Shown piece by piece: positions 1 to 32,586 of a stretch of 32,586 nt of DNA. Each line of letters starts with the position of its first letter. The stretch's first letter is position 1. The DNA is from an uncultured Prevotellaceae bacterium (GTDB taxonomy: Bacteria > Bacteroidota > Bacteroidia > Bacteroidales > Bacteroidaceae). The notes beneath the pieces were generated by a model, which ran no database searches, was not told the DNA's origin, and saw only the letters and a program-made list of their open reading frames with translations. The stretch lies in contig CADAOD010000035.1 of assembly GCA_902789415.1 (NCBI GenBank), positions 1 to 32,586 on the forward strand. Reading direction: 5' to 3'. The position numbers and the translations under genes were made by a program.

Positions 1-30
1 AAGATAAGTGAAAAATCTGACATGGCAAAA

Positions 31-57
31 TCCTGAGCAACTTTTTGTTGCTCAGGA
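31..57. terminator. Perfect 11-bp hairpin, probable terminator
   Basis: TCCTGAGCAAC (31-41) and GTTGCTCAGGA (47-57) are perfect inverted repeats around a five-T loop. No U-rich tail follows on the plus strand; four T residues follow when it is read on the minus strand. It probably ends a transcript coming from left of the window and separates it from the kdgF promoter. The direction of action is not clear. Confidence 0.5.
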
Positions 58-110
58 ACTTATAAATAAAGTTAAATCAAAGTGTTGCGGAATTAAGGGA
101 AAAGACTAAA

Positions 111-137
111 ACTGTAAATAATTGGCAAAATGTTTGG
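111..137 (+). promoter_or_regulatory. Shared 27-nt promoter element, copy 1 (kdgF)
   Basis: This block matches 956-982 in front of susC at 25 of 27 positions (differences at 115 and 125). It reads ACTGTAAATAATTG and then GCAAAATGTTTGG. It overlaps the -33 TTTG (133-136), and in both copies the TTTG falls at the same place in the block. CAAA-ATG-TTTG inside it is a small inverted repeat. This looks like a regulator site or common upstream promoter element linking the two genes; no regulator gene is in the window. Confidence 0.6.
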
Positions 138-164
138 TGGATACTTAATTAATGATTACCTTTG
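133..164 (+). promoter_or_regulatory. Promoter of kdgF
   Basis: Bacteroidetes-type promoter: -33 TTTG at 133-136, 20-nt spacer, -7 TACCTTTG at 157-164. Transcription should start near 170, giving a short 5' leader before the ATG at 204. Confidence 0.75.
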
Positions 165-203
165 CCGCCATACAGAAGGATATATTGTTAAAGCCAGAAA
201 GTT

Positions 204-551
204 ATGATTATGGAAAAGAAAAGTAATACTTACCAGATAGCCTCGGAGATTGAGTGGGAACAGGCCGGTGAAGGCGTTGTTCGTCAGATCATGGGGTATG
301 ATGAGAACTTAATGATGGTGAAAGTGAAATGCAATCAAGGATCGGTTGGCACGCTGCATCAGCATCCACATACGCAGACTACCTATGTGGCCAGCGGATG
401 CTTTGAAGTAACTATCGGAGAGGAAAAGAAAATTCTAAAAGCTGGAGATGGCTATTATGTTGCTCCAAATCTGCCTCATGGTTGCGTATGCCTTGAAGCA
501 GGTGTTCTCATCGACACCTTCACCCCCATGCGCGAGGACTTCCTGAAATAA
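204..551 (+). CDS. kdgF: KdgF-type cupin, unsaturated uronate processing
   Basis: A 115-residue single-domain cupin that resembles KdgF along its whole length. KdgF turns 4,5-unsaturated monouronates released from pectin or alginate into linear keto sugars in the cytoplasm. Visible landmarks are the GYD..LMMV strand, the metal-site run H52-Q-H54-P-H56-T-Q58, the second-motif H92, and a C-terminal D104-x-F106-x3-R110, where the KdgF catalytic Asp/Phe/Arg are expected. No signal peptide is present. The start is the ATG at 204; the ATG at 210 (Met3) is an equally possible start. It has its own promoter and shares the 27-nt element with the susC promoter, which ties it to the transporter pair downstream. 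Family knowledge gives the reaction; the link to this transporter is inference. A generic cupin of other function remains possible. Confidence 0.82.
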   Translation: MIMEKKSNTYQIASEIEWEQAGEGVVRQIMGYDENLMMVKVKCNQGSVGTLHQHPHTQTTYVASGCFEVTIGEEKKILKAGDGYYVAPNLPHGCVCLEAGVLIDTFTPMREDFLK

Positions 552-568
552 AAATTATAGTTAAAGTT

Positions 569-703
569 ATGACACAAGATCAATTTGCAAGGGTATCGGT
601 AGAGATGCCTGAATACGAAGATAAGAAAATTATCCGAAAAGAACTCACATACGAGATAGAGAACGATGACATCATGGATGAATTTACCATCAAATTATGT
701 TAA
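569..703 (+). CDS. Small hypothetical protein, 44 aa
   Basis: A 44-codon ORF starts 17 nt after the kdgF stop and ends exactly where the terminator stem begins (the stop overlaps base 702). The peptide is acidic and charged, with no signal peptide, membrane segment or motif I recognise. Position and orientation make it a possible second cistron of the kdgF transcript. It could equally be the remnant of a longer gene. Codon use is unremarkable and there is no clear ribosome binding site, so coding status is uncertain. Confidence 0.4.
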   Translation: MTQDQFARVSVEMPEYEDKKIIRKELTYEIENDDIMDEFTIKLC

Positions 704-770
704 CTCCGCTTCAGATGGATAGCCCCGGTTGGTCCGGCAAGCAAGTCCATTAAAGCGGAGTTCCTTTTTC
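702..770 (+). terminator. Nested-stem terminator after kdgF unit
   Basis: The outer stem AACTCCGCTT (702-711) pairs perfectly with AAGCGGAGTT (753-762) and is followed by the T-rich run to 769. Inside it ATGGA (714-718) can pair with TCCAT (746-750), and an inner CCGG...CCGG can close a third level. A 61-nt multi-level fold is larger than a plain terminator needs, but termination is the simplest role. Confidence 0.7.
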
Positions 771-868
771 TAACTTTCCTACATTGAGGTCAAAATGACT
801 TAAAATAATCAAATATCTTATGCTTTTTCGTCTAAACTCTTGCAAAAAATCTCAAAAAGGTGTAAAAT

Positions 869-949
869 ATGGAAGCTCAGAAATCGCAAAAAGGTGCGGA
901 TGACATCATTATGAAGCGTAAAATGAAGCCGAGGAACGAATGGAAATAG
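869..949 (+). CDS. Possible micro-ORF, 26 aa
   Basis: ATG at 869 to TAG at 947-949, preceded by AAAAAGG (854-860), which could serve as a ribosome binding site. The peptide is lysine-rich and basic at its end, with no known motif. The AAAAAGGTG repeat lies both just before and inside it. It may be a gene remnant or chance; nothing but the ORF and the purine run supports translation. Confidence 0.2.
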   Translation: MEAQKSQKGADDIIMKRKMKPRNEWK

Positions 950-955
950 ATATCT

Positions 956-1008
956 ACTGCAAATAATTGACAAAATGTTTGGAGTTTCACAATTTTTGTG
1001 TATATTTG
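956..1008 (+). promoter_or_regulatory. susC promoter with shared 27-nt element
   Basis: The 27-nt element (956-982) reads ACTGCAAATAATTG and then ACAAAATGTTTGG. It contains the -33 TTTG (978-981); a 19-nt spacer leads to the -7 TATATTTG (1001-1008). Expected start near 1015, about 55 nt before the ATG. Confidence 0.75.
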
Positions 1009-1068
1009 CACCATAAAACCTATTGTAAGTACAATCTGTGTATTAACTAATTTTGATATAATCGGAAT

Positions 1069-4000
1069 ATGAAGAAAAACAGGCTAATCATGATGTTGCT
1101 GGTACTGATGGTGACAACGTCATCTTGGGCCCAAGGAATATCGGGTACGGTGATTGACAATCTGGGAGATGCCGTGATAGGCGCCTCGATTACTGAGAAG
1201 GATAACCCGCAGAACGGAACAATCTCTAACTTTAATGGTGAGTTTACGCTGAACGTGAACGAGGGAACCACTATCGTCGTTAGCTATGTAGGCTATCTGA
1301 CTCAGGAGCTGAAAGCTACCAGCAACATGAAGGTAACGCTGCGCGAGGATACGAAAATGCTGCAGGACGTGGTGGTGGTGGGCTACGGCGTACAGAAGAA
1401 AAGCGTGGTGACGGCTGCCATCTCGAAGGTAGGCGGCGACGACCTGAACCTGACCAAGCCATCGCGTATTGAGGATGCACTGAAGGGAAAGGTGTCGGGC
1501 GTGCAGATCACGCAGTCGTCGGGACAGCCTAACTCTGACTCGAAAGTGCGCATTCGTGGTATAGGATCGGTGAACAGCTCTGATCCGCTGTATATCGTTG
1601 ACGGCATGCCTGTGGATGGTGGTATCAACTACCTGAACCCTACGGATATAGAGTCGGTGGAGATTCTGAAGGATGCAGCATCGGCAGCTATCTATGGTAG
1701 CAGAGCTGCCAACGGCGTGGTGCTGGTGACAACGAAGAGTGGTAAGATTGGAAAGACAAGCATCAGCTATGACTTCAGCTACGGTTGGCAGAATCCCTGG
1801 AGGGAGAAGGCGGTGCTGAATGCCAAGGAGTATATGACGATTATAAACGAGGCACTGGTGAACGATGGCAATGCGCCACGCTACTCGGCCGACTATATCA
1901 ATAACTATCATGGCCCTGACACCAACTGGCAGAAGGAGACCTTCAACTACAACGCGCCTGTGATGCAGCACCAGCTGAGCATCAACGGTGGCAGCGAGAA
2001 GGCTACGTTCTTCCTCTCTGTAGGTTACTTCAAGCAGGAGGGTATCGTGGGTGGCGACTATGGGCTATCGAACTACGAGCGACTGAGCGCGCGCAGCAAC
2101 TCTACCTACACGGTGTTTGAAGAAACCACGCGCAACTATCTGAACAAACTGAAGGTGGGCGTGAACATCGGTTATACGCGCGACACATCTACGGGTATCG
2201 AGACCAACTCTGAATATGGCTCGATTCTGGGCAGTGCCATCGCTTTCTCACCGCTGATAGCGCCTTATGCCTCTGACACTGAGGCGGCACAGATTCTGGC
2301 AGAATATCCGAATGCGGTGACGAAGAACGGACATGTGTTCTCGCTGCCGCCATCGGGATTTCAGGAGCTTACGAATCCGCTGGCTCAGCTGAACAGGCCC
2401 AGCGCTGGCAAGAATAACTCTGACAAGATAGTGGGCTCATTTTATGCTGAACTCGACATCCTGCCGGGACTGAAATTTCGCAGTACTTATGGTATCGACC
2501 TGGCTTTCTGGGGGTACGATGGCTATGGCTACGAGGACTATCTTGGCACCATGACGCACACTGACCAGAGCTGGGTGGAGAGCCGGATGAATCGCGGTCT
2601 GCGCTGGCAGACGGAGAACTACTTCACCTACAGTAAGACTTTTGCTGAAGGGCACAATCTGAATATCGTGCTGGGACAGTCGGCGTCGCGCTATGAATCA
2701 CGCAATCTGGGTGGTAGCGACTCACAGCTGTTCGACCATAATCCTACGCACGCTCATATCGACTCGGCCATCGCACCTGAGTCGCAATCGGCTGTATGGG
2801 GTGGCAATGGTGGCGTGACGCACACCTCGCTGGCTTCTTACTTCGGACGTATCGACTATAACTTTGCGGAGCGCTATATGGTGCAGTTCACCATGCGGCG
2901 TGATGGCAGCTCGCACTTCGGTCCTAACCACAAATGGGGTACGTTTCCTTCGTTCTCGCTGGGTTGGAACGTATGGAACGAACCTTACCTGCAGAAACTG
3001 AAGCCTGCCTGGTGGAACGTGCTGAAGATTCGTGCCAGCTGGGGACAGAATGGTAATGAGCATATACCCGACTTCACTTATCGCGCCTTGATGAACGGCG
3101 GACAAAACTACTACTTCGGCGGGAGCTACGTGGTGAACCCCGACCCTACCAAACCTGGTTTGGAGGCGGGAAAAATGGTGTATGGCACATCGCCTGCACG
3201 CGCTGCCAACCCTGACATCAAATGGGAGACTTCTACACAGACTGATATTGGTTTCGACATGAGATTCCTAAGCAGCAGACTGACGTTCGGGTTTGATTAC
3301 TACTATAAGAAAACAACCGACATGCTGTTTGAGCTGAACGTGCCTACTTACATCGGGCAGGACAAGCCTTATGGCAACCTGGGAACGATGGAGAACTGGG
3401 GACTGGAGTTTGAGCTGGGATGGAAAGACAGCATCAAGGACTTCGCATACTGGATTAATGTGAACGCATCGTTTGCCAGAAACAAACTGATAGAACTGGG
3501 TAACGCTTCGGGCGAGCAGAACTACGAGAGCGCCGGAGCATCGGGCGTGGGCGACTATGTGCATGCTAAGAACGGCGAGGTTTGGCCTTACTTCTATGGC
3601 TACAAGACGAATGGGCTGTTCCAGAACCAGCAGGAGGTGGACAGCTACGTGAACGCTCAGGGCAAGGAGCTGCAGCCATCAGCGCACCCTGGCGATGTGC
3701 GCTTCGTTGACTTCAATGGGGATGGAAAAATCAGCGACGAAGACCGTACGAAGATTGGAAAGGGCATGCCCGACTGGACGTATGGTTTCTCGTTCGGGGC
3801 TGAGTGGAAAGGTATCGACGTGAACTTTGCCTGGCAGGGCACACTTGGAAATGATATCTTCGACTTTGCACAGCGTGGTGATGTGCCTGCGATGAACCGT
3901 CCGTCATGGATTCTGGAACGTTGGCATGGGGAAGGTACATCCAACAGGATTCCACGCATGACATCGGCCAACCCGAATGGCAACTGGAAATCGTCGGACC

Positions 4001-4254
4001 TCTATATACGTAATGGTTCGTATCTGCGCCTGAAGAACGCGCAGATAGGCTACACACTGCCTGCCAAACTCACACGACTGGTTTCTATCCAGCGCCTGCG
4101 TGTGTATGTGGCGGCTGAGAATCTGCTCACCTTCACCAGCTACAAGGGATTTGAACCTGAACTGGCATCGGGCGACTATACCACGCTGGGTGTTGACAAG
4201 GGTATCTACCCACAGGCGCGAACCATCACTGTTGGGGCTAACGTTGCATTCTAA
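1069..4254 (+). CDS. SusC/RagA-family TonB-linked outer membrane transporter
   Basis: A 1061-residue TonB-dependent receptor of the SusC class, which forms the outer-membrane channel importing oligosaccharides under a SusD lid. Residues 1-21 are a signal peptide ending SSWA before Q22. Residues 24-90 form the carboxypeptidase-like beta-sandwich extension (GxVID..G..VIGASI..GT.SN.NGEF). The SusC signature VVVVGYGVQKK is at 101-111 and the plug follows (LKGKVSGVQI, then RIRGIGS and IVDGMPVDGG). The rest is the beta-barrel, ending in an aromatic strand (VGANVAF). Length is typical of the family. It is followed after 21 nt by the SusD partner. The shared promoter element with kdgF suggests a uronate-rich ligand (inference). 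No glycan hydrolase, lyase or sensor lies next to it, so the substrate cannot be read directly. Confidence 0.95.
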   Translation: MKKNRLIMMLLVLMVTTSSWAQGISGTVIDNLGDAVIGASITEKDNPQNGTISNFNGEFTLNVNEGTTIVVSYVGYLTQELKATSNMKVTLREDTKMLQDVVVVGYGVQKKSVVTAAISKVGGDDLNLTKPSRIEDALKGKVSGVQITQSSGQPNSDSKVRIRGIGSVNSSDPLYIVDGMPVDGGINYLNPTDIESVEILKDAASAAIYGSRAANGVVLVTTKSGKIGKTSISYDFSYGWQNPWREKAVLNAKEYMTIINEALVNDGNAPRYSADYINNYHGPDTNWQKETFNYNAPVMQHQLSINGGSEKATFFLSVGYFKQEGIVGGDYGLSNYERLSARSNSTYTVFEETTRNYLNKLKVGVNIGYTRDTSTGIETNSEYGSILGSAIAFSPLIAPYASDTEAAQILAEYPNAVTKNGHVFSLPPSGFQELTNPLAQLNRPSAGKNNSDKIVGSFYAELDILPGLKFRSTYGIDLAFWGYDGYGYEDYLGTMTHTDQSWVESRMNRGLRWQTENYFTYSKTFAEGHNLNIVLGQSASRYESRNLGGSDSQLFDHNPTHAHIDSAIAPESQSAVWGGNGGVTHTSLASYFGRIDYNFAERYMVQFTMRRDGSSHFGPNHKWGTFPSFSLGWNVWNEPYLQKLKPAWWNVLKIRASWGQNGNEHIPDFTYRALMNGGQNYYFGGSYVVNPDPTKPGLEAGKMVYGTSPARAANPDIKWETSTQTDIGFDMRFLSSRLTFGFDYYYKKTTDMLFELNVPTYIGQDKPYGNLGTMENWGLEFELGWKDSIKDFAYWINVNASFARNKLIELGNASGEQNYESAGASGVGDYVHAKNGEVWPYFYGYKTNGLFQNQQEVDSYVNAQGKELQPSAHPGDVRFVDFNGDGKISDEDRTKIGKGMPDWTYGFSFGAEWKGIDVNFAWQGTLGNDIFDFAQRGDVPAMNRPSWILERWHGEGTSNRIPRMTSANPNGNWKSSDLYIRNGSYLRLKNAQIGYTLPAKLTRLVSIQRLRVYVAAENLLTFTSYKGFEPELASGDYTTLGVDKGIYPQARTITVGANVAF

Positions 4255-4275
4255 TTCACATAACTATATACGACA

Positions 4276-5868
4276 ATGAAAATCATCAAATTATATATGG
4301 CAGTAGCGGCTATGACCGCAGGTATGGCGCTCACAGCGTGTGGCGACTCATTTCTGCACACAGAGCCTACGACACAGGGAGCTGCCGGGGCTGCTGGCGA
4401 CGTGCAGGACATCAACTCGGGACTAGCTGCATCGTATCAGATTCTGAACTTCGAATCGTTTCCTAATGCCTCTTACGAGTCGTCGGTATTTATTGGCGAC
4501 ATACAGTCGGACGACCTCTGGAAGGGCGGCGGCGATGCCAGTGATGGTATGAACGGTATGAACATGGCTGTGGCTATGTTTAACACCAGCGGCAACCTGA
4601 CGCTGAACGGCACATGGAATATCTATACCTCGGGCATCACGCGTGTGAACAGTGTGCTCGGACTGATTGAAACGGCTGCAACCAACAATCCGGCTGAGAC
4701 GACTCTCATCCGGAAATATAAGGCCGAAGCACTCTTCCTGCGGGCTTTCTATCTGTATATGCTGTGGCGCAGTTTTGGGGCTGTGCCTTTCCAAGAGACG
4801 CTCTTTGAACCGCCATACGTGTGCCGACAGCTGACGCCCGACGAGGTGTATGCGCAGATTATCAAAGACGTGGAGGGGGCTATCGGCCACTTCACTGATG
4901 CTGAGATGAACACCAATGATGGCGAGAATAACGGGCGCGCCAGTCTGGCTGCTGCCTATATGCTGAAAGCACGTGCGGTGATGTATCAGAAGGATCAGGC
5001 CAGATATCAGGAGACTGCCAAGGGACTGGCTGCTATCATCAAAAGTGGCCAATATGCACTGATGACCGACTATGCGGGCATGTGGCTGCAGGAGGGTGAA
5101 TTCTGTTCGGAATCAATCTTCGAGGCAAACAATCTGCCTGGCCCAAAAGACTTCGACAATGCCTGGTTCAACGGCGGAAGCAACCTGCCCACATACATAT
5201 CGCCTAACGGATTGATTAACGATCCGGGATTCGAAGGCGGATGGGGATTCGGACCTGTACGCCCTGAGGCATACAGCATGTTTGAGGAGGGCGACCAGCG
5301 GCGTGATGCTTCGATACGCGACCTGCGTGGCGATGCTACTGGTGGCACCGCGGGGGATGTGAACAAAACGCCTTGGGGAGCATCTTACACCATGCGCTTC
5401 CAGGACACGGGTTTCTTCCTGGGGAAATATGCTGCACGCACGGGCTATCACAAGCCTACAGGCACTGGCGACACGAACTGGTGTAACAACCTGCGCATCT
5501 TCCGCTATGCTGAGACGCTGCTGGCTTATGCTGAGCTGACGCTGACTACGGGCGATATTGACGGGGTGAGCGGTGCTGACTGCTTGAACCAGGTGCGCGA
5601 TCGTGCGTTTGGCGACAAGAACCACCGCGTGGCACTGACGCTGGAGAACATACAGCAGGAGAACCATCTGGAGTTTGTGGGCGAAGGGCATCGCTACTAC
5701 GACGTGGTGCGCTGGGGCATCACCAGCGTGCTGCACGTGGACAACGTGCCAGGCTTGAACACCTCGCGCGACTGGGAGCCCAACAACAGATACGTGGCTA
5801 TCCCACAAGCTGAGATAGATGCAACAAAGGGTTCTGCATTCGAACTGAAGCAGAACCCTGGATATTAG
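4276..5868 (+). CDS. SusD/RagB-family outer membrane glycan-binding lipoprotein
   Basis: A 530-residue SusD-like lipoprotein. The signal peptide ends in the lipobox L19-T-A-C22, followed by GDSFL. The TPR-like helical core is visible (YKAEALFLRAFYLYMLWRSFGAVPF), and the C-terminal family features LRYAETLLAYAEL-type text, VRDRAFG and ENHLEFVGEGHRYYDVVRWG are all intact. It caps the SusC barrel on the cell surface and binds the incoming oligosaccharide. It lies 21 nt after susC and must be co-transcribed with it. No surface glycan-binding protein or enzyme follows on this strand; the next gene is convergent with only 20 nt between stops and no obvious terminator. Confidence 0.95.
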   Translation: MKIIKLYMAVAAMTAGMALTACGDSFLHTEPTTQGAAGAAGDVQDINSGLAASYQILNFESFPNASYESSVFIGDIQSDDLWKGGGDASDGMNGMNMAVAMFNTSGNLTLNGTWNIYTSGITRVNSVLGLIETAATNNPAETTLIRKYKAEALFLRAFYLYMLWRSFGAVPFQETLFEPPYVCRQLTPDEVYAQIIKDVEGAIGHFTDAEMNTNDGENNGRASLAAAYMLKARAVMYQKDQARYQETAKGLAAIIKSGQYALMTDYAGMWLQEGEFCSESIFEANNLPGPKDFDNAWFNGGSNLPTYISPNGLINDPGFEGGWGFGPVRPEAYSMFEEGDQRRDASIRDLRGDATGGTAGDVNKTPWGASYTMRFQDTGFFLGKYAARTGYHKPTGTGDTNWCNNLRIFRYAETLLAYAELTLTTGDIDGVSGADCLNQVRDRAFGDKNHRVALTLENIQQENHLEFVGEGHRYYDVVRWGITSVLHVDNVPGLNTSRDWEPNNRYVAIPQAEIDATKGSAFELKQNPGY

Positions 5869-5888
5869 GATGAATAGAGGTATCTAAG

Positions 5889-6413
5889 CTACTTGATGCG
5901 GTGGCGGGGGCGAGATATCGTGGTGCTATCTGCAACTGCTCCGCGTGTGTAGTAATGGCTGCCACCCCAGTAATCCCAGTCGTAAGAATTCTCGTAACGA
6001 CGTGAGCTGTTGAAGAGGTCGAAGCGAACTTCCTTATCGCCATCATAGAACCTGCCTCTGAAATGATTATCGCTCAGGGTGTAATGACGGATCTCTACAT
6101 TCCAGTTGTCCTCGATAAAGTGGATATAGATGGTGCCATATTCTACAACCCAGTTGAAATGGGTGGGAACATAGCCGCGATGATCGTAATAATCTACCCA
6201 GAGACCTGAACCCTCGCTATAGGTGTAGGGGTCTTTCAGGAATGTGATCTCGGATGATACATAGCTGTAGCCATCCCAATCTTCAATAGACATATCACCC
6301 GTCCATGTGCCTTCGAGTGTGTAAGCGATCTGCTCATCGGTCTCGCATGAGGTGAGCGACAGTGTCATCAAACCCATCATTGCCATCATCAGTGTTGTGT
6401 ATAGCTTCTTCAT
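5889..6413 (-). CDS. Small lipoprotein, unknown function
   Basis: A 174-residue protein with a lipoprotein signal peptide (MKKLYTTLMMAMM..., lipobox L-T-S-C23, then ETD). The mature part is rich in Trp, Tyr, Asp and Gly, begins LEGTWTGDM and reads like an antiparallel beta-barrel of the lipocalin-like or 'DUF' type common in Bacteroidetes lipoproteins. I do not recognise the family. It has its own promoter and a strong purine-rich ribosome binding site (AAGGAAAGGG before the ATG). The gene is convergent with susD and is probably not part of that unit. Confidence 0.75.
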   Translation of the reverse strand: MKKLYTTLMMAMMGLMTLSLTSCETDEQIAYTLEGTWTGDMSIEDWDGYSYVSSEITFLKDPYTYSEGSGLWVDYYDHRGYVPTHFNWVVEYGTIYIHFIEDNWNVEIRHYTLSDNHFRGRFYDGDKEVRFDLFNSSRRYENSYDWDYWGGSHYYTRGAVADSTTISRPRHRIK

Positions 6414-6467
6414 AACTTTACCCTTTCCTTATTTTATTTGTTAGACATTCAATTAATATTTCTGTTG

Positions 6468-6498
6468 CAAAGATAGGTATTATCACCTACCCTTGCAA
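6468..6498 (-). promoter_or_regulatory. Promoter of small lipoprotein gene
   Basis: On the minus strand: -33 GTTG (TTG at 6496-6498), 20-nt spacer, -7 TATCTTTG (6468-6475). It lies between the HAD gene end and the lipoprotein start. Confidence 0.65.
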
Positions 6499-6530
6499 CG
6501 GAAAAACTATAATAGTGTGTGGGGATTTCC

Positions 6531-7175
6531 CTAAAGTAAAGAGGAAAGTTGGTCGAAGCCCATATCGCGATAGTCGGTAATCTGGATATCCGACAGCTCG
6601 CTGATGGCCTCTGCAGAGTTAGTGGTTGCCAATCCAACAACCTTCATATTGGCAGCACAACCAGAACGCAAGCCATTAAAGCTATCCTCGAAAACAATAC
6701 ACTCATCGGTATTGGCGCACAAACGGGCAGCGGCTTTAAGATAGCAATCAGGATCGGGTTTGCTACGATCGAAATCCTCGCTGGTAAGAATAGCATCAAA
6801 CAGTGACTTAAAATCGGGATGATAACGATACACAGCCTGCATCTTAGGCAGATTAGAGCTGGTAACAACAGCCGTTTTAACACCATGAGCGTGCAAATCG
6901 GCAATCATCTGCTCAAAGCCTTCGATATAATCGTAATGCATATTGCTCTCGTATTCGTTCAGTCTGTCTGTAATGATAGGCTGTTCTTTCTCCAATGGTC
7001 CACTAAACCACTGGTCGTAAATCTGAGTGAGCGTCTGGCCTTTGATTTCGTGCTCCAGACCTGGACGCTCAGGATGATAGAGCCGACACTGAGAGCCCCA
7101 GAATATAGTATACTGGGGCTCGGTGTCGAATACTACACCATCAAGGTCGAAGAGTGCGGCTTTTAATACGCTCAT
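6531..7175 (-). CDS. HAD-superfamily phosphatase, beta-phosphoglucomutase-like
   Basis: A 214-residue cytoplasmic HAD hydrolase. Motif I is D10-L-D12-G-V-V-F-D-T-E, with the alpha-helical cap following directly as in the beta-phosphoglucomutase/phosphatase group. Motif II is VVTSSN, motif III lysine is in RSKPDPDCY, and motif IV is VFEDSFNGLRSG. The ligand is not evident; sugar phosphates or nucleotide-type monophosphates are the usual substrates. Its ATG overlaps the TGA of the upstream dipeptidase gene (ATGA), so the two are translationally coupled. Length is normal for the family. Confidence 0.85.
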   Translation of the reverse strand: MSVLKAALFDLDGVVFDTEPQYTIFWGSQCRLYHPERPGLEHEIKGQTLTQIYDQWFSGPLEKEQPIITDRLNEYESNMHYDYIEGFEQMIADLHAHGVKTAVVTSSNLPKMQAVYRYHPDFKSLFDAILTSEDFDRSKPDPDCYLKAAARLCANTDECIVFEDSFNGLRSGCAANMKVVGLATTNSAEAISELSDIQITDYRDMGFDQLSSLL

Positions 7176-8896
7176 TTCTTCTCCTCCACTGGTACAAGAT
7201 ATTTGTCGCCGGTCTGCTTCAGCAGATCACGGGCATACTGCTCAGGATATCCTGGACGCTCCACACGAGCACCATGACCATAAGGTGTACGCTCGAATGT
7301 GCCGTTGGCATCTGTTGGCTTAATGGCCATATCGTTAAACTTCACAATCAGGAAGAAGGCCAGTTTCTGCCAGCGGGCAATCATCTCATCACCCTTCTTA
7401 CAACTGTAGTTGGTGAGGAATTTTACACGCTCCTCGGCAGTAGGCAATGCGAGAGCCTTAGCCTCGATCTCAGGCTGCAGCTGAGCATACGAAGCATCGA
7501 GCGAATCGCGAACAGCCTGCAGCGTGGGGAACAACTGTGAGTAACGTGGGTAAACCATATTGCTAACCCAGTTGCAAACCCAGAAAGCGTTGTCCATCGA
7601 GAAGGTTACATCATCGGCACCCTCCTCGGTAAAGCACTTGGGGCGACGTGTGATGCAAGAGTACATTGGTGTATAAGCCACCATGTTGCCATCGTCGTTA
7701 CCAAACCAGAAGCAAGCTCCAACCTCGCGAGGCATCCAGCTACGCATCTGTGAGATAAAGCTCCAAGCAGTCTGCTGTGTTGAGATAGGACGCTCGTTAA
7801 AAATCTCCTGCTCGCCCAACTTATATGAAAGAGGTGTTGGACGATATGGCATCTGATAGATACCACCACCGATATTGGTATCGAGAGCAAATGGTGTACC
7901 CTCATAGTGATCGCGCATAGCATCACGCAAATCCTGGATGGTTACCTTCTTGTTAGGGATAATCCAAAGTGGCATCTCCTTAACGTTTTTCTCCTTACCT
8001 GCTGCATAGGGAACATACTCCGAGAAATCGTCGGCAAAGCGATTGAAGAAGCTCCACACGCGAGCCTCACAGTAACGACGACCCGAGAAGTCGGGGGCTG
8101 CATAGGCTGCATTATAGCTAAAGTCGGCATCCTTTCCATCATACCAGCCCATAGCACGTGCATAGCTTACCACATTGCTTGAGCAAAGCATCAGGTTGGG
8201 AACAGGCTTCTTGCCGTTAACGGCATACTTCTTACCAAACAGGTCCTTCATCTTCACCTGTACATAGCGACCGTCCAAGAACTTGGTAATACGGCTCTGG
8301 TTAGCGTGAGCAGCTACAGCATTATCGGGAATGCGTACAGCTACCCAAACGGTGCGCTCCTTCGACTTAGTGCGATCAGGACCGCAGCCCATCATCTCCA
8401 GTATCCAAGCCTCGTCCTTATCGGCAACCGAGAAGGTCTCACCCTCAGAGCAGTAACCATACTGCTCTACAAGCGAAGTCATAATCTGCAGGGCCTGGCG
8501 AGCTGTCTTAGAACGCTGCAGGGCGATGTAGATGAGCGAACCATAATCGATAACACCTGTTGAGTCGGCCATCTCCTCGCGACCACCAAAGGTAGTCTCA
8601 CCGATAGTTACCTGCCACTCGTTAGAGTTACCAATCACATTATAGGTCTCGGCAGCTTCGGCTATCTCACCCAGATACTTATTTGTATCCCATTCAAACA
8701 CCTTACGCATATCGCCAGGCTGATGCTTGGCAGCTGGATAGTGATAGAGGGGCATAAATGCGCCATACGAGTCGGCATTATAAGTTACAAACACCGATCC
8801 GTCGGCGCTGGCTTTCTTGCCAACAATAAAGTTAGTACATGCCGATGCGCCCATTACGGCCATCAGCGCAATTGCTAGTATCAGTTTTCTTTTCAT
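7172..8896 (-). CDS. C69-family dipeptidase, exported
   Basis: A 574-residue peptidase of the C69 (PepD/Ntn-hydrolase) family, which cleaves dipeptides. I start at the ATG at 8896 because it gives a clean signal peptide (MKRKLILAIALMAVMGASA); an in-frame ATG at 8929 would add 11 residues ahead of it. The family nucleophile is C20 in C-T-N-F-I-V-G-K, followed by the typical A-S-x-D-G-S. It sits exactly where signal peptidase should cut, so export would expose the catalytic Cys as the new N-terminus. Other family text includes WQVTIGETTFGG and DEAWILEMMG. It lies downstream of nadC, with repeat copy A in between, and overlaps the HAD gene by 4 nt. Confidence 0.88.
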   Translation of the reverse strand: MKRKLILAIALMAVMGASACTNFIVGKKASADGSVFVTYNADSYGAFMPLYHYPAAKHQPGDMRKVFEWDTNKYLGEIAEAAETYNVIGNSNEWQVTIGETTFGGREEMADSTGVIDYGSLIYIALQRSKTARQALQIMTSLVEQYGYCSEGETFSVADKDEAWILEMMGCGPDRTKSKERTVWVAVRIPDNAVAAHANQSRITKFLDGRYVQVKMKDLFGKKYAVNGKKPVPNLMLCSSNVVSYARAMGWYDGKDADFSYNAAYAAPDFSGRRYCEARVWSFFNRFADDFSEYVPYAAGKEKNVKEMPLWIIPNKKVTIQDLRDAMRDHYEGTPFALDTNIGGGIYQMPYRPTPLSYKLGEQEIFNERPISTQQTAWSFISQMRSWMPREVGACFWFGNDDGNMVAYTPMYSCITRRPKCFTEEGADDVTFSMDNAFWVCNWVSNMVYPRYSQLFPTLQAVRDSLDASYAQLQPEIEAKALALPTAEERVKFLTNYSCKKGDEMIARWQKLAFFLIVKFNDMAIKPTDANGTFERTPYGHGARVERPGYPEQYARDLLKQTGDKYLVPVEEKK

Positions 8897-8924
8897 ATAC
8901 CTTAATATATTATATATATTTAAA

Positions 8925-9010
8925 AACACAGAGGTACAGAGATACAGAGGTTTTATTTTTTTTCGTTATCTTCCTAATAAAATAACTCTGTACCTCTGTA
9001 TCTCTGTGTT
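8925..9010 (-). repeat. Inverted-repeat element, copy A (ORF-less)
   Basis: Read on the minus strand, the 5' arm (9010-8986) is A plus the octamers ACACAGAG, ATACAGAG, GTACAGAG. The 3' arm (8949-8925) is its near inverse. Both arms are 25 of 25 identical to those around the GxxExxY gene at 14801-15305. The 36-nt core keeps the inner edges TTTTAT and ATAAAA but has no ORF. It starts 7 nt after the nadC stop and ends 28 nt before the dipeptidase start, so it would be a hairpin in the shared transcript. Confidence 0.85.
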
Positions 9011-9017
9011 TAAATTA

Positions 9018-9869
9018 TTATTCGCATGCTTTGAACGACATATCGAGGCCCTTAACAGAGTGTGTGAGTGCACCAACGCTAATGAAATCTACACCCTGCT
9101 CAGCATAATCGCGGATAGTATCAAAGGTGATACCGCCGCTCGATTCTGTCTCATAACGATGGTTGATAATATCAACCGCCTTCTTGGTATCGGGCACGCT
9201 GAAGTTATCGAGCATGATACGATCCACACCACCGTGATCCAGTACCTGCTGCAACTCATCGAACGAGCGAACCTCGATTTCGATCTTCAGGTTCAAGCCC
9301 TTATCTTCGAGATACTTATGGCAGCGATCGATAGCGTTTGTGATACCACCAGCAAAATCTACGTGATTATCCTTGAGCAGAATCATATCAAACAAACCGA
9401 TACGGTGATTGCAGCCACCACCAATCTTTACGGCCTGCTTCTCGAGCATACGCATACCAGGTGTGGTTTTACGGGTATCAAGCACACGGGTGTTGGTACC
9501 CTCCAAACGCTTAACATACTTATCAGTCATGGTGGCAATACCACTCATGCGCTGCATGATGTTCAGCATCAGACGCTCGGTCTGAAGCAGCGAACGGATT
9601 TTTCCTGAAACAATCATGGCGATATCGCCTTTTTTTACGCGGGTTCCATCCTGCATCAGCACCTCAACCTGCATGGTGGGATCGAAACGGTGGAACACTT
9701 CTTTTGCAATTTCTACTCCTGCCAAGATACCATCTTCCTTAATCAGCAGATGACTCTTACCCATTGCATCCTCGGGGATACAGCACAAAGTTGTGTGGTC
9801 GCCATCGCCTATATCTTCGGCAAACGACAGATCTATCAGCCTGTCAACCAATTCATCAACACTTAACAT
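9018..9869 (-). CDS. nadC: Nicotinate-nucleotide pyrophosphorylase (carboxylating)
   Basis: A 283-residue quinolinate phosphoribosyltransferase. It makes nicotinate mononucleotide from quinolinate and PRPP in de novo NAD synthesis, in the cytoplasm. Family landmarks are present: AEDIGDGDHTT near the N-terminus, MLNIMQRMSGIATMT, TRKTTPGMR, the GGGCNHRIGLFDMILLKDNH substrate-binding region, IEVR and DRIMLDN. Length is normal. No nadA or nadB lies nearby. It lies between the outer-membrane barrel gene (40 nt upstream) and the C69 dipeptidase, and is probably read through from cstA or a weak local promoter. Repeat copy A follows its stop. Confidence 0.95.
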   Translation of the reverse strand: MLSVDELVDRLIDLSFAEDIGDGDHTTLCCIPEDAMGKSHLLIKEDGILAGVEIAKEVFHRFDPTMQVEVLMQDGTRVKKGDIAMIVSGKIRSLLQTERLMLNIMQRMSGIATMTDKYVKRLEGTNTRVLDTRKTTPGMRMLEKQAVKIGGGCNHRIGLFDMILLKDNHVDFAGGITNAIDRCHKYLEDKGLNLKIEIEVRSFDELQQVLDHGGVDRIMLDNFSVPDTKKAVDIINHRYETESSGGITFDTIRDYAEQGVDFISVGALTHSVKGLDMSFKACE

Positions 9870-9909
9870 AAATACTTTAATTCTTTTTTATTTTTTTATT
9901 CTTTAATTC

Positions 9910-10413
9910 TTAAAAGTATATTCCAAATCCGATTCGCACGCCAAAACCTGAGTAGTCAGAATCCTTGGTGCTGTGCTCGTAATACACCTCGGGTTCAACA
10001 GTAAGCTTACCTGTAAGGAAATAAGCATAACCTACGCTCAGCTCTGGACGGAAATCGCTAAAATCGTCGCACTTTACATACTTGGCAGTAGCGCCAGCAT
10101 ACAAGCCGCAACTCTCAAAATAGTAGCGCAAGCCGGCACCAAGCTGTATAGCGTCAGGAAAATCGGTCTGAGCCTCGTACCCCAACTGTCCAACTACCAT
10201 CCAGTCGTCGGCCAGTAGATATCCAGCCTTAGCCTGCAGGTTCAGATTCCAGTCGGTACCCTTGTGGTAGCTCAAAGCGGCACCCGAAGTAGAAGCACCC
10301 ACATAGAACTTACCCTGAGTAAATACCTTTTCCGACTGGTTGAGGTACTGTGCGTTTGCACCGATTGCCATCATCAGGCCGATGGCAGCCATTATCAACT
10401 TTTTCATAATCAT
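9910..10413 (-). CDS. Small outer-membrane beta-barrel protein
   Basis: A 167-residue protein with a signal peptide ending IGANA before Q. The mature chain alternates in the way of an eight-strand OmpA/OmpX-type barrel and ends in an aromatic strand (GVRIGFGIYF). No function can be assigned. The first ATG at 10413 gives a TAATG overlap with the cstA stop. The second ATG, two codons later (10407), gives a more usual signal peptide and may be the real start. Either way it follows cstA directly and is probably co-transcribed with it. Confidence 0.8.
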   Translation of the reverse strand: MIMKKLIMAAIGLMMAIGANAQYLNQSEKVFTQGKFYVGASTSGAALSYHKGTDWNLNLQAKAGYLLADDWMVVGQLGYEAQTDFPDAIQLGAGLRYYFESCGLYAGATAKYVKCDDFSDFRPELSVGYAYFLTGKLTVEPEVYYEHSTKDSDYSGFGVRIGFGIYF

Positions 10414-11873
10414 TACTGTTTTAAGTTATTATTCTTTCGATACCATAATACAAACCAAACGATAGCTGCACCTAAACATGCAATGCCATAAGGATAACCA
10501 TCATCGCCAAGACCCAAGAACTGCTTCGACACGAAGAAATAGGTAGAGCAAACGGTAGTCATAAATAAGGCTGGAATCAGGGTAAGCCAGTAACACTTCT
10601 GGTTGCGAACCAGATAAACGGTGATGGTCCAGAGTGTAAATACGCTGAGTGCCTGATTACTCCATCCAAAGTACTGCCAGATAGTATTAAATCCGTCGGG
10701 ATTCTCAATCTGCCAAACCAGCATGGCGATAGATATGGCGAACAAAGGGATACAGATAAGCAAGCGCTTAGGGATGGGACGCTGATCCATCTTTAACCAC
10801 TCGGCTACAATCAGTCGTGCCGAACGGAAAGCAGTATCACCCGATGTGATAGGTGCAGCCACTACTCCTAACATTGCTAAAATGGCACCAACCACACCCA
10901 ACCACTCGTTGCAAACCAAGTGTACTACAGCTGGAGCCGAAGTATGGAATCCGGCTGTAGCCTGCTCAATCAGGGTGTAACCAGGAGCGGGATTGCCATA
11001 GAAGAACCACGATGCAACTGTAGCCCATATAAGCGCTACAACACCCTCGGTAATCATGGCGCCGTAGAAGATGGGGCGACCCATTTTCTCGCTCTTCACG
11101 CAACGGGCCATCAGCGGACTCTGTGTAGCATGGAAACCTGAGATAGCACCACAGGCAATGGTGATAAACAAGGCTGGGAAGATGTTATCCTTCCAATTAT
11201 CAGGCTCGGTAGCAGCACCCATATTATAAAGACTGTTCCAGAGCTCGGGCACAGTGGGCCAATGCAGGAACAACCACACCATCAGCGCACCTGCCATGAA
11301 CAGCAGCGAGAAAGCAAACAGGGGATAGACCTTGCCTATAATCTTGTCAATAGGCAGCATGGTGGCAATGACATAATAGCTAAAAATGATGATAATCCAC
11401 ATAAGGGTGTCACCACCTATAGAATGCAGAATCTCGGCTGGCGAATAGACAAACACCGCACCTACTATAATGAGCAGCAGCACGGTGAACACCAGCATGA
11501 TATTCTTGGTGGTCTTGCCCAGATACTGACCGATGAGTTCCGGCAGACCTGCACCATCATGACGCATAGACAGCATGCCCGACAGATAATCGTGGGTGGC
11601 ACCGGCAAAAATACAACCAAAAACAATCCACAGATAGGCTACCGGACCGAACTTGGCACCCATGATAGCACCAAAGATAGGACCTGTGCCTGCAATGTTG
11701 AGAAACTGGATCATGAAGATTTTCCAGGATGGCAGCACTATAAAATCCAGACCGTCGGCCTTGGCAACAGCTGGCGTCACACGATCATCGGGACCGAATA
11801 CACGCTCCACGAATCTACCATAGAACAAGTAGCCCAATACAAGAGCTACAAGACTCAATACAAATGAAATCAT
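10413..11873 (-). CDS. cstA: Carbon starvation protein CstA family, peptide/pyruvate transporter
   Basis: A 486-residue polytopic inner-membrane protein of the CstA family, which imports peptides or pyruvate. The family core is visible: GPIFGAIMGAKFGPVAYLWIVFG near residues 64-86, then the HDYLSGMLSMRHDG loop and repeated hydrophobic segments to the C-terminus. It is shorter than the roughly 700-residue enterobacterial protein but fits the compact form found in Bacteroidetes. Upstream on the minus strand is a perfect -7 box TACTTTTG (11907-11914). It heads the leftward series with the barrel protein and nadC, and is divergent from the GHL10-like gene. Confidence 0.9.
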   Translation of the reverse strand: MISFVLSLVALVLGYLFYGRFVERVFGPDDRVTPAVAKADGLDFIVLPSWKIFMIQFLNIAGTGPIFGAIMGAKFGPVAYLWIVFGCIFAGATHDYLSGMLSMRHDGAGLPELIGQYLGKTTKNIMLVFTVLLLIIVGAVFVYSPAEILHSIGGDTLMWIIIIFSYYVIATMLPIDKIIGKVYPLFAFSLLFMAGALMVWLFLHWPTVPELWNSLYNMGAATEPDNWKDNIFPALFITIACGAISGFHATQSPLMARCVKSEKMGRPIFYGAMITEGVVALIWATVASWFFYGNPAPGYTLIEQATAGFHTSAPAVVHLVCNEWLGVVGAILAMLGVVAAPITSGDTAFRSARLIVAEWLKMDQRPIPKRLLICIPLFAISIAMLVWQIENPDGFNTIWQYFGWSNQALSVFTLWTITVYLVRNQKCYWLTLIPALFMTTVCSTYFFVSKQFLGLGDDGYPYGIACLGAAIVWFVLWYRKNNNLKQ

Positions 11874-11906
11874 CTTTCTTTAGCTATTTTTAGAATTATT
11901 TTTGTG

Positions 11907-11914
11907 CAAAAGTA
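11907..11914 (-). promoter_or_regulatory. -7 element for cstA
   Basis: TACTTTTG on the minus strand, 34 nt before the cstA ATG. No good -33 TTTG is seen at the expected distance, so the promoter call rests on the -7 box and position. Confidence 0.45.
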
Positions 11915-11923
11915 GTGTTTTTA

Positions 11924-11954
11924 TTTGAGAAATGAAAAAAATAAAGTAACTTTG
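11924..11954 (+). promoter_or_regulatory. Promoter of GHL10-like gene
   Basis: -33 TTTG (11924-11927), 19-nt spacer, -7 TAACTTTG (11947-11954) followed by CACC. Expected start near 11961, leaving only about 20 nt before the TTG start codon, which supports that start. Confidence 0.75.
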
Positions 11955-11982
11955 CACCAAAATTATCAAAAAAAATATCATT

Positions 11983-13449
11983 TTGAAGACAATTATACAT
12001 ATTTTCGTACTTTTAGCACTTGTGCTAAGTACCAAAGCGAGCACGCCGAAACATGAAGTAAGAGCCGTTTGGCTTACCACCATCGGGGGAATCGACTGGC
12101 CTCACTCCTACTCTACAACTACCCAGCAGCGAGAGTTGATATCGATTCTCGACCAACTGCAGCAGGCTGGTATCAACACCGTACTCATCCAAACCCGAGT
12201 GCGCGCTACCACGATTTTCCCTACCAACATCGAACCTTGGGACGGTTGTATTACAGGTCACCCAGGCAAATCGCCAGGTTACGATCCGTTGCAGTTCTGC
12301 ATTAACGAGTGCCATCGTCGCGGTATGGAGTGCCACGCTTGGATTGTTACCATACCTGTAGGCAAGTGGAATGGTACAGGCTGCAAGCAGCTCCGCCAGA
12401 AATACCCATCGCTCATCCGTAAGATTGGCGACGAGGGATATATGGATCCCGAGATGCCGCAAACGGGCGATTATCTGGCTAAGTTCTGTGCCGAAGTAAC
12501 CCGCAATTACGATGTTGACGGCATCCATCTGGATTACATCCGATACCCCGAAACATGGAAGCTGAAGGTGTCGCGCACGCAAGGCCGACAGTATATCACC
12601 GACATCGTTCGCAAGATTAATCGCGCAGTTAAAGATTTAAAACCATGGATTAAGCTATCTTGCTCGCCCATAGGCAAATACGACGACCTAACCAGATACA
12701 AAAGTTCAGGTTGGAACGCAAACACTACCGTGTGTCAGGATGCCCAAGGTTGGCTGCGCGACGGACTGATGGATGCCCTCTTCCCTATGATGTATTTTCA
12801 GGGCAACAACTTCTTTCCCTTTGCGGTTGATTGGCAGGAGCACAGCTACGGACGTATGGTAGTTCCAGGCTTGGCCGTTTACATGATGCACCCTCGCGAA
12901 AAGAACTGGAATCTGGATGTGATTACCCGCGAGATGAGCGTGTTGCGCCAGCTTGGTTTGGGATACACTTTCTTCCGCAGCAAGTTCTTTACCGATAATA
13001 CCAAAGGCATCTACGATTTCACCCGCGATTTCAATATCGTACCAGCCCTCGTTCCACCTATGACGTGGGCGGGTAAGCAGGCCCCATCGACTGCTAACCA
13101 CTTGCAGCTAAAACGCGGTATGGTCAACGATATGATTTCGTGGCAGAAGGCCACCGACAATTCGGGCGCCGACTACCTATTATATAATGTCTATGCCTCG
13201 GAAACACTTCCCGTCGACGTGAACAATCCAGAGAATCTGATTGCTACCCGCCAGCGCGAGTTATCAATCACGGTACCTCATAAGGGGCGCAACCTGTATT
13301 ACGCTGTTACAGCAATGAATCGTTATGGCATGGAGAGCGAGGCAGCATGCATTCCTACAGCAATGGGACCTCAAGGTAGCAATCGCTTCGATTTTCGCGA
13401 GCTAATCATGGGAAATAAGCTAAAAAAGTACAAATCGACAAAGAAATGA
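11983..13449 (+). CDS. Secreted GHL10/DUF187 glycoside-hydrolase-like protein
   Basis: A 488-residue exported protein of the family-10-like glycosyl hydrolase group (DUF187/GHL10). The start is a TTG at 11983: no in-frame ATG lies upstream after the promoter, and TTG-AAG-ACA gives a good signal peptide (MKTIIHIFVLLALVLSTKAS). The TIM-barrel domain spans about residues 24-350, with E-V-R-A-V-W-L-T-T, GINTVLIQTRVRA, WIVTIPVG and VDGIHLDYIRYP visible. A fibronectin-III-like tail follows (about 375-475). Substrate is unknown; related proteins are linked to cell wall or polysaccharide turnover. It precedes uxuA in the same direction, but uxuA has its own -7 box. Confidence 0.82.
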   Translation: MKTIIHIFVLLALVLSTKASTPKHEVRAVWLTTIGGIDWPHSYSTTTQQRELISILDQLQQAGINTVLIQTRVRATTIFPTNIEPWDGCITGHPGKSPGYDPLQFCINECHRRGMECHAWIVTIPVGKWNGTGCKQLRQKYPSLIRKIGDEGYMDPEMPQTGDYLAKFCAEVTRNYDVDGIHLDYIRYPETWKLKVSRTQGRQYITDIVRKINRAVKDLKPWIKLSCSPIGKYDDLTRYKSSGWNANTTVCQDAQGWLRDGLMDALFPMMYFQGNNFFPFAVDWQEHSYGRMVVPGLAVYMMHPREKNWNLDVITREMSVLRQLGLGYTFFRSKFFTDNTKGIYDFTRDFNIVPALVPPMTWAGKQAPSTANHLQLKRGMVNDMISWQKATDNSGADYLLYNVYASETLPVDVNNPENLIATRQRELSITVPHKGRNLYYAVTAMNRYGMESEAACIPTAMGPQGSNRFDFRELIMGNKLKKYKSTKK

Positions 13450-13464
13450 GCTAAAAACACAACC

Positions 13465-13491
13465 TTGTTTGCCGATAATTGCGTAATTTTG
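13465..13491 (+). promoter_or_regulatory. Promoter of uxuA
   Basis: A perfect -7 TAATTTTG (13484-13491) lies 41 nt before the ATG. The -33 side is weak: TTG at 13465-13467 with a 16-nt spacer. Confidence 0.5.
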
Positions 13492-13532
13492 CAGCATCAA
13501 AAAAAATAGCAAATCTAAAAATATAACTAATT

Positions 13533-14786
13533 ATGGAAAGAACTTGGAGATGGTTTGGCAAGAAGGACAAGATTACTCTTGCACAACTGAGACAAATCGG
13601 TGTTGAGGGCATTGTTACCGCTCTGCACGATGTACCCCTTGGCGAAGTTTGGACTCGCGAAAAAATTCGCGACCTGCGCGAGTACATAGAGAGCTACGGT
13701 ATGCGCTGGAGCGTAGTTGAATCACTGCCCGTTGTTGAGACAATCAAATACGGTGGTCCCGATCGCGATCACCAGATCGAGGTTTACAAAGAGAGTCTGC
13801 GTAACCTTGCTGCCGAAGGCATCCACTGCATCTGCTACAACTTTATGCCCGTATTAGACTGGGCCCGCACCGACTTGTTCCACGACAACCCCAACGGTGC
13901 CACTAACCTCTATTTCAACTATGCCGAATTTGCTTATTTCGACATTTATATCTTGAAGCGTCCAGGCGCTCGCGAGGAATGGGAGAAGTTCCAGTTCCCC
14001 GAGGGATGGGGCAAGGGCCGCAGCGTCATCGCTGAGTGCGACGAGCTGGCTAAGACCATGACACCCGAGAAGGACCACAAGCTGGTTGAGAATATTGTGA
14101 TTAAGACTCAGGGATTCGTAAGCGGTAACTTCAGCGAGAACGACGAGGCTCCTGTACAGAAGTTCCGCGAGTTCCTCGATCTGTATAAGGGCATCGATAA
14201 GGCTAAGCTGCGTGCCAACATGAAGTACTTCCTCGAGGCTATCATGCCTGTTTGCGAAGAGTGCAACATGAACATGTGTGTTCACCCCGACGATCCCCCT
14301 ATCGAGATTCTGGGCTTGCCTCGTATCGTTCGCACCGAGGAGGATATCCAGTGGTTCCTGGATGCTGTGCCCAACAAGCATAACGGACTCACCTTCTGTG
14401 CTGGTTCGCTCTCTGCTGGCGCTTATAACAATGTGGTTGAGTTGGCTAAGAAGTTTGCCTCTCGCACACACTTTGTTCACCTGCGTTCATGCCACATCTT
14501 CCCCAATGGCGACTTTACTGAGGCCTCTCACCTGGGCGGTCGTGCCGACCTGATTGAGCTGTGTCGTATCTTCGAGAAGGAGAACCCAGAATTGCCTATG
14601 CGTGTGGATCATGGTATGACCTTTACCGATGAGCCTGGTGGAATTATGGACGAGAGCAGTCACGGTCACAATGCCGGTTACACTCTCTTGGGTCGTATGT
14701 TCGCCCTCGGTCAGGTACAGGGTATCCTCGCCACCGTTGATCGCGAATTAGGCATCGAATATAAACAACCCGGATTCTTTGATTAA
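13533..14786 (+). CDS. uxuA: Mannonate dehydratase
   Basis: A 417-residue mannonate dehydratase. It removes water from D-mannonate to give 2-keto-3-deoxygluconate in the glucuronate branch of uronate catabolism. The family opening (TWRWFGKKDKITLAQLRQIGVEGIVTALHDVP) is intact, with further landmarks CVHPDDPP, HFVHLRS and the metal/base region RVDHGMTF. Length is slightly above the enterobacterial form, as is usual in Bacteroidetes. It precedes uxuB, the enzyme that makes its substrate, but the GxxExxY repeat element now separates them. It fits metabolically with the kdgF and susCD genes about 10 kb to the left. Confidence 0.95.
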   Translation: MERTWRWFGKKDKITLAQLRQIGVEGIVTALHDVPLGEVWTREKIRDLREYIESYGMRWSVVESLPVVETIKYGGPDRDHQIEVYKESLRNLAAEGIHCICYNFMPVLDWARTDLFHDNPNGATNLYFNYAEFAYFDIYILKRPGAREEWEKFQFPEGWGKGRSVIAECDELAKTMTPEKDHKLVENIVIKTQGFVSGNFSENDEAPVQKFREFLDLYKGIDKAKLRANMKYFLEAIMPVCEECNMNMCVHPDDPPIEILGLPRIVRTEEDIQWFLDAVPNKHNGLTFCAGSLSAGAYNNVVELAKKFASRTHFVHLRSCHIFPNGDFTEASHLGGRADLIELCRIFEKENPELPMRVDHGMTFTDEPGGIMDESSHGHNAGYTLLGRMFALGQVQGILATVDRELGIEYKQPGFFD

Positions 14787-14800
14787 ATCAATTTATTTTA

Positions 14801-15305
14801 AACACAGAGATACAGAGGTACAGAGGTTTTATGAACGAGATGAGAGACTTGTCGAAAGAAGATTTAAATGAACTAAATGCTCTTACCAAAAAGATCATTG
14901 GCGCAGCAATCGAAGTACACAAGGAGATTGGCCCGGGACTTTTGGAATCAGCATATGAGTTTTGCTTAAAGGCAGAACTTGAAAAACAAGGTCTCATTGT
15001 CAAGACACAAATTGATCTGCCTCTTTACTACAAAGGTATTCCTACAGGAAAGTTCTATAGAATTGACATGCTTGTAGAGGATAAGGTTATCATTGAGTTG
15101 AAAGCTGTCGAGGCACTTCTGCCTATCCACGAAGTTCAGCTTGTTACATATCTTAAACTAACAAACAAGAGCATCGGACTACTCATCAACTTTAATGTAC
15201 CAGTACTTAAAGATGGTATAAAACGAAAAATCAATGCACATCTTGAGTATACCGGCATCAAACCCATAAGAGAATAAAAACTCTGTATCTCTGTACCTCT
15301 GTGTT
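14801..15305 (+). mobile_element. Inverted-repeat element, copy B, carrying GxxExxY gene
   Basis: A 505-bp unit bounded by 25-nt arms. The 5' arm (14801-14825) is A plus the octamers ACACAGAG, ATACAGAG, GTACAGAG; the 3' arm (15281-15305) is inverse except at two positions. The ORF begins 5 nt inside the left arm and its stop is 3 nt before the right arm, so the unit is arm-gene-arm with nothing spare. Copies A and C have the same arms without the gene. I see no convincing target duplication and no transposase, so the means of spread is unknown. Confidence 0.7.
14831..15277 (+). CDS. GxxExxY protein, PD-(D/E)XK nuclease-like
   Basis: A 148-residue protein of the GxxExxY family, named after G36-L-L-E39-S-A-Y42 here. 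The family is placed in the PD-(D/E)XK nuclease superfamily, and the pattern is complete: helix with E39, then D79, then E89-L-K91 on the next strand, and Q103-x3-Y107 as the following helix motif. The predicted active site therefore looks intact. No signal peptide. No biological role is established that I know of. The ATG overlaps the repeat edge (GGTTTTATG), and the ATG at 14840 (Met4) is an alternative. The gene splits uxuA from uxuB and has nothing to do with uronates; it looks like inserted cargo or the engine of the repeat family. Confidence 0.88.
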   Translation: MNEMRDLSKEDLNELNALTKKIIGAAIEVHKEIGPGLLESAYEFCLKAELEKQGLIVKTQIDLPLYYKGIPTGKFYRIDMLVEDKVIIELKAVEALLPIHEVQLVTYLKLTNKSIGLLINFNVPVLKDGIKRKINAHLEYTGIKPIRE

Positions 15306-15325
15306 GAATAAAAATAATAAAGAGT

Positions 15326-16912
15326 ATGAAACTGAATGATATTTTTAGCGGTAATTACAATGCCGCAGAGTGGGAAGCTAAGGGCTACCAGCTTCCTAAG
15401 TTTGATATCAAGGCTGTACGCGAAAAGACAGCCAAGGAGCCTACATGGGTACACTTCGGTGGCGGAAACATCTTCCGCGCTTTCCCTGCTGCCATCCTGA
15501 ACGATGCACTGAACACTGGTAAGTACGATCGCGGTGTGATTGTAGCCGAGACTTTCGACTTCGAGGTTATCGATAAGGCTTATGCCCCCTACAACAACCT
15601 TTCGCTGTGCGTAAACCTCTGCTCTGATGGTTCTATCGAGAAGAAGGTGATTGCCAGCGTAACCGAAGCCCTGAAAGCCGACCCACAGTTTGAGGATTGG
15701 AACCGACTGGTTGAAATCTTCAAGAACCCATCATTGCAGATGATTTCGTTCACCATCACCGAGAAGGGTTACACCTACAACGAGGCCGATCTGGCTCGCG
15801 GACTCAAGCCCCTCTTCGCTATGGGTAAGGTTTGCGCCCTGCTGTTGGAGCGTTTCAACGCCGGACAGCTGCCTCTCACCGTTCAGAGCATGGACAACTG
15901 CTCGCACAACGGCGATAAGGTAAAGGCTGGTGTATTTGCTTATGCCGAGCGCTGGGTGAACGACGGACTGGTGCCTGCTGCCTTCCTGGACTATCTGAAG
16001 GACGAGAAGAAAATTACCTTCCCATGGTCGATGATTGATAAGATTACCCCTCGCCCCCACGAGAAAGTGAAGGAGCTGCTGGCTGCTGATGGTTTCGACG
16101 ACAACAACTATATCGAGACCGAGAAGCACACCTTTACGGCTCCTTTCGTGAATGCCGAAGAGGTACAGTATCTGGTTATCGAGGACAACTACACCAACGG
16201 TCGTCCACCATTGGATCTTGGCGGTGCACTCTACACTACTCGCGAGACCGTTGATAAGGTAGAGACCATGAAGGTTACCACCTGCTTGAACCCACTGCAC
16301 ACCGCTATGAGTATCTATGGCTGCATGCTGGGCTACACCTTGATTTCTGCCGAGATGGCCGACGAGGACCTTCGTCCATTCGTTCAGAAGCTGGGTTATA
16401 TCGAGGCTATGCCTGTAGTAGTTGATCCAGGTGTGCTGAACCCATACGAGTTTATCGGTGCTGTTATCAATCGCCGTTTGCCAAACCCATTCATGCCCGA
16501 TGCTCCACAGCGTATTGCTATGGATACCAGTCAGAAGTTGCCTATCCGTTTCGGCGAGACTCTAAAGAAGTACATCGCTCGTGGTTTGGATAAGAGCAAT
16601 CTGGTACTCATCCCTCTCACACTGGCAGGTTATGCCCGCTACCTGAAGGGTATCAAGGATGATGGTACATCATTCGATTGTTCACCCGACCCCATGCTCG
16701 AGGAACTGCAGGCTATCGTTGCTCCATTGCAGATTGGTAAGGCCGATCAGGATTGGAGCTGTCTGAAGACTCTCTACAGTCGCAAGGACGTGTTTGGTCT
16801 CGACCTTTACGAGGCTGGTCTGGGCGAGCAGATCGAGGGAATGGTTAAGGAACTGTTTGCTGGCAATGGTGCCGTTCGTGCTACCTTGCACAAGTATGTT
16901 TCAGCCCGCTAA
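15326..16912 (+). CDS. uxuB: Fructuronate reductase, mannitol dehydrogenase family
   Basis: A 528-residue long-chain polyol dehydrogenase. It reduces D-fructuronate to D-mannonate with NADH, supplying UxuA. The dinucleotide-binding start VHFGGGNIFRAF is at 42-53. The family active-site residues are visible as N191 (MDNCSHNGDK) and K316, N322 and H325 (MKVTTCLNPLHTAMS). The exact polyol is inferred from adjacency to uxuA; tagaturonate reductase or mannitol dehydrogenase are the alternatives. It starts 20 nt after the right arm of the repeat element with no promoter of its own visible, so it probably depends on read-through from uxuA. A strong hairpin terminator follows. Confidence 0.88.
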   Translation: MKLNDIFSGNYNAAEWEAKGYQLPKFDIKAVREKTAKEPTWVHFGGGNIFRAFPAAILNDALNTGKYDRGVIVAETFDFEVIDKAYAPYNNLSLCVNLCSDGSIEKKVIASVTEALKADPQFEDWNRLVEIFKNPSLQMISFTITEKGYTYNEADLARGLKPLFAMGKVCALLLERFNAGQLPLTVQSMDNCSHNGDKVKAGVFAYAERWVNDGLVPAAFLDYLKDEKKITFPWSMIDKITPRPHEKVKELLAADGFDDNNYIETEKHTFTAPFVNAEEVQYLVIEDNYTNGRPPLDLGGALYTTRETVDKVETMKVTTCLNPLHTAMSIYGCMLGYTLISAEMADEDLRPFVQKLGYIEAMPVVVDPGVLNPYEFIGAVINRRLPNPFMPDAPQRIAMDTSQKLPIRFGETLKKYIARGLDKSNLVLIPLTLAGYARYLKGIKDDGTSFDCSPDPMLEELQAIVAPLQIGKADQDWSCLKTLYSRKDVFGLDLYEAGLGEQIEGMVKELFAGNGAVRATLHKYVSAR

Positions 16913-16935
16913 ATAATAAAGCCCTTATAATAATT

Positions 16936-16957
16936 AGGCCCGCCAATTGGCGGGCTT
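16936..16957. terminator. Bidirectional terminator between uxuB and TPR gene
   Basis: GCCCGCC-AATT-GGCGGGC forms a 7-bp GC stem with an AATT loop, extended by a G-U and an A-U pair and flanked by TAATTA on the left and TTAATTA on the right. It serves uxuB from the left and the leu operon from the right. Confidence 0.85.
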
Positions 16958-16959
16958 AA

Positions 16960-17628
16960 TTATTTACACTTATCGTACCACTCACGCAGGGCGGCTCGAT
17001 TGATACCTTGCTTAACGGCTTGATCTAATGCTGCGCGGGCCTCTTTCTTTCTGCCTAAGCGCAACAATACATCTACCTTCGAAACTACAAGTTCAGCATT
17101 CTTAGGGGCTAATCGTAAGGCTTCGTCCCAATCATACAGGGCAGCATCGTATTGCTGCTGTTGGGTTTCAAAAGCTGCTCGGGCCGCATAGGCATCCGTA
17201 CTATCAGGGAACATCTGTACAGCACGGTTCAACTCATCAACCGCATCGGTCTTGCGCCCCATCAATTGTAGCACGTGTGCCAAACCCAAGCGCGCCTCCA
17301 GGTGCTCAGGCTGGATGGCTAAGAAAGCCTCGTAATCAGCACGCGCAAAACTATATTGTCGCAACTGCGTCTGACAGAACGCACGGAAGTAAAGTGCCGC
17401 CAGGTTTTTCTCGTCCTTCTTCAATACGGCCGTATATTCGTCGCGGGCATACTCCCATTGCTGCAGATTAATATTTGCCTCAGCTTTTTTTAATCGTAGT
17501 TCCAGATTCTGGGGATACAGATTAATCTGCTCTATCAGCACCGATACCGAATCGCGCCATTGTTTGGGCGTCTGGGCAGTTGCGCCCATCGCCACAAACA
17601 TAGCAGCTATCATTACAACTTTACGCAT
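16960..17628 (-). CDS. Exported TPR-repeat protein
   Basis: A 222-residue protein with a signal peptide ending GATAQ, followed by about five tetratricopeptide-like helix pairs (for example [23 protein letters not shown] and [22 protein letters not shown]). These make a periplasmic or surface protein-protein interaction scaffold; no partner can be named. Its ATG lies inside the last codons of leuB (8-nt overlap), so it is translated as the last cistron of the branched-chain amino-acid operon. It has no evident link to amino-acid synthesis. Confidence 0.82.
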
Positions 17629-18682
17629 TCTTAATGTAGTTTACAATCCACTCTCCTACTTCGGTTGTGCCATACTTCTCGCCGCCCTCGACCTGAATCT
17701 CTGGGGTGCGCACGTTAGCATCGAGCGATGCGGTAACAGCCTTACGGATCAGTCCGCCCTCCTCGTTCAGTCCGAAGTGCTCCAGCAGCATAGCAGCCGA
17801 GAGAATCTGGGCGATAGGGTTAGCCAGATTCTGTCCGGCAGCCTGTGGCCAAGAACCGTGAACGGGCTCGAACAGTGGTGTATGCTCGCCCAGCGATGAT
17901 GATGGCTGCAAGCCCATCGAACCAGTAATACAGCTGGTCTCGTCGGTCAGGATATCGCCAAAGGTATTCTCGGTTACAATCACGTCGAAGTAACGGGGCT
18001 CTGTGAGCACGCGCATCGAGGCATTATCGATAAACATGTAATCGGTGGTAACCTCGGGATACTGCGGCTCCATCTCCTTGGCAATCTGTCGCCACAAACG
18101 GCTCGATGCCAGCACGTTAGCCTTATCAACCACCGTCAGATGCTTCTTACGGGTCATGGCCATCTCGAAGCCCACCTTCAGGATGCGCTCTACCTCAGGA
18201 CGGGTGTAGATGTTGGTATCGTAGGCCTGATCGTTATCCTGATACTTGGCACCAAAATACATGCCGCCAGTGAGTTCGCGAATCACTACAAAGTCGGCAC
18301 CCTTCAGGAGTTCCTCTTTCAGTGGCGACTTGTGCAGCAGACAGTCGAATGTAGCCACAGGGCGCACGTTGGCAAACAAACCCAACTTCTTGCGCATGGC
18401 CAGCAAACCTGTCTCAGGACGTATCTTGGCGGTAGGATCGTTGTCGAACTTCAGCGAGCCAACAGCAGCAAACAGCACAGCGTCGGCCTGCATACATACC
18501 TCGTGGGTGCTGTCGGGATAAGGATCGCCAACCTCCTCGATGGCATGAGCACCACAGATGGCAGGGGTATATTCAAACTCGTGACCGAACTTAGCAGCAA
18601 TCGCATCCATCACAGCCACACCTTGTTTCATGATCTCAGGGCCTATTCCATCGCCCTCTAATACAGCAATTTTTAATTTCAT
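17621..18682 (-). CDS. leuB: 3-isopropylmalate dehydrogenase
   Basis: A 353-residue NAD-dependent decarboxylating dehydrogenase for the third step of leucine synthesis. It probably also handles 3-methylmalate made by way of the citramalate route. The start [18 protein letters not shown] is canonical. [16 protein letters not shown] and DNASMRV mark the substrate site, and [12 protein letters not shown] with [13 protein letters not shown] the cofactor site. It ends with an 8-nt overlap into the TPR gene. Repeat copy C lies 21 nt upstream of its start, between it and the cimA-like gene. Confidence 0.96.
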
Positions 18683-18703
18683 AATTCCCTTTTTGTTTTT
18701 TTC

Positions 18704-18787
18704 AACACAGAGGTACAGAGAGACAGAGGTTTTATTTTTTTGTTGTTTTCTTTATAAAAGAACTCTGTACCTCTGTATCTCTGTGTT
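18704..18787 (-). repeat. Inverted-repeat element, copy C (ORF-less)
   Basis: Read on the minus strand, the 5' arm (18787-18763) matches copy B at 25 of 25 positions and the 3' arm (18728-18704) at 24 of 25. The 34-nt core resembles that of copy A (TTTTAT, then A-rich, then ATAAAA) and carries no ORF. It starts 10 nt after the stop of the cimA-like gene, inside the leu operon. Confidence 0.85.
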
Positions 18788-18797
18788 TAATTATTTA

Positions 18798-20372
18798 CTA
18801 TATTTCTTTAGACTGTTCGTCTTCGATGATGTTCAACATCTTAAAAGTGGCCTTGATGGCAGCTTCTGTCTGGTCGGCATCCAATCCACGCGTGCGCAGC
18901 ACCTTACCATTATCATTCCAGGTAATAACGGTCTGCACCAACGCATCGGTTCGTCCACCTGGCGGAATAGAAACGGCATAGTTCTGCAGAATAGGGAACG
19001 TACGTCCGAGATACTTCTTATAGATATATCGGAGCGACTTTACAAAGGCATCGTACTGACCGTCGCCAGTAGCCGAAGCCTCGTAAGCCTGACCATTAAT
19101 CTCTACTTTAATATTTGCTCCAGGCTTTAAACCATAAGCCGTTGACACAACATAACTTACCAACTTTACTTTATCCTCAGGAGCATCATGCTTCAGTACA
19201 TCGCTCACGATGAACGGCAGGTCCTCTTGCGTAACGATTTCCTTCTTGTCGCCCAGTTCTGTGATACGCTGCGTGACACGACGGGTCTGCTCGGGGGTGA
19301 GCTCCAAACCTAACTCCTCGAGGTTCTTGGCGATGTTGGCCTTGCCACTATTCTTACCAAGGGCATACTCGCGCTTTCGGCCGAATCGCTCAGGCACCAA
19401 GGCATTGCAATACAGATTATCCTTCTTGTCGCCATCGGCATGCACACCAGCCACCTGGGTAAACACATTATCGCCGATGATAGGCTGGTTAGGTGCTACG
19501 GCAATACCGCTATAACTCTCAACCATTCGCGAGATATCATTCAACTTATCCTCGCGGATGTTGGTGCGGGCATTGAAATGGTCCTTCAGAATCACCTGCA
19601 CACTGGACAATGGAGCATTGCCACAGCGCTCACCCAGTCCGTTCACCGTTACGTGCAGACCTTTGGCGCCACTCAGCACAGCTGCCAACGAGTTTGATAC
19701 CGCCAAATCGTAATCGTTATGGGCGTGGAAGTCGAAGTGCGTATCGGGATAACGCTTCAGCATCTTGCGGAAATACTCGATACACTGCAGCGGGTTCATG
19801 ATACCCAAGGTATCGGGCAGCATAAAGCGTCGGATTCCCACATCACATAAAGCATCCATCAGCTTATACACATAGGATGGCGACTCTTTCATACCATTGC
19901 TCCAATCCTCCAGATACAAGTTAACCACAATGCCTTTTGAGAGAGCAAGATGCACCTCGCGACGAATATCCTCGATGTGCTCATCAGGTGTTTTCTGTAA
20001 CTGCTGGGTGCAATGTTTCAACGAGCCTTTGGCCAGCAGATTCACAGTTTTGCACCCACACTCAGCAGCCCACTCGAGGCTCTTGCCACCATCGATAAAG
20101 CCCAACACCTCTACTCTTTCGAGTGCGTCGATACGATTGGCATAACGGCAAATCATGCTCACCGCCTCGCGCTCACCCTCGCTCACACGGGCTGATGCCA
20201 CCTCGATACGATCCACATTCAGATCGTTGAGCAGCATACGGGCTATCATGAGCTTCTCGTGAGGCAAAAAACTGACGCCGCTGGTCTGTTCGCCATCACG
20301 CAGCGTAGAGTCCATAATCTCCACAAAGGGCTGAACACGCTTGAATTTGTTTACTTGTTCGCTAGTTCCCAT
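18798..20372 (-). CDS. Citramalate synthase-like / LeuA-family enzyme
   Basis: A 524-residue DRE-TIM acyltransferase with a C-terminal LeuA-type regulatory domain. The catalytic opening is IMDSTLRDGEQTSG (19-32). The metal HxH is in FHAHNDYDLAVSN, and the lid region is NGLGERCGNAPLSSV. It is distinct from the leuA in the same operon. The best reading is citramalate synthase (pyruvate plus acetyl-CoA to citramalate), which with LeuCD and LeuB makes 2-oxobutanoate for isoleucine. A second isopropylmalate synthase is the alternative. The Leu and Ile codons in the operon leader support the citramalate reading. Its ATG lies 22 nt inside the end of leuD, so it is tightly coupled. The later in-frame Met20 would cut into the catalytic barrel and is rejected. 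Confidence 0.8.
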   Translation of the reverse strand: MGTSEQVNKFKRVQPFVEIMDSTLRDGEQTSGVSFLPHEKLMIARMLLNDLNVDRIEVASARVSEGEREAVSMICRYANRIDALERVEVLGFIDGGKSLEWAAECGCKTVNLLAKGSLKHCTQQLQKTPDEHIEDIRREVHLALSKGIVVNLYLEDWSNGMKESPSYVYKLMDALCDVGIRRFMLPDTLGIMNPLQCIEYFRKMLKRYPDTHFDFHAHNDYDLAVSNSLAAVLSGAKGLHVTVNGLGERCGNAPLSSVQVILKDHFNARTNIREDKLNDISRMVESYSGIAVAPNQPIIGDNVFTQVAGVHADGDKKDNLYCNALVPERFGRKREYALGKNSGKANIAKNLEELGLELTPEQTRRVTQRITELGDKKEIVTQEDLPFIVSDVLKHDAPEDKVKLVSYVVSTAYGLKPGANIKVEINGQAYEASATGDGQYDAFVKSLRYIYKKYLGRTFPILQNYAVSIPPGGRTDALVQTVITWNDNGKVLRTRGLDADQTEAAIKATFKMLNIIEDEQSKEI

Positions 20373-20947
20373 TGTTCTGTCTTCTGTTTGTTCTCCACCA
20401 AGAAGTCGATATCGTCTAAGCCGTTCATCAGGCAGTGCTTCTTGTAGGCGTTTATATCAAAATGCTCGCTCCTGCCGGTAGCCTTGTTGGTTACCTTCTG
20501 GTTAGGCAGATCCACCTCTACTTCGGTATTGGCATCGGCCTCGATGCTGGCAAAGAGCTCAGCGAGAAAATCCTCGCTCACCACTACGGGCAGCACAAAA
20601 TTGTTCAGTTCGTTGTTCTTATGGATATCGGCAAAGAAACTGCTGATAACCACACGGAAACCATAACCTGCGATAGCCCAGGCAGCATGTTCGCGACTAC
20701 TGCCCGAACCGAAGTTCTTACCTGCCACCAGGATGCAGCCCGAATACTTGGGATTGTTAAGCACAAACTGCTCGTTCAGCGTTCCGTCGGCATTGTATCG
20801 CCAGTCGCGAAACAGGTTGTCGCCAAAGAATTTCTCTTCGCGTGTGGTGGCCTTCAGAAATCGGGCAGGTATTATCTGGTCGGTGTCCACATTCTCCATC
20901 GGCAGTGGCACACACGTACTTGTTATTACATTGAATTTCTGTTTCAT
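20351..20947 (-). CDS. leuD: 3-isopropylmalate dehydratase small subunit
   Basis: A 198-residue small subunit of isopropylmalate isomerase; it works as a heterodimer with LeuC. Family landmarks are VDTDQIIPARFLK, the FGSGSSREHAAWA loop and the GYGFRVVISSFFADI region. Length is normal. It lies 9 nt after the leuC stop and overlaps the next cistron by 22 nt. Confidence 0.96.
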   Translation of the reverse strand: MKQKFNVITSTCVPLPMENVDTDQIIPARFLKATTREEKFFGDNLFRDWRYNADGTLNEQFVLNNPKYSGCILVAGKNFGSGSSREHAAWAIAGYGFRVVISSFFADIHKNNELNNFVLPVVVSEDFLAELFASIEADANTEVEVDLPNQKVTNKATGRSEHFDINAYKKHCLMNGLDDIDFLVENKQKTEQWELANK

Positions 20948-20956
20948 CTTTTTTTG

Positions 20957-22351
20957 CTAAATTAATTCTCGTGGATCGGTTATCACGCCTGTGATGGCTG
21001 CTGCTGCAGCGGTAAGGGGCGATGCTAAGATGGTGCGGGCGCCAGGACCTTGGCGTCCTTCGAAGTTGCGGTTACTTGTTGATACCGCCAACTTGCCTGC
21101 GGGCACCTTGTCATCGTTCATAGCCAGACAAGCCGAACAGCCAGGCTGACGGATTTCGAAGCCAGCAGCCTCCAACACCTTATCCAGTCCTTCTTCGCGA
21201 ATCTGCTTGTCAACAGCCCACGAACCAGGCACCAGCCAAGCCACCACATCGGGGCTCTTATGACGCCCACTAACCAGATGGGCAAACGCACGGAAATCCT
21301 CAATACGTCCGTTGGTGCAAGCACCTAAGAACACATAATCCACCTTGGTGCCCAGCAACTTCTGTCCTGCCTCAAACTGCATGTAGTTCAGGGCCTTCTC
21401 AAAGCCAGCTTCGGGCACATTAGCCTGCTGCGCATTGGCGGGTACGGTCTCGGTAATACCGATGCCCATACCTGGGTTGGTACCATAGGTAACACGGGGC
21501 TCGATATCAGCTGCATTAAACGATAGCTCCTTATCAAACACCGCATCGTCGCCGCTCTTCAGCGTTTTCCAATAAGCCACAGCCTTGTCCCACGCTTCGC
21601 CCTTGGGGGCATACTCCCTACCCTTCAGGTAATTAAACGTGGTACTGTCGGGAGCAATAAAACCACCACGCGCACCCATCTCAATCGAGAGGTTGCACAG
21701 CGTCAGTCGGCCCTCCATACTCATAGCCTTAACCGTAGATCCGGCATACTCGATAAAATAGCCCGTAGCACCACTGGTGGTTATCTGTGCCATCAGGTAA
21801 AGGGCCACATCCTTAGGTGTTACACCCTTACCTAATACACCGTTGATAGTGATACGCATCGACTTAGGTTTCTGCTGCAGGATACATTGCGAGGCCATTA
21901 CCATCTCAACCTCGCTGGTGCCGATACCAAAGGCCACAGCACCCATCGCACCATGGGTTGAGGTGTGCGAGTCGCCACAAACAATCGTCATACCTGGCAA
22001 CGATAGTCCCTTCTCAGGTCCCACCACGTGGATAATACCATTATCCTTCGACATCATGCCGTAATGCGTCAGTCCGAACTCGGCTGCGTTCTTGGCCAGT
22101 GTATCCACCTGCTTCTTCGATACAGGATCCTCGATAGGCTTATCCTGATCGTGCGTAGGTGTATTGTGGTCGGGCATACAGAAAATCTGCTGGGGGCGGA
22201 AACACTTCAGTCCGCGTGCACGCATGCCGTCGAAAGCCTGAGGCGATGTTACCTCATGACAGTACAAGCGGTCGATATACAGCTGTGTTGGTCCGTCATC
22301 CACCTGCTGCACCACGTGCTTATCCCATATCTTATCAAATAGTGTATTCAT
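20957..22351 (-). CDS. leuC: 3-isopropylmalate dehydratase large subunit
   Basis: A 464-residue aconitase-family protein holding the 4Fe-4S cluster that isomerises isopropylmalate (and citramalate). The N-terminal [11 protein letters not shown] is typical. The cluster cysteines are seen in FLGACTNGR (one) and GCSACLAMN (two). [15 protein letters not shown] and [10 protein letters not shown]-type text (here [13 protein letters not shown]) are intact. The ATG directly abuts the leuA stop with no gap. Partner LeuD follows after 9 nt. Confidence 0.97.
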
Positions 22352-23857
22352 TTAATCTTCCTCCTTTTTAAACTTGTTTATACAATCGATATACGCTTCG
22401 ACGCTGGCGGTTACGATATCGGTATTGGCACCAAAGCCGTAGTACAAACTGCCGTCGTACTCCACCTGCATGTGTACCTTACCCACATCGTCGCTACCCT
22501 TCGAGATAGCCTGGATGGTAAACTCCTTCAGCGTCATCTGCTTCATAATAATCTTCTTGAGTGCCTTGATGGCAGCATCAACCGGACCGTTACCCGAGGC
22601 TGCAGCCTCGAACTTCTGTCCGCTGATGTCCAGTCCGATACTGGCCACACTCTTCACTCCCTTACCTGTAGTAACCTGCAGGAAATCCAGTCTAACAGCG
22701 TGTGTATCAGCCGTATCGGCACCAGCCAGCATCAGGGCGTCGGCATCGCTCACCTCCTTCTTCTGGTCGGCCAGTACCAGGAACTTCTCATATACCTTAT
22801 CCAACTTCTCCTCGGTCAGATCCACACCGTTCACATGCAGACGATGCTTCAAGGCAGCACGACCTGAGCGGGCGGTGAGTACGATTGAGTTATCGTCGAT
22901 ACCCACATCCTTGGGGTCCATAATCTCGTAGGTCTGTACGTTCTTCAGCACACCGTCCTGATGGATACCGCTTGAGTGCGCAAAGGCATTACGACCCACA
23001 ATCGCCTTGTTAGGCTGTACAGGCATATTCATCAGGCTCGACACCATACGGCTGGTGGGATAAATCTTGGTGGTATTGATGTTGGTCTCGATACCTAACT
23101 GCTTGTGGCACTTCAATATCATAGCAATCTCTTCGAGCGATGTGTTTCCGGCGCGTTCACCAATACCATTGATGGTCACCTCCACCTGTCGGGCTCCTGC
23201 CATCACACCATTGAAAGTGTTGGCTGTGGCCATGCCCAAATCGTTGTGACAGTGGGTAGAGATGATGGCACGATCGATATGATCCACATGCTCCTTGAGG
23301 TACTTAATCTTATCATAGTACTCCTGTGGCAGACAGTAGCCAGTGGTATCGGGAATGTTTACCACCGTGGCACCAGCCTTGATCACCGCCTCAACCACCT
23401 GAGCCAGATACTCATTATCTGTTCGACCGGCATCCTCGCAGTAGAACTCTACGTCATCCACAAAACGCTTGGCGTATTTGGTAGCAGCCACAGCACGCTC
23501 TAAGATTTCCTCACGAGTGGAGTTAAACTTGTACTTGATGTGCTCATCGCTGGTGCCGATACCCGTGTGGATACGCTTATGCTTGGCATACTGCAAGGCC
23601 TCGAAAGCCACGTCGATATCACGTTCAACGGCACGTGTCAGCGCACAAATCACTGGCCATGTAACCGCTTTCGAGATTTCAATCACACTGTTAAAGTCGC
23701 CTGGACTTGAAATAGGGAATCCTGCTTCGATCACATCCACGCCCAACTGCTCAAGCGCCTTAGCCACCTGAATCTTCTCTACGGTGTTCAACTGGCATCC
23801 GGGCACCTGTTCGCCGTCGCGGAGCGTTGTGTCGAAAATAAACAATCTGTTACTCAT
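22352..23857 (-). CDS. leuA: 2-isopropylmalate synthase
   Basis: A 501-residue enzyme making 2-isopropylmalate from 2-oxoisovalerate and acetyl-CoA, the committed step to leucine. [13 protein letters not shown] is at 8-20, the metal-binding [12 protein letters not shown] is present, [14 protein letters not shown] marks the active-site lid, and the C-terminal leucine-sensing domain is complete. It is the first structural gene of the operon. It lies about 130 nt after the leader peptide and 46 nt after the attenuator hairpin. Confidence 0.97.
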
Positions 23858-23902
23858 TTTACTTTTTGTTCTATTTTACTTTTGATTTATTCCAAAACGA
23901 AA

Positions 23903-23934
23903 GAACCTTTCACACTCGGAAGTGAGAAAGGCTC
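23903..23934 (-). terminator. Attenuator terminator hairpin of the leu operon
   Basis: On the minus strand GAGCCTTTCTCACT (23934-23921), loop TCCG and AGTGTGAAAGGTTC (23916-23903) form a 14-bp stem with one U-U mismatch and one G-U pair. The tail is TTTCGTTTT. It lies between the leader peptide and leuA. Its 5' half is also the target of the antiterminator arm at 23986-23995. Confidence 0.8.
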
Positions 23935-23995
23935 TATCTTAATTTTTAGTTTCAATGAAACATTGTCAATTATCTACACACCCTGTCACTTCCGA
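23916..23995 (-). promoter_or_regulatory. Antiterminator pairing, leu/ile leader
   Basis: TCGGAAGTGA (23995-23986), which covers the last codons and stop of the leader peptide, pairs perfectly over 10 bp with TCACTTCCGA (23925-23916), which includes the 5' half and loop of the terminator. The two structures exclude each other. A ribosome stalled upstream at Leu or Ile codons leaves the arm free and the operon on; a ribosome reaching the stop covers it and the terminator forms. Confidence 0.78.
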
Positions 23996-24054
23996 CCTGC
24001 CCCATGCAGTCGAATAATAATAAACAGGCTGTTAAGTAGACTCAGACTCTTCAT
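23986..24054 (-). CDS. Leu/Ile leader peptide, 22 aa
   Basis: ATG at 24054-24052, TGA at 23988-23986. Leucine is at codons 4, 6, 7, 10 and 16 and isoleucine at 12, 13 and 14; together they are 8 of 22 residues. It starts about 20 nt after the expected transcription start and ends on the antiterminator arm. Its role is to test charging of leucine and isoleucine tRNAs, not to make a working protein. The Ile run agrees with a citramalate route enzyme in the operon. Confidence 0.85.
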   Translation of the reverse strand: MKSLSLLNSLFIIIRLHGAGRK

Positions 24055-24081
24055 TTTTACTTCTATTATCAATATCCGGTG

Positions 24082-24113
24082 CAAAATTAATCATTTTTCT
24101 TGGAATAAACAAA
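24082..24113 (-). promoter_or_regulatory. Promoter of the leu operon
   Basis: Minus strand: -33 TTTG (24113-24110), 20-nt spacer, -7 TAATTTTG (24089-24082), followed by CACC. It places the start near 24075, just before the leader peptide. Confidence 0.8.
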
Positions 24114-24205
24114 TAATTTGTAACTTTTTTGCCTAAAAATCTTTCAATTTGTTAGATACATAAAATAAATCCCTATTTTGATGGCAAAGATAGCAAATAA
24201 ATTTG

Positions 24206-24213
24206 TAACTTTG
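24206..24213 (+). promoter_or_regulatory. -7 element for the GH25 gene
   Basis: TAACTTTG followed by CACC, 21 nt before the ATG at 24235. The nearest upstream TTTG (24177-24180) is 25 nt away, longer than usual. The 377-nt gap from leuA to this gene thus holds the leader, attenuator and two divergent promoters. Confidence 0.55.
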
Positions 24214-24234
24214 CACCTGAAATCATGTAAATAA

Positions 24235-25551
24235 ATGAAAAAGGTATTAATATCTATTATAACACCCTTTGTTCTGCTGCTGGCATCAACCTATTTTCTG
24301 AGGCAACCCACACATCCAGGCATGCGCCTGAGTGCCGATATGCAGAACACCATAGCCGCCGAGGCCGATACCCTGCCACACGACTCCATGACCGATTTGG
24401 GCGACGAATTTGAATATTACTTCGACCGTCACAATGTGATGGACGAGGGTTACGAGATGGTGGCCGCCTTTGCCAACGGCAAGCGCCTGAGCATTCAGCC
24501 CGCCGAACGACTTACCGTTTGGAACGTGGGCAACTGGCGCAACCGCACCCACGAGGGCACCACGCTGGCCTTAGACTCGACTGGCTTTACCATCGTGGCC
24601 ACCTATCAGGCCGACAGCATCAAAACAGGTATCCGTATCGACAGCTTAGGCACTTACCAAGGCGATTTTAGCGGCACCAAAGCCAACGGGCATGGTGCTT
24701 ACATAGCCGATGGCAGCTATTTCGAGGGCCATTGGACCGATGACAAGCGCAATGGTTTTGGCCTACAACTGCTCACCCCTGCCGATGGCAATGCCCGTCT
24801 GCAGGTAGGCGAATGGAAAAACAACCGCTTTTGGGGCGAACGCATGAAGTACACCTCCGAGCGTATCTACGGTATCGATATCGCCCGCTACCAGCACGGT
24901 CATGGTCGCCACAAGTCACCCATCCTTTGGGATAAGCTCAGCATTAGCTTCTTAGGTCGCAAAAATCATAAGAACGTGCACGGCAAAGCCGACTACCCCG
25001 TATCTTTTATCTTTATTAAGAGCACCGAGGGCATCAGCGTTACCAATAAGTTTTATGCCGACGATTACGCCAAGGCGCGCAAGCATGGTATCCCCATCGG
25101 TGCCTACCACTTTTTCTCGCTCAAAACATCGGGTGCCGCTCAGGCCAAGCACTTTATCAAGCACACCAAGTTTCAGAAGGGCGACCTGCCCCCTGTGCTC
25201 GACGTAGAGCCCAGCGACGCCCAGATACGTGCCGCTGGCGGAGCCGAGAAGATGTTCAACCAGATACGTTTGTGGTGCAGGATGGTAAAAGCCCATTGCG
25301 GTGTTACACCTATTTTATATATAAACCAGATGTTTATCAATAAGTACTTTGGAATGGTGCCCGACATCAAGCGCGATTACGACGTGTGGATTGCCCGCTA
25401 CGGCGAGTATAAGCCCGATGTGCGTCTGGCCTTCTGGCAGTTGTGCCCCGACGGCCGCGTAAATGGCATTCGTGGCGATGTAGATATCAATGTGTTTAAC
25501 GGCTACAAGAGTCAGTTCAACGAGTTCGTAGCCAATAAAAGCATTAAGTAA
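24235..25551 (+). CDS. MORN-repeat and GH25 lysozyme fusion protein
   Basis: A 438-residue exported protein. An N-terminal membrane segment or signal (residues 1-20) is followed by a linker and then MORN-type repeats at about 139-180 (GTYQGDFSGTKANGHGAY and SYFEGHWTDDKRNGFGLQL). The C-terminal half (about 211-430) is a GH25 muramidase. Its landmarks are YGIDIARYQ with D215, FIKSTEG, GAYHFF, VLDVEP with catalytic D323 and E325, PILYINQ and WIARY. It should cut the glycan of peptidoglycan. Whether residues 1-20 are removed or kept as an anchor is not clear. The MORN part could bind membrane or partner proteins (inference). rlmH follows after 16 nt in the same direction. Confidence 0.87.
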   Translation: MKKVLISIITPFVLLLASTYFLRQPTHPGMRLSADMQNTIAAEADTLPHDSMTDLGDEFEYYFDRHNVMDEGYEMVAAFANGKRLSIQPAERLTVWNVGNWRNRTHEGTTLALDSTGFTIVATYQADSIKTGIRIDSLGTYQGDFSGTKANGHGAYIADGSYFEGHWTDDKRNGFGLQLLTPADGNARLQVGEWKNNRFWGERMKYTSERIYGIDIARYQHGHGRHKSPILWDKLSISFLGRKNHKNVHGKADYPVSFIFIKSTEGISVTNKFYADDYAKARKHGIPIGAYHFFSLKTSGAAQAKHFIKHTKFQKGDLPPVLDVEPSDAQIRAAGGAEKMFNQIRLWCRMVKAHCGVTPILYINQMFINKYFGMVPDIKRDYDVWIARYGEYKPDVRLAFWQLCPDGRVNGIRGDVDINVFNGYKSQFNEFVANKSIK

Positions 25552-25567
25552 CTTTCAATCTTCAATT

Positions 25568-26038
25568 ATGAAAACAATCCTTGTTTTGGTGGGCAAGACC
25601 ACCGACAAACATTTCCAGGCGGGCATCAACGATTATGTGGACCGCATTGGTCACTATATGCCTTTCGAGCTCGTAACCATCCCCGAACTCAAAAACACCA
25701 AGAGCCTGTCGGAGGCACAGCAGAAGACCACCGAGGGCGAGCTGATTCTGAAACAGATTCAGCCCAGCGACACCGTAGTACTGCTTGATGAGCATGGTAA
25801 GGAGTTCCGTAGTATCGAGTTTGCCAAGTGGCTGGAGCAGAAACGCAATACGGCCCGCCGACTGGTATTTGTCGTAGGCGGACCGTATGGATTTTCACCC
25901 GAGGTATATGCCCGTGCTAACGAGCAGCTCTCGCTCTCAAAGATGACGTTCTCGCATCAGATGATTCGTCTGGTATTCACCGAGCAAATATATCGTGCCT
26001 GCACGATTATCAAGGGCGAGCCCTATCATCACGAGTAA
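25568..26038 (+). CDS. rlmH: 23S rRNA pseudouridine-1915 N3-methyltransferase
   Basis: A 156-residue SPOUT methyltransferase that methylates pseudouridine 1915 in helix 69 of 23S rRNA. The family knot motifs are seen: LLDEHGKEFRSIEFA, VFVVGGPYGF, LSLSKMTFSHQMIRLVFTEQIYRA and the C-terminal KGEPYHH. Length is normal. It lies downstream of the GH25 gene and ends exactly where the convergent zinc peptidase ends, with no base between the two stop codons. Confidence 0.96.
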   Translation: MKTILVLVGKTTDKHFQAGINDYVDRIGHYMPFELVTIPELKNTKSLSEAQQKTTEGELILKQIQPSDTVVLLDEHGKEFRSIEFAKWLEQKRNTARRLVFVVGGPYGFSPEVYARANEQLSLSKMTFSHQMIRLVFTEQIYRACTIIKGEPYHHE

Positions 26039-26914
26039 TTAAAGATCATTGTAATTCTGTACAGCGAAGGTGCTGGTGCGCATGTCGCCAGTCTCAAAGC
26101 CACGCTTCAGCCAACGCTTACGCTGATCGCTGGTGCCGTGGGTAAACGATTCGGGTGTTGCCCTACCCTGCGCCTTCTTCTGCAACCAGTCGTCGCCGAT
26201 AGCCTTAGCCAGTTCCAAGCCTTTCTCTAAATCGCCGTACTCCATCGAGTGGTTCATCGCATCCTCATAATGCGCCCACACGCCAGCATAGTAGTCGGCC
26301 AACAGTTCCAAGCGCACGCTAATCTGGTTGGCGCTCACCTTATCGGTCTGGTTCATAGCCTGATGCGCCTTGCCAAGTGTACCCGTCAGGTACTCTATAT
26401 GGTGACCTATCTCGTGGGCTATCACATATGCGTAGGCAAAGGTGTTACCCTCAACACCCAACTGACGTTTCATCTGGGTAAAAAACGACAAATCTACGTA
26501 CAGCTTCTGGTCGCCCGAGCAATAGAACGGACCCACCGCAGCCGTAGCCGAACCGCAGGCCGAGTTTACCTGATTGCTAAACAGCACCAATGTGGGGTAC
26601 TGATATTCGCCCCAGCCATTCTCCTCGAACACCTTGGTCCAAACCTCCTCGGTACTGGCCAGAATTTTCTTGCAGTCCGAGGCCAGTTCCTGTTCCTCCT
26701 CAGTAAAATTCTCCTCGCCAACAGTCTCGGTAGGCGCCTGCATGGTTTGCTGCACCACATTCTGTACCACATCTGTTACATCGCCGCCTTGCAGAAATGT
26801 AAACAGCGCAATCAGAATAATACCTCCGATACCACCAATACCAGCTTTAGCACCACCGCTCATTCCGCGACGATCCTCCACATTCGAGCTTTCTCTTCGT
26901 CCGTCTAATCTCAT
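26039..26914 (-). CDS. Neutral zinc metallopeptidase, YpfJ family
   Basis: A 291-residue membrane-anchored zincin-type peptidase. A short charged N-terminus leads to a Gly/Ile-rich transmembrane segment (about 24-42), then the catalytic domain. The zinc motif H167-E-I-G-H171 is present, with a downstream glutamate in LELLADYYAGVWAH and the closing GTSDQRKRWLKRGFETG typical of the family. Substrate is unknown. It is convergent with rlmH and lies 37 nt after the DUF5715 gene in the same direction, so the two may form one unit. Confidence 0.9.
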   Translation of the reverse strand: MRLDGRRESSNVEDRRGMSGGAKAGIGGIGGIILIALFTFLQGGDVTDVVQNVVQQTMQAPTETVGEENFTEEEQELASDCKKILASTEEVWTKVFEENGWGEYQYPTLVLFSNQVNSACGSATAAVGPFYCSGDQKLYVDLSFFTQMKRQLGVEGNTFAYAYVIAHEIGHHIEYLTGTLGKAHQAMNQTDKVSANQISVRLELLADYYAGVWAHYEDAMNHSMEYGDLEKGLELAKAIGDDWLQKKAQGRATPESFTHGTSDQRKRWLKRGFETGDMRTSTFAVQNYNDL

Positions 26915-26951
26915 AACATTTTTAGGTTTTAATTATCAACTATCAACTGAA

Positions 26952-27728
26952 CTATCTCACCGTCATATGAAAGCACCCCTGCTTCACCTCGTATTTGATA
27001 TAGCAGCGACCCTGTTCGCGCATATCGCGCAACACCTCGCACAGCACGTATTTCAGACTGTCGTTTCGCACCGCACGGCGCTCCGGACCATCTGGCGCCT
27101 GTACCGTTTCGTAGCGGTTATAACAGATGTCGAAGGTGGTACCATACAGATGGCATGAGTTCTCGGTAGCATTACCGTTATGTCGGCGCAACTTGGTTAC
27201 ATCGGCCTCGGTACGCAGCACGCTGGTAACAATGGGGCGATGCAGGTTGATGCCCTTAACATACAAGCTGTCGAAGAATGCCTGTCCGATATCCTGCAGC
27301 AGCACAGCCGCACGGGGCACCAGGTAAGGGATACTCGAGTACAGCTTATCGATATGCACGTAAGGGTTAGCACCTACGTACACCAGTTCGCTCTTACGTT
27401 TCTCGGCATCGTCGCGGTTCTTCACACGCTTCACGCCCCACTTCATCGCAGCCGCCAACTGCACCGACTGGGTATCAGGGAAGCAAGTCTTAAAGCTGGG
27501 CACCGAGTATATTTTGTGCTTTTTGTCTGTTTTCAGCTGTGACACATTAGCTACGGCAGCCACCACTGGCGCATTGCTCTCCACAGCCATGCTGTCAGCT
27601 TCTACCGCTGTCGTTTCGCCCTCCACATTTCTGGCCTCTGCTATCTGCGGAAACGCTGTTCGCACGCCCCAAAGCAGCACAACCACCACCGTAAATCCTA
27701 TTAAATATCTTTTTTTTGTAAGTTTCAT
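26952..27728 (-). CDS. DUF5715-type protein with M15-like peptidase site
   Basis: A 258-residue protein with an N-terminal signal or membrane segment (8-26), a low-complexity linker (about 30-70) and a C-terminal domain. The latter holds SVLRTEADVTKLRRHN, then S191-C-H193-x2-G196-x3-D200, and a final C-F-H254. That is the zinc-binding layout of LAS/M15 peptidases, which trim peptidoglycan peptides. Family name DUF5715 is from recall; the active-site pattern is read directly. With the GH25 protein nearby it may belong to cell-wall turnover (inference). Confidence 0.8.
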   Translation of the reverse strand: MKLTKKRYLIGFTVVVVLLWGVRTAFPQIAEARNVEGETTAVEADSMAVESNAPVVAAVANVSQLKTDKKHKIYSVPSFKTCFPDTQSVQLAAAMKWGVKRVKNRDDAEKRKSELVYVGANPYVHIDKLYSSIPYLVPRAAVLLQDIGQAFFDSLYVKGINLHRPIVTSVLRTEADVTKLRRHNGNATENSCHLYGTTFDICYNRYETVQAPDGPERRAVRNDSLKYVLCEVLRDMREQGRCYIKYEVKQGCFHMTVR

Positions 27729-27751
27729 TTAAAAATTCTGTTTTTACGTTG

Positions 27752-27780
27752 CAAAGATACAAAAATTATTTGTAACTTTG
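27752..27780. promoter_or_regulatory. Divergent -7 elements for DUF5715 gene and phoH
   Basis: On the minus strand TATCTTTG (27759-27752) faces the DUF5715 gene. On the plus strand TAACTTTG (27773-27780) faces phoH, with TTG at 27749-27751 as a weak -33 and a 21-nt spacer. The two promoters overlap, so polymerase binding on one side may hinder the other. Confidence 0.55.
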
Positions 27781-27806
27781 TGCCCAAAAATAAAAAACTT
27801 CAGCTT

Positions 27807-27894
27807 TTGATAGAGAAACATATCGTATTAGAAGACATTGACCCCGTGATATTCTATGGGGTTGGCAACGGGCACTTACAGATGATTCGACAAT
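27807..27894 (+). pseudogene. Out-of-frame N-terminal coding segment of phoH
   Basis: From TTG at 27807 the frame reads (M)IEKHIVLEDIDPVIFYGVG and on through NGHLQMIR, the expected N-terminus of Bacteroidetes PhoH, placed about 20 nt after the predicted transcription start. After R28 the frame leaves the family pattern and stops at 27948-27950 (47 codons). The family text resumes at 27892 in another frame ([10 protein letters not shown]). Roughly a dozen codons of the usual linking strand are missing, so about 35 nt seem to be deleted. Confidence 0.7.
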
Positions 27895-28734
27895 GTGATT
27901 CGTGTTTTGGGCGACGAGGAACAAATGGCAGCTTTCGAGGAAAGTGTTGAAAAGCTGCGCGCCCATGTACTCCGTTTTAATTCGCTTGGCGACGAGGACA
28001 TCCTCGACATTATAAAAGGTAAGCGCACGCGCGATGATGTGCCCGATGGCGTTGTGGTTTATTCCATGTCGGGCCGCCCCATCAAGGCGCGAACGCCCAA
28101 CCAGCAGCGACTTATCGAGGCTTACAACCATAACGACATGGTGTTTGCCGTTGGTCCAGCTGGTACCGGAAAAACATACCTCTCCATAGCCCTCGCCGTT
28201 AAAGCCCTGAAAGACAAAACCGCCAAAAAGATTATCCTCTCACGTCCCGCCGTCGAGGCTGGCGAGAAACTCGGCTTCCTGCCTGGCGACATGAAGGACA
28301 AAATCGACCCCTATCTGCAGCCTCTTTACGATGCCCTCGAGGACATGCTGCCTCAGGTTAAGCTGCAGGATATGATGGAGAAGAACATCATTCAGATTGC
28401 CCCCTTGGCATTTATGCGCGGTCGCACGCTGAACGATGCAATTGTGATTCTCGACGAGGCACAGAACACCACTCCCGCCCAAATCCGTATGTTCCTTACG
28501 CGTATGGGCTGGAACACCAAGATGATTATTACAGGCGACATGACGCAGATCGACCTGCCCCACTCGCAAAAGAGCGGACTCATCGAGGCCCTGCATATAT
28601 TAAATAATGTAGAGGGCATAGGTATTGTTAATCTGCAGCGCGACGATATCGTTCGCCACAAACTCGTAACCCGCATCGTTAATGCCTACGAGGAGTTTGA
28701 TAAGGAGATGAAAGGCGAAATACCAAACAAGTGA
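27895..28734 (+). CDS. phoH: PhoH-family ATPase, 5' end disrupted
   Basis: The remaining 279-codon frame, from a possible GTG at 27895 or ATG at 27925, keeps the whole P-loop ATPase. It has GPAGTGKT (87-94), [19 protein letters not shown], Walker [10 protein letters not shown] (D187, E188) and GDMTQIDLP. PhoH proteins are cytoplasmic ATPases tied to RNA metabolism and stress. The usual N-terminal 40 or so residues are encoded in another frame just upstream (see 27807-27894), with an in-frame TGA at 27883. It may be a frameshifted gene, a recent truncation with re-initiation, or an assembly error. It leads the cluster phoH-purC-menG-aroE-purM; purC starts 32 nt later. Confidence 0.8.
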
Positions 28735-28766
28735 AAAAAGGTCAAAAGGTAAATAATAATAAAACA

Positions 28767-29723
28767 ATGAAAGCATTAACTAAGACGGACTTTAAGTTCG
28801 CAGGACAGAAGAGCGTTTATCACGGCAAGGTTCGTGACGTTTACAACATCAACGACGATCTGATGGTAATGGTAGCCACCGACCGTATCTCAGCATTCGA
28901 TGTAGTGCTGCCAAAGGGCATCCCCTTCAAGGGTCAGGTACTTAATCAGATTGCAGCCAAGTTCCTCGATGCCACTACCGACATCTGCCCCAACTGGAAG
29001 TTGGCCACCCCCGATCCCATGGTAACCGTTGGTCTGAAGTGCGAAGGTTTCCGTGTCGAGATGATTATCCGTAGCATCCTTACCGGTTCGGCTTGGCGCG
29101 AGTACAAGAACGGCTGCCGCGAACTGTGTGGCGTACGTCTGCCCGACGGCATGAAGGAGAACGAGCGTTTCCCCGAGCCCATCATCACCCCAACCACTAA
29201 GGCCGATGAGGGTCACGACATGAACATCTCGAAGGAAGAGATTATCGCCCAGGGTATCGTATCTGCCGAGGATTATGCCATCATGGAGGATTACACCCGC
29301 AAGATTTTTGCTCGCGGACAGGAGATTGCCGCTAAGCGCGGACTCATCCTGGTTGATACCAAGTACGAGTTTGGTAAGCGCGATGGCAAGGTGTATCTGA
29401 TCGACGAGATCCACACCCCCGACTCAAGCCGTTATTTCTATGCTGATGGTTACGAGGAGAAGCTTGCCAAGGGCGAGCCCCAGCGCCAGCTCTCTAAGGA
29501 GTTCGTTCGCCAGTGGCTCATCGAGCACGACTTTATGAACGAGCCCGGACAGACCATGCCAGAGATTACTGATGAGTATGCCGAGAGCGTAAGCGATCGT
29601 TACATCGAGCTTTACGAGCACATTGTAGGCGAGAAGTTTGAGCGCGAAACCAGCGACGAGGACATCGCCCAGCGCATCGAGAAGAACGTCAGCGAGTGGC
29701 TCGCAGCCTTCAAATCTCGCTAA
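28767..29723 (+). CDS. purC: Phosphoribosylaminoimidazole-succinocarboxamide synthase
   Basis: A 318-residue SAICAR synthase, which joins aspartate to CAIR in purine synthesis. I start at the ATG at 28767 (MKALTKTDF); a GTG at 28731 would overlap the phoH stop and add a non-family lysine/asparagine-rich tail. Landmarks: [36 protein letters not shown] and the C-terminal [12 protein letters not shown]. Length fits the longer purC form. It precedes menG with a short heptad repeat in the gap. Confidence 0.95.
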
Positions 29724-29754
29724 CTGTCAACTCTCAACTGTCAACTCTCAACTA
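29723..29754 (+). repeat. Heptad repeat ACTSTCA x4
   Basis: Starting with the last base of the purC stop codon, the gap to menG reads ACTGTCA, ACTCTCA, ACTGTCA, ACTCTCA, ACT: two copies of a 14-nt unit made of two heptads. Nothing else fits in the 33-nt gap. Shorter relatives occur at 25551-25564 and 26935-26948. Confidence 0.8.
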
Positions 29755-29756
29755 GT

Positions 29757-30488
29757 ATGTACGAACAGGAGAAGATAAAGCCATACGGCGAAGGCGAAAA
29801 AGCGTCGCAGGTAGAGCAGATGTTTGATAACATCGCCCCTACCTACGACAAGCTTAACCACCGCCTTTCGTGGGACATCGACAAGGGCTGGCGCCGCAAG
29901 GCCATCAAAGCTTTGGCGCCATTCAAGCCCCAGTCGCTGCTCGATATAGCTACAGGCACAGGCGATTTTGCCATCCTGGCCACCCAGATGCTGCAGCCCA
30001 CCCGCGTGGTTGGTGCCGACATCAGCGAGGGCATGATGGAGATAGGCCGACAAAAGGTAAAAGCCCTCGGAATGGACAAGGTAGTAACCTTCGAGAAAGA
30101 GGATTGCCTACACCTATCTTATAATAGCGACACCTTCGACGCTGTTACCGCCGCCTTCGGCATTCGCAACTTTGCCGACCTGGATGCCGGTCTGCGCGAG
30201 ATGTATCGCGTGCTTAAGCCCGGTGGCCATCTCAGCATTGTAGAACTTACCACACCTGTTAAGTTCCCCATGAAGCAGCTGTTCCACATCTACTCGCACA
30301 CCGTGCTCCCCGTTTATGGCCGATTGATCTCGCGCGACACCAGCGCCTACTCCTATCTCACAAAAACCATCGAGGCTTTCCCCCAGGGCGAGCGCATGGT
30401 AGATATTCTGATGAAGGCAGGTTTTGCCGAGGCCTCGTTCCGCAGGCTCACCTTCGGCATCTGCACCATGTATTTTGCAACTAAATAA
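29757..30488 (+). CDS. menG: Demethylmenaquinone methyltransferase
   Basis: A 243-residue class I methyltransferase (MenG/UbiE) for the last step of menaquinone synthesis. [29 protein letters not shown] is the family opening. The SAM site is [12 protein letters not shown] (61-72), followed by [27 protein letters not shown] and RVLKPGG. Bacteroidetes use menaquinone, so the menaquinone role is preferred over ubiquinone. Only 11 nt separate it from aroE. Confidence 0.95.
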
Positions 30489-30499
30489 ATACTAAAAAA

Positions 30500-31246
30500 A
30501 TGGACAAGTACGGACTTATCGGTTATCCCTTGGGACATTCGTTCTCCATCAGCTACTTCAACCAGAAGTTTACCGACGAGGGCATCAATGCCAAGTACGA
30601 GAACTTCGAGATTCCCACGATTGATGAACTGCCCGAGATCATCGACCGCAATCCCGACCTTAAAGGTCTCAACGTCACCATCCCTTATAAAGAGAAGGTG
30701 ATTCCATTCCTCGACAGCATTTCGCCCGAGGCACGTGCCATCGGCGCAGTCAACGTCATCCGTGTGGTCCATGAGAAGAATAAAACGCTGCTCAAGGGCT
30801 ACAACAGCGATGTCATCGGGTTTACCCAGAGTATCGAGGAGATGCTCGACCCCAAGTGGCACAAAAAAGCCCTCATCCTGGGCACCGGCGGCGCCTCAAA
30901 GGCCATCAACTTCGGACTCAAGTCGTTAGGCATCGAGCCCGTGTTCGTTAGTCGTTACGAGCGCCCCGACACCATCCAGTACAATCAGATTACCCCCGAG
31001 GTTGTCAAGGAGTACAACGTCATTGTTAACTGCACGCCATTAGGCATGTATCCCAAAACCGACGAGTGCCCCGACCTGCCTTACGAGGCAATGGACTCGC
31101 ACACCATCCTTTACGACCTCATTTATAACCCCGACCAAACCCTGTTTATGCGCAATGGTGCCAAGTACGGTGCCGAGGTTAAGAACGGCCTCGAGATGCT
31201 CCTGCTCCAAGCCTTCGCCAGCTGGGAATTTTGGCACGAAAAATAA
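30500..31246 (+). CDS. aroE: Shikimate dehydrogenase
   Basis: A 248-residue NADP-dependent enzyme that reduces 3-dehydroshikimate in aromatic amino-acid synthesis. YGLIGYPLGHSFS is the substrate-binding opening; catalytic K64 is in NVTIPYKEKV and D104 in GYNSDVIGF. GTGGASKAI is the nucleotide loop, and NCTPLGM follows. It is slightly shorter than enterobacterial AroE, as usual for Bacteroidetes. It lies 8 nt before purM. Confidence 0.95.
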   Translation: MDKYGLIGYPLGHSFSISYFNQKFTDEGINAKYENFEIPTIDELPEIIDRNPDLKGLNVTIPYKEKVIPFLDSISPEARAIGAVNVIRVVHEKNKTLLKGYNSDVIGFTQSIEEMLDPKWHKKALILGTGGASKAINFGLKSLGIEPVFVSRYERPDTIQYNQITPEVVKEYNVIVNCTPLGMYPKTDECPDLPYEAMDSHTILYDLIYNPDQTLFMRNGAKYGAEVKNGLEMLLLQAFASWEFWHEK

Positions 31247-31254
31247 TTTAGATT

Positions 31255-32421
31255 ATGGATAATAGATATATGATGCGAGGCGTGAGTGCCGCTAAGGAAG
31301 ACGTGCACAACGCTATCAAAAACATTGACAAGGGAATCTTCCCACAGGCTTTCTGTAAGATTATCCCCGACATCTTAGGGGGCGACCCAGAGTATTGTAA
31401 CATCATGCACGCCGATGGCGCTGGCACCAAGTCGGCCCTCGCCTACATGTATTGGAAAGAGACTGGCGACCTCTCAGTATGGAAAGGTATCGCTCAGGAT
31501 GCCATCGTGATGAATACCGACGACCTGCTTTGCGTGGGCGCCGTAGATAACATCCTGGTATCAAGCACCATCGGTCGTAACAAGATGTTGATTCCTGGCG
31601 AGGTTATCTCAGCCGTTATCAACGGTACCGACGAGCTGCTGGCCGAGCTGCGCGATATGGGTATCGGCATCTACCCCACTGGTGGCGAGACTGCCGACGT
31701 AGGCGACTTGGTTCGCACCATCATCGTAGATAGCACCGTTACCTGCCGCATGAAGCGTGCCGACGTGATCGATAACGCCAACATCCGCCCAGGCGATGTC
31801 ATCGTTGGTTTGTCGTCAACCGGTCAGGCCACTTACGAGAAGCGTTACAACGGCGGTATGGGCTCAAACGGCCTTACCTCAGCCCGTCACGATGTGTTTG
31901 CCAAGTATCTGGCCGAGAACTACCCCGAGAGCTACGACCACGCCGTACCCGACGAGCTCGTGTATAGCGGTAAGTACAAGCTTACCGACGCCGTCGAAGG
32001 TTCGCCCGTTAATGCCGGTCAGCTCGTACTCTCGCCCACCCGCACCTACGCACCAGTTATCAAGAAACTGTTAGACGAGCTCCGTCCCGAAATCCACGGT
32101 ATGGTTCACTGCACAGGCGGCGCCCAGACCAAGGTGCTCCACTTTGTGAGCGACAACTGCCGCGTAGTTAAGGACAACATGTTCCCCGTGCCCCCATTGT
32201 TCCGTGCCATCCACGAGTGCTCAGGCACCGATTGGAAGGAGATGTACCAGGTATTCAACATGGGTCACCGCATGGAAATCTACGTACGCCCCGAGGTAGC
32301 CGAAAAAGTGATTGAGATTTCGAAATCATTTAACATCGACGCACAAATTGTTGGTCATATCGAGGAAGGCAAGAAGAGCCTCACCATCAAGAGTGAGTTC
32401 GGCACATTCGATTACGAGTAA
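31255..32421 (+). CDS. purM: Phosphoribosylformylglycinamidine cyclo-ligase (AIR synthase)
   Basis: A 388-residue ATP-dependent cyclo-ligase that closes the imidazole ring in purine synthesis. MHADGAGTKSALAYMYW, AQDAIVMNTDDLLCVGA and YPTGGETADVGDLV are family signatures, and SSTGQATYEKRYNGGMGSNGLTSARHDVF marks the substrate half. It is longer than the enterobacterial enzyme (about 345), as in other Bacteroidetes. With purC it gives two purine steps in this cluster. A clear terminator follows. Confidence 0.95.
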   Translation: MDNRYMMRGVSAAKEDVHNAIKNIDKGIFPQAFCKIIPDILGGDPEYCNIMHADGAGTKSALAYMYWKETGDLSVWKGIAQDAIVMNTDDLLCVGAVDNILVSSTIGRNKMLIPGEVISAVINGTDELLAELRDMGIGIYPTGGETADVGDLVRTIIVDSTVTCRMKRADVIDNANIRPGDVIVGLSSTGQATYEKRYNGGMGSNGLTSARHDVFAKYLAENYPESYDHAVPDELVYSGKYKLTDAVEGSPVNAGQLVLSPTRTYAPVIKKLLDELRPEIHGMVHCTGGAQTKVLHFVSDNCRVVKDNMFPVPPLFRAIHECSGTDWKEMYQVFNMGHRMEIYVRPEVAEKVIEISKSFNIDAQIVGHIEEGKKSLTIKSEFGTFDYE

Positions 32422-32441
32422 ATCCGATTACACATACAAAA

Positions 32442-32473
32442 AGCAGCGGAGCCCCAAGCCCCGCTGTTTTTTT
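32442..32473 (+). terminator. Rho-independent terminator after purM
   Basis: CAGCGG (32444-32449) pairs with CCGCTG (32461-32466) around an 11-nt loop, with seven T residues directly after. It closes the phoH-to-purM unit. Confidence 0.88.
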
Positions 32474-32511
32474 ATGCATTAATAAATAGTAAGCATTCGT
32501 TGAAATACACG

Positions 32512-32571
32512 TTGTAACAGTTGTAGTTTTGTCGTACCTTTGCATCCGCAATAGTGCACATAACTACAACT
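32512..32571 (+). promoter_or_regulatory. Promoter of the next gene with spanning inverted repeat
   Basis: -33 TTG (32512-32514), 20-nt spacer, -7 TACCTTTG (32535-32542). A perfect 10-nt inverted repeat, AGTTGTAGTT (32519-32528) and AACTACAACT (32562-32571), brackets the -7 box and the start site. The only ATG after it (32583) is at the window edge, so the gene cannot be identified. Confidence 0.6.
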
Positions 32572-32586
32572 TTTATTGTATCATGA

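Follow-up and report, generated by a model that had tools for sequence, protein, structure and literature searches.

What is a small nuclease-like gene doing in the space between a uxuA-like and a uxuB-like gene, enclosed on both sides by inverted arrays of a short repeat? The locus lies in a stretch of 32,586 nucleotides from an uncultured Prevotellaceae bacterium (contig CADAOD010000035.1 of assembly GCA_902789415.1), and we refer to the whole of that stretch as the window. The features discussed here are the following:

8925..9010, gene-less copy with arms at 8925-8949 and 8986-9010
13533..14786, plus strand, left neighbour, UxuA family (Pfam, synteny)
14801..14825, plus strand, left arm, AACACAGAGATACAGAGGTACAGAG, AAC-terminal, with three ACAGAG units at 8-bp spacing (14804, 14812, 14820)
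14831..15277, plus strand, GxxExxY / PDDEXK_3 nuclease-like gene, 148 aa (ORF and profile matches)
15281..15305, minus strand, right arm, CTCTGTATCTCTGTACCTCTGTGTT, with three minus-strand ACAGAG units, GTT-terminal
15326..16912, plus strand, right neighbour, mannitol dehydrogenase family, UxuB-like (Pfam, synteny), which we take to be UxuB
18704..18787, gene-less copy with arms at 18704-18728 and 18763-18787

A first-pass annotation of this DNA had described arms of three tandem octamers each in inverted orientation, an ORF packed from arm to arm, a full PD-(D/E)XK pattern in its product (D79, E89-x-K91, Q103-x3-Y107) and two gene-less copies elsewhere in the window (8925-9010 and 18704-18787). 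The window coordinates confirm this layout, and the residues of the pattern are near-invariant among 231 aligned proteins. The ATG at 14831 and the TAA at 15275-15277 touch the inner edges of the arms, and these edges, GGTTTTAT on the left and ATAAAA on the right, are common to the gene copy and the copy at 8925-9010. Together the arms form an imperfect palindrome in which the two spacers stand in swapped order. Elsewhere in the window, an intergenic A/T-rich stretch of period 8 at 9875-9916 (families D1 and D2) may be a further gene-less unit array, and a 27-bp direct repeat of 93% identity (family D19) occupies 111-137 and 956-982.

By profile, the window protein is a full member of an existing family, matching PF13366 (PDDEXK_3) with an E-value of 1.9e-42 (144.7 bits against a 22-bit cut-off) and TIGR04256 (GxxExxY) with an E-value of 1.8e-44 (150.8 bits against a curated 35-bit cut-off), and it carries the GxGLxExxY motif along with the PD-(D/E)XK residues. 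In the alignment, D79 and K91 are present in all 231 proteins, E89 in 230, and Q103 and Y107 in 229 each, while N120 is invariant; the gene-finding patterns in three of our four locus sets demanded E39, Y/F42, E89 and K91, and never D79, Q103, Y107 or N120. PDDEXK_3 is the sole Pfam match of the window protein at E<=1, a search in which it did not match the HuH-Y1 transposase family, and it is the top family in a tally of all 17 aligned members. No transposase family was found with Pfam among 20 window ORFs (the element ORF and 19 others). Weak similarity to Cas4 appears in 6 of the 17 members at E<=0.01 (Cas4 profile E 0.0097), but Cas4 has four Fe-S cysteines and the window protein has one cysteine, and a PDB profile search gave no significant match. 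A likeness to T7 endonuclease I is similarly weak, with Phage_endo_I matched in 3 of 17 members (best E 0.007) and a non-significant PDB profile hit at E 0.63. We rejected the reading of a known defence gene, the matches being weak Cas4-like and candidate-system ones, and also that of a phage or plasmid gene, as the window protein used as the only query matched 0 of 50,697 phage records (E<=1e-5) and 8 of 72,556 plasmid records (E<=1e-8). A GxxExxY protein has been reported in an algal virus (PMC12085832). The TIGR04256 and PF13366 family descriptions give neither a function nor a flanking repeat, and the open-licence papers naming GxxExxY do so in passing, with neither role nor arms described there. 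Searches of the open-licence literature by family name, unit string or nuclease-repeat combination did not find such arms, and eleven distinct unit strings had no match in it.

The first-pass annotation had proposed to look for empty sites between uxuA and uxuB in close relatives, and sites without the gene were found there. Our uxuB survey fetched the best 30 of 68 places, which came from 66 of 150 genus genomes. A uxuA-like gene lies directly upstream of uxuB in 23 of the 30 (the window's own locus included), and the gap between the two genes measures 4-266 bp in 22 of these loci; in the window genome, where it contains the gene, it measures 542 bp. The GxxExxY gene is therefore present in 1 of 23 syntenic loci, that of the window genome only, and we rejected a fixed uxuA-element-uxuB layout shared by all relatives. 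Judged from this comparison of sequences, the window element at uxuA-uxuB looks like an insertion. The gene-less copy at 18704-18787 is likewise absent from the nine other loci among the 10 of 30 fetched that are syntenic (own included), where the gaps are 0-99 bp; one of them (L244) has a possible decayed half of the element. The uxuA-uxuB gaps of the relatives (L141-L170) hold different 9-bp arrays in L144, L146, L155, L160 and L170, among them facing pairs of CCACATTTG-type units in L146 and of GGCACGGAT-type units in L170, and eight direct ACTCAGATT-like units in L144, all three gene-less. As different arrays occur in the same short gap, such gaps seem to acquire arrays often. By eye, we also noticed that one gene pair, presumably encoding 2-oxoacid:ferredoxin oxidoreductase subunits, holds a GxxExxY gene with differing units in six genomes (L053, L054, L057, L060, L200, L254); in the window genome (G000 contig C41, L017) it holds an ACAGAG pair without the gene. 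This is either a site used repeatedly or an old insertion whose arms have changed.

The repeat type that flanks the gene is also dispersed as inverted pairs in the window genome. Its 3.01-Mb draft assembly contains one GxxExxY gene, and the three-unit arm pattern, allowing at most 2 mismatches, has 29 matches (15 forward, 14 reverse) against 0 for the reversed pattern, which shows that the arms are not due to chance. By position, the 29 arms form twelve facing pairs, one with the gene and eleven without, and five singles, some of which show a decayed partner by eye; the 16 arm contexts that were printed look intergenic, also by eye. The first-pass annotation had counted it against mobility if arms lay mostly away from any GxxExxY gene, and literally this is the case for 27 of the 29, but non-autonomous copies predict the same.

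The family is widespread, being found in 76 of 120 genus genomes and in 152 of 296 genomes of the phylum Bacteroidota, with 1-12 matches per genome that has it. In the first 30 genus loci, tandem arms of an 8-9 bp unit surround most of the genes, and the unit differs between genes. Our cross-phylum set (80 loci of 573 confirmed) shows like arms in Bacteroidota, Acidobacteria, cyanobacteria, Chloroflexi, Planctomycetes, Verrucomicrobia, Lentisphaerae, Desulfobacteraceae, a gammaproteobacterium and others. Autocorrelation over 211 flanks peaks at lag 9 (17.5% of flanks over threshold) and lag 8 (10%), followed by lags 18 (3.3%) and 10 (1.9%), whereas shuffled flanks gave 0% at lags 8 and 9 and segments 1 kb away gave 1.1% of 187. 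Upstream and downstream flanks resemble each other with a similarity score of at least 18 in 64 of 103 loci, compared with 6 of 309 mismatched partners and 0 of 79 far controls; this comparison left out L061 and loci with short flanks. In 24 of the 103 loci the score is below 13 in both orientations, and in 29 (one place counted twice, as L047 and L062) the direct match beats the inverted one by more than 4 points. At some loci, such as L067 and L124, the gene lies between two complete facing pairs in direct repeat.

The loci were chosen as the best-scoring family matches, L200-L219 being drawn from genomes that have ACAGAG matches and L250-L269 for the most part from genomes rich in ACGGATT or ACATAGTAA matches; the latter two patterns were built from gene flanks already seen. 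Rows were dropped for lack of an open frame (L086, L137), as the same record as another (L035, same as L061) or where no gene was found (L267), and some analyses left out L062, which is the place of L047, and 2 of 89 held-out loci. Among the family matches, pairs 0.5-0.75 kb apart from start to start (G086 C68, L042; G241 C4, L327; G347 C1, L344) are possibly tandem duplications through the repeats, and matches with one internal stop codon (G384 C3, G416 C24, G389 C3, G422 C3, G095 C212) are likely decaying copies.

Despite their differing sequences, the arms follow a common geometry, which we counted using units loosely fitting C-R-C-N-R-A-K. A chain of at least three units occurs at 84 of 145 loci and in 130 of 286 flanks; among the controls, 10 of 286 reversed flanks and 1 of 184 distant segments have one. 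In a scan of spacings from 5 to 16, unit pairs number 136 at spacing 8, 305 at 9, 174 at 10, 58 at 11 and 60 at 16, with at most 6 each at 5-7, while the reversed flanks gave 52, 26 and 21 at 8-10. The chains usually end at three units: of the 460 flanks of both sets, 3 have no unit, 118 have a longest chain of one unit, 166 of two, 154 of three, 17 of four and 2 of seven (19 longer than three), and of the reversed flanks 91 have a longest chain of two, 12 of three and 1 of five. Taking the three inward units per side at 43 loci, the spacer length matches between arms at 83 of 86 positions when mirrored and at 55 of 86 crosswise. Spacers are unequal in at least one arm at 17 loci and in both arms at 14, and in all 14 of the latter the outer-to-inner order is kept (sign test 1.2e-4, ignoring relatedness). 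The spacer letters match in 16 of 52 cases against 18 of 52 crosswise. As the lengths of the spacers are mirrored but their letters are not, the arms would seem to be series of protein-binding sites in double-stranded DNA and not a hairpin kept by selection, and we set aside a hairpin or RNA as the main selected feature.

Dispersal of the arms is not limited to the window genome. Over the same 120 genus genomes, the highest counts of the ACAGAG type are 113 (G087), 28 (the window genome, G000) and 23 (G034); those of ACGGATT are 123 (G034), 94 (G006) and 40 (G025); and those of ACATAGTAA, which are partly local arrays beside the gene, are 21 (G030), 14 (G100) and 13 (G023). A gene with matching arms is present in G087, G000 and G025, and the two genomes whose gene arms are ACAGAG-like, G087 and G000, have the highest and second-highest counts of that type among the 120; G087 and G025 came from the first batch, selected by family score only. 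G116 and G045 also have a gene with matching arms, found after the counts were seen, and this agreement is not an unbiased sample because the loci were picked from arm-rich genomes. Arm number follows gene presence in the genus for two of the three unit types, with 237 ACAGAG arms in the 76 genomes with the gene against 15 in the 44 without (p 7e-4), 419 against 72 ACGGATT arms in the same genomes (p 0.005) and 84 against 12 ACATAGTAA arms (p 0.10, not significant). The GxxExxY gene was not found in five draft genomes with at least 5 arms of one type (G035, G048, G081, G082, G103), and the gene flanks inspected in four more genomes lack the abundant arm type of their genome (G034, 5 of 5 genes seen; G006, 2 of 3; G072, 3 of 4; G015, 1 of 1), some of their units being one or two letters off that type. 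Outside the genus, matches to CGCARAG arms in both orientations number 39, 92 and 32 in three cyanobacterial genomes and 14 in each of two Flavobacteriales genomes; a Desulfobacteraceae genome has 2, which may be just the gene's own arms, a Chryseobacterium has 0, and the control gave 0. Such arms occur at more than two places in 5 of the 7 genomes reached via cross-phylum loci.

Inspected by eye, 8 of the 10 ACAGAG copies fetched from G034 are near-identical over about 105-120 bp at differing sites, reaching about 15-20 bp past the arms. Three copies stand out, as L366 differs inside, L367 is without a left arm and L360 meets a contig end. Several of the copies stop at different points, four have a further right-hand stretch in common, and one (L368) is nested within an ACGGATT array. 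The ten ACGGATT copies in G006 behave like those of G034, but are longer, and two of them (L370 and L376) are the same sequence on two contigs. Gene-less copies in the two genomes extend about 15-40 bp beyond the arms, and we saw by eye no clear target-site duplication on the 10 + 10 copies, whose ends are ragged.

Protein and unit are inherited together. The units differ from one element to another, and their identity correlates with that of the protein (Mantel r 0.516, p 2e-4, 84 loci), as it would from co-inheritance by itself; relatedness is ignored by the Fisher, Mantel and sign tests used here. Among the 25 strongest residue-unit pairs, uncorrected for relatedness, 10 fall within residues 15-31 and 15 elsewhere, and residues 19, 20, 23, 26, 27, 30 and 31, all among the strongest, have the spacing of one helix face. 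Where unit base 5 is G, residue 19 is T in 33, S in 22, and C, A or a gap in 1 each; where it is A, residue 19 is A in 12, S in 10, and I, T or V in 1 each. Before reading the held-out flanks we fixed a rule by which G goes with T, S or C and A goes with A, with S allowed. In those flanks, base 5 G came with T in 11, S in 6 and G in 1, and base 5 A with S in 7, A in 3 and V in 1. Fisher tests on these gave p 0.045 for residue 19 A against base A and p 0.0012 for T against base G, T not having been singled out by the written rule. A quick tree (113 rows, helix columns removed) was poorly resolved, and residue 19 was not its best column (5 supported pairs); as it had too few supported branches, we used instead a careful tree built without the columns of residues 19 and 20. 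Of 11-13 independent pairs on the trees, 4.8-6.1 go in the same direction and 0.0-0.1 in the opposite one (median p 0.03-0.06), so that the association of residue 19 with unit base 5 has modest tree-aware support and is suggestive. The pairing of base 2 with residue 29 failed in the held-out loci (p 0.31). Base 7 with residue 20 (held-out Fisher p 0.003) was set aside, as base 7 changes too rarely on the trees, and so was base 4 with residue 50 (p 0.005), with tree pairs of 2.6 same and 0 opposite of 8. Only 29 of 87 held-out loci show units under the single unit pattern, and other unit classes are therefore described by eye only.

The closest analogy that we see is to REP/BIME-RAYT systems (REPtrons), in which, according to PMC6006769, a repeat type generally has a single enzyme gene, in many cases with the repeats on its flanks, and the RAYT enzyme is thought to mobilise the repeats, the REPtron apparently being immobile as a unit. 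The elements described here share the inverted repeat pairs and the repeat-flanked enzyme gene, and the dispersal of the repeat type as inverted pairs is seen in the window genome and unmatched in several relatives. The differences are that the enzyme here is a PD-(D/E)XK nuclease by profile where RAYT is a HuH-Y1 protein, that three short units with mirrored spacing seem to take the place of a palindrome that folds and has a GT[AG]G foot, and that the unit sequences are many. We read the nuclease element as working like REP/RAYT without its enzyme, with movement that would be driven by the nuclease.

IS elements and MITEs likewise combine a gene copy with shorter gene-less copies that have like ends. 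The present elements resemble them in having a gene-bearing copy and shorter gene-less copies with the same ends, and differ in that the scanned window ORFs include no transposase, no target-site duplication was seen and the ends are ragged.

We consider it probable that the window locus belongs to a large class of nuclease-encoded repeat elements whose movement is driven by the activity of the protein. For the architecture, spread, presence and absence at sites and dispersal described above, the simplest explanation would be an element with gene-less derivatives that has a single gene, the nuclease reading its ends. From the patterns above we infer binding, cutting, a unit-reading part of the protein and nuclease-driven movement. 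In such a scheme, a PD-(D/E)XK protein of about 130 aa would recognise the short unit and bind the three units at each end as double-stranded DNA, perhaps reading them with an N-terminal segment (residues ~15-31). The ends, usually of three units at 8-10 bp spacing in mirrored order, would be cleaved at or near the arms, and repair of the break would copy or move the element and its gene-less derivatives to other intergenic sites. The first-pass proposal of an autonomous unit with non-autonomous derivatives thus holds in part, being favoured by the gene unit with its gene-less copies and by presence and absence at sites, with the matching gene missing for many repeat families on the other side. 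Its proposal of mobility has in its favour the near-identical copies without the gene that are spread over different sites of a relative, and against it the ragged ends and the lack of a target-site duplication by eye; catalysis of the movement by the nuclease is predicted. Repeat families lacking a matching gene and ragged ends, the chief difficulties for this reading, would fit gene loss after spread and repair-type copying, and would fit a passenger or homing-like history too.

In a homing-like history, the gene-less hairpins would be older, and the nuclease gene would spread by cutting a hairpin and being copied into or beside one. The inner edges shared by the gene and gene-less window copies, the genes lying between two complete facing pairs (L067, L124) and the 29 of 103 loci with a better direct match all point this way, yet relatives lack this hairpin at both sites (gaps of 4-266 and 0-99 bp, some with other arrays and some with none), which indicates that the arms arrived there by insertion too, and gene-less copies reach new sites by themselves; we regard this history as unlikely. 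It is a little less likely again that the repeats are moved by another enzyme, with the GxxExxY gene as cargo or a resolvase-like helper. That unit type tracks the nuclease sequence argues against such a passenger, as does the lack of a transposase family among the 20 window ORFs, even though many arm families are without a matching gene in their own draft genome, the gene-less copies of G034 and G006 run about 15-40 bp past the arms and the protein has weak kinship to phage endonuclease I (3 of 17 members, with the PDB match at E 0.63 not significant). Our arm searches covered GxxExxY surroundings and three unit patterns, and another gene family sharing the arms could escape them.

A settled host function, with the arms serving as sites for transcription or chromosome architecture and with a regulatory role for the nuclease-like protein, would account for the intergenic look of the 16 contexts, for a gene common in the phylum (152 of 296 genomes), and for its rarity on plasmids and absence from the phage records searched. 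We think this improbable, as the gene is patchy, with 1-12 matches per genome that has it, presence varies at individual sites, the unit sequence shifts between elements, and tandem and interrupted copies occur.

Returning to the reading of mobile nuclease-encoded elements, a broader version of it seems to us possible, though we would put it at somewhat less than even. Here the elements would form a cross-phylum class of mobile DNA whose sole enzyme is a small PD-(D/E)XK nuclease reading a fast-changing 7-8 bp word, three per end, that may be the source of a large part of the short repeats found between genes in Bacteroidota, cyanobacteria and others. If nuclease and word co-evolve in this way, the family would hold a readable protein-DNA recognition code.

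GxxExxY genes occur in about half of the sampled Bacteroidota genomes, with no assigned role in the open-licence literature searched, and our analysis links them to a defined DNA site whose geometry has been counted, giving the family a testable substrate. If the proposed mechanism is true, it would account for a class of intergenic repeats that has lacked an explanation and add a nuclease-only route to mobility. It would also mean that the family provides a small natural DNA-reading protein, the code of which could be solved by comparing elements.
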